A DNA stretch of 36,158 nucleotides from a virus: the IMG/VR virus record IMGVR_UViG_3300044730_001356, positions 1-36,158 of that record. One strand, given 5' to 3'. The notes below the pieces were generated by a model. It did not search any database. It worked only from the letters and a program-made list of their open reading frames with translations, and had not been told where the DNA came from. Both the position numbers and the translations under genes were made by a program. Below, piece by piece: positions 1 through 36,158 of the stretch; positions within the stretch are counted from its first letter, which is position 1; each line of letters opens with the position of its first letter.

Positions 1-1
1 T

Positions 2-133
2 AACCCACAAGACGCAACCCTACGCAACCTCTCCGCGCTGAAGAAGCGTGTGGCAAAGCTGGAGGCGATAGTTGCAGACAAATGGCTAGAGTACATAGTC
101 GCGGCCTTCACTCATAAAAGGGGCAAGAAATGA
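2..133 (+). CDS. 3' end of a small coiled-coil protein (partial)
   Basis: An open frame enters from the left edge and ends in TGA overlapping the next ATG (ATGA). The visible 43 residues contain a heptad-like stretch (LSALKKRVAKLEAIVADKW) followed by a basic tail ending KRGKK. This suggests a short coiled coil, but the N-terminus is missing and no family is recognised. The 4-base overlap shows translational coupling with the following small early gene. It is the first visible member of the plus-strand small-gene operon. Confidence 0.6.
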   Translation, partial: NPQDATLRNLSALKKRVAKLEAIVADKWLEYIVAAFTHKRGKK

Positions 134-342
134 ACCCAACACACCGAGAATTTTTTCTAAAGCTACATGCGCTGTGCCGAGAGTATTCGGCGGCAATTGG
201 CAGGCATGGAGCGGGCCCAATCAACATTTTTATCGACACATCTTATTACACGATAAATACCCTAGAGCCGTACAACTCGCTTTATGTGACTGAAAAGGTA
301 GAGAGGCTAGTTCAACCAGACGACGAGGAGCCGAAGCCATGA
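130..342 (+). CDS. Small phage protein, function unknown (70 aa)
   Basis: The ATG overlaps the upstream stop and is preceded by AAGGGGC as ribosome-binding site. The protein starts with a helical segment (FFLKLHALCREYSAAIG) of a kind often seen in small phage early proteins. A beta-prone part (INIFIDTSYYTI) follows, then an acidic end. There are no catalytic motifs. It ends in an ATGA overlap with the next gene. No function can be assigned; its membership of a coupled chain of tiny early genes suggests an accessory or host-takeover role (inference). Confidence 0.7.
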   Translation: MNPTHREFFLKLHALCREYSAAIGRHGAGPINIFIDTSYYTINTLEPYNSLYVTEKVERLVQPDDEEPKP

Positions 343-596
343 GCAAGAAACAAGAGCCACAGAAAGTCATTGCCGTAACGAGTGTGAAGATAAGCGTCGC
401 GGGTAAGGATATTGAACTGACGCTTCACGATGCGCGAAGGTTAAAGGCGGCGTTAGATGACTTGTTTAGGGAGCGGGAGAGAACCACGTATATTCCCTAC
501 ACTCCGGGCCCGTTGCCCAGTGCCCCATGGAGAATTACCTACGGCGGAACGACTGTCGACCAAGCGAACGAGTTTTTGCGGAGCATGAAGCCATGA
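339..596 (+). CDS. Small phage protein, function unknown (85 aa)
   Basis: It overlaps the previous gene by 4 bases (ATGA). Residues 10-45 read as a beta hairpin then a helix (VTSVKISVAGKDIELTLHD, then ARRLKAALDDLF), a pattern common in short phage early proteins of unknown role. The C-terminal half is proline- and tyrosine-rich. No catalytic residues are recognisable. The end overlaps the next start by 4 bases. Coding is supported by the continuous overlap chain; function unknown. Confidence 0.7.
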   Translation: MSKKQEPQKVIAVTSVKISVAGKDIELTLHDARRLKAALDDLFRERERTTYIPYTPGPLPSAPWRITYGGTTVDQANEFLRSMKP

Positions 597-859
597 GCGA
601 GCAAGACGACAAGAGCAAGCCGGACGGGTGGGTGGCCTCCCATTGTGTGGAGGGGTTTCTGCTTATAACGGCGGCAAGGACTCGCACTCATGCAGAGGAC
701 CGCCTTCTAGAAAGAGTTTTTAATTTTAAGTTTCCTGATCACCACGCCATGGCGGAAGCATACTACGCAGCAAGAGACACAGAGCTAATGCGTGCCGCAA
801 ACGACGGCTGGCGCATCCGTCCCGTGAAATTGGTGTTTTTGGATGAGGTAGAGAAATGA
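593..859 (+). CDS. Small phage protein with WVA/GWRI pattern (88 aa)
   Basis: The start is taken at the ATG overlapping the upstream stop (ATGA), not at an in-frame ATG 66 bases earlier that would overlap the previous gene heavily. The protein reads GWVASH near residue 11, TRT near residue 30 and DGWRI near residue 73. The same three landmarks, in the same order, recur in the gene at 2861-3070, so the two may be paralogues. No enzyme motifs are visible. It is part of the coupled plus-strand early operon; function unknown. Confidence 0.7.
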   Translation: MSEQDDKSKPDGWVASHCVEGFLLITAARTRTHAEDRLLERVFNFKFPDHHAMAEAYYAARDTELMRAANDGWRIRPVKLVFLDEVEK

Positions 860-1245
860 ACGACGACAAGGCCCGGAAGGCGGCGGAGGAGTATGCAGGG
901 AGTGAAGACTGGAACAATTATTGGCGGGCCTATGAAAACGATCCAATAGGGCAGAGCGGGTACATTGATGGCACCGAGATCGCGGAGCTTTCATTCTTAG
1001 CCGGCGTCGCATGGGCGCGGGCAAACCCCGGCTGGATAAAGTGTAGTGAGAGGATGCCGGAGTCAATGAGAACACCTACTAGGTGCGATGTCTCCGAGGA
1101 AGTCTTTATGAAGCTGAGGTCGGGATACCGCCTTATTGGTCGTTTTGACACTCATGTTGATAGGTGGGTCACAAACGGCATCTACTATGATCGGGAATTA
1201 GTAACGGGTTGGTGCGCGATCCCGCCCGTGCCGGAGGGGGAGTAA
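856..1245 (+). CDS. DUF551-like small phage protein (129 aa)
   Basis: It overlaps its neighbours by ATGA upstream and TAATG downstream. The C-terminal half has the pattern of the phage DUF551 family: an entry motif (WIKCSERMPE, about residue 55), an aromatic middle (GRFDTHVDRWVTNGIYY) and an exit motif (VTGWCAIPPVPEGE). DUF551 proteins are common in phage accessory regions and have no established biochemical role. The N-terminal 50 residues are helical and acidic. The family call rests on motif recognition only. Confidence 0.7.
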   Translation: MNDDKARKAAEEYAGSEDWNNYWRAYENDPIGQSGYIDGTEIAELSFLAGVAWARANPGWIKCSERMPESMRTPTRCDVSEEVFMKLRSGYRLIGRFDTHVDRWVTNGIYYDRELVTGWCAIPPVPEGE

Positions 1246-1391
1246 TGAAGTACAAAACAGAGGTTGTAAATGATATGGCCCTTCTCCTTTTTCTTGTTGC
1301 GGTGTGCGCTATTCCGTTAGCTATCTGGAAACTAATAGACATTGCTATTTGGCTCTTTAGCAACGTGAGCATTTCAGTGGGGGCACATTGA
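1245..1391 (+). CDS. Small single-pass membrane protein (48 aa)
   Basis: The ATG overlaps the preceding TAA (TAATG), with GGAGGGGGAG just upstream as ribosome-binding site; an in-frame GTG-type extension upstream is not needed. The protein is mostly one hydrophobic segment (residues 11-35, MALLLFLVAVCAIPLAIWK and beyond) after a short charged N-terminus. This indicates an inner-membrane peptide. There is no lipobox or cleavable signal. It could modulate host membrane processes, but nothing specific can be said. Confidence 0.6.
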   Translation: MKYKTEVVNDMALLLFLVAVCAIPLAIWKLIDIAIWLFSNVSISVGAH

Positions 1392-1708
1392 GTATGGATG
1401 GGGGGAAACCATTTATTGAACTCGATCTAAAACTGCGCCCCGGCCTAGTCGAGGAAATTGCACGCGCTCGTCACGCTTATGTGTGCCGGTTTAGAGCCGA
1501 TCCCGATAACCTGCTTTTAAACCCCGAGGACTTTGCCGGTCTTCAGTTTTCCTATTTTAAAGTCGTGCGCTACCAGCCTATGTATTTTCAAGGGATGGAT
1601 GTTCTGATCAAAGAAAGCGGGCTACCAGAATGCGCGATAAACCCCGAACACGTGGCGCAAGCGCTATACGAACAGAAGAAAGGAGCGGCAAATGAAGAAG
1701 CTGAGTGA
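1388..1708 (+). CDS. Small phage protein, function unknown (about 104-106 aa)
   Basis: Either a TTG at 1388 (TTGA overlap with the previous stop) or an ATG at 1394 may start the gene; a GGGGGC tract upstream fits both. Residues 20-50 (ARHAYVCRFRADPDNLLLNP, then FAGLQF) resemble a pattern found in assorted small phage proteins: aromatic-rich helix, 'P-D-x-L-x-L-x-P', then a helix. That pattern has no assigned function. The last 17 bases overlap the next gene in another frame. Confidence 0.65.
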   Translation: MSMDGGKPFIELDLKLRPGLVEEIARARHAYVCRFRADPDNLLLNPEDFAGLQFSYFKVVRYQPMYFQGMDVLIKESGLPECAINPEHVAQALYEQKKGAANEEAE

Positions 1709-1898
1709 GATAGGCGCGGAATGCAAGTGGAACGAACAGCTTCATCTTACGCCGTTAGAACCGTTTCATATTGTCTACACCCCCGCCGAGCGCCGTGAGT
1801 TGGTGCGGGAAGCTATCGAGCAATGGGAGCAGACGAAGATAATATCTGTATCGTATGGGCCTAGAATTGAGAAGTTTCTTGAGGAGCAGGGCCTTTAA
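1692..1898 (+). CDS. Small phage protein, function unknown (68 aa)
   Basis: The ATG is preceded by AAAGGAGC at good spacing. It overlaps the previous gene by 17 bases. The product is short, charged and probably helical in its second half (RRELVREAIEQWEQ). No conserved motif is recognised. An 17-base gap with its own ribosome-binding site precedes the next gene, so this ends the first overlapping series. Confidence 0.65.
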   Translation: MKKLSEIGAECKWNEQLHLTPLEPFHIVYTPAERRELVREAIEQWEQTKIISVSYGPRIEKFLEEQGL

Positions 1899-1915
1899 TT
1901 TTTAATGGAGAATGT

Positions 1916-2131
1916 ATGGAAGCTAAATTTGCACAAATGATCGAAAACAACTTTACGTATCACGCGCCGAGGGATGGAGATCCAGAAAAGTACGTGCTCA
2001 TTAGAGAGAAAGCGAAAGAGCTAGCGCTATTGCTTGGCAACCTTTGCCCCGATAGCCGTGAAAGATCGACAGCACTCACCCAACTTGAGACTTGCGTGTT
2101 TTGGGCAAATGCTTCAATTGCGCGGAGCTAG
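1916..2131 (+). CDS. acb2: Acb2/Tad1-type anti-CBASS helical-hairpin protein
   Basis: This 71-residue protein closely follows the pattern I know for the phage Acb2/Tad1 hairpin family. The landmarks are FTYHAP (residues 13-18), a charged linker, KYVLIREKAKELA (25-37), CPDSRERSTAL (44-54) and a terminal WANASIAR (63-70). Acb2 proteins form compact hexamers of helical hairpins that sequester cyclic oligonucleotide second messengers and so blind CBASS immunity. The T4 relative is Vs.4. Length fits the family. Here it sits among other tiny early genes, as expected for a counter-defence factor. The start is the ATG after GGAGAATGT. The family call is fairly secure; ligand range is unknown. Confidence 0.78.
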   Translation: MEAKFAQMIENNFTYHAPRDGDPEKYVLIREKAKELALLLGNLCPDSRERSTALTQLETCVFWANASIARS

Positions 2132-2134
2132 GCT

Positions 2135-2659
2135 ATGAGCAAACTAACCGCAAAGCTATCGGATGGGACGGAGTGGGAAGTAGATATACTAGTGCACCAG
2201 AGGGATGGCACAAAGAATGCGGTCCTCCAGCCTCTGAAGCCCTCGCCGCCTAAGGAGGTGTGGATAGTGCAGTACAGCGACGGATCTATTTCTGCAAGTT
2301 ATAGGTCGGCAGAAGAGGCGGAGAAATACACTGTTGGATTTTCTGGCACATCTAAGCCTCACCGCTACGTTCTCGCCGAAGAGCCGAAAGAGCAGCTTAA
2401 TGTTACAGTTGAGAATATCTGTAAGAGGTGCAACCAAAGGTTTGACTATCTTTGTGTGCATGAAGGATATGTGCGCAACTTGTGCGCTGGTTGTCTAGGC
2501 AACCATACGAAGCCGCAGCCGCGTGAGTGGTGGTGTGTGTATGATGACAAGCTAGGAATACATCACCTGTTTGCACATGAAGCTTCTGCGAGGTTGTTCC
2601 ATGAGGTTGACAAAACAGAAAGAGACACCCCGTTTCACGTTCGGGAGGTGCTGAAGTGA
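2135..2659 (+). CDS. Zinc-knuckle protein with two W-x-V-type repeats (174 aa)
   Basis: A four-cysteine metal site is visible: C96-x2-C99 and C117-x2-C120 (ICKRC ... LCAGC), a zinc-ribbon/treble-clef spacing. It is flanked by two similar segments: EVWIVQYSDGSISASYRSAE at about 41-60, and WWCVYDDKLGIHHLFAHEAS at about 132-151. Each runs from an aromatic strand into an A/E-rich helix, suggesting an internal duplication around the metal site. No catalytic residues are seen. Nucleic-acid or protein binding is possible but unproven. It ends in a GTGA overlap with the next gene. Confidence 0.7.
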   Translation: MSKLTAKLSDGTEWEVDILVHQRDGTKNAVLQPLKPSPPKEVWIVQYSDGSISASYRSAEEAEKYTVGFSGTSKPHRYVLAEEPKEQLNVTVENICKRCNQRFDYLCVHEGYVRNLCAGCLGNHTKPQPREWWCVYDDKLGIHHLFAHEASARLFHEVDKTERDTPFHVREVLK

Positions 2660-2868
2660 AGAAGCGCATACTGTGCAAAATCTTGTGGCACAAATGGAAT
2701 TATGAGGGAACGCGAAAGGAAAGCGTATGGGCAGATGTTGTTGAGGAAACATTCTTTCGAGAATGCGAGCACTGCAAGAAGCGGGAAGTGATACACCTTT
2801 CAGAGTATTCGCCGTCGTTTGTTAGAAAGAATGTGATTCCCGTTTTTTATGGTGAGAAGCATGACTAA
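2656..2868 (+). CDS. DUF1660-like zinc-binding small protein (70 aa)
   Basis: It starts with GTG in a GTGA overlap with the upstream stop, after GGGAGGTG. The N-terminus (LCKILWHKWNYEG) followed by CEHCKKRE at residues 37-44 matches the layout of small phage/prophage DUF1660 proteins: C-x5-H, then C-x2-C, forming a probable zinc site. No enzymatic role is known for the family. The next gene starts 8 bases before this one ends. Confidence 0.65.
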   Translation: MKKRILCKILWHKWNYEGTRKESVWADVVEETFFRECEHCKKREVIHLSEYSPSFVRKNVIPVFYGEKHD

Positions 2869-3070
2869 CCCCAAACCTTTCCGTGCGTGGGTGGCGTGGC
2901 ATCCGAAAGCTGGAGTCTATGAAGACTTTAGCAACGGCATGTTTACCCGAACGCTATATTTCGAAAGAGAAGACGTGGAGAACGTTTACGCTAACGCCCT
3001 ACAAGAAGATGACGGCTGGCGCATCATGGAGGTGGAGTGTTCGCCGGTGGAGGGGAAGAAAGATGATTGA
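2861..3070 (+). CDS. Small phage protein with WVA/GWRI pattern (69 aa)
   Basis: An ATG at 2861 is chosen because it follows GGTGAG at good spacing; a 12-base longer in-frame start also exists. It reads AWVAWH (residues 9-14), TRT (about 29-31) and DGWRI (about 51-55). These are the same landmarks as the 88-aa protein at 593-859, so the two probably derive from one ancestor. The fold looks like a small alpha/beta unit. Function unknown. It overlaps both neighbours by 8 bases. Confidence 0.7.
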   Translation: MTNPKPFRAWVAWHPKAGVYEDFSNGMFTRTLYFEREDVENVYANALQEDDGWRIMEVECSPVEGKKDD

Positions 3071-3257
3071 TGAGATGCGGTTGATACGGAAGAAGATGAC
3101 CGAAGAGGAAGCAAAGCTTTATATCAAGGAGATTATTAACGACGAGACTGAAGATCTTCCGACGGATAACCATTTTGACCTTGTGCTAGATGCGCTGCTT
3201 GATAAGCACATTGATTTGATGCTGGCGGAGGCGAAGGAGAAAGATGAGCAAGTATGA
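3063..3257 (+). CDS. Small acidic helical protein (64 aa)
   Basis: The start chosen is the ATG at 3063, directly after GAGGGGAAG; the frame is open further upstream but that part lies inside the previous gene. The protein is charged and mostly helical (MTEEEAKLYIKEIIND and DLVLDALLDKHIDLMLAEAK). It has no cysteines, membrane segment or known motif. It overlaps the next gene by 14 bases. It may be a partner-binding peptide; function unknown. Confidence 0.6.
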   Translation: MIDEMRLIRKKMTEEEAKLYIKEIINDETEDLPTDNHFDLVLDALLDKHIDLMLAEAKEKDEQV

Positions 3258-3660
3258 GATAGGCGACCGCATTGGCATGAGAGATTACTGCGGGCGCGAA
3301 ATATACGTTGGTGACGTGGTAATGTGTTTTGATGAAAAGGATCCGAATAGTCCTTGGAAGTATCATTTCACGACGATAGGGGAAGGGACTCTAAGAGATC
3401 AGAACGCCAATAATTGCTACACTTGGAACCCCCCGATTATTGATCTAGGCCCGTATTGGCGGCTGCTTAACTTGACTCATTGCGACCGGGTGAATGGTAT
3501 AATGCTTGTCATTGATGACGATGATTTAGAATATCATTGGCACACGACGCGCAGAGATGCCGCGCAGAGGTGTATTGATGAATTGAAAGGTATGGCAAAT
3601 GACCAGCCCGAGGCGCAAAAAGATAAAGCTGAAGAAGTGGCTAGCCAAGAGCCCGAGTAA
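3244..3660 (+). CDS. YopX-like small phage protein (138 aa)
   Basis: The ATG follows AAGGAG at 7 bases. The N-terminal part carries MRDYCGREIYVGDVV (about residues 12-26), the kind of 'D-x-x-G-x-E-I-Y-x-G-D-x-V' motif found in YopX-type small beta-barrel phage proteins. The middle contains aromatic and acidic strands (VIDDDDLEYHW). The C-terminal 30 residues are a low-complexity charged tail. The role of YopX-like proteins is unknown. The end overlaps the next gene by 62 bases, the longest overlap in this operon. Confidence 0.65.
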   Translation: MSKYEIGDRIGMRDYCGREIYVGDVVMCFDEKDPNSPWKYHFTTIGEGTLRDQNANNCYTWNPPIIDLGPYWRLLNLTHCDRVNGIMLVIDDDDLEYHWHTTRRDAAQRCIDELKGMANDQPEAQKDKAEEVASQEPE

Positions 3661-3841
3661 TATTGTTCGTTATATGGATAAGCTTGATATTTTGATTGGC
3701 CGCCGAAGGGCTGAACTTGCGAGGTATAGAGTTAGGCGAATCATGGTGAAGTATAATACCAATGGCCGCTGGATATCTGATACCAAATCGCCGGTAGTTA
3801 CGGACGCTGATTTTGCTGAGTTTTTGGAGCGGTATTCGTGA
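3599..3841 (+). CDS. Small basic protein overlapping the previous gene (80 aa)
   Basis: The ATG at 3599 has AAAGG 8 bases upstream. A later in-frame ATG at 3674 lies beyond the previous stop but has no ribosome-binding site, so the longer form is preferred. The first 30 residues are very basic (PRRKKIKLKKWLAK), suggesting nucleic-acid contact. The rest is mixed alpha/beta with no known motif. Because 62 bases are shared with the previous gene in another frame, the N-terminal part could be an artefact. This is the last gene before the tRNA. Confidence 0.5.
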   Translation: MTSPRRKKIKLKKWLAKSPSNIVRYMDKLDILIGRRRAELARYRVRRIMVKYNTNGRWISDTKSPVVTDADFAEFLERYS

Positions 3842-3860
3842 TATATTTACAAGGCAATGT

Positions 3861-3936
3861 TCCTCAGTAGCTCAATCGGCTGAGCATCACGCTGTTAACG
3901 TGGGGGTTGTAGGTTCGAGTCCTACCTGGGGAGCCA
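3861..3936 (+). tRNA. tRNA-Asn (anticodon GTT)
   Basis: A full cloverleaf folds. The acceptor stem TCCTCAG pairs with CTGGGGA (one T-G wobble), and the D-arm stem GCTC pairs with GAGC. The anticodon stem TCACG/CGTGG encloses loop CTGTTAA with GTT at 3894-3896. The T-arm GTAGG/CCTAC encloses TTCGAGT. G is the discriminator and CCA is encoded. It reads AAC and AAT codons. It lies between the small-gene operon and the lysis-region gene on the same strand. The structure and encoded CCA suggest it is functional. Confidence 0.95.
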
Positions 3937-3948
3937 AATTAGAAACGT

Positions 3949-4215
3949 ATGACTGACACGAAAGGTTACGGCTGCGGTATTTATCCCCTAATCATTAAAG
4001 ATCCAGAGTTTGAAGAGGCTTGCGTGTGGCACGATAAAGCCTACAGCACGAATTCCTTTGCAGAGCACAATCTCTCAAGGCTCCGCACCGACCAACACTT
4101 TAGAGACATGATGCTCTATCGAGCAGGAGCAAGCCTAGTGCTACAAGCAAAAGCGTGGCTTTACTACTCAATGGCTAGAGCGTTTGGTGCTAAGTGGTGG
4201 GAAGGCAAGCTCTAG
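3949..4215 (+). CDS. Phospholipase-A2-like small protein (88 aa)
   Basis: A glycine/cysteine-rich turn (GYGCGIYP, residues 6-13) is followed 12 residues later by ACVWHDKAYS (24-33). That matches the secreted/parvovirus-type PLA2 layout of a calcium-binding loop and then C-x2-H-D-x2-Y. A further aspartate in RLRTDQHF (D48) could complete the site. The C-terminal part is an amphipathic/hydrophobic helix (LVLQAKAWLYYSMARAF). There is no signal peptide. It sits opposite two membrane genes in the lysis region, so membrane phospholipid attack during lysis or entry is plausible. The motif is seen; activity is inferred. Confidence 0.6.
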   Translation: MTDTKGYGCGIYPLIIKDPEFEEACVWHDKAYSTNSFAEHNLSRLRTDQHFRDMMLYRAGASLVLQAKAWLYYSMARAFGAKWWEGKL

Positions 4216-4442
4216 AAAGCCTTGTCTAGCTTGGCTTTAATGACTTTGTGAATCACTGCCACAAGCGCCGCTACGATTCCCGCCTTAGTAGGATTCGCTA
4301 GAACCATCTCAATTAGCAGCTTGAAATCTACGCCTGGCAAGATGTGCGGGATTTGAGCAATCAAGAGAAACAGCCCAGACAGTTTGAGCTTGTCACCGTT
4401 GAAAGGTAGTAACGCAAGGATCGCATCTATTTTCTTTAGCAT
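4212..4442 (-). CDS. Small membrane protein, holin candidate (76 aa)
   Basis: The ATG follows TTAGGAGTGTT. Two hydrophobic stretches are visible: SGLFLLIAQIPHILPG (about 22-37) and TKAGIVAALVAVIHKVI (about 52-68). The ends are basic (KLDKAF), a typical small class II holin layout. It is the last gene of the long minus-strand late operon, next to another membrane protein and downstream of the transglycosylase-bearing virion protein. Its stop overlaps the stop of the convergent PLA2-like gene in CTAG. The holin call rests on size, topology and position only. Confidence 0.55.
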   Translation of the reverse strand: MLKKIDAILALLPFNGDKLKLSGLFLLIAQIPHILPGVDFKLLIEMVLANPTKAGIVAALVAVIHKVIKAKLDKAF

Positions 4443-4449
4443 AACACTC

Positions 4450-4782
4450 CTAATGGTTTAACGGTGCGATCCAGCCCATAGTTTCGCCGGTTAGCAGGAA
4501 TACCAGCACGAACAAAAGTCCAAGAATTACGATGCCAGCGACACCGAATAGCCGCATGGCTAGTTTCCCATCGATTTGATGCCGACCAATTGCAGCGCTT
4601 AAAAGGCTGTCTTTTATATCCTTGAGGTAGTCGAGCTTTGAGAGGTGCGAAGTGTGCTCAAGAAAGATCGGGATCTTCGAGTGTATAACGTCGATTTTTT
4701 CCGCTGCATCTAGCACGATTTGCCTATGTTCATCCCACTCCTCACGAGTCATGGGGAGCTGGTAGCCGTTATTCTGTGACAC
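4450..4782 (-). CDS. Single-pass membrane protein with coiled-coil N-part (110 aa)
   Basis: It starts with GTG after GAGGTGTGAC, which also carries the upstream stop. Residues 1-75 are hydrophilic and helical (EEWDEHRQIVLDAAEKIDVI). A strong membrane span follows (LFGVAGIVILGLLFVLVFLL, about 79-98) with a short periplasmic-like tail. This resembles XhlA/haemolysin-type lysis accessory proteins or a holin partner. The neighbouring small membrane protein at 4212-4442 may work with it. No lipobox is present, so it is not an outer-membrane spanin. Confidence 0.5.
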   Translation of the reverse strand: MSQNNGYQLPMTREEWDEHRQIVLDAAEKIDVIHSKIPIFLEHTSHLSKLDYLKDIKDSLLSAAIGRHQIDGKLAMRLFGVAGIVILGLLFVLVFLLTGETMGWIAPLNH

Positions 4783-4783
4783 G

Positions 4784-7399
4784 TCACACCTCGATCTGTT
4801 TAAAATCGTCCATTATCCGCGAGACATATTCCAGCGTTTCGTGCTTCGGGTCTCGCTTGCGTATCTCTGGCTCTATGTCCTTCCACCGTGGTCCATACTT
4901 GGCAATCCACTTGCGCACCCTGCCCGGTCCAGCGTTGTAAGCTGCTAGCGCTAGCTCTTCATCGCCGCCGAATTGCTTGAGCATCTTGTTTAGGTAGTAG
5001 GTGCCCATTGCGCGGTTGGTATCAGGGTCTTCTAGGTCGTAGTCCTCTAGCCCCATCTCTGCCGCCACCTCTTTTGCCGTATCCGGCATGAGCTGCATGA
5101 GGCCGCGTGCGCCCTTTGGGCTTACTGCCTTGGGGTTGCCCTTGGGGTTGTCCTTATCGGCGCTCTCTTGCTTAATTACTGCTTCTATTAACCTCTCAGA
5201 AGCACTAGGTTTTTTATCCGCTGGATTAGCTTCATCAGTCGGCATAGTCTTTGCCTCAGCTTTTAAGATTGCTTGGTTTAGTTTTGCTTCAAAGGGGTCG
5301 CGATATGTTTGATTGGCTTTATCCTGGGTACTTTGAGAATTTCGACCACTTGAAATTTCTTGTTGGCGCGTTTGTTGTTTTTGCTTTGCACTCCGTGAGC
5401 CACCAGAAACGTCTTGAGCAGAAAGTTCAGGATCTGAACCATCAGATCTCTCAGCTGCTTCAGAAGCCGCGATAGCGCCTAGCGCCTGATACGCTTTGAG
5501 TTGATTTGTCTTAGTCGCCGAACTGCGCAACACCTTCAGAAATTCAGGATCCGCAATTCCTTTAACCATCAACTGCTTAATCTCATCAGCAGTCTTTTTT
5601 GCTAGAAGTGATGTGCCATAAGATGCCATAGCAGCGGGCAGCCCAGAGCCGCTAAGAGCAGCCCCAGTTGAAAACATCCCAACAGTTGTGCTTCCCAGTT
5701 TCTCATAAAGCTCAAGAGGTCCCGTGCTTGCAAGCTTTCGCGCTACTGTGAAAAGGCTTGTTGCTGACTGTCCCTTGCTTGCAGCAGTCGCACGCCGTCC
5801 AATTTCTGAAACTGAATCTATATCCTTTAGAACTGCTTCCACTTCGCCTAAGTCTTTCCCAAATAGCGCTTTAAACTGCCCGCGCTTCTTCTCAAACTTG
5901 GCAAGCAGTCTGCCTCCATCCGTCTTGCCTCCCGCGCTCTTCTGAAGGTCATCAATAAGCGCATAGCGACCGAGATTTATCATCTCAGGTTCATTGCTAA
6001 ATGCTTTTGCAAATTGCTTTGCGCCCTCCTCGGTAGTTGTCACCTTGGCAGGGATTGAAGACTCTCTGAGGCGAAACTGACCGAATTCCCCTTTCTTGAA
6101 GATGTCCCCGACCGCACCCGAATCATAGGTTTGCTTAAATCTTGCAGTTTCTTTGATTGGTCCCGCTGCTATTCCTGCTGCTTTCTCGTCAAGATTAGAG
6201 CGTAGCGCCGCCATAATGGCAGATTCTGAGGCCGCTTGATTCGCATCAGCAGCGCCCTTCACCTCCCCTGCTGCTGACCTAAGTTTGAGATAGTCATCTA
6301 CAGAAAGCGCCGCCGCGCTTCTAGCGCCTTCATCCTTTGGAATTACATCATCGAGGTAATTCATCAGCTTGTTAGCTTTGCTGGATAGGCCCAGTGGCGT
6401 TTCATACGTCCTGCGCGCTGCAAGTACCGCATCATCCAAGCCGGTTACATTTATCTGAGCATCTCGTGGGAGCTGCTGCCAAATTTTTTCGACTGCCCTT
6501 TCTTTGTCTGCTACTAATGGCAAGCCTGATGTTCTTATGGCGTTGCCTAGCTCTGCTGGTGTTACGTTCTCCCCAAGGTAAACGCCTTTTAGCTTGCCTA
6601 GCATGTCCTCTTGAGTGCTTGCACGAAGGCCAAGCGCCTTGGCTATTTCGTTTGCTCCTTCACCTTGATTCATGACAGTTTGAAGACGAGCTGCACTAGG
6701 GGTCTGCGCCATCTCTGCGTAAGTCTTAGGCCCACTTAGGGCTAACGTGTCTCCTGTATCTAGTGCGGTGTTCAAAGCGCGTGCGCCATCATCCCCTGCT
6801 GACTCTAGAAGCTTCTCAAACGCAAGCGCCTTGCGCGCCTTGTCAGATACTAGAGGCGTGATAACTCTCCCACCAGCTTCTAAGATTCCTGGCCCAATCA
6901 TAGAGCCTAGAATATCCGCCCCTTCCGCGCCTATCTCCGCCCCTTTGTTGCCGTAAAAGGCCCCACCGATTGCCTCGCCCACTGGCCGCATTGCCTCGCC
7001 AGAAACTGCGCTTACTCCAGCCAGCCCTAAAGCTTTTGCAATCTGTCCAACTGCTGAATTGATTCCGAGCCCTGTCATGCTGCCTGGAACAAATTCACCT
7101 ATTTTGTGCGGTAGCGTGTCTTCTCCTAGCTTGGTTGAGTTCTCTCTTCCGCTTAGGTAGTCGAACGCGCTTCGCATGGTTCCGCCAAGCGTGGGAGTCA
7201 TCCCAAGCTTTTGATACCTTGCTAAAGCAGGATTCTGTAACCCTGCAAACAGGTCCACCAAGTCGCCTATTCCAGCAGTGCCAGAAAGCACGCCAGAAGC
7301 TGCCGCCTCTATGCCGCTTTCCCCACCCCAGAGCTGATCAAAATCAGGCCGCTCTCCAGCTGGCGTTGATTCCCAAAGCTCATCAAAGCTATCTGCCAT
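4784..7399 (-). CDS. Large ejection/internal virion protein with C-terminal lytic transglycosylase domain
   Basis: The ATG at 7399 is chosen because GAGGAAAG lies directly upstream; a TTG four codons earlier lacks this. The 871-aa product opens with a doubled FDxLW motif. It continues with long alanine/glycine-rich helical regions and ends with an SLT-type domain (last ~145 residues). In that domain VIKQES holds the likely catalytic glutamate, followed by GARGLMQLMP and ALAAYNAGPGRV. Such proteins are injected from podovirus virions to cleave peptidoglycan and help form the DNA channel. It follows two other internal-protein candidates in the late operon. Confidence 0.82.
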   Translation of the reverse strand: MADSFDELWESTPAGERPDFDQLWGGESGIEAAASGVLSGTAGIGDLVDLFAGLQNPALARYQKLGMTPTLGGTMRSAFDYLSGRENSTKLGEDTLPHKIGEFVPGSMTGLGINSAVGQIAKALGLAGVSAVSGEAMRPVGEAIGGAFYGNKGAEIGAEGADILGSMIGPGILEAGGRVITPLVSDKARKALAFEKLLESAGDDGARALNTALDTGDTLALSGPKTYAEMAQTPSAARLQTVMNQGEGANEIAKALGLRASTQEDMLGKLKGVYLGENVTPAELGNAIRTSGLPLVADKERAVEKIWQQLPRDAQINVTGLDDAVLAARRTYETPLGLSSKANKLMNYLDDVIPKDEGARSAAALSVDDYLKLRSAAGEVKGAADANQAASESAIMAALRSNLDEKAAGIAAGPIKETARFKQTYDSGAVGDIFKKGEFGQFRLRESSIPAKVTTTEEGAKQFAKAFSNEPEMINLGRYALIDDLQKSAGGKTDGGRLLAKFEKKRGQFKALFGKDLGEVEAVLKDIDSVSEIGRRATAASKGQSATSLFTVARKLASTGPLELYEKLGSTTVGMFSTGAALSGSGLPAAMASYGTSLLAKKTADEIKQLMVKGIADPEFLKVLRSSATKTNQLKAYQALGAIAASEAAERSDGSDPELSAQDVSGGSRSAKQKQQTRQQEISSGRNSQSTQDKANQTYRDPFEAKLNQAILKAEAKTMPTDEANPADKKPSASERLIEAVIKQESADKDNPKGNPKAVSPKGARGLMQLMPDTAKEVAAEMGLEDYDLEDPDTNRAMGTYYLNKMLKQFGGDEELALAAYNAGPGRVRKWIAKYGPRWKDIEPEIRKRDPKHETLEYVSRIMDDFKQIEV

Positions 7400-8609
7400 A
7401 TCTTTCCTCAAACAGCCGTTTAGCTTCTTCCTTTGAGGCTCCGCTTCTCTTTAGCTGTGCAATGAACTCTTGAGGCGACAGCTGCTCCTCGCTTGCCCCG
7501 CGCTTGTCGGCACCTCCGCCTGTAAACTCTTCCCAGCTTGGCGCTGCCCCTAGTGGTGACACCTTGCGCCTTTCGTACCCGCGCTCTTCAGCTAGTCCCT
7601 CATAAAATCCGCGAGTATCCTCGTAGCGTGAGCGCTGCGCCGTGTAAGCTCTCCCAGCCAATCGTTTAATACCGTCGCGCACCTCGTCACTAAGTGCCGT
7701 CCCTGATTTTAGAGCCTTGTTAAGCTCTCCGCGCCATGCGTCCGGTATGCTCTGCGATAGCGCTACTGCTTTTTGCTCACCCTCTCTTACCGCCATTCCC
7801 GGTTCAATCATCTGAATTGAACGCCGCACCAGCTCTTGATCGCTCACTGCTGACTTGTCTTTAAGTGCCTCTTTGAGCGCGTCAGCCGACGATTTTACAG
7901 CCGAGAATTCTTTATATTCTGGCGAACCTGTAAACTCTTTACGAAGTGAATCTAGATCTGTCTGTTTCTTGCTCCCTGCTGGGCCCTCTGCCGCCAGCTC
8001 CCCAGCCTTCTTAGCTTTCGCCTCTTTCTCTATAAAGGTTAGAGCTTCTGGGCTGCGCTTCAGCTCAGTCTCTAGCCGCATCTTCTCCATCTCAGCCGCG
8101 AGCGCTTCCCGAATCTTGGCCTTTTCTTCCTCCTGTGACTTCTCAAGCAGCGCGCCTAGCATTTCTGTCTTCATTGCCTTGGCGGTAAAGCCATCTGGCC
8201 TTTCTTCTGAGGAGAACTTACCAAGGAGCGCCTCAGCTAATGGGCTGCCCTGTGGGGCCTTGGTATTGTCTTCAAGGATAGCCGCGTACTGATTACCATC
8301 AGCTACAGGCCCTACCCCCTTGGGCTGCAAGCTTGCTTCAAGCTGGCGCAAAATGGGGCTCTGCTTGGTATCCTTGTAATACTCATCTTGCGCGTTCTCT
8401 TTCGCTTGCTTGAGCATGTAGTTGGTTAGCAAGCCCTTCACGAACGGCAGCGCGAACTGCTCAAAGCCGCTCACCTTGCGGTTACCCCAAGCGCTTGGGC
8501 CGGTGTCTAGCTGTGACAGATTCTTGGCACTGGCAAATAGAGGCTCATCAGCAAGATAGCTGCTCTCATCGCCAAGATTCCCCGCCATTAGCTCGTAAAT
8601 GCTCGCCAT
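7389..8609 (-). CDS. Probable internal virion (ejection) protein (406 aa)
   Basis: This is a long, charged, mostly helical protein. Residues 150-215 are very E/K/A-rich and probably coiled coil (EEEKAKIREALAAEMEKMRL), and the C-terminal part is basic and helical. There are no cysteines or enzyme motifs. It lies directly upstream of the transglycosylase-bearing ejection protein (11-base overlap) and downstream of two low-complexity virion genes, the usual place of internal core proteins in podoviruses. The role is inferred from position and composition. Confidence 0.6.
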   Translation of the reverse strand: MASIYELMAGNLGDESSYLADEPLFASAKNLSQLDTGPSAWGNRKVSGFEQFALPFVKGLLTNYMLKQAKENAQDEYYKDTKQSPILRQLEASLQPKGVGPVADGNQYAAILEDNTKAPQGSPLAEALLGKFSSEERPDGFTAKAMKTEMLGALLEKSQEEEKAKIREALAAEMEKMRLETELKRSPEALTFIEKEAKAKKAGELAAEGPAGSKKQTDLDSLRKEFTGSPEYKEFSAVKSSADALKEALKDKSAVSDQELVRRSIQMIEPGMAVREGEQKAVALSQSIPDAWRGELNKALKSGTALSDEVRDGIKRLAGRAYTAQRSRYEDTRGFYEGLAEERGYERRKVSPLGAAPSWEEFTGGGADKRGASEEQLSPQEFIAQLKRSGASKEEAKRLFEERYGR

Positions 8610-8618
8610 AATTCCCCT

Positions 8619-9674
8619 TTAGCTTGCCAGCCCTGCCGCTGCTGCCCCTGCTACGCCCCACCATGGATTCATTGATTGGCCCTTGGGCGTTGCTTGATTA
8701 ACCGCGATTTGCGCGCCCGTAGTGGCTGCAAGGTAGTCATTGAAGCTCATGCCGGTGCCCCGGTAATTGTTCGGGTCATTCTCAGCCCCGCCACCGCCGC
8801 CGCCAGGCGTGCGCTTAACCTGCATCTGACCTTGAATCTGCTGCTGCTGTAGCGCCGCCTGGTTGCCAAACTGAGCATCTGAGCCGAGCATAGGACTCTG
8901 AGCGCCACGGAATAGGTTAGCTTCATTAAGCGGCTGATAACGCCGCGCCAGCTCATCAGACAGCTGGTTATTATACCCGCCCCATTGCTGGTTGTAGATG
9001 TTAGACACGTCATTGATGCCGCTGCTCCTTGCTTGCATTGCAAGGTTGCCAAAGGCTGAAGCGTTCTGCGCGCCCTGGCCCATGGCAGAAAGCAGGTTTC
9101 CGCGCCGTGCGTCTGCTTGAGACTGCTCTAGCCTAGTCTTCTCTTGGTTGTAGAGCTGCGAGCCGATAGGGATACCCCGGTTATACATCTGCTGTTCGAA
9201 GTCATCCATTTGAGCTTTCATATCCCCGCCCATGCGAGCCTCAAAGTCCTGGTTCGCTAGGTCTATTTGCTCTTGACGGTACTTGTTCCAGTCTTGAGGG
9301 TTGAACTGCGCTGCAATGTTTGAGAAGTCAGGGCCTTCAGGCCGCTCAAATTGGCTGAAATCGAAAGGCTGCTGAGTGTTCTGAATAGCCTGATCTATCG
9401 CTCCCTGCTGAGCGCCTTGCAGATTAAGATCCGCCGCCCTAGTACGGTTGATCAGCTCGTTCTGCTGACGGTTAAGAAAGCTATTGCGCCTAGGGGCTAG
9501 TGGCCCCTGCCCGCCGCCCTTCTTGGCCGGTGCATTCTTCTTGGTCAGGTAGGCAATGCGGGTGTTAATTTTATCCGCATTACCCTCACCCGCCTTGAGC
9601 TTAGCCTTTAGCCGGTCAATCTCAGGAGGCTTAGAAAGTATGCCTTTCCCCTTTGGTGCTGGTTTCTGTGCCAT
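8619..9674 (-). CDS. Gln/Gly-rich probable internal virion protein (351 aa)
   Basis: The N-terminus is basic (MAQKPAPKGKGILSKPPEID), then a helical hairpin runs (RLKAKLKAGEGNADKINTRI, then AYLTKKN). After it come glutamine-, asparagine- and alanine-rich helices (about 60-260). The protein ends in a glycine tract and a hydrophobic alanine-rich tail (GVAGAAAAGLAS) that could insert in membrane. The GILSKPP motif and the hairpin recur in the upstream neighbour (9684-10592), pointing to an old duplication. It is probably a virion/ejection component; exact role unknown. Confidence 0.6.
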   Translation of the reverse strand: MAQKPAPKGKGILSKPPEIDRLKAKLKAGEGNADKINTRIAYLTKKNAPAKKGGGQGPLAPRRNSFLNRQQNELINRTRAADLNLQGAQQGAIDQAIQNTQQPFDFSQFERPEGPDFSNIAAQFNPQDWNKYRQEQIDLANQDFEARMGGDMKAQMDDFEQQMYNRGIPIGSQLYNQEKTRLEQSQADARRGNLLSAMGQGAQNASAFGNLAMQARSSGINDVSNIYNQQWGGYNNQLSDELARRYQPLNEANLFRGAQSPMLGSDAQFGNQAALQQQQIQGQMQVKRTPGGGGGGAENDPNNYRGTGMSFNDYLAATTGAQIAVNQATPKGQSMNPWWGVAGAAAAGLAS

Positions 9675-9683
9675 GTTCCGCCC

Positions 9684-10592
9684 TTAATTCTGAGGAGGTT
9701 TCGAGAGAATTCCAACAGGTTTTCTGTTCACGCGCTGAGTATTCGGGCCGTAGCCCCCGCCTCTAATCTGGTTACCTTGGACCTGCGTTTGCATAGGAGC
9801 AGGAGCCCCAAACTTTGAGAACCTATCTGCGCCCATACCACCGCCTCGGAACCAATCTCCTTGAACAGGCTGCTGCGGCGCCTGGTACCCTGGCTGATTA
9901 AACCGATCCATCCCCATACCCTGACCACGAAAATAGTCAGGGCCCTGCGCCGTTGGGCGCTGCATAGGATTGGAGCCAGGAGGCAGAGCAAAGCCGGGAT
10001 CAATGTTCTGGCCCGGTGTTGGACGCTGCATGGGAGGAGGCTGGTTAGGATTAAAACCGATATACTTTCCCTCTTGCTGCAATCGTCTGATTTGCTCTTG
10101 TTGCTGCTGCAACCCGCCAGGCATAGGACCATCCCTGCCAGCAATGAAAGCTGCATCTCGCACGCCAGCCTTGCTAGGGTCCTGATAGTTAGGCGCTGAA
10201 GGGTCGAAATACTGCGGTCCCTGGTTCGGGTGCCCTTTATCAAAGCCTACGCCGCCTTTCGCCCCGTAAGGATTCATAGGAGACTGACCATTCCAAGTAG
10301 TTCCGCCGTTGCTCATCTGGCCGCCTACGGCATTCCAAGGCTGCTGCGTTCTCATGGCATCCTGCCCTCCTGGCCCTACTTGCCCCGCAATATTTTGATA
10401 GCCCTGTTGAGGCTGCCGCTGCGCTTGCCTGATAAGATAGTTATCGCGCTGAGCTTGCCGCTCGGGATTCCCGACGCTGCCCTGCTGCCCCTGCAAGTAA
10501 TCCATGCGCTTCTGCTGCCGCGCAGTGCCGCCCTGATTGCCAGCCATCTTTTCTTGCAATGCTCTGATCTCTCTGTTTCGTCCTGCTACCAT
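9684..10592 (-). CDS. Gln/Gly/Pro-rich virion protein with tandem repeats (302 aa)
   Basis: It opens with a short helical hairpin (REIRALQEKMAGNQGGTARQ to MDYLQGQQG) resembling the one near the start of the next gene. A long disordered-looking Q/G/P/N-rich body follows. Residues 217-286 hold three imperfect repeats of about 27 residues (FRGQGMGMDRF, FRGGGMGADRF, IRGGGYGPN). The protein ends GILSKPPQN. It sits between the neck/hub gene and internal-protein candidates. A flexible virion or ejection role is inferred; no enzyme motif is present. Confidence 0.6.
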   Translation of the reverse strand: MVAGRNREIRALQEKMAGNQGGTARQQKRMDYLQGQQGSVGNPERQAQRDNYLIRQAQRQPQQGYQNIAGQVGPGGQDAMRTQQPWNAVGGQMSNGGTTWNGQSPMNPYGAKGGVGFDKGHPNQGPQYFDPSAPNYQDPSKAGVRDAAFIAGRDGPMPGGLQQQQEQIRRLQQEGKYIGFNPNQPPPMQRPTPGQNIDPGFALPPGSNPMQRPTAQGPDYFRGQGMGMDRFNQPGYQAPQQPVQGDWFRGGGMGADRFSKFGAPAPMQTQVQGNQIRGGGYGPNTQRVNRKPVGILSKPPQN

Positions 10593-12214
10593 AACTCTCC
10601 CGCCTCTTCGATATACGCCGTTGCTGCGTAAATACTCTGATTCTGTGTTGTGCTGCTCCCTGACTTAGCTTTCTGCGTGAATTGAAAGCTCACGCCGCCG
10701 CCCTGCCCTGAAGCCCCTATTACCGGATGATATTGGTTAGCTGTTTCCGCCGCGCCGTCATTCTGACCATCGCCGTAGTTTGCAGGGTTAACCTGAGTAA
10801 CCATGCTCTGCGTGTACCAGCCAAGCGGCGAATTATAATCGCTGTAGTCGAATATAGCGCGCACCTTCTCGAAGTAGCCTGAGATGGTATTCTCAAACCA
10901 CACGCGCACTGAATTAACTTTGTTGCCAACCCCTTCAAATGGCGCGAAATAGGGAGTTTTCCAACTTGTTTCTATGGGGATCGTGCCGTGCAGCGTTGTA
11001 ACATCAATAGCTTTTGCAGTGTCTAGTTGCAGGATTGAGCCAATTCCTGGGAAATAAAACGCTTTCGGCGCACCGGTTCCAAGTATATCCAACTCCTGAG
11101 CGCCGCAAATTGTATTAGTTGGGGGCATTGCCCAAAAGGTGAAGCACTTAAGCCTTTTGTTATAAACAAACCAGCCAAAGTAATTATCAGTGACAGCCGT
11201 ATAATAGCCGTAGTTTGCCCAAGAAAAAATGTTGAACGTGGTCGCGCTTCCGCTTGCAACCATACACACAATTGAGTCCATTTCGCTGATATACCAGCAG
11301 CTATTGGGTGCAAAAGCTTTCCATATGTTTTGCACATCTTTAGTGGGGCTATTTTCGTATGCGCTTTGAGCACCGCCTAAAAGGAGGTCTTTAAACCAAT
11401 AGCAATAATCTTCAGACGCTACGAATATATCGCCATCAATTTCAGCAAATACATTCGGGCCGCGAATCGACGGCATGTTGTAATTACCGACTAGCGACCA
11501 GTTCGCACTTCCGGGGCTATCCCCTGCATACACAAGCACCTTTCCGCCAGTGCCAAAGATAGCAAATAGCGCATCGTTACCGGTGCCAGTCTGACCAGAG
11601 ACGGAAAACATTCTTCTTATGCTCTGCCCGTCAAGAAGCGATTGCATGTCAAACACATTTGCGATTGGCATATTGCCGCGAATCTGCCCAACGCTCCCAT
11701 AATTGATGACTGTGCCATCTGCGTAATAAAGCCGAGACTTATGCGAGCAAGCGCAATCAATATTATCTAGCGGGATATTTGCCGGATCTGGAAGCAGCCC
11801 CGTTACATTAGTGTAAGCGGTAAATGGGCTGGTTTTAATTCTTGGCCGCCTCGCCCCTATAAGCATATCTAGATCGCCATGCTTGCAGGTCGTTAAATTG
11901 CTATTAGCTGCGCCACCTATGTTTCCAAGCAGCGCGCCAGTGTCCAGCCGGTAATATGTACCATCAAGCAAAAGTGCGATCCTTTGCCCACCAGCGCCTA
12001 AAGTAGTTGAATCAAACCAGACCACGCTGGTCGTAGGGAGTGCCGCTTGATAAGCCAACTGCGCCACTGCTGGACGCATCTGCAAGCGACTATTTTTAAA
12101 ATAGTAATTCGTCAGCTCGCGAGCTTGAAGCGAATCCACAGACAGATTGAACTGCTCAACAGTGTTGAGGCCATTCATGGGTAAAGGTATTGGGACGCGC
12201 TTATTTCTTCCCAT
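10586..12214 (-). CDS. Probable virion neck/hub protein, beta-propeller-like (542 aa)
   Basis: The start at 12214 follows GGAAGGGGGC; an in-frame ATG 132 bases earlier lies inside the previous gene. The N-terminus (LPMNGLNTVEQFNLSVDSLQ, then ARELTNYYF...LQMRP) follows a pattern common in short-tailed phages: a 'G-L-N-T' segment, an 'A-x-x-L-T-N' helix and an arginine before the first blade. The body is strand-rich with repeating glycine/tryptophan turns, suggesting a propeller. Such proteins cap the portal/adaptor or stabilise packaged DNA (P22 gp10-like role). The function is inferred from pattern and place. Confidence 0.6.
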   Translation of the reverse strand: MGRNKRVPIPLPMNGLNTVEQFNLSVDSLQARELTNYYFKNSRLQMRPAVAQLAYQAALPTTSVVWFDSTTLGAGGQRIALLLDGTYYRLDTGALLGNIGGAANSNLTTCKHGDLDMLIGARRPRIKTSPFTAYTNVTGLLPDPANIPLDNIDCACSHKSRLYYADGTVINYGSVGQIRGNMPIANVFDMQSLLDGQSIRRMFSVSGQTGTGNDALFAIFGTGGKVLVYAGDSPGSANWSLVGNYNMPSIRGPNVFAEIDGDIFVASEDYCYWFKDLLLGGAQSAYENSPTKDVQNIWKAFAPNSCWYISEMDSIVCMVASGSATTFNIFSWANYGYYTAVTDNYFGWFVYNKRLKCFTFWAMPPTNTICGAQELDILGTGAPKAFYFPGIGSILQLDTAKAIDVTTLHGTIPIETSWKTPYFAPFEGVGNKVNSVRVWFENTISGYFEKVRAIFDYSDYNSPLGWYTQSMVTQVNPANYGDGQNDGAAETANQYHPVIGASGQGGGVSFQFTQKAKSGSSTTQNQSIYAATAYIEEAGELW

Positions 12215-13796
12215 TGCTTGGCCCCCTTCCGGTGCGTGGTATTGGCTTAGTAGGCGCTGGAGCAGCAACAGGAGCCGCTTGAGCGCCGCCAAAACCTGCT
12301 TGTGATAAATAGGCTTTAAGGTTGGCTTGAAAGGCTGCTTCGCCATTGGCTTTAGGGTCCTCCGGTGCTGCTAAATAAGCCGCTTTAGTTTTGAAGATTT
12401 CATAGTCCTGATCTGAGTCGATCATTCCCTGCTTTTTAAGCTCATCTACATACTGCGTTGCATTGGCCGTATTCATGCCAAACTTAGCCGCTAATGCGCG
12501 TGCGTTTCTGAAGGCGTCTTCATCGTTTTTCGCGCCCTGCATTGCCGCATTTACCATGTAACTTGTGATAGAATCCCGCGTGCCCTCTTTGAAATCGCCG
12601 GAAGCCATTGCCGCCGACCAGCCGACCGGCATCAGTAGAGAGGTCAGCTCAGCCGTGTTGATTCCCTTGTTTGTAGTATCAATCTCGTTGTACCTGCGCT
12701 CTCCCTTGCCATCAGCATTAGCAAGCCGCGCACCGCCATCAGCACCAAAGTTAAACTTCTGCCCGTTGCCTAAGTCTAGGTTGTACTCAGGGTCTAATAT
12801 TCCCTGCTTGGTCATGTACTTGCGCACTCGGTCCCGGTAGAGCTGCGCGCCTGATTTCGTAGAACCCCAGACAAGCTTGTCCACCATTGCAGCGGGGCCG
12901 CCTGTAAAAGGATTCATATGTCTAGCGATTCCCGGCTGATTAGCGCCAGGGGGGGCATACTTAGTAGTGAATCCGGGAACGGAGGTCTGCCTCAGCTCAT
13001 CATCGGTTAGGTTAGTGCCGTAGCCGCCTTTAAGCTTATTGCGGGCCTTTGCGCTTTGGTATGCCGCATATGCTGCAATGATTGCCGCTAGGTAAGGCGC
13101 TGCCGCTGAGAGAGTCCCGGAAACGGTGCTGCCGCCTGTTGCGGTGGTCTGCGTTGCGGCTGTCGTAGCCCCTACCTCTGCCGCTGCTGCGGGGGCTGAT
13201 GCCGCTGCGCTGGTTGCCGCTACCTCTGCCGCCGCCGTTGGGGCAGTTCCAAGAATAGAAGAATTCGCCGCAAATAAAGTGCTTCCATTCACCCCCGTTG
13301 CCACGGGAGTAAATCCCGCAGGAACAGCAGAGGCCGAGGCTGCTGGAACAGAAAAAAGGCCCCCTCCCAACGCCGATGAGCCAGCCGGAAGCGATCCAAG
13401 CCCTGCGGCGCTGGCACTTGCCGCACTTGCTGCCGCTGGTGCTGCTGCGCTTGCTGCTGGCGTAGCTGCTACCGTTGTTGTTTCGGCAGCCTTCATCCCC
13501 AGCTGTTGTAAAATGTAGTCTTTTACTGGCCCAACTACCTGCTTTTGAATAATGGGGCCAAGTACTTTTTCCGCTCCCCACTTAGCCGCAAGCGTTGCCA
13601 ATAGCGCCGCGATTCCTTGCCCTGTGCTGCCACCAGAGCCGCCCCCACCGCCGCCACTGCTAGCACTATCAAGCGCCGCGTCAGCCTCTTCTGCTGACTT
13701 GCCCTGCGAGGCATAGAGCTTGCGCAAGTAGTCCCGTAGCGCGTCATTAAACTGCTGCGGGTTGTAACCTGACTGTGCTGGCTGCTGTGTCGCCAC
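12201..13796 (-). CDS. Alanine-rich virion protein with membrane-like segment (531 aa)
   Basis: It starts with GTG in a TAGTG overlap, after GGAGGG. The N-terminus is helical (NPQQFNDALRDYLRKLYASQ), followed by a glycine tract (about 48-60) and roughly 130 residues dominated by Ala, Ser and Thr. A hydrophobic stretch (AAPYLAAIIAAYAAYQSAKA) comes near residue 235. The C-terminal 280 residues are more globular. The composition suits a protein injected through the envelope, or a flexible tail component. It lies between the head-tail adaptor and the hub gene. No family is recognised with confidence. Confidence 0.55.
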   Translation of the reverse strand: MATQQPAQSGYNPQQFNDALRDYLRKLYASQGKSAEEADAALDSASSGGGGGGSGGSTGQGIAALLATLAAKWGAEKVLGPIIQKQVVGPVKDYILQQLGMKAAETTTVAATPAASAAAPAAASAASASAAGLGSLPAGSSALGGGLFSVPAASASAVPAGFTPVATGVNGSTLFAANSSILGTAPTAAAEVAATSAAASAPAAAAEVGATTAATQTTATGGSTVSGTLSAAAPYLAAIIAAYAAYQSAKARNKLKGGYGTNLTDDELRQTSVPGFTTKYAPPGANQPGIARHMNPFTGGPAAMVDKLVWGSTKSGAQLYRDRVRKYMTKQGILDPEYNLDLGNGQKFNFGADGGARLANADGKGERRYNEIDTTNKGINTAELTSLLMPVGWSAAMASGDFKEGTRDSITSYMVNAAMQGAKNDEDAFRNARALAAKFGMNTANATQYVDELKKQGMIDSDQDYEIFKTKAAYLAAPEDPKANGEAAFQANLKAYLSQAGFGGAQAAPVAAPAPTKPIPRTGRGPSNGKK

Positions 13797-14680
13797 TAGA
13801 AGTTACCCTCCGGGTACGACCAAATACCAATCATGGGAGCGCCCATCCTAAGCTGGTTAAAGCTAAGAACTTCAGCGCTAGATAAGTTTGTTTTCGCCTT
13901 CTCTATCTGGTCTGCTGACTCCTGCTTCAGCTCACCGTAATCGAGGCCCCTAGCGCGTAGAAAGCGCCATACTGCTTCATCTACTACGAGCTTCTCCTCG
14001 ACCAGATAGACATCTGAATCAGCTAGCGCCGTGTCATACGCGCCAACATAAGCCCAAGAGATAGAGCCGTCTGAGACTGAGCCGCTTGTATGCGTGGGAG
14101 GCGTGGTGCCTGATGTTGCAGCGCCAGTGCTGCCACGGTCATAGATGTTTAGCCCGTAATAGCAGTAACGAATATTCAGAAAGCTTGTAGAGGCCACCCA
14201 TTCAGTTGTGGGGCGCATCGTGTACTGTGTTGAGTAGTCAAAAGCCAGCGTTTGCCCGTTGTCCGAGGCTGAAGGCGTTGGGTCTATTGAGAAGTTATTA
14301 CCCGACCAGCCGCGCACCATGTAGCGCTGCCTAGGGAATGAAGCCACGATGCCGCTCTTATACTCCTGCCATGCTACTGAATTAAGAGGCCCCATGAGCG
14401 GTAAGCGCTGCGTGCGGTTCCACAAGCTTTCAAAATGCACATAGTTCAGATCAGGGGGGAGCGCGTACCCTGCCTGACCAGTAGCAAGTGGAAACGTATA
14501 CTCCTTGGTTAGTTGTGGCCAGGTCCAATAATCGCGAATCTCCCGCGCTGCCTTGTCCAGCATTGCCCTCAGCAACAGCGCGTTACCATCGGTTAGCCCT
14601 ATTAGGCTTGAGGTCTTGGTAATCTGTAGCAGCTCTTGTGCTGAATTGGCTGCGGTTAAAACCGTCATGTTGTTATCCAT
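13796..14680 (-). CDS. Head-tail adaptor (podovirus tail-tubular/gp4-like), with inserted domain
   Basis: The pattern is typical of short-tail adaptors that bind the portal. A helix is followed by YWTWPQL (51-57), then 'F-x-L-x-x-G-Q-A-G-Y-A-L-P-P-D' (63-77). Late in the protein come DSDVYLVEEKLVVDEAVWRF (221-240) and GLDYGELKQ. Between residues about 160 and 218 lies a segment with TPPTHTSGSVSDGSISWAYV, a recurring module of phage structural proteins, apparently inserted into the adaptor. It forms the head-tail joint with the neck/hub protein. Neighbours overlap at both ends. Confidence 0.7.
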   Translation of the reverse strand: MDNNMTVLTAANSAQELLQITKTSSLIGLTDGNALLLRAMLDKAAREIRDYWTWPQLTKEYTFPLATGQAGYALPPDLNYVHFESLWNRTQRLPLMGPLNSVAWQEYKSGIVASFPRQRYMVRGWSGNNFSIDPTPSASDNGQTLAFDYSTQYTMRPTTEWVASTSFLNIRYCYYGLNIYDRGSTGAATSGTTPPTHTSGSVSDGSISWAYVGAYDTALADSDVYLVEEKLVVDEAVWRFLRARGLDYGELKQESADQIEKAKTNLSSAEVLSFNQLRMGAPMIGIWSYPEGNF

Positions 14681-15039
14681 CCGGTTGAATTAATCTTGCA
14701 AAACACCTTGCCAGTTCCAGCCGCCACTCCAATAGGAGTACTAACTGCCCCATTTATGGCATCCCCAGTAACCGGCCAAACATTCAGCGTGTCGGCACCA
14801 ATGCTGTCGCTATTGCGAACCATTATCCACGAATACGGCGTACTAACTGCCAATGGCAATTCTACCCCGCTATTGGCTGCCGTTACCGTAGTAACATTGA
14901 CAATGCTTGCCGTGATCTTCGTTCCAGTATCTGGCGTACTTCCGTTCGCAGTTACGCTATTCTGCTGAGTATCGCCCAGCATTTTAGCCTGCTGCGAAGT
15001 CAGCCCGATCCCTGTCAGATCAGAGGTCAAAGCCGACAT
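14665..15039 (-). CDS. Small virion decoration/fibre-like beta protein (124 aa)
   Basis: The N-terminus has TGIGLTSQQAKMLGD, a helical cap motif also present in a variant form in the protein at 15862-16560 (MGVGMPAQQA). The rest is a compact beta domain: SGVELPLAVSTPYSWIMVRN, then LNVWPVTGDAING and a terminal KINSTGW. This is a pattern seen in many small phage capsid-fibre or decoration proteins. It overlaps the adaptor gene by 16 bases. The structural role is inferred from pattern and location. Confidence 0.6.
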   Translation of the reverse strand: MSALTSDLTGIGLTSQQAKMLGDTQQNSVTANGSTPDTGTKITASIVNVTTVTAANSGVELPLAVSTPYSWIMVRNSDSIGADTLNVWPVTGDAINGAVSTPIGVAAGTGKVFCKINSTGWITT

Positions 15040-15807
15040 TTACCACCCCGACAATATGCGATCGATTACAAGCAAATCCGCTGTTGCGTTCAAATCCCCT
15101 GCCCCGGCTGATGTAATTGCGCGCCCCTCTATAAGCTGCCCAGCCGTGAAAGCTAGTCCAGCTCCAAGCTCAAGCATTCCCTGAGACACCGAGATACTAG
15201 TTGCATTTAATCCGCACGAACTGCGGCAAAGGTCACGAAAAAGGCCGTTAGAATCATATGAGCGAATAAACACGCTGACTTCACCCGTCGCGCCAGTGGC
15301 TGACCAGAAAACGCTCTTAAGCACTGCAACCTTTCCCGCTGGCACAGTGTATATAAATGATGCGTCCTGCGTTGAACCGACATCGGTTCCAATTCTGCGC
15401 TTAACCACAGAGCCGGACACGGTGCGGCAGTCGATAGTCCCAGCATTTACATTTCCAGATCCTGCCGTCGCCACTCGCATTGCATTAATTGCAATATAGC
15501 TGTTAACGGTTGCTACTGCTGTGGTGCCGTTCAGCGTCACCGTTTCGCTTGCCTCAACATAGCCAGCAATCAAGCCCTCAATTACCACGGTTCTTGCGCC
15601 CGTTCCTGCTGCTGCATCATTAGCACTAGAGGAAACTACCTCATGCGCCGCCGCTGTCGTAAGCTGTGCATACGTTGCGCCAGGCTGCCAAATAGTTTCG
15701 GCAGATGTAGAGATGGCCGCGTTTCTACCCTGCAAAAATACGCGCTTTACTCCAGGCAGTCCCTGAAGCGCTGCTGTAGCTACGTCAGCCTTAAAAAGCT
15801 CTCCCAT
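15040..15807 (-). CDS. Virion decoration/capsid-fibre-type protein (255 aa)
   Basis: Residues about 62-98 read NDAAAGTGARTVVIEGLIAG followed by ASETVTLNGTT. This is a signature I associate with a recurrent beta-sandwich of phage virion surface proteins ('N-D-x-A-A-G-T-G-A', 'S-E-T-V-T-L-N-G-T'). Later come FIYTVPAGKVAVLKSVFW and strand-rich parts. No enzyme motif is present. It starts just downstream of an intrinsic terminator that separates it from the capsid module, so its expression may depend on read-through. Confidence 0.65.
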   Translation of the reverse strand: MGELFKADVATAALQGLPGVKRVFLQGRNAAISTSAETIWQPGATYAQLTTAAAHEVVSSSANDAAAGTGARTVVIEGLIAGYVEASETVTLNGTTAVATVNSYIAINAMRVATAGSGNVNAGTIDCRTVSGSVVKRRIGTDVGSTQDASFIYTVPAGKVAVLKSVFWSATGATGEVSVFIRSYDSNGLFRDLCRSSCGLNATSISVSQGMLELGAGLAFTAGQLIEGRAITSAGAGDLNATADLLVIDRILSGW

Positions 15808-15820
15808 GAGTCCCCCAAAT

Positions 15821-15855
15821 CAAAAGCCCGCCTAGTCATACTGACCTAGGCGGGG
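15821..15855 (-). terminator. Intrinsic terminator between capsid-module and tail-module genes
   Basis: A perfect 9-bp stem, CCCGCCTAG (15827-15835) with CTAGGCGGG (15846-15854), can be extended by a bulged TCA/TGA pair. On the minus strand it is followed by CTTTTGATTT. It lies 7 bases after the gene at 15862 ends and 20 bases before the ATG of the next gene. Partial termination here would lower expression of tail genes relative to capsid genes. Confidence 0.7.
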
Positions 15856-15861
15856 TTACTA

Positions 15862-16560
15862 CTATGCTGATTCTTTCACGATGAGCCATACAACAGAGCC
15901 AGCCGTTGTATCGGTCGCGCCAGTAGAAGCAAACGTAAAGTTCGCTCCAGCCGGGGCAGTCGTGGTTGTAATCGTTCCCATGTTGGTGATTGCGCCAAGG
16001 CGAGAGTAGAAAACTCTAGCACCAGATACCGCGCATGAGGTCGTAACAGTCACGTTGGTATTACCGTTTGGAGTAGCCACGCCCATGCAAGCAGTCGCGC
16101 CCGTTGCCTCTTGCACTGAAATCGTATCGCCAGAGCCAGAGAAGATAAGACCGCCGCCGTTTGATGCGTTGCTGGTAAGGTCGCCAGTGTTTCCAGAGAC
16201 TGACCAAACAGTGCCCGATCCGGTTGAGAATATGATATTGCTCGATGAATTGTTTACCGAGAAAGTCAGATTTCCTGTCGAAACGTTGCCTGCGTACATT
16301 TCGCATGCTCCGCCTACCGTTGCGACTTCGTTACCATAGCAACGCAATCCACCACCACGGGAAGCCGCGAAAGCGCCGCCGCCAGTAAATGAGACTAGCC
16401 CATTATCGGCACCGTCATTTGTCTGCTGCTGCGTCATGCGCACTACTTCAACAGCTTGCTGAGCAGGCATGCCCACGCCCATAAGCGTGCTAGGCGTGAC
16501 TTGAGCGAATACAGGCACCGCCCAAAGGAGCGCAGCCAATGTGATAATTATCTTTTTCAT
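15862..16560 (-). CDS. Virion-type beta protein with a Sec signal peptide (232 aa)
   Basis: The first 20 residues form a classical signal peptide: MKK, a hydrophobic core (IIITLAALLWAVPV) and FAQ, with cleavage expected after Ala19. The mature part begins with the cap motif LMGVGMPAQQA, as in phage virion decoration proteins. It continues as Gly/Ser/Thr-rich beta structure with three scattered cysteines and ends in a small sandwich (TFASTGATDTTAGSVVWLIV). A signal peptide on a capsid-region protein is unusual. It may be exported to the periplasm or cell surface, or may be an adapted virion fibre. Confidence 0.65.
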   Translation of the reverse strand: MKKIIITLAALLWAVPVFAQVTPSTLMGVGMPAQQAVEVVRMTQQQTNDGADNGLVSFTGGGAFAASRGGGLRCYGNEVATVGGACEMYAGNVSTGNLTFSVNNSSSNIIFSTGSGTVWSVSGNTGDLTSNASNGGGLIFSGSGDTISVQEATGATACMGVATPNGNTNVTVTTSCAVSGARVFYSRLGAITNMGTITTTTAPAGANFTFASTGATDTTAGSVVWLIVKESA

Positions 16561-17285
16561 ACTGATTCTATGTCCTTATTGTTCCGAGACTTTTTCTTTG
16601 AACCCTCTTCCATCCCAAGTTCTTTGTTGAGTAGCGCGGTCAGCTTAGCGCTGAGGTCAGCAACCTGATTCGATAGAGTTTCAATCTGCCGATCTTTTTC
16701 TTCGAGCTTGTTATTGATTGCCACGTTAGGCGCTGCCGCCTTAATAGCTGCAACCTTCGCCCGTGCTCTCTCTCTGTCGAACCTAGCGCCCATCGGTAGC
16801 TGCTCAAGAGCCGTATCAGTCTGCGCCGCTAGCGCCTCAAGGCTGGTAATATGGTAATGCTTATAAGACGCAACACGCGCGGGATCGTTCTTGAACAAGA
16901 ACTCTAGCGGTGTACCAATGTCATCTTGAGAGGTTCCACGCACGAAAGCATTCCATTCAAGTGGATTGCGCTTAATATCGCTTTGCGGCTGAGGCCCTTC
17001 AGGCCCCTGCACTACTTGCGGATTAAGCCGCTTAATCTTCCACTTCTTGGATTCTTCGTCGAAAACCACCTCGTCATTAATTGGCCGCACGTTTACGAAC
17101 GCCCCAAGGTGCATACGCCTTTCAACGTAAACAACATTTTTAATTGTGCTATCTCCCTGCACTACAGCTTCCAGCCGGAATACAGTTTGCACCGCACCAG
17201 GATCAGTATCAGCAGGAAGCTCAGCCCCCACCGTGTTCTGATCTAAGCCTTCAATTTCAATGTTTGCACCTTCAAGGTAACTCAT
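16557..17285 (-). CDS. Capsid-region protein with C-terminal coiled coil (242 aa)
   Basis: The frame is open from an ATG at 17309, but that lies in a terminator hairpin. The ATG at 17285 (MSYLEGANIEIEG) has a TGGA upstream and is preferred. The N-terminal 150 residues are beta-rich (VFRLEAVVQGDSTIKNVVYV). The last 60 form a clear heptad coiled coil (LEEKDRQIETLSNQVADLSA) and end in a basic, poorly folded tail. It lies immediately downstream of the decoration protein. A minor virion or morphogenesis role is inferred; no family is recognised. Confidence 0.6.
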   Translation of the reverse strand: MSYLEGANIEIEGLDQNTVGAELPADTDPGAVQTVFRLEAVVQGDSTIKNVVYVERRMHLGAFVNVRPINDEVVFDEESKKWKIKRLNPQVVQGPEGPQPQSDIKRNPLEWNAFVRGTSQDDIGTPLEFLFKNDPARVASYKHYHITSLEALAAQTDTALEQLPMGARFDRERARAKVAAIKAAAPNVAINNKLEEKDRQIETLSNQVADLSAKLTALLNKELGMEEGSKKKSRNNKDIESV

Positions 17286-17299
17286 AAGCATTCCATAAA

Positions 17300-17321
17300 A
17301 CGGGGGCATTGCTGCCCCCTT
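17300..17321 (-). terminator. Intrinsic terminator after the head decoration gene
   Basis: A 7-bp perfect stem, GGGGGCA (17302-17308) with TGCCCCC (17313-17319), encloses loop TTGC. On the minus strand it is followed by CGTTTTATGG. It starts 7 bases after the decoration gene stop. It probably limits read-through from the highly expressed capsid/decoration pair into the next gene, and could protect the 3' end of their mRNA. Confidence 0.75.
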
Positions 17322-17326
17322 CTAAA

Positions 17327-17803
17327 TTACCTGCCGTTCATATGTGGATATGACAGAGCGCAGAGCGTAAAGCCGCCAGAGCTGGCCGCCTTAGATGTAC
17401 ATCCGTCAATATACTGACCAGCGGTCGTCGTATCATCGAGGGTTGCAGTCGCCTGGATCTGAAGCGCCGCATTAGCTGCCACGCTGTTAGCTCCAGAGCT
17501 TCCGAGCGCAAGTCCTGCGATACAGTACCATCCATACTGGTTAGCCACGTTTGCAGTCATCGAGAAGCCGATAGGGCCTCTTGAAGACGTGGCAGCTCTA
17601 GTCGTTTGGAAGGCTGAATCCCAAATAACAGGATCCCCTGCTACTGTGGACGCTACGCCCTTCAGATAAATGAACTCACACACTCCATAGGTTGCGTGGC
17701 GTGCCTTTACCCTCAACCCAAGCGGGTGATTCTGTACTGTGTCTGTAACGTCAATGAGCTGTAACTGCCCAAGGTCGTCTTGTGGTTCCCATGCATTAGC
17801 CAT
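17327..17803 (-). CDS. Head decoration (capsid cement) protein (158 aa)
   Basis: The protein has the pattern of phage head decoration proteins: LGLRVKARHATYGVCEFIYL (29-48), KGVASTVAGDPVIW, GPIGFSMTANVANQYGWYCI (about 76-95), and a terminal Ala/Thr-rich beta part. It directly follows the major capsid gene (21 bases apart) and precedes a strong terminator, as expected for a protein made in capsid-like amounts. It would bind the outside of the shell and stabilise it after expansion. Family by pattern; location strongly supports it. Confidence 0.75.
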   Translation of the reverse strand: MANAWEPQDDLGQLQLIDVTDTVQNHPLGLRVKARHATYGVCEFIYLKGVASTVAGDPVIWDSAFQTTRAATSSRGPIGFSMTANVANQYGWYCIAGLALGSSGANSVAANAALQIQATATLDDTTTAGQYIDGCTSKAASSGGFTLCALSYPHMNGR

Positions 17804-17824
17804 AACGAAATTTCCTTTGATTTC

Positions 17825-18799
17825 TTAGTTATTGTTCAGCGTTCCAAGTCTGCGGAAGTTCTTCACAGTCAAGGCACCCATCCACGCTAGGTAGCTAATG
17901 GAAAGGTCCTGATTGAACGAATCCCGCTTAGGTAGCTGCACAAGGTTTCTGTCCGAGTGGCTCACAAGCTCCATAACTTCCGGATCAATCCAGTACTGAG
18001 TAGTGGAAGGCATACCAGAAGCAGTTGGCTCGAATACCATCTCTGCCGACTTGTAAGCGTAGGTGTTGAAACCAAGCTTTCCAAGCGCGCCCTTCTCTGC
18101 GTTAGTTAAACGCTGAAGAGGGTGAACAGCCGACTCATAAAGCCGGAACATGGTGTCGTCTGCGATAATTACCTTGGTCTTCCCACGGTAAGCCTGAATC
18201 CGAAGATCCAAGACATCCATGTAACCAGCGATATTAGCAGCAGTTACAGCCGCGCCGCCGTCAGTGGTGCATCTGTAGTACTGATTAGCCGCGAACGAGT
18301 AAGCAGCGCGAGACACGCCGCCGACAGTTCCTGAGCCAGTAGGAGATATCAGGGTCTGAAGTCCAACGATCTGATTGGTGGCTGCACCGTCAGAAAGGAG
18401 GTCAACATTGAACTGATTCTCAAAGGTATGCTTAGCGTTAACCACGCGGCTCTTGAGCAGATTGCGGTTTTGAGAACGTCCAGAGTTCTGGAGCATCTCT
18501 TTACCGTTAATCTGAATCGCAAGAGCAACCTGAGACCATGGATACACGAAAGAGCTGAACACTTCATTGAAAGTAGTGTTTAGAATCTCGGATCCAGAGT
18601 AACGCTTATACGAACCATTCTCTGCGTACTCGATAGGAACCACGATCTGCGGTCCACCGTCGCGAGTCCCTACTGCTCCGTAGCTTTTCAGCGTGGCAGT
18701 AAGCGCATTCTTGGTAAGAATATTATCAAACAATTCGTCTTCGAGGTCTTGCACCGTTGTGGAGAGTAACTCTCCGAACGAGCTATTAGGTGATGGCAT
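17825..18799 (-). CDS. Major capsid protein (HK97-fold type, 324 aa)
   Basis: The N-terminus (PNSSFGELLSTTVQDLEDEL, FDNILTKNALTATLK) and GGPQIVVPIEYAENGSYKRY follow the well-known short-tail/siphoviral capsid pattern of this type. So do VYPWSQVALAIQINGKEMLQ, FENQFNVDLLSDGA and the terminal AWMGALTVKNFRR. The length fits. It lies between a scaffold gene and a decoration gene, the canonical order. No protease gene precedes the scaffold; the shell probably assembles on a separate scaffold. Confidence 0.88.
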   Translation of the reverse strand: MPSPNSSFGELLSTTVQDLEDELFDNILTKNALTATLKSYGAVGTRDGGPQIVVPIEYAENGSYKRYSGSEILNTTFNEVFSSFVYPWSQVALAIQINGKEMLQNSGRSQNRNLLKSRVVNAKHTFENQFNVDLLSDGAATNQIVGLQTLISPTGSGTVGGVSRAAYSFAANQYYRCTTDGGAAVTAANIAGYMDVLDLRIQAYRGKTKVIIADDTMFRLYESAVHPLQRLTNAEKGALGKLGFNTYAYKSAEMVFEPTASGMPSTTQYWIDPEVMELVSHSDRNLVQLPKRDSFNQDLSISYLAWMGALTVKNFRRLGTLNNN

Positions 18800-18816
18800 T
18801 TTAAAGCTCCATTAAG

Positions 18817-19950
18817 TTAGAGCCCGACACGATCAAGACTTGCGTCGATCGCGTTGAGCAGTTTTTCGTCAAAGTCCTTTCCCTTGGCCTTTGGACGAGG
18901 AGCCACCTGCACGCCGTTTTTGGGCGCACCCGAAACTAGTTTTGCTGCCGCTTTCGCCTTGTTTACGTCAGTCGCCACCATTCTTGGCTGCGCTGCGCTC
19001 ACCCCATGAAGATCACGGGTCCAGTGCAGAATCGCCTCATACGCATGATGAAGGCGATCTGTCTCTGGCATGTCAGGCTGTAGGCGGGATATTTCCTTGA
19101 AGGCTTCGGAGATTTGTGGCTTGTACGCATCAAAGAAGTTAGCGCGGGTATTCCCGAAGGAATCCTTACCGCTCTTAAATGCTTCGATTGCTGCTACGCC
19201 TTGAGCCGTTTCTTGAGCTTCAAGTTTCTCTTGCAGCGCTTTCACGGTCTCTTCATGAGCCTGTAAGCGCTGGTAAGCTTCATCTAGTCTTGGATCGCTT
19301 GACTGCTGGTAACTCTCGTCCTGAAGGAGGTCTTGCGGTGTGAGCCCGTTTTTTTGCATCAGGTCCAGGATTCCTAGCTTGGGATCGTTCTCAAAGATTT
19401 CATTCCATGCGAACAATCGCCCAATTGCATCCAGAGGATCTCGTACCCCATTGCTCTGAAATCGTAGGCGCTGAGGCTCAAAAAGCTCCTGCGCCTTGTT
19501 CAGAAAGGCTTTAGCCGGTTCAACTTCCCTCGCTTGCTTTCGGTCCCATTCGGCGCGCTGTGCCTCTCTGCGTGCGATCAATTCCTGAACCTCACGCGGT
19601 GCCTTGGCGAGCACTTGTTTTTCCTTGGGGTCCCACATGCCTGGAATCTCGACCGTGCCTTGGGGCTCTTGAGTTTCGAGGCTCTCACCCTGTACATCAG
19701 TCGATTCTGGCTCTGTTTCGCCCTGTGAAATCTGCTTTGCTTTTGCGGCTGCGTCTTTCTTTACGAACTTGCCGCTTTGGTCACGCGCTACTATCGCCTC
19801 TGCGGTCACGTCAGTTTCTGGGTCGTGCGACTCCTCAACAGGATCCTCGCTGCCCTCTGAGTGTAGAGGCGTGTCGTCAGCAGCATCTGAAAGCTTGGCT
19901 TCTGCTGAATCGAGCGCTTTTTCTATGAAATCGTTATCGTTTATAGCCAT
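18817..19950 (-). CDS. Capsid scaffolding protein (377 aa)
   Basis: It is directly upstream of the major capsid gene. The first 90 residues are acidic and disordered (EDPVEESHDPETDVTAEAIV), followed by GMWDPKEKQVLAKAPREVQE. A long central helical region contains a coiled coil (AYQRLQAHEETVKALQEKLE). The end is basic and helical (KAKGKDFDEKLLNAIDASLD), a typical coat-binding tail. No catalytic residues are seen. It would guide procapsid assembly and leave before or during packaging. The call comes from position, composition and length. Confidence 0.8.
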   Translation of the reverse strand: MAINDNDFIEKALDSAEAKLSDAADDTPLHSEGSEDPVEESHDPETDVTAEAIVARDQSGKFVKKDAAAKAKQISQGETEPESTDVQGESLETQEPQGTVEIPGMWDPKEKQVLAKAPREVQELIARREAQRAEWDRKQAREVEPAKAFLNKAQELFEPQRLRFQSNGVRDPLDAIGRLFAWNEIFENDPKLGILDLMQKNGLTPQDLLQDESYQQSSDPRLDEAYQRLQAHEETVKALQEKLEAQETAQGVAAIEAFKSGKDSFGNTRANFFDAYKPQISEAFKEISRLQPDMPETDRLHHAYEAILHWTRDLHGVSAAQPRMVATDVNKAKAAAKLVSGAPKNGVQVAPRPKAKGKDFDEKLLNAIDASLDRVGL

Positions 19951-20317
19951 TCAATAATCGCGCGTTACGCTCGGCTAATTCGGCCTGTTGGTTGCGGTAG
20001 GCGTTACGCTTTGCAGGGTCGCTGTGTATCGCCTCTGCCCGCTCCATTGCCGTCTTAATCCGATCTTCCGTTATGCGATCCTGAATGTTCCTTGGCTTCT
20101 GACTGAGAAGGTCATTGCCCACAACTTGCAGGTTGTGCTCTTTGTTTATCTGGTTCCACCGCGTTTTGCTTTCCACCATTTCGCCCGTTACCGGGTGCTT
20201 TAGTGGTTTGCCGAAACTATCCTGATGAACTGCTGGAACTTCCGTCTTTGCTGGCTCAACATTCAGCTCAATAAAGACTTTGTTTTCCTTGTCCCATCGG
20301 TACAGTTTCCGCGACAT
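19934..20317 (-). CDS. Conserved capsid-region protein (127 aa)
   Basis: The sequence includes VHQDSFGKPLKHPVTGEMVE, SKTRWNQINKEHNLQVVGND and a basic helical end. The 'D-S-x-x-x-x-x-H-P-x-T-G-x-x-x-x-S-K' pattern is one I have seen in small proteins encoded beside scaffold genes in podovirus-like phages, with no known activity. It overlaps the scaffold gene by 17 bases. It may help morphogenesis or regulate neighbours; function unknown. Confidence 0.6.
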   Translation of the reverse strand: MSRKLYRWDKENKVFIELNVEPAKTEVPAVHQDSFGKPLKHPVTGEMVESKTRWNQINKEHNLQVVGNDLLSQKPRNIQDRITEDRIKTAMERAEAIHSDPAKRNAYRNQQAELAERNARLLNGYKR

Positions 20318-20370
20318 GCCTAATTATGAAATCAAGCTATTTCGTTATTCAAGACATTTCTAACAGTTTG

Positions 20371-20700
20371 TTATGAATCTAACAGCAGCAGGAGTGCCGC
20401 CGCTTCTTCTTCATCCATCTCCACCACTTTCTTCAGCGCCTCAATTCGCTCAGCGTGCAACCTGTTCACTTCCTTCTTGTATTCCGCTTGGTAAGCATTG
20501 AAATCTGGCGCTGCTATTACTTCCGCAATTTTCCGGGAATTTTCCTGAACTTTCCCGATTTTTTCCTCTAGTTCCCCGCTAAATTCTAATTGTATCGCAT
20601 CTTCTTCTTCACGGCGTTTTTTCCACTTGCCACCGGGCAGGTGTTTAATGATGCCGTCAGCGTCAAAGAACTTAGGATTTAGGAGAAAAAAGAAGCTCAT
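20371..20700 (-). CDS. Small helical coiled-coil protein (109 aa)
   Basis: The ATG overlaps the end of the metzincin gene by 4 bases (ATGA). After a short hydrophobic N-terminus (MSFFFLLNPKFFDADG) the protein is charged and helical throughout (EFSGELEEKIGKVQENSRKI, ALKKVVEMDEEEAAALLLLL). Translational coupling to the protease is notable: it could be a partner, an inhibitor or an unrelated assembly factor. No motif is recognised. Confidence 0.55.
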   Translation of the reverse strand: MSFFFLLNPKFFDADGIIKHLPGGKWKKRREEEDAIQLEFSGELEEKIGKVQENSRKIAEVIAAPDFNAYQAEYKKEVNRLHAERIEALKKVVEMDEEEAAALLLLLDS

Positions 20701-21329
20701 CTAAAAGACCTGTAACACGATCGAAGCTGGTTAATATTCTGAGGGTCCCAAATAAAACTAAGGTTGTTTGGTAGAAAACTAAGCGCCCCTTGATGCATCA
20801 AGGTTGGTGATTGCACATGGTACATGCCTAAAAGGTGCCCCATTTCGTGCGCAAGTATGACGGTTGAGTGTTGCTGCCTTGGTAGCCCCGCATCGTTAAA
20901 ATCGCGCATCTGCCCAATGGCAAGGCTTATGCGCTGACGTGGCGGCATGCAGTAACCTGAAGCGAGTCCAGCCATAGCATTCACACCATTGAAATTCATG
21001 GGTGACACAACATAGAACACAAAATCTACGTTGCGGCGCATGGTTCTATGAAGCGCTGAATCTCTAATTGCGTATAGCCGCCGTGCTGCGTCCTCGTACC
21101 TATCTAGGTTAGGCGCCGGGTCTTGCTTGTAGCGAATATCTTTAAGGCGTAAGAGCGGCACGCCGTGTGCTGCATGCAGTGCTACCGCCTCAGCTATCGC
21201 CGTCTGTACGGTAGCGGGTGAGACGTAGCCCTGCGCCCATTTAGGGCTGCTAAGCACCACCACTCTGAAATCATAGGCGTGAGCTACTTGAGCCCAAAGA
21301 ATGAACAATACCCCAAATATTGCGCGCAC
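20697..21329 (-). CDS. Secreted metzincin-type zinc metalloprotease (210 aa)
   Basis: A signal peptide covers residues 1-18 (MRAIFGVLFILWAQVAHA, cleavage before Tyr19). Residues 161-171 read HEMGHLLGMYH, the full metzincin H-E-x2-H-x2-G-x2-H zinc site. SPTLMH (175-180) supplies the Met-turn at M178. Cys127 and Cys205 could form a disulfide. The gene starts with GTG after GGGG. It lies inside the structural operon between a fibre-like protein and a coiled-coil gene with which it is coupled. Substrate unknown. The catalytic motifs are complete, so activity is likely. Confidence 0.8.
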   Translation of the reverse strand: MRAIFGVLFILWAQVAHAYDFRVVVLSSPKWAQGYVSPATVQTAIAEAVALHAAHGVPLLRLKDIRYKQDPAPNLDRYEDAARRLYAIRDSALHRTMRRNVDFVFYVVSPMNFNGVNAMAGLASGYCMPPRQRISLAIGQMRDFNDAGLPRQQHSTVILAHEMGHLLGMYHVQSPTLMHQGALSFLPNNLSFIWDPQNINQLRSCYRSFR

Positions 21330-21373
21330 GTTCTACCCCATGCGCGATCCTGTTTGCCCTTGCAGGGGCTTTT

Positions 21374-22945
21374 CTACGTTGTGGCTAGGTTAACAATACA
21401 TCCATTAGCTGCCGGAGAGGTGTTGTCAGCATCAGCCACGCCAGTAGTGCAGCGAATTGAAAGGCCAGTACCAAAAAGGAACCCGATAACGCTTGAAGGG
21501 TTGTTCTCAGCTCCCGCCGCTATCGGATAAACAAGTGAAGGGGTATCAGCAGACGTTGCCGCTGTCGCCTTATTGTAGAGCTTTAGGTAAATCGTTGCTC
21601 CAGTCGTATTAAAAGCGGAGATATGCGAAAGATATGCGGCGCCAGCAGAGACCACCACACCGGTCGCATTCACATCAAGATTGCGGTAAGGGGTTGCTCC
21701 AGCTGTTTTTGAACCTGTAAGCGAGACAGCCCACGCGCCAGACTGCACAGCGGCGGTCCAGAGCCGTCCGAAAGAATCGCCGCGCAAAAGGAAGTAATCA
21801 AGATTAGCAGGGGTGAGCGTTGTTGGGGAATCTACGCGCTGAGCAAGGTTCGCAATTCCGGTGTCAGTAGCGCCGGGAATCGAGTCTATCGCCTTACCGA
21901 GGCTAGTTGCCGCAGTGCCCGGAACCACTGAGGTAATGGTAGTGCTGGCTAGCGTTACTGCGTGAGAGGCAATCGCGGGAATAGGCTCCGTTGCTGAATA
22001 CCCCGCGTTGATTTGAATATTAGCGGTTCCCGAGGTGTACGCCGTCGCACGCACACGGAAAGAATGTAATCCATTTACGGAAGCTTCCCACGCTCTTCTC
22101 GTGTTTGAGATTGTCCCGGATGCCGTCTCGATTGTGTTTGAGTCAAGCCGACACGCCTGAATTGTTAACCAGTTCGTGCCGTCAACCGTGCCTTCAAAGA
22201 TGATAGCGACACTTCCGTAAGTACCGCCGATTTGAAAGACAACAGAGTTTTTCCCAGCCAACGCAACACTAACCGTTTGTCCGTTGGCGGTAATATTTCC
22301 AGTAGTAACAACTGGGTCTGCGTATGAAATATCTTGCTCGCCGCTTGGAATGTTGCGGGTTACTAGGCCGGGGTCGGAAGCTCCGGGAGTGCCAGTCGCA
22401 ATGTATGCGGCGCGTGAATCGCTTGTGCTACTGGATAACGGACCCTGAATAAAGCTGCGCGTGACTAGCCCAGACGTACCCGCACCATTGGTTACTGTCG
22501 CGCTATCATTAAGAGCAATTATCTGAACTGGCTGCTGCGCGGCATCGTTGTATCCATATACGCTTATATATGGGATCCCGTTTTCTGCTGCTGGCCAAGC
22601 TGCCCAAGCAGGATTACCTTCGAAAGGGGCAGCTTTTAAAACGCCTATGCCGGTGAACTGCCCTTGACTTGTTTCGGTGCCATCCTTGGCCGTGTCTTGC
22701 TCAGTCGCGAGCACTACAGGAATGCTTGACGCCTCGGCCTTCTGCCCTAGGCTTGTGGCTACGCCGCCGAATTCAGCAAGGTTAATATCTTGCGTGGTTC
22801 CAGCAGTAGGAGTGCCGGAAGCATCGCAAGGGATTACCTTTTGAAAGCGCTTACCGTCAATTAGGCTAGATGCCACCGGGATACGCGGCAGCCCAGTATC
22901 TAGCGCACTATTGGCAACATCTACGCCATTTGCATCGTCGGTCAT
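21374..22945 (-). CDS. Virion surface/fibre-like protein (523 aa)
   Basis: Residues about 70-82 read EASSIPVVLATEQ, a motif recurring in phage structural proteins, and long strand-rich modules follow. The last ~110 residues (AYLSHISAFNTTGATIYLKL, YNKATAATSADTPSLVYPIA, IGFLFGTGLSIRC) match a compact beta-sandwich common at the ends of capsid or tail fibre proteins. There are no enzyme motifs. It lies just after the portal gene (4-base overlap). A decoration or host-contact role is plausible but inferred. Confidence 0.65.
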   Translation of the reverse strand: MTDDANGVDVANSALDTGLPRIPVASSLIDGKRFQKVIPCDASGTPTAGTTQDINLAEFGGVATSLGQKAEASSIPVVLATEQDTAKDGTETSQGQFTGIGVLKAAPFEGNPAWAAWPAAENGIPYISVYGYNDAAQQPVQIIALNDSATVTNGAGTSGLVTRSFIQGPLSSSTSDSRAAYIATGTPGASDPGLVTRNIPSGEQDISYADPVVTTGNITANGQTVSVALAGKNSVVFQIGGTYGSVAIIFEGTVDGTNWLTIQACRLDSNTIETASGTISNTRRAWEASVNGLHSFRVRATAYTSGTANIQINAGYSATEPIPAIASHAVTLASTTITSVVPGTAATSLGKAIDSIPGATDTGIANLAQRVDSPTTLTPANLDYFLLRGDSFGRLWTAAVQSGAWAVSLTGSKTAGATPYRNLDVNATGVVVSAGAAYLSHISAFNTTGATIYLKLYNKATAATSADTPSLVYPIAAGAENNPSSVIGFLFGTGLSIRCTTGVADADNTSPAANGCIVNLATT

Positions 22946-25335
22946 TCGTCAATGTCGCGGTGCTCCGCGCCTTCTATTTGACCGGTCATCCCGCGTACTA
23001 CTTTTGAGACTCGCGCCTTGGGGCTAGGAATATGAACATTAACGATAGGGGCCTTTGCTTCACTTGCTGAGGTCTTCTGCGCGTCAGCTAACAGCCTTAC
23101 CGTTTCAAGCTGCGTATCGCGTGCAAGGCGATTCTCTTCAATGAGCTTCTCACGCTCATTTAGCATCGTTGCATACTTCTCAAGCTCAAGGCGCTGCTGC
23201 TCGGTGTATTGAACAAACTGCTCTTTGAACTGCTTCAGCTCTTGATCCATGCGGGCCGCTTCTTGCTTGCCCATCACGTCCTGCGCCTTGATTTGCAGCT
23301 CTTGCCCCTTCAGCTCTATTTCTTGGCTTAGCTTCCAGCTCTCAAATTGCAGCTGCTGTGATTTGAGCTGAAATTCCTGCTGCATCTCGGCTTGCTTAAT
23401 CTGCGCGTCTTGCCCGAGCTTCATCTGCTCGTTTTGCACGCGCTGCGCGTCATTCTGCGCCGCCATCATTGCAGGGTCAGGGGGCGGGGGCTGTGGGTTT
23501 TGTTTGGCCTGAGCATCAGCATCCTCAATCTGCTGCATCGCACGCTCCCACGCTCCCTCAAGCTCTCTGCCGGTTCGGAAGGCTCTAGCTGCGAATAAGG
23601 CGGATTGTACTACAGGCTGCATCAGCTCAGGTCTATACTCAGAGATTCCTTGAATGCTCTGAATGAGGCTGGACATCGTGCCGAGGTACTCCATGCGGCG
23701 CGCTTGTTCCTCGTCTTCATCTGTCGCGATAGTGGAATCAGTTTCTATGTCCACCTTGAAAGTTCTTAAACGGTCATCTCTTAGCAGCGCCAAGGCTTCC
23801 GGGTACTGCGCTTGCTCGTCTTCTGGGAACTCGTAAGCGTTCACCATGAGCGCGATTGTCTCATCGCTGAACAGCCCAGGTTCAAAGGTGATTTGCGTGG
23901 CCTTGCTTATCAGCTCCTTACAAAAGCGCTGGACGTCAGCTTGCTTCTTTGCAGCCTTAAGCATGGTCCATTTAGACTTCCGCTGCACTGCTGCGGCTGT
24001 CTCGTTCGGATCTGTGCCGCCTCGCACAATGTCAGGAATTCCGGTAAGCGCGTCAATCTGAGTGATGAGGTTCTGCTGATGCTGCCAGAGTGGCCCGAGC
24101 GCGTTAACTGCCTGGTCGAACGGGAACCAGTTAATCGCACCAGCAAGGCCGCCCTTCTCCTGCATAAACTGCGCCCACTGCTTCACGGGCCATGTTTGAC
24201 CGTCAGGTAAGCGGAGCATGCTCTTTAGGTCATCGCCCAGGGCTGAGGCGTGCATTCCTATCACTCGAATGCACTCAACCAGGCTGCTGATGCGCTTGGT
24301 CACGTAGTCTAGTTCTGACGCTAAGCGCTCGTAAATCTTGTAATCTGGTGTGGGGTATAGTGTGTCAGTGGTAGTAGTTGCCATTAACGGCATTGGGCAA
24401 GGCCAGAAACCTTCAAGCTTCAGCGGGTCAGGAACTTGGTCAAGTGGTGCTTCTTTGTATCCCTCTGATACCCATGTGACCATCTTGGTCGACATGTCCC
24501 ATATCTCGAATATTTCAGCTTGTAAGACTAGCTCTGCCTCATCCTCGGTTAGCTTCTTCTTCCGCTTCTGTGTGGGGCTAGCTGTTAGTTCTACCTTGTG
24601 GCCCACTTCACCGAATCTTTGGCAAAGCTCCTTGCGATTCATGTAACTGCGGCGCGCTACCCAGCGAACCTCATACCAATTGCGTGCAGATGAGTGGAAG
24701 AAATCGCACCAATGCACGTAGTCAAATATCACGCGCTCAGAGTTGGGCATTACCTGCTCTGGGGCTGCGGTGCTTTCTGCTGCATCCTCTGTGCCTTCTG
24801 CCTCTTCTTGCTCAAGCGTTTCTGTCTTCTCGTAGCTCTCGCCTAGCTCATTGCCAGAGGTTTTATCGTTGTCTGAGTTGGTGCCAAAATCTGCATCGTA
24901 GCGCACCCACGCAACACCGCGTCCAGGGAGCAGCCGATCTTCTACGGCTGCATCCATCACATAATTGAAGCGGTCCTCTTGGCTGGAGATATGAAAGCTT
25001 GCAGCGCGCTCAGCAATCTTGCACGCTAAGCGCCCTATGGGGTCAGCGTCCTTGTGTCTGCGCTGAACTACTGGGTTGGGTGTTCTCGCGTATAGTAAAG
25101 GCTTTTGGATCTGAACATTGCTCCACAACACGTTATACATAACGCGGGAGGCTGGGAGATTTGACGTGCCTGTGTCGTTTAGGCTGGAGGCGTTGCGATA
25201 CTCTTTAACAATGCGCTCGCCGTTACGCTCAAAGCGTTCTTGCTCGTTGCTGTCGCGTACATGCGACAACTCTTTAAGCCACTTAAGCACTACCCCTTCA
25301 GGGGTATTAGCCTTTACTTGCTTCTTGTCTTGCAT
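22942..25335 (-). CDS. Portal protein (797 aa)
   Basis: It is located between the large terminase and capsid genes, as usual. It is long, with a helical N-terminus (PEGVVLKWLKELSHVRDSNE), a core typical of portals (LPASRVMYNVLWSNVQIQKP, LLYARTPNPVVQRR; KIYERLASELDYVTKRISSL; TGIPDIVRGGTDPNETAAAV), and a very long Q/E-rich C-terminal helix (about 640-760). That helix would form the barrel inside the head, as in P22-type portals. A hairpin holding the ribosome-binding site directly precedes the ATG. It forms the dodecameric DNA gateway. Confidence 0.85.
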   Translation of the reverse strand: MQDKKQVKANTPEGVVLKWLKELSHVRDSNEQERFERNGERIVKEYRNASSLNDTGTSNLPASRVMYNVLWSNVQIQKPLLYARTPNPVVQRRHKDADPIGRLACKIAERAASFHISSQEDRFNYVMDAAVEDRLLPGRGVAWVRYDADFGTNSDNDKTSGNELGESYEKTETLEQEEAEGTEDAAESTAAPEQVMPNSERVIFDYVHWCDFFHSSARNWYEVRWVARRSYMNRKELCQRFGEVGHKVELTASPTQKRKKKLTEDEAELVLQAEIFEIWDMSTKMVTWVSEGYKEAPLDQVPDPLKLEGFWPCPMPLMATTTTDTLYPTPDYKIYERLASELDYVTKRISSLVECIRVIGMHASALGDDLKSMLRLPDGQTWPVKQWAQFMQEKGGLAGAINWFPFDQAVNALGPLWQHQQNLITQIDALTGIPDIVRGGTDPNETAAAVQRKSKWTMLKAAKKQADVQRFCKELISKATQITFEPGLFSDETIALMVNAYEFPEDEQAQYPEALALLRDDRLRTFKVDIETDSTIATDEDEEQARRMEYLGTMSSLIQSIQGISEYRPELMQPVVQSALFAARAFRTGRELEGAWERAMQQIEDADAQAKQNPQPPPPDPAMMAAQNDAQRVQNEQMKLGQDAQIKQAEMQQEFQLKSQQLQFESWKLSQEIELKGQELQIKAQDVMGKQEAARMDQELKQFKEQFVQYTEQQRLELEKYATMLNEREKLIEENRLARDTQLETVRLLADAQKTSASEAKAPIVNVHIPSPKARVSKVVRGMTGQIEGAEHRDIDE

Positions 25336-25354
25336 GCGTAGCGCCTTGCTACGC
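25336..25354 (-). promoter_or_regulatory. Hairpin with the portal ribosome-binding site in its loop
   Basis: A perfect 7-bp inverted repeat, GCGTAGC (25336-25342) with GCTACGC (25348-25354), abuts the portal ATG. Read on the minus strand the 5-base loop is AAGGC, the only good Shine-Dalgarno match (8 bases from ATG). The structure could present or hide the site and so set portal synthesis, which must be low relative to capsid protein. Confidence 0.6.
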
Positions 25355-25382
25355 GATCCTAGTTAAGACTCTTGCAGGAGTA

Positions 25383-26891
25383 TTAGATGCGCTCTCTGTT
25401 TCGTTCTGTGTGAAGCGCCCAAAGTTCATCAATTGTAGGTTGTTTAAACGCCTTTTCCAAGGGGATTTCAGCGGGTGGCTTGTCAGTCACCCAGGGACGA
25501 GACATCAACGCATAACGACACATTTCATAAAAATGGTCGTCAGCTTGCGTGCAGTCTGTAGGGTTGTTCAGGTCATGCTGTAGGTTCATCACGGTTTCTA
25601 GTTCAAGCTCGCACTCGTCAAACCAGTAAATATCGGGCCTACCGTTCTTGCCTACGATGCACTCTCTGAACTGTATCGCGCCCATGACGCGCCTTTGGTC
25701 TGCGGTTTGAAAGTGTAACCCGTGCCGCCCGAATAGCTCTTTAAGACTTGGCCCAGTGCCGCGCTCCTGGCCTATGTCGCCACCTGCTACGCGGTAGATA
25801 ATAGGGGGGTCTTTGGCCTCTCTTTCAATTATGCCGTCAGCTACCGTGCCTACTGTCACCTTTGGCAGCCCTTTGCCGTACCAGCGCCGATAGCAAATGA
25901 TTGCATTGCGCGGGATGGATGGAACGCACCCATCGGATACAGCCCACCAGCCTATCGCAAATGGGTCACCCTCTCCGCATGCGCCCCAGTCCATAGCTTG
26001 GAAGCGCATCCAGTGATGAGGGATAGGGAAAGGCTTGATTAGGTGAACATCTGCCCGTAGTTCGGGGAAGAAAGCACCTATAACCGCGTTCCAGTTACCG
26101 TTTAGCAGCGCATCTACTAGCGCGGGAGGCAGTCCAGAAAGCCCCTCCTTTACCCTATCGCGGTCGACTGATGGATTATCATCTACCCTTGCTGGGATGT
26201 ACTGGCGGAGATGGCCGCCGTCATCATTAGCGGCATAGTGCAGCTCGTAAGGCTTAAAGCCTTCCAGGAATGAGCGCTTGATATAACCATGACCTATACC
26301 GCCAGGGTTAGAGGTGTATACAGCCCGAGGAAATAGGTACTCTTTCTTATTCGGGTCCCTCCAAAGCTCTCTAGGCTTGATATACTGGTCAGGAATCTTG
26401 AGCGCCTCAGGCATACGCATTCGCGAGCGGAGAAACCGAATCATGAACTCCGAGAACTGCGTAGCCTCTTCAATCAGTAGGCAATGAATCTCAACACCGT
26501 AGTATTTCGTGATGTCTTTCTGATGCTGAAGGTGACAAAGGAAAATCTTTGAGCCGTTCCAGAAGCGTATTTCGCCCTGCACTATCTCAGCTAGCCGACC
26601 AGCTAGTAACGGACTCTTAGCGTGTGAAGCGTTAAGGAACGGCGCAAGCAGCGCCCTGAATCCAGTGGGGCCTTCAAGGTGGTTCTTGATGAGGTCATCG
26701 TAAAGGCGGCGAAAGAGATAGATGTTGATATTAGGTACCGATAGCGCCCACAGAATCGCGCTGCACCGCATTAAAAATGACTTACCACCTGATGCCGCGC
26801 CACCGTAAAGAAGTTCCGTTGCGGGGCTGTTAAACGCTTGCCCCTGCCGTGTATGAAGGTCAAAGCGTAGCGTTGGCTGCTCGTCACTCAT
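25383..26891 (-). CDS. terL: Terminase large subunit (502 aa)
   Basis: The ATPase is intact. Walker A is GGAASGGKS at residues 30-38. Walker B with catalytic glutamates is LLIEEA at 138-143. The coupling motif is YTSNPGG near 192-198. The nuclease domain starts with AMDWG (D301), followed by GGDIG near 374 and DDHFYEMCRYALM near the end, giving the acidic residues expected of an RNase-H-like nuclease. It powers packaging and cuts the concatemer. It follows a small-terminase-like gene (8-base overlap) and precedes the portal gene. Confidence 0.92.
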   Translation of the reverse strand: MSDEQPTLRFDLHTRQGQAFNSPATELLYGGAASGGKSFLMRCSAILWALSVPNINIYLFRRLYDDLIKNHLEGPTGFRALLAPFLNASHAKSPLLAGRLAEIVQGEIRFWNGSKIFLCHLQHQKDITKYYGVEIHCLLIEEATQFSEFMIRFLRSRMRMPEALKIPDQYIKPRELWRDPNKKEYLFPRAVYTSNPGGIGHGYIKRSFLEGFKPYELHYAANDDGGHLRQYIPARVDDNPSVDRDRVKEGLSGLPPALVDALLNGNWNAVIGAFFPELRADVHLIKPFPIPHHWMRFQAMDWGACGEGDPFAIGWWAVSDGCVPSIPRNAIICYRRWYGKGLPKVTVGTVADGIIEREAKDPPIIYRVAGGDIGQERGTGPSLKELFGRHGLHFQTADQRRVMGAIQFRECIVGKNGRPDIYWFDECELELETVMNLQHDLNNPTDCTQADDHFYEMCRYALMSRPWVTDKPPAEIPLEKAFKQPTIDELWALHTERNRERI

Positions 26892-27180
26892 TGGGCTGCT
26901 TGATGGTCACTATGATCTGAGGAATTAAATCGCTGCCATCCTTTCCTGATAGTTCAACGGCTTGCTCAGGTCTGCCCCATGCGCGGTTTAGAAGCGCCTC
27001 TGCTGCTGCTACGCGAGCTGCTTCCTTCTCTCCAAATTGGCAGATATCCGCGAGCGCTTGCACAGCAATTTCAGTATGCTTCCGAGCTAACTCTTTAACC
27101 TCACCTAATTCCTTGGGCCTTCCGCTAGGGTTGCCGCTTTTCCCTTTCTGAAATCCACCTTTTCCTGTTTTGTTTGCCAT
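26884..27180 (-). CDS. Small-terminase-like DUF5681 protein (98 aa)
   Basis: The start is the ATG at 27180; a TTG seven codons earlier is less likely. The N-terminus GGFQKGKSGNPSGRPKE is the hallmark of DUF5681, a basic motif at the start of small phage proteins that often sit directly before the large terminase. The rest is helical (AARVAAAEALLNRAWGRPEQ). It most likely recognises DNA for packaging as the small subunit. It lacks an obvious full HTH, so it may be a minimal form. Confidence 0.7.
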   Translation of the reverse strand: MANKTGKGGFQKGKSGNPSGRPKELGEVKELARKHTEIAVQALADICQFGEKEAARVAAAEALLNRAWGRPEQAVELSGKDGSDLIPQIIVTIKQPNE

Positions 27181-27210
27181 GTTGATCGAACCTGAAAGCA
27201 AGATGCTGTT

Positions 27211-27426
27211 TTATTCCTGAAGGTTAATAATTTCATGGTCATTAACGCACCCACCGCCGCACGCCATGTCATCAATCCAGCCCTTATTCCTCTCTGCGTC
27301 CTCACGTGTTTTGTGCAGCGTTATCGTGAGAGAACTGCAATGCGCGAGAACTGCATACTGTCCCTCCCCCATTATCCAAGCTGCATCTGGGTATCTGCGC
27401 TCTGCTATGTCTTCAAATGGTTCCAC
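27211..27426 (-). CDS. Small phage protein, function unknown (71 aa)
   Basis: It begins with GTG, six bases after AAGGA. The short alpha/beta protein contains YAVLAHCSSLTITLHKTRED (about 24-43) and a cysteine pair in MACGGGC. It resembles small phage proteins that fold as a strand-helix unit, but no family is assigned. It overlaps the upstream nuclease gene by 14 bases, indicating coupling with it. Confidence 0.6.
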   Translation of the reverse strand: MEPFEDIAERRYPDAAWIMGEGQYAVLAHCSSLTITLHKTREDAERNKGWIDDMACGGGCVNDHEIINLQE

Positions 27427-27802
27427 GTGTATCCTTACAGAAATCGAAATAGCTCTCTGTGACTAACTGCCCCTGTTCCACTGAGTCGCACACAACCACA
27501 CACCATTTTGCGGCAAGTAGCTTAGCTATCCACTTCTCTTGCTCTTTGCTTGGCTTCCCGCCCTTACGCTTGAACTCTATGGCTAAGCCGGTAAATGGAG
27601 GCATAGGCCAGGCACAGAGAACATCAAGCATTCCCTTTGCCATGCCTTCCTTTTGGAGCTTCCTTAACCAGCCATAGTTGCCCCTGGTCTCATTGGGAAC
27701 CTTGAAGAGATACGAGTAGCGGGGGTCTTGCAGCTCCTTGATGCGCACCCAGTCGAAGTAGGCTGACTGAATCTGTGACTCTGTAGTTTCAAGGCGTGCC
27801 AT
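27413..27802 (-). CDS. VRR-NUC-type endonuclease (129 aa)
   Basis: The start is the ATG at 27802, which overlaps the preceding gene by 14 bases; upstream in-frame sequence belongs to that gene. The N-terminus (TTESQIQSAYFDWV) supplies an early glutamate. GMAKGMLDVLCAWP holds the conserved aspartate, followed by AIEFKRKGGKPSKEQEKWIA (E-x-K) and a terminal VVCDSVEQ strand. This is the PD-(D/E)XK order of stand-alone phage VRR-NUC proteins, which act on branched or damaged DNA. It is in the replication/recombination gene group. Confidence 0.8.
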   Translation of the reverse strand: MARLETTESQIQSAYFDWVRIKELQDPRYSYLFKVPNETRGNYGWLRKLQKEGMAKGMLDVLCAWPMPPFTGLAIEFKRKGGKPSKEQEKWIAKLLAAKWCVVVCDSVEQGQLVTESYFDFCKDTRGTI

Positions 27803-28064
27803 ATGCTTGTTCTCGCTTAAACAACTTGCATAAATTCCACGCTCTAACCTTCGCCTCTCTCCAATCAATTTCTTTCCTTTCTGCCTTGGCAAATATCTGC
27901 TCAAGCCTTTCAAGCCATTCAGGATGTCCCTCTAAACACACCTTAAAATACCCTAACCGCGTGGCTGCAAGTTTGGTTTTAGATCTCCTTCCCTTCCTAT
28001 CGTTATTGCGAAGATCAAGGTGCTCTGAAGCGTGGAAGAAGTTAGTGCGAGACTGAATAGCCAC
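27789..28064 (-). CDS. Small basic protein, function unknown (91 aa)
   Basis: It starts with GTG in a TAGTG overlap, with GGGGAG upstream. The N-terminus is basic (RNNDRKGRRSKTKLAATRLG) and the rest helical (HPEWLERLEQIFAKAERKEI). Nucleic-acid binding is possible from the charge. It sits between the TIM-barrel-like gene and the VRR-NUC gene, with overlaps at both ends. No family is recognised. Confidence 0.55.
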   Translation of the reverse strand: MAIQSRTNFFHASEHLDLRNNDRKGRRSKTKLAATRLGYFKVCLEGHPEWLERLEQIFAKAERKEIDWREAKVRAWNLCKLFKREQAYGTP

Positions 28065-29053
28065 TAGCGAAACTCCCCTTCCCTGAAAGCTGGGTTAATC
28101 CGCCCGATCAGCTTCCCATCTGCAAACACCTTGCAGACTGCTGAGCCCTGTATGCGCATGGCCTTCTCTGCAAGCTGGTAACCCATGGCCGGTGCATAGT
28201 AACGGTGCCGCCCGTCAGCAAAGGGGCCGTAGTAAGGCATCACGGCAATAACTTGGCCATTCGAAGCGCACACCTCCAGCTTTGAGGCTTTAAGCGGGCC
28301 TATCATTACTGGTTTGAAAGCGCGTGGTTCAGGTATGGGTGCCTCGTGCTGGTCAGCGTGTGATTTCCATAGCCAGCCTTTGGGAAGCACTACCTGCCCG
28401 CGCTGCTTTCTGAGGTAGATGATTGAATCAATGAGGTCAGGTGTAGGAACTGCCTCGCGTTCAGGCCGTGGCGTAGGGTCGTTGTCGTTCTTGCGAAGGT
28501 TAAATTGATAGCTCCACCAAAAAAAGGTATCGCACTTACGGTGCCTACGCTTGATGCGCGTGCTGTCGGCATCTACGCACCCATCCCCATCAAAGGAGAA
28601 ATTGTAGTTTCCCTTGAGCGCTTCTTTCTTAGTGCCGTGAATCTCGTTCTTGTACTTCTTTGAAAGCGCCCCGTTCCATGGCGTGTTGACGGGAGTACAG
28701 CTAGGGGCAAAATGCTTAACCCAGTCTAAGTACTTGTCAGGGTTTTTTAGGTTGTGCTCACAAAATGGTGATAGCTCAAACGCGGTGTTTTTGTGGCTCC
28801 TTGCTATCTCATCCCATTGAGAGGCTAGGCGCTGAAGCGTGGCTAAATCCTTGTCACCGAATTCATGCGCATCGGACCAGAGCAGGTGCACGCGCATTTT
28901 TGGTACTCTGCCAGTGGCTAGAAGCTCCTTCGCTGCCTCTCTCGCATCTCCAAAGGCTTCAGCAAAGCACCCAGCCGCCCAGCCTTTAGGGTGTTCCCTA
29001 GCTGCAATGCGCGGATAGCGCGCCAGTCCTAAATAGTCCAAACCGTAAATCAT
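28064..29053 (-). CDS. TIM-barrel glycosidase-like protein (329 aa)
   Basis: The ATG at 29053 (ATGA overlap with the preceding small membrane gene) is chosen over a TTG further upstream. The sequence alternates strands and helices as in a (beta/alpha)8 barrel. IYGLDYLGLARYPRI opens it, MRVHLLWSDAHEF and TAFELSPFCEHNL are strand ends with charged residues, and YNFSFDGDGCVDAD and CDTFFWWSYQFNLR close it. A small C-terminal beta domain follows (EVCASNGQVIAVMPYYGPF). The layout suggests a glycoside-hydrolase-like fold, but no catalytic pair is proven. It lies among replication genes, not beside the holins. Confidence 0.5.
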   Translation of the reverse strand: MIYGLDYLGLARYPRIAAREHPKGWAAGCFAEAFGDAREAAKELLATGRVPKMRVHLLWSDAHEFGDKDLATLQRLASQWDEIARSHKNTAFELSPFCEHNLKNPDKYLDWVKHFAPSCTPVNTPWNGALSKKYKNEIHGTKKEALKGNYNFSFDGDGCVDADSTRIKRRHRKCDTFFWWSYQFNLRKNDNDPTPRPEREAVPTPDLIDSIIYLRKQRGQVVLPKGWLWKSHADQHEAPIPEPRAFKPVMIGPLKASKLEVCASNGQVIAVMPYYGPFADGRHRYYAPAMGYQLAEKAMRIQGSAVCKVFADGKLIGRINPAFREGEFR

Positions 29054-29229
29054 GCCACAATCACCCAAAAAATAGCCGCGCCAAGTAGAAAACCGACACA
29101 CACAGAGCAACCAATCAGAAGCACATCAAGCCAGCCAATAGAGGCCGTGACGTGAAACTCATGGCGTACGATTTCCCTCAGTCTGTGAGGGTCGTAATTC
29201 TTTGCCAGTGTCAGTTTCGGTATATCCAT
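29050..29229 (-). CDS. Small membrane protein (59 aa)
   Basis: This short frame ends in TGA overlapping the ATG of the TIM-barrel-like gene (ATGA), the same coupling used across this phage. After a charged N-terminus with a helix (LAKNYDPHRLREIVRHEF) it has one long membrane span (WLDVLLIGCSVCVGFLLGAA and beyond). No Shine-Dalgarno is visible before the ATG at 29229, so the start is uncertain. Confidence 0.5.
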   Translation of the reverse strand: MDIPKLTLAKNYDPHRLREIVRHEFHVTASIGWLDVLLIGCSVCVGFLLGAAIFWVIVA

Positions 29230-29356
29230 AAAAAGGGTGGGGGAGGGGGCCGGAACAGCATAGAACCTGAAGGAAAACCGGTAGCAACGAGCTACGGTAA
29301 CCAGGATTTTTTGCCTTCTTGCGTTCCGTTAATTTGCCCCCTTACACCCCATAAAA
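29230..29356. other. Noncoding gap with weak hairpin
   Basis: No convincing gene is visible in these 127 bases. The plus strand carries a G-rich run (GGGTGGGGGAGGGGG near 29235). A short imperfect hairpin, GTAGC (29281-29285) with GCTAC (29291-29295), is followed on the minus strand by CCGGTTTTCC. It could be a weak terminator after the gene at 29357. Confidence 0.35.
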
Positions 29357-29563
29357 TTACTCTAAAGGTCCTCCGTCAGGCGTGCCTGTTGGCGTAGGCA
29401 TGGGGGGTACTGATGGCGGTCCCCACCCTAAAAGTATCTGTCTGATGGTCCTAAGCTCTGCGCACTCGCATGACTCTCTGCCGTGCGCGTCAGCGTTGCT
29501 AAGGGACTCAGCCGCCGTGTAGCCAATAAACAAACCAATGATTAAAACTAACCAATTACGCAT
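29357..29563 (-). CDS. Small secreted or membrane-anchored protein (68 aa)
   Basis: The ATG follows AGGAG. The first 20 residues are an N-terminal hydrophobic segment (RNWLVLIIGLFIGYTAAES) that could be a signal peptide or anchor. The mature part has two close cysteines (SCEC), a short helix (LRTIRQILLGWG) and a proline/glycine-rich tail. It resembles small Rz1-like or other accessory periplasmic proteins in size, but no lipobox is present. Upstream lies a structured intergenic leader. Function unknown. Confidence 0.5.
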   Translation of the reverse strand: MRNWLVLIIGLFIGYTAAESLSNADAHGRESCECAELRTIRQILLGWGPPSVPPMPTPTGTPDGGPLE

Positions 29564-29580
29564 TTCTAACTCCTAAAAAG

Positions 29581-29656
29581 TGCCGAGACGGGACCGGTCG
29601 GATCGCATATTTAACCACCCTTAACCCTGCAAGGCGGGCATCTCGGCGTGCCCGTC
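29581..29656 (-). promoter_or_regulatory. Structured leader with nested alternative pairings
   Basis: In the 113-base gap between two minus-strand genes, GGCGGGCA (29633-29640) pairs with TGCCCGTC (29649-29656) around loop TCTCGGCG. That loop is fully complementary over 7 bases to GCCGAGA at 29582-29588, allowing a pseudoknot or a competing long-range stem. On the minus strand the latter would be followed by ACTTTTTA, then the AGGAG of the next gene. The arrangement resembles a leader switch. Confidence 0.45.
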
Positions 29657-29676
29657 GGAAGCATTCAATCTCCAAA

Positions 29677-29946
29677 TCAAAATGGGATGTCGTCATCTCC
29701 TAGGTTTGAGCCTGATACCTTGGGCGCTGAGGCTGCCTGAGCTTGTATCTCGTCAGCTGCAAGCGCTTTGCAGATAAGCTCCTTGGCTACGCAAAGATCT
29801 GCGCGGTTTAGGTACTGCGTATTTTTCCACTCCTCGCCTTGCTTGTAAGACTTAGAGAACACGTAGCTACTTTGGCCCTTCTCGCCTACGAACAAGGCTA
29901 ATGACACCCCGCCGATCCGATAGTTTGCTTGTGGTTTGTTGCTCAT
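29677..29946 (-). CDS. Small SSB-like protein with acidic DDDIPF tip (89 aa)
   Basis: The ATG follows AAGGAG. The N-terminal 60 residues are a small beta-rich domain (GGVSLALFVGEKGQSSYVFS, then KQGEEWKNTQYLNRADL). A flexible linker ends in DDDIPF, the same type of acidic-hydrophobic tip that bacterial single-strand-binding proteins use to recruit partners. The body is shorter than a canonical OB-fold SSB, so it may be a divergent or minimal phage ssDNA-binding protein. It lies just downstream of replication genes. Role inferred from the tip and context. Confidence 0.55.
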   Translation of the reverse strand: MSNKPQANYRIGGVSLALFVGEKGQSSYVFSKSYKQGEEWKNTQYLNRADLCVAKELICKALAADEIQAQAASAPKVSGSNLGDDDIPF

Positions 29947-30332
29947 ACTTGCAGACTCCTTTGACTCATTGATCCGTACCTATTTGCGCCTGACTCCTCA
30001 GTGTATCCGGCAGCTTTCTTAAGCTTAATTCGCGCCTTGTACTCAGGGTGGAACAGCACAAACACCCGCGCATACATGGCCGTGAAATTGTTATCGAGCT
30101 TAAATTCTCCAATGGTCGGCAGCTCCTCGTTACCGCGCCGGAGGTTCTCGAAAACCTCCTTTGCTCCAAAGTCACCCCCACGGGAGGCGAGCAGATGAAG
30201 CGCGGTCGCCTCAAATGCTCGCCATATCTGGGGGCGCTGTGAGTGGTACTGGAGGAACAGATCAGCAGCGGAGGGGTTTACTCCCATCTCGCACAAACCC
30301 TTGAACACTTGTGATTTGCTTAGCGTCGCCAT
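29943..30332 (-). CDS. Conserved phage protein of replication region (129 aa)
   Basis: The sequence follows a recurring phage pattern: YHSQRPQIWRAFEATALHLL (29-48), GAKEVFENLRRG, and FKLDNNFTAMYARVFVLFHP followed by a basic end. I have seen this 'R-P-x-I-W-x-x-F-E' family next to replication and nuclease genes, without known activity. It overlaps both neighbours by a few bases. There are no enzyme motifs, and function is unknown. Confidence 0.6.
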   Translation of the reverse strand: MATLSKSQVFKGLCEMGVNPSAADLFLQYHSQRPQIWRAFEATALHLLASRGGDFGAKEVFENLRRGNEELPTIGEFKLDNNFTAMYARVFVLFHPEYKARIKLKKAAGYTEESGANRYGSMSQRSLQV

Positions 30333-30688
30333 ACGTCACCCGCCTCCGCTTTGTCGTAGCCGTATTCTAGGGAAGGCATGAGGTCTTCAATGTTGCCAAG
30401 CAGCCTTTTAGGCGAATACTTAATAGGCTTCCCGCTGTCGCGCTGCTCATAGCGATCAACAGCTGGGTTGCGCATCTCGTACACCTGACCGCCGCCGTCC
30501 ATCGCTTTGTAACGCTTCAAGCCCTCTTTCTCGTACCACTTGGAATAGAACTCATCGCGCTCAGCGCCTGTTGTTCTCATGGTTTCCGGCATCTCCGCAT
30601 ATGGGCTAGGAGGTGCCTCGTTTATGGGGGGTAAGTGCGCTAGCACTCTGCGAAATCTCGAAAGGCGCTGCTCGTGATTCATGCTCAT
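30320..30688 (-). CDS. Small phage protein, function unknown (122 aa)
   Basis: Its ATG overlaps the stop of the replication initiator (ATGA). The protein is charged with a helical start (MNHEQRLSRFRRVLAHLPPI), a glycine-rich middle and several tyrosines. No cysteine motif or catalytic signature is visible. Coupling to the initiator gene suggests a role in replication (inference). It could be a loader or adaptor protein. Confidence 0.55.
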   Translation of the reverse strand: MSMNHEQRLSRFRRVLAHLPPINEAPPSPYAEMPETMRTTGAERDEFYSKWYEKEGLKRYKAMDGGGQVYEMRNPAVDRYEQRDSGKPIKYSPKRLLGNIEDLMPSLEYGYDKAEAGDVWRR

Positions 30689-31632
30689 ACGCGGGCCGCC
30701 TCCTTCGCATTTACCAGGTAGGCTTCAGAGCGCTCTAGGTCGAGCTTGGCTTTTCGTTTTTTAAGGTAGTCTTCGAGTAGAAAGCCGGTAAGCCACTTGA
30801 AAGAGCTGGTCATTTGGGGGTCTATGCCCTTTCCCTTTTTTTCCAGCATTCCAGCTTCACAAGCTGCGAGAAGGTGCTTCAGCTCGCGTTTGACCACCTT
30901 CGCCTCCTGGAACTGCTCCAGCATCATCACGAACTCAGCGCGGTTCAGCCAAACGTTGGGGTAGTCTTTAAGCGGGCGTCTTCCCGTGGTGATGTAAACC
31001 CTAGATTTTCTGACCACTTCCGAGGTCTCGGGGGTCAGCATTTCCTCGGCAAAGCTCTCAAGCTGGCCTTCTGGGGGCTTGCTGCTTGGCATTTCGGGTG
31101 GGGGTAATTGGTTCCCCTCTGCACTCCCCTCCGATCTGTAAAGTTTATTGTTAGTGTTATGGTTAGTGTTAGTGATATTAATAGGAGCGGTCGAGAATTC
31201 AGGGAGAATTCTCGCAGGATTCACGCTCCTTTCTGCCTGAACACCCACACGCTTATTACGTGCTTCCACATAATTTCTACGCTTAGAGAAAAACTTCTCT
31301 CTAGCCTTCATTATAGTAGGGTGAAAAAGGCTCCCGTCTTGCTCCTTGTAGAGAAGCTTCAAATCAAGCGCGGTTTGAATAACCTGCGACATGACATCGC
31401 ACCCCATACCGGCAGCACGACCAAGCACTAGCGCGCTCTCATAATCAAGCCGCCCGTCAGCGCTGTTAGTCAGCCATGACCAAATATGCAGCACTTGCAA
31501 AGCTGCACCTGGTCCGTGCTTGTCTATAAGGCGTAAGGTCTTTGGGTCAGAAAAAAAGCCCGACTCTAGCAAAAACGCTGGAGGGGCTTTTTCCGTCTTG
31601 ATGTCTAAATTATCTTGTGGTGTACTTTCCAT
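30685..31632 (-). CDS. Replication initiator-like protein (winged-helix, 315 aa)
   Basis: The N-terminal part matches the winged-helix replication-initiator/DnaD-like (Lin1244-type) pattern: ESGFFSDPKTLRLIDKHGPG (24-43), LQVLHIWSWLTNSADGRL, and a DNA-recognition helix region (VIQTALDLKLLYKEQDGSLF). It is followed by a basic helix (KFFSKRRNYVEARNKRVG). A low-complexity linker (NITNTNHNTNN) then joins a helical C-terminal part, as in lambda-O-type proteins that recruit helicase. Repeats in the linker DNA could be the origin. The start codon lies in a perfect hairpin. Confidence 0.7.
   Translation of the reverse strand: MESTPQDNLDIKTEKAPPAFLLESGFFSDPKTLRLIDKHGPGAALQVLHIWSWLTNSADGRLDYESALVLGRAAGMGCDVMSQVIQTALDLKLLYKEQDGSLFHPTIMKAREKFFSKRRNYVEARNKRVGVQAERSVNPARILPEFSTAPINITNTNHNTNNKLYRSEGSAEGNQLPPPEMPSSKPPEGQLESFAEEMLTPETSEVVRKSRVYITTGRRPLKDYPNVWLNRAEFVMMLEQFQEAKVVKRELKHLLAACEAGMLEKKGKGIDPQMTSSFKWLTGFLLEDYLKKRKAKLDLERSEAYLVNAKEAARV
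31143..31213. repeat. Candidate replication origin repeats inside the initiator gene
   Basis: The plus strand shows consecutive hexamers GTTAGT, GTTATG, GTTAGT and GTTAGT at 31150-31173, in an A+T-rich stretch. Two GAGAATTC copies 11 bases apart follow at 31193-31200 and 31204-31211, the second extending into GAATTCTC. Their place, in the low-complexity linker of an initiator gene, resembles lambda-type origins. Confidence 0.4.
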
Positions 31633-31664
31633 GCGGGTGTTTCCTTAATTCATGCCACCCGCAT
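31631..31664 (-). promoter_or_regulatory. Hairpin covering the initiator start codon
   Basis: A perfect 9-bp inverted repeat, ATGCGGGTG (31631-31639) with CACCCGCAT (31656-31664), includes most of the initiator ATG in its downstream arm. The 16-base loop contains AAGGAAA, the likely ribosome-binding site. It could limit initiation, or serve as a binding site for a regulator such as the initiator itself. Confidence 0.6.
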
Positions 31665-31669
31665 CCTTT

Positions 31670-31699
31670 AAATACCCGCCTCGTGAGCGGGTATTTTTC
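31670..31699. terminator. Bidirectional terminator-like hairpin upstream of the initiator
   Basis: ATACCCGC (31672-31679) pairs perfectly with GCGGGTAT (31687-31694) around a 7-base loop. It is followed by TTTTTC on the plus strand and by TTTAAAGG on the minus strand. It is a strong terminator for plus-strand transcripts and a weaker one or attenuator in the initiator leader. Confidence 0.7.
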
Positions 31700-31800
31700 T
31701 ATCTATTTCAAGCGTTTACAGCTAAACCCCACAATTTTACAAATTTGTGAGATCCGCCTTTACGCTCAGAACAGAGCAGCGGGTAGTAGATGCAGCAATG

Positions 31801-31818
31801 GTATGACCAAAATCATAC
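31801..31818. promoter_or_regulatory. Operator-like dyad GTATGA-N6-TCATAC
   Basis: Perfect 6-base arms separated by CCAAAA give an 18-base dyad of a size suited to a dimeric HTH repressor. It lies in the intergenic region upstream of the initiator gene. No matching copy was seen in the 34.9-kb control region, so the cognate regulator is unknown. Confidence 0.4.
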
Positions 31819-31899
31819 TAGCGGCAAGCTAAAAAGTTAGATGCGCTTTGTATTTTTTCGGTGTGCGCCTATAGCACTTATTAGGTGTGAAATCTCATT

Positions 31900-31928
31900 T
31901 TAAACCCCCCTAAATTTGAGGGGTTTTC
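31900..31928. terminator. Terminator hairpin downstream of integrase (bidirectional)
   Basis: AAACCCC (31902-31908) pairs with GGGGTTT (31920-31926) around an 11-base loop, with TTTT on the plus side and a TTTAAAA run on the minus side. It probably ends minus-strand integrase transcripts 100 bases after the gene and also stops opposite-strand transcription. Confidence 0.6.
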
Positions 31929-31974
31929 AAGGAGGTTAACTTGTCAGATCTGCGCAGGTTGTCCTCATGGAAAT

Positions 31975-32022
31975 AGGTGGAAAATAGAAATTAATATTCA
32001 TCCCTAATTATCCACCTTTTTT
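31975..32022 (+). terminator. Possible plus-strand terminator facing the integrase 3' end
   Basis: AGGTGGA (31975-31981) is complementary to TCCACCT (32011-32017), followed by a run of six T. The loop is long (29 bases), though ATTA/TAAT inside can pair. It could block transcription entering the integrase gene from the wrong side; low certainty. Confidence 0.3.
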
Positions 32023-32028
32023 CTGCTG

Positions 32029-32916
32029 TTAATTTGTGTAGTCCAGCTTCAGCCCTGGGTTGTCCAGTACGCCCTTGCTGCGCTTGTCATAAGTAATCAC
32101 GCTCTCAATCTTCTTGTGCCTACTGAAGATTTGCACGCGCTCAATTGGGACGCCCTTGGTCAAAAGCTTTGTAATCCCAGTGGCCCTGCATGCGTGTGGC
32201 GAATAGCGTTTCCCGCAAGCCTTTTCACATGCTGCATGAAAGATAACTCTCGCGTGATGAGTGCTAATGCGGTTGGTACCCCAGCCCGTGAGCAGCGGAG
32301 TTTCTATACCCCGCAAGGTTTGCTGCCTTGCTACTTCTTGCACAGCTTCACCAGCCCAGTCAGGCAAGCTGTGCCAAAGACTTACGCCTGCTTTAGTGCG
32401 AGCGAGCCACACGCAATAAACCCCGCTACGCTTCTGAAAATTGTTCGCGTTGAGCTGGCAAGCCTCGCCTATGCGCAACCCTCCACCTAGCAACAGAGCG
32501 AGCAGGGCCTTGTCCCTGGCCGCATAAGCCCCTTCCGGAGCGGCTAATATCTTGAGCACGTCAGCGTCAGGGATCAGGTCCGTAGGCCGCACTTGTTCGC
32601 CGCTAAAGCGTATCAGCACCCCGTTCCAGGGGTTTTTCTCTATAACGTCACACTCAGCTAGCACTCTATAGGCACGCCTTAAACACCTGTAATGCGCCTT
32701 TATGGTGCCCTCTGACATGCCTCTAGAACGGAGGCTGGAAAGGTACCTGTAACAGTCTTGTGTTTTTATGCCTAAGAGCTTTGGGCGTGTGTCCCAGTCG
32801 GTGCCAAGAAAGTGACACCAGGCTTTAAGAATGAAAGTGTATGTGCCGCGTGTAGATTCGCGTAAGCAATCAAGCCACGCCTTTAAGGCGTTTTGCGCCG
32901 AATAGGTTCTAGCCAT
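32029..32916 (-). CDS. int: Tyrosine recombinase / phage integrase (295 aa)
   Basis: The catalytic set is complete: R148 in GLRIGE, K175 in RTKAG, H241 and R244 in SPHACRATG, H267 in SRHKKIE, and Y276 in VITYDK. The N-terminal 100 residues form the helical core-binding domain (STRGTYTFILKAWCHFLG). No arm-binding domain is evident, so it resembles compact Xer-like integrases. The ATG follows AGGTGG. It would integrate and excise the phage, marking it as temperate. It is flanked by terminators, suggesting independent transcription. The attachment site is probably close by. Confidence 0.9.
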   Translation of the reverse strand: MARTYSAQNALKAWLDCLRESTRGTYTFILKAWCHFLGTDWDTRPKLLGIKTQDCYRYLSSLRSRGMSEGTIKAHYRCLRRAYRVLAECDVIEKNPWNGVLIRFSGEQVRPTDLIPDADVLKILAAPEGAYAARDKALLALLLGGGLRIGEACQLNANNFQKRSGVYCVWLARTKAGVSLWHSLPDWAGEAVQEVARQQTLRGIETPLLTGWGTNRISTHHARVIFHAACEKACGKRYSPHACRATGITKLLTKGVPIERVQIFSRHKKIESVITYDKRSKGVLDNPGLKLDYTN

Positions 32917-32970
32917 AAACCACCTGGCGCATTATCGCTGAAACTTTGTTTGAGTTTCGTTCCCAGCAAC

Positions 32971-33008
32971 AAAAAAAGCCGCGTGGCACTGGAGGAGCAC
33001 CACGCGGC
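32971..33008 (-). terminator. Strong intrinsic terminator of the early leftward operon
   Basis: GCCGCGTGG (32978-32986) pairs perfectly over 9 bp with CCACGCGGC (33000-33008). On the minus strand it is followed by a run of seven T. It lies 14 bases after the recombinase stop and before the integrase start, so it insulates integrase from the early leftward transcript. Confidence 0.9.
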
Positions 33009-33022
33009 AGGGTGTGTTGACT

Positions 33023-33763
33023 CTATGCCGCAACACTTTCGGCTAACTGTGTTTCCGTGACTTCATATTTCTGCATTTTTGGCAGCCGCTTAGGGCTGTA
33101 CCAAGTGCCAGGGTTTTCACTCTCATAGGCCCCTTGGCTCTGTAAGTATGCAAACACGTCTTCCAGCTTATCATCTGGCACCGTGGCTAGGTTGTATGTG
33201 TAGAGCTGCTTAGGCTCAGGCAGTGAAGCCGCCACCACTAGCGCCGCCGGTGCTGCTGGCTCTTGAGGCTTAGAGAATTGCGGGGGCATCTCCTCCTCTG
33301 TGTATGTTCCAGCTAGCTCGACCGGGAACGCTTCACGGATAGCGATAGACTTAGCCACCTTTGCCAACATAACGCTTTCTTTCGTCTTCCAGATCGGCGT
33401 GCTGCCTTTCCATTCAGACATCAGCGCCACTGCTACAGAGGGATACTTTCGATCCTTCCGGTACACCTTGCATGTGGCAGAGTGTAGCGCCTCGCCTTTA
33501 TACTCGAAACTCACCTCCATTCCGTCAAACATTGGATGCCGGTTTGCTATAGTCAGATAACCGCTAATTCCGGTCATAATCTGCGGTCTGCCGCCTGACT
33601 TGATAAACCACACCTCACGCTTCAACGGATTTAGTCCGGTTGCCTTGCACAATTCAGCAAACATGAAAAACTCTTCATCGGTTGCCCCTTGTGCGACAGT
33701 GCGCTTGAGCATATTGATGATTTCTCTGCTCTTAAAATCAATTCCTGGTAAATTATTTTCCAT
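33023..33763 (-). CDS. bet: RecT/Bet-family single-strand annealing recombinase (246 aa)
   Basis: The ATG at 33763 is directly preceded by GGAGGGG, so it is preferred over the ATG four codons upstream. The N-terminal region has VAQGATDEEFFMFAELCKAT, then GLNPLKREVWFIKSGGRPQI and MTGISGYLTIANRHPMFDGM. This is the classic Bet (RecT superfamily) pattern, followed by SVAVALMSEW and a conserved basic helix. It anneals complementary single strands and pairs with a 5' exonuclease. No exonuclease is seen beside it here, so a partner may be outside the window or hosted. Confidence 0.85.
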   Translation of the reverse strand: MENNLPGIDFKSREIINMLKRTVAQGATDEEFFMFAELCKATGLNPLKREVWFIKSGGRPQIMTGISGYLTIANRHPMFDGMEVSFEYKGEALHSATCKVYRKDRKYPSVAVALMSEWKGSTPIWKTKESVMLAKVAKSIAIREAFPVELAGTYTEEEMPPQFSKPQEPAAPAALVVAASLPEPKQLYTYNLATVPDDKLEDVFAYLQSQGAYESENPGTWYSPKRLPKMQKYEVTETQLAESVAA

Positions 33764-33774
33764 TTTCCCCTCCA

Positions 33775-33969
33775 TTATCTAGGTTTAAATCCGCCTTTCT
33801 CCGTGCGCGTGCCCTCGTGTGACATCGCGCATATCTCGCCATAGCCAATAGACAAGCTCTCGCCCGTCCATAACGACACAAAGCCAACGAAACAATTGAA
33901 GGCCCCATATGCGCACAGACTCAAAACAAGCCAGCGCGCCAAGGTGCTTATATTAAAAAGCTCTCTCAT
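33775..33969 (-). CDS. Small membrane protein (64 aa)
   Basis: It overlaps the lipoprotein gene upstream by ATGA and the recombinase gene downstream by TAATG. One hydrophobic segment (LARWLVLSLCAYGAFNCFVG, about 10-29) is followed by a polar C-terminal half ending in basic residues. There is no signal cleavage site or lipobox. It may act with the neighbouring lipoprotein on the envelope, for example in exclusion of other phages, but this is inference. Confidence 0.5.
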   Translation of the reverse strand: MRELFNISTLARWLVLSLCAYGAFNCFVGFVSLWTGESLSIGYGEICAMSHEGTRTEKGGFKPR

Positions 33970-34181
33970 GATCCTTGCGCCTCCTCACCCTTGTTGCAGT
34001 CAGTAAATAAGCACCGAAGCCCTACCTTGCGATCGTAGGTTCTTTGGCTCTCCTGGCGTTCATCCACTCGATACATCCCAAGTTTCCCGCCTAGCTCAAC
34101 ACCAGCGCACCCGCTGCCGAACACAGCAATGGTTGCACTTAAAACGATTGTTGCAATTGTTACTAACGTATCTTTTTTCAT
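33966..34181 (-). CDS. Probable lipoprotein of the early operon (71 aa)
   Basis: The ATG follows AGGAGAATGTAAGG. The N-terminus is a signal peptide (MKKDTLVTIATIVLSATIAV) followed by FGSGCAG. Cys25 is the likely lipidation site, although the -3 residue is glycine rather than leucine. The mature part (VELGGKLGMYRVDERQESQR, then a two-cysteine end LRCLFTDC) resembles small lipoproteins in phage early operons. A superinfection-exclusion or envelope role is plausible but not shown. Confidence 0.6.
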   Translation of the reverse strand: MKKDTLVTIATIVLSATIAVFGSGCAGVELGGKLGMYRVDERQESQRTYDRKVGLRCLFTDCNKGEEAQGS

Positions 34182-34246
34182 AACCTTACATTCTCCTTTT
34201 GTTAAAACCGTCTAAAAGTTTTCGAAGCATTCTCAATCTTGGAATG
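34182..34246. other. Short gap without convincing gene
   Basis: On the minus strand a 14-codon frame (starting ATGCTTCGA) ends within the next gene's leader. It has no family signature and is not called. The ribosome-binding site of the lipoprotein gene (AGGAG) is within this stretch. Confidence 0.3.
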
Positions 34247-34447
34247 TCACTCGCTGATAACTTTGGTTTTTGCCTCAGTATATACAGCTCGCTGACGTAT
34301 CTCCCTATCAATGCTCTCGCTAGTTCCTCGTTCGATGGTTTCATTTTCTTCATCCTCCATGTTTATAAACTCAGCCGCTTCTTTGCAGTCGCTGCACAAA
34401 TGACTGAAGAGTCTGTGTCTCGGAGCGTTGCAGCAGGTTGATCTCAT
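34247..34447 (-). CDS. Small zinc-finger-like protein (66 aa)
   Basis: The N-terminal 22 residues contain CCNAPRHRLFSHLCSDC: C5, C6, H11, H16, C18 and C21, a probable metal-binding knuckle. An acidic helical tail follows. No ribosome-binding site is clear upstream of the ATG, so the start is uncertain. It lies in the early leftward operon between the lipoprotein and another cysteine-rich gene. Function unknown; a host-factor-binding role is possible. Confidence 0.45.
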   Translation of the reverse strand: MRSTCCNAPRHRLFSHLCSDCKEAAEFINMEDEENETIERGTSESIDREIRQRAVYTEAKTKVISE

Positions 34448-34467
34448 AAAGTCTAATTTTACTGATG

Positions 34468-34487
34468 AAGCGCCCTTGCGGGCGCGC
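34468..34487 (-). terminator. Possible terminator or processing hairpin
   Basis: GCGCCC (34470-34475) pairs perfectly with GGGCGC (34480-34485) around loop TTGC, between two early genes. On the minus strand only TTCATC follows, so termination would be partial. It may lower expression of the downstream lipoprotein/recombinase genes or stabilise mRNA. Confidence 0.4.
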
Positions 34488-34492
34488 TAGGG

Positions 34493-34876
34493 TTAGTAAA
34501 GTGTCTCTAGCTTGTATTTTGCTTTTACTTCTTCCCGAAGTGTCGCAATTTTAGGATTGAAAAAGCTCAGTCCTTCGCTTCTACCTCTCCATCCCTGGCC
34601 TTCAGTGGCTTTTAAAAACGCTTCATATTCAAGAGAAATAGGCGCGCTAGCAATTTCATTTCTGGCTAGTTGCTTCAATGCTTTTAGGCTCGTCTTTGCA
34701 TTAGCCAAAACTTCTTTAGAGGAAATCTTCAGCAATTTGCTTGCGCATACTTTGCCGAAAAACCCGAAATTCCCCTCAGAATCCTTGAGCACTACAGTCG
34801 ATTTAAGCTCAGCCTTTACGCAGCACACACAGTCTGTATGGCTGTCAGAGATTCCGTGTATTGTGTATTTATTCAT
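34493..34876 (-). CDS. Cysteine-motif early protein (127 aa)
   Basis: The ATG follows GAGGAAGC. The start YTIHGISDSHTDCVCCVKAE has a C-x-C-C cluster (C16, C18, C19), followed by LKSTVVLKDSEGNFGFFGKV and CASKLL. This is a recurring phage/prophage pattern of a small metal-binding domain with 'G-x-x-C-A'. The C-terminal half is helical and basic. It is the first gene after the leftward promoter, so it is probably expressed earliest. Biochemical role unknown. Confidence 0.6.
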   Translation of the reverse strand: MNKYTIHGISDSHTDCVCCVKAELKSTVVLKDSEGNFGFFGKVCASKLLKISSKEVLANAKTSLKALKQLARNEIASAPISLEYEAFLKATEGQGWRGRSEGLSFFNPKIATLREEVKAKYKLETLY

Positions 34877-35021
34877 GCTTCCTCAATCTTTCTATTTACA
34901 CCGAGCCTTCACTTCAGTATGTTACGTTTGTACATTACATTATCGGCAGTGTCAATACATTCTTAACGTACATTTGTATAGTAAATGTGGGGTTGAGAAT
35001 CTTTAAGTGGTACGGTAGGTT
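34877..35021. promoter_or_regulatory. Divergent early control region with operator-like dyads
   Basis: These 145 bases separate the two divergent early operons. On the minus strand a perfect TTGACA (34950-34955) is followed 17 bases later by TACAAA (34927-34932), a probable leftward promoter. A 22-base imperfect dyad (34919-34940, ATGT...ACAT arms) overlaps the -10 region. A second dyad has ACATTT (34970-34975) and AAATGT (34983-34988) arms around a TATAGT. TACATT recurs three times. This is the layout of a lambda-like operator region, although no CI-type repressor gene is present in this window. Confidence 0.6.
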
Positions 35022-35258
35022 ATGGGCGTGAAGCTATTAGATGAGGCAGCAAAACGAGCAGGAGGCGTAGCAGAGCTACACCGCGCACTTATTCGCGCTG
35101 GGGTAGACATCAGCCTTTCCACGCTTGTTAATGCCACTTCTAGAGCCAATAAGAGCCTTAAATTTCAACACCTCTGTGCCATCGTAGACGTTGCCTTTAA
35201 TGGCGACTGGAGCGAAGCCGGGAAACTCATAGAGAAAGAGTTTCGCCCGCGTAAATAG
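35022..35258 (+). CDS. Small HTH regulator, Cro/CII-like (78 aa)
   Basis: It is the first gene of the rightward early operon, directly after the divergent control region. The N-terminal part reads LLDEAAKRAGGVAELHRALI, then DISLSTLVNATSRANKSLKF and a helical tail (GDWSEAGKLIEKEFRPRK). This suggests a helix-turn-helix with the 'G-G-x-A-x-L' turn of small phage CII/Cro-like regulators. It probably binds the adjacent operators. It resembles P2-type CII proteins in length and pattern, but the assignment is by eye and the ATG has only a weak TAGG upstream. Confidence 0.6.
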   Translation: MGVKLLDEAAKRAGGVAELHRALIRAGVDISLSTLVNATSRANKSLKFQHLCAIVDVAFNGDWSEAGKLIEKEFRPRK

Positions 35259-35272
35259 CACTAGGGGGCCAC

Positions 35273-35464
35273 TTGATTACTTTAGACACACATATAGCGA
35301 ACATCCGTGCCTTTCTGCGCGCTGAGCTTCTAACAGAAGCCCTAGCACTGATGCATGTGCCGCCTGATGACGCGCTCAACTTCGAGCGCCAGCGCGAAAC
35401 CGTGCGCACGCTTGAGAAGCTTTTGGCTAGATTTGAGAAGGAGTTTTGTAATGAACAAGCTTGA
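35273..35464 (+). CDS. Small helical early protein (63 aa)
   Basis: The TTG start is supported by AGGGGG five bases upstream and by spacing from the regulator gene. The protein is almost entirely helical (DTHIANIRAFLRAELLTEAL and ERQRETVRTLEKLLARFEKE), so it may form a coiled coil. It overlaps the Gp157-like gene by 14 bases in another frame. No family is recognised; a role with the Gp157-like partner or in regulation is possible. Confidence 0.6.
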   Translation: MITLDTHIANIRAFLRAELLTEALALMHVPPDDALNFERQRETVRTLEKLLARFEKEFCNEQA

Positions 35465-35987
35465 AGAAATGCTAACAGAGCAAATTGTAGATGATGAGCT
35501 TGACGTAGAGCCTGAGCAGCTCCCAGCCGTGCTGCAAGAGTCAAAGATTGTTAAGGCCGAGGCGATTCGCTGCATAGGCAAGCGTGCCCTCTATTGGGAA
35601 GCCAAAGCCGAGGCCCTTAAAGCCTTCTTTAAGCCTTACCTAGATGCTTACCAGGAGGAGCTAGATTTCTGTGAGGCTAGAGCCGAGCGTGCGCGGGCTG
35701 GAGTGGCTTTAATGGTGCCGCTTGGCTCAGAGCATGTAGATGAATCAATCGCCGTGACCTGGCGCACCAGCGAAAAAGGCGAAGTGCTGGATCCTGAGCT
35801 TATCCCGATTGATTTCACCAGAGTTAAGACTGAGCCAGCTTTAGACCTGCTCAAAGCAGCCGCTAAGCAAGGCAAGGAAACGCCAGGCTATAGGCTCACT
35901 AAGAACTACCATTTGCAGATTAAACCAGGTGGCTTGCGCGCTAAGGCTAACGCAAAGGCTAGGGCCAAGAATAAGGAGAACGAATGA
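35451..35987 (+). CDS. Gp157-like phage protein (178 aa)
   Basis: The ATG at 35451 follows AAGGAG at seven bases; an in-frame ATG upstream is inside the previous gene. It has a long charged N-terminal helix (KRALYWEAKAEALKAFFKPY and beyond). The conserved Gp157-type end follows: VTWRTSEKGEVLDPELIPID, then TEPALDLLKAAAKQGKETPG and KNYHLQIKPG. Siphovirus Gp157 proteins occur in early operons of many phages and are linked to interference with host defence or replication functions, without a settled mechanism. Family by pattern. Confidence 0.7.
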   Translation: MNKLEEMLTEQIVDDELDVEPEQLPAVLQESKIVKAEAIRCIGKRALYWEAKAEALKAFFKPYLDAYQEELDFCEARAERARAGVALMVPLGSEHVDESIAVTWRTSEKGEVLDPELIPIDFTRVKTEPALDLLKAAAKQGKETPGYRLTKNYHLQIKPGGLRAKANAKARAKNKENE

Positions 35988-36158
35988 TGTCACTGTTTTT
36001 ACTAGCTGTTCTTACATGCGTTCTTATTTTAACAAGCGTTTTTGCCGTTTTTGTTTTTGCTTTTTTAGCACCTTTAATTGGCGCTACGATTAATCGGTTA
36101 AATTGGTACGGCAGAACATTGGCAAGGAAGTTTTATGACAAAGAAACCGAAGAAGCGT
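35984..36158 (+). CDS. Small membrane protein (partial at window edge)
   Basis: The ATG overlaps the previous stop (ATGA) and is followed by a second ATG. The first 40 residues are strongly hydrophobic (MSLFLLAVLTCVLILTSVFA, then VFVFAFLAPLIGA), indicating one or two membrane spans. The rest is polar and basic (NRLNWYGRTLARKF) and runs off the end. It is in the rightward early operon. Function unknown. Confidence 0.6.
   Translation, partial: MMSLFLLAVLTCVLILTSVFAVFVFAFLAPLIGATINRLNWYGRTLARKFYDKETEEA
36135..36158 (+). CDS. Possible start of the next early gene (partial)
   Basis: An ATG five bases after AAGGAAG begins MTKKPKKR in a different frame from the membrane protein. Overlapping starts like this are usual in this phage, so it may be the next gene, but only eight codons are visible. 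Confidence 0.3.

Follow-up and report, generated by a model that had tools for sequence, protein, structure and literature searches.

Does the leader of a probable phage replication gene act as an RNA switch, or do the hairpins crowded around its start codon restrain expression in some other way? The question arises on the minus strand of IMG/VR virus record IMGVR_UViG_3300044730_001356, a linear record of 36,158 bases that was analyzed whole (hereafter the window) and that encodes a terminase, a portal, a major head protein, an integrase, RecT, and a Gam-like protein. An original prediction had pointed to two stems at this locus, one closing on the start codon and one just upstream, and had proposed that the two are mutually exclusive and might form an attenuator or an autoregulated switch.

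In this study, we examine the leader and the first codons of the gene by folding computation, by shuffling, and by searches for relatives. The two stems, here called H1 (upstream) and H2 (at the start codon), do not exchange partners, and a third hairpin, H3, lies a short way inside the gene. The reading that we tentatively favor is of a cis-acting double lock on the phage replication operon, in which H2 would lower translation of the initiator and H3 would end mRNA left unshielded by ribosomes. The finding is a modest one, because its components are of already known kinds and because the initiator is without close relatives in the collections searched.

Results

The probable initiator gene and its setting

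The gene at issue (30685-31632, minus strand) encodes a 315-aa protein that is probably a replication initiator, or replisome organizer. We call it an initiator only as a probable assignment, since the sole family evidence is a weak match to phrog_13246 (E 3.4e-4); no Pfam or NCBIfam family matched above cut-off, and the single-sequence structure model was unreliable (pLDDT 47), of low confidence at the N-terminus, and too poor for a fold search. Small genes come after it, among them one for an 89-aa protein (29677-29946, minus strand) that matched no family and whose C-terminal DDDIPF is an acidic tail like that of single-strand-binding proteins.

Searched against plasmids, phage records, and viral contigs, with E values as high as 1 admitted, the initiator protein had no match, nor had it any in four genomes with distant terminase relatives or in the 369 and 289 genomes sampled from the classes of two such genomes. 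Likewise, no relative bearing either the initiator gene or its leader appeared among the viral contigs, phage records, plasmids, and about 660 sampled bacterial genomes; these collections may leave out records very near the window, and the absence of relatives is not proof. The integrase and RecT were also without relatives in the collections tried. The phage is nonetheless not a singleton, because three viral contigs from other metagenomes (L002, L003, and L024) carry a terminase that is 96-100% identical; all three stop short of the initiator. A further terminase relative, L007, has a different replication module and, as a separate observation, carries long repeats of Gly-Arg/Asp-His-Arg type in several frames (6218-7134) upstream of a 207-aa Ala-rich ORF. 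DNA patterns for H1 and for the H1/H2 junction matched no other contig, and the pattern for the H2 stem matched six contigs (four distinct sequences), none of them where a related gene begins.

Between the integrase stop and the initiator start lies an untranslated stretch of 396 nt (31633-32028, minus strand), within which no gene is listed on that strand, and the whole leader (31540-32028) folds better than its shuffles (z -5.7). On the plus strand the same gap contains a hairpin, a full AAGGAGG Shine-Dalgarno, and an 11-codon TTG mini-ORF (MSDLRRLSSWK), all within 31902-32021, together with an inverted repeat that resembles a terminator and runs into TTTTTT (31971-32021); these features could possibly represent a small RNA or a leader peptide. 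Farther upstream, the window's top-ranking terminator-like site on the sense strand (32978-33008, minus strand; -23.7 kcal/mol, T7) sits directly 3' of recT and 62 nt ahead of the integrase start, so the integrase and initiator may need a promoter of their own or antitermination. The phage also carries a tRNA-Asn (GTT) at 3861-3936 on the plus strand.

A perfect hairpin closes on the start codon

The 9-bp perfect hairpin that had been described as taking in the initiator start codon is present. In H2 (31631-31664, minus strand), ATGCGGGTG (31664-31656) pairs with CACCCGCAT (31639-31631) at nine of nine positions around a 16-nt loop, at -14.9 kcal/mol. Within the start codon AUG (31632-31630), only the A and the U are paired, as the last two pairs of the stem. 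The ribosome-binding site, said to be enclosed by the hairpin, does lie within the loop (AAGGAA, 31641-31646, minus strand; 10 nt from AGG to AUG) but is not base-paired, being 92-100% unpaired in the folding computation. A stable helix that includes the AUG and/or the Shine-Dalgarno is the mark of inhibitory start-region hairpins of the T4 type, and H2 has such a helix.

Of the window's 52 gene starts examined, only that of the initiator bears a perfect 9-bp stem; three others reach 7 bp. Opening its footprint from -15 to +15 costs 13.4 kcal/mol in local context, as against -6.1 kcal/mol from the duplex of its Shine-Dalgarno with the anti-Shine-Dalgarno. This cost resembles that of two other window genes tested. 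In a separate ranking by raw opening cost, the initiator comes 14th among 53 gene starts and does not stand out. Nor can H2 be melted by translation from upstream, because a stop codon interrupts the initiator frame five codons ahead of the ATG and the 396 nt upstream are untranslated. A five-codon upstream ORF (ATG CGG GTG GCA TGA; 31650-31664, minus strand) does lie on the 5' arm of H2; it is devoid of a well-spaced Shine-Dalgarno, and that it would be functional is doubtful.

H1 and H2 fold side by side

The separate stem just upstream, predicted at 8 bp and as terminator-like, also exists, at a greater length. H1 (31670-31696, minus strand) is a perfect stem of 10 bp (11 with a U-G pair on the minus strand) between AAATACCCGC and GCGGGTATTT, with a loop of UCACGAG or CACGA and an energy of -15.2 kcal/mol. 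Its terminator-like character holds for the plus strand, where the tail reads ATTTTTC; the stem is followed on the initiator-sense (minus) strand by ATTTAAAGG, a weak tail, and H1 as a sense-strand attenuator was rejected on this ground. No sense-strand intrinsic terminator, that is a stem with a U-tract, was found within the leader, and the U-tract site on that strand is H3, inside the gene.

Both stems use a GCGGGT element able to pair with its complement, as the original prediction held, and the shared cores are complementary in both arrangements. An exchange of partners between H1 and H2 (arm A with C, arm B with D) could thereby be imagined as a terminator/antiterminator or on/off pair, yet the folding computations make this hardly credible. 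The arms, four in all, are distinct, and both hairpins coexist in the minimum-energy structure, at -32.4 kcal/mol together, whereas forced pairing of the two 5' arms gives -13.1 kcal/mol and of the two 3' arms -16.8 kcal/mol, a swap of partners costing 15.6-19.3 kcal/mol. In a growing chain, H1 forms first and persists, and H2 arises later alongside it. The switch called for an effect of the upstream stem on the start-codon hairpin, and when the 5' arm of H1 was blocked the H2 stem was still intact. In an attenuator, two structures of similar stability exclude each other; here the exchanged folds are too weak, H1 has no sense-strand U-tract, and neither mutual exclusion nor attenuation is supported for this pair.

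The hairpin cluster and its GCGGGT core

The 36 kb contain eight perfect stems of at least 9 bp. Three of these, H1, H2, and H3, fall within 146 nt, a stretch whose shuffles never held even two such stems (0 of 4,000). When the 81-nt leader was shuffled 20,000 times, one perfect stem of at least 9 bp appeared in 0.14% and two in none, and the joint fold of H1 and H2, at -32.4 kcal/mol, was matched by none of 200 shuffles (z -5.9). The existence of the hairpins is confirmed, and chance falls far short of explaining them. Because the start-codon hairpin and the adjacent stem with the same core exceed chance and stand ahead of a probable replication gene, translational control is plausible. Two further features of the region are a palindromic, operator-like stretch in the leader, CACAATTTTACAAATTTGTG (31724-31760), whose minus-strand RNA also folds as a stable hairpin, and another perfect 9-bp hairpin (CGAGAATTC / GAATTCTCG; 31192-31214) within the initiator gene.

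The core is itself clustered, with 5 of the 23 GCGGGT/ACCCGC sites of the window lying within the 152 bp from 31633 to 31784; the fifth copy (31779-31784, plus strand) is outside any hairpin. Such a cluster would also be expected if the cores were half-sites on DNA for a dimeric protein, either a repressor or the initiator, with the RNA folding as a by-product of the inverted repeats, and in the two inverted repeats the half-sites stand 13 and 24 bp apart, a difference of about one helical turn. We consider this quite unlikely, however, as the spacing is inconstant, the stems run well past the core and have differing flanks, there is no direct iteron array and no cluster of the motif elsewhere near regulatory genes, and H3 is left unexplained.

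A terminator-like hairpin inside the gene

H3, AAAAAGCCC...GGGCTTTTT (31551-31592, minus strand), did not figure in the original prediction. It sits 40-80 nt into the initiator coding sequence, in codons 14-28, with the hairpin at 31592-31553 and a sense U7 at 31557-31551, and the protein segment encoded there belongs to the low-confidence N-terminus. It is terminator-like on both strands and among the strongest such sites in the window, ranking third on the minus strand (-19.3), behind the site downstream of recT (-23.7) and a site at 13278 (-20.8), and first on the plus strand (-21.6). When synonymous codons were shuffled over the whole initiator gene, 1.3% of the shuffles (fraction 0.013) had a sense site at least as strong, and codon sampling of the H3 segment gave fractions of 0.027 for the sense and 0.007 for the antisense strand. 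These values suggest that H3, as a GC-containing stem with a U-tract in coding sequence, lies beyond codon-shuffle chance, though modestly and as a site spotted post hoc. The antisense orientation fits as well as the sense orientation or better, and the codon shuffles do not settle which of the two strands matters.

Two close rivals of the double lock have to be weighed at this point. The first is an antisense RNA like those of plasmid rep genes: a plus-strand transcript that would begin inside the initiator gene or at its start, end at H3 (31592) or at H1 (31697), expose in its loop UUUCCUU, the complement of the Shine-Dalgarno, and pair with the leader to block translation or favor termination. 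Consistent with this, the U-tract of H1 is on the plus strand, where no gene lies, H3 is the best plus-strand terminator-like site of the window, its antisense hairpin is the less likely of the two by codon shuffling, and the geometry matches that of pMV158 RNAII and pIP501 RNAIII (PMC4485353, PMC4981023). The plus strand at 31609-31699 also shows sub-threshold similarity to the RNAI and leader families of Rfam, in the form of two hairpins ending in a terminator. The similarity is, however, far below gathering scores: none of the leader and antisense families (Leu_leader, Trp_leader, RNAI, C4) reached its gathering threshold, the best score being 25.5 against 50 bits, and membership of the leader in an Rfam family was rejected for that reason. 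The plus strand has the terminator-like ends that an antisense rep leader calls for, but its promoter candidate (31598/31621) is not convincing, with a score of 8.3 inside the background of 4.2-10.2 and no A at -11. On balance we consider an antisense RNA unlikely.

The second rival, to which we give some weight while thinking it rather improbable, takes the hairpins as unlinked parts, H1 and H3 being bidirectional intrinsic terminators or insulators, as their A-tract/T-tract symmetry would allow, and H2 a constitutive translation brake, with no coupling or switching among them. Both terminators have A-rich and T-rich flanks, H1 and H2 fold independently, and no communication among the parts is required. 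Nevertheless, an essential gene with an uncoupled terminator in its codons 14-28 would curtail its own expression, barring suppression by ribosomes or antitermination, and the plus strand has no convergent gene from which to insulate.

Discussion

The double lock is favored by the cluster of three stems within 146 nt, by the sole window start covered by a 9-bp stem, by an opening cost of 13.4 kcal/mol set against -6.1 kcal/mol of Shine-Dalgarno pairing, by the absence of translation that could melt H2, and by the rank and codon shuffles of H3. Against it stand the unpaired Shine-Dalgarno, the mere two AUG bases in the stem, the 14th place of the opening cost, and the modest, post hoc nature of H3, which fits an antisense role equally well or better. 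From the hairpins, the U7 tail, and their positions, which the sequence and the folding computations give directly, we infer an effect on translation, a termination of transcription, and a coupling of the two. H2 would close on the start codon, keep the Shine-Dalgarno in a constrained loop, and lower ribosome loading on leaky or read-through transcripts arriving from the integrase side. On mRNA without a leading ribosome, H3 would fold, and RNA polymerase would stop before the rest of the replication operon. Should transcription be strong, antitermination intervene, or some factor open H2, the ribosome would start and cover H3, and expression would continue. H1 would mainly insulate or stabilize the leader, and could end antisense transcription on the other strand. 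A stricter form of the idea, in which H2 gates the intragenic terminator such that transcription of the whole operon depends solely on whether ribosomes load onto the first gene, possibly with opening in trans by a short RNA that ends at H1 and shares the ACCCGC/GCGGGT core, strikes us as a good deal less likely.

If real, the double lock would be a compact means of silencing temperate-phage replication when transcription leaks, and one that needs no further regulator, whether protein or RNA. It predicts that loss of the initiator start codon shortens the transcript of the replication operon at one place.

In phage P4 immunity and in the C4 RNA systems of P1 and P7, blocked translation leads to early termination of an operon through a trans-acting RNA and largely through Rho. 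The arrangement proposed here would similarly make further transcription of a phage operon, for replication or anti-immunity, depend on translation. It differs in that H3 is a site of intrinsic type, and searches for C4 RNA gave no match in the window at gathering scores and, with E values up to 10 allowed, none in the leader.

In phage T4, start-region mRNA helices that contain the start codon and/or the Shine-Dalgarno lower 30S binding on transcripts of genes e, soc, 49, and I-TevI that come from upstream, and a late promoter within the 5' arm of the e hairpin yields late transcripts without it (PMC3014915). The H2 helix likewise takes in the start codon, and judged by sequence the leader may work as the T4 inhibitory hairpins do; unlike in T4, the Shine-Dalgarno of H2 is unpaired in the loop and the gene is a probable replication gene. 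Among sigma-70-like sites, the class scanned, none is well placed to act as a T4-style promoter in the 5' arm of H2.

In the Gifsy-1 prophage, a leader with a terminator hairpin, IsrK, precedes the translationally inactive orf45-anrP mRNA, and the terminated form of IsrK, a demonstrated sRNA, opens that mRNA in trans (PMC4825925). The leader studied here also has a hairpin followed by a putatively translation-inactive mRNA of the next gene, although the sense-strand terminator tail of H1 is weak. RNA-controlled rep leaders are established for pIP501, by RNAIII attenuation (PMC4981023), and for pMV158, by RNAII (PMC4485353). With these our locus shares a structured initiator leader and an opposite-strand, terminator-bearing structure over the start region; it departs from them in that a terminator/antiterminator exchange is unsupported and the antisense RNA is only hypothetical. 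Finally, phage lambda has a counter-directed terminator, tO, just upstream of gene O, with OOP RNA overlapping the end of cII (PMC5869508). The counter-directed hairpins of the present phage differ in position, covering the leader and the start of the initiator gene itself, and the two phages are alike in having a counter-directed terminator or terminator-like hairpin beside a known or probable replication initiator gene of a temperate phage.
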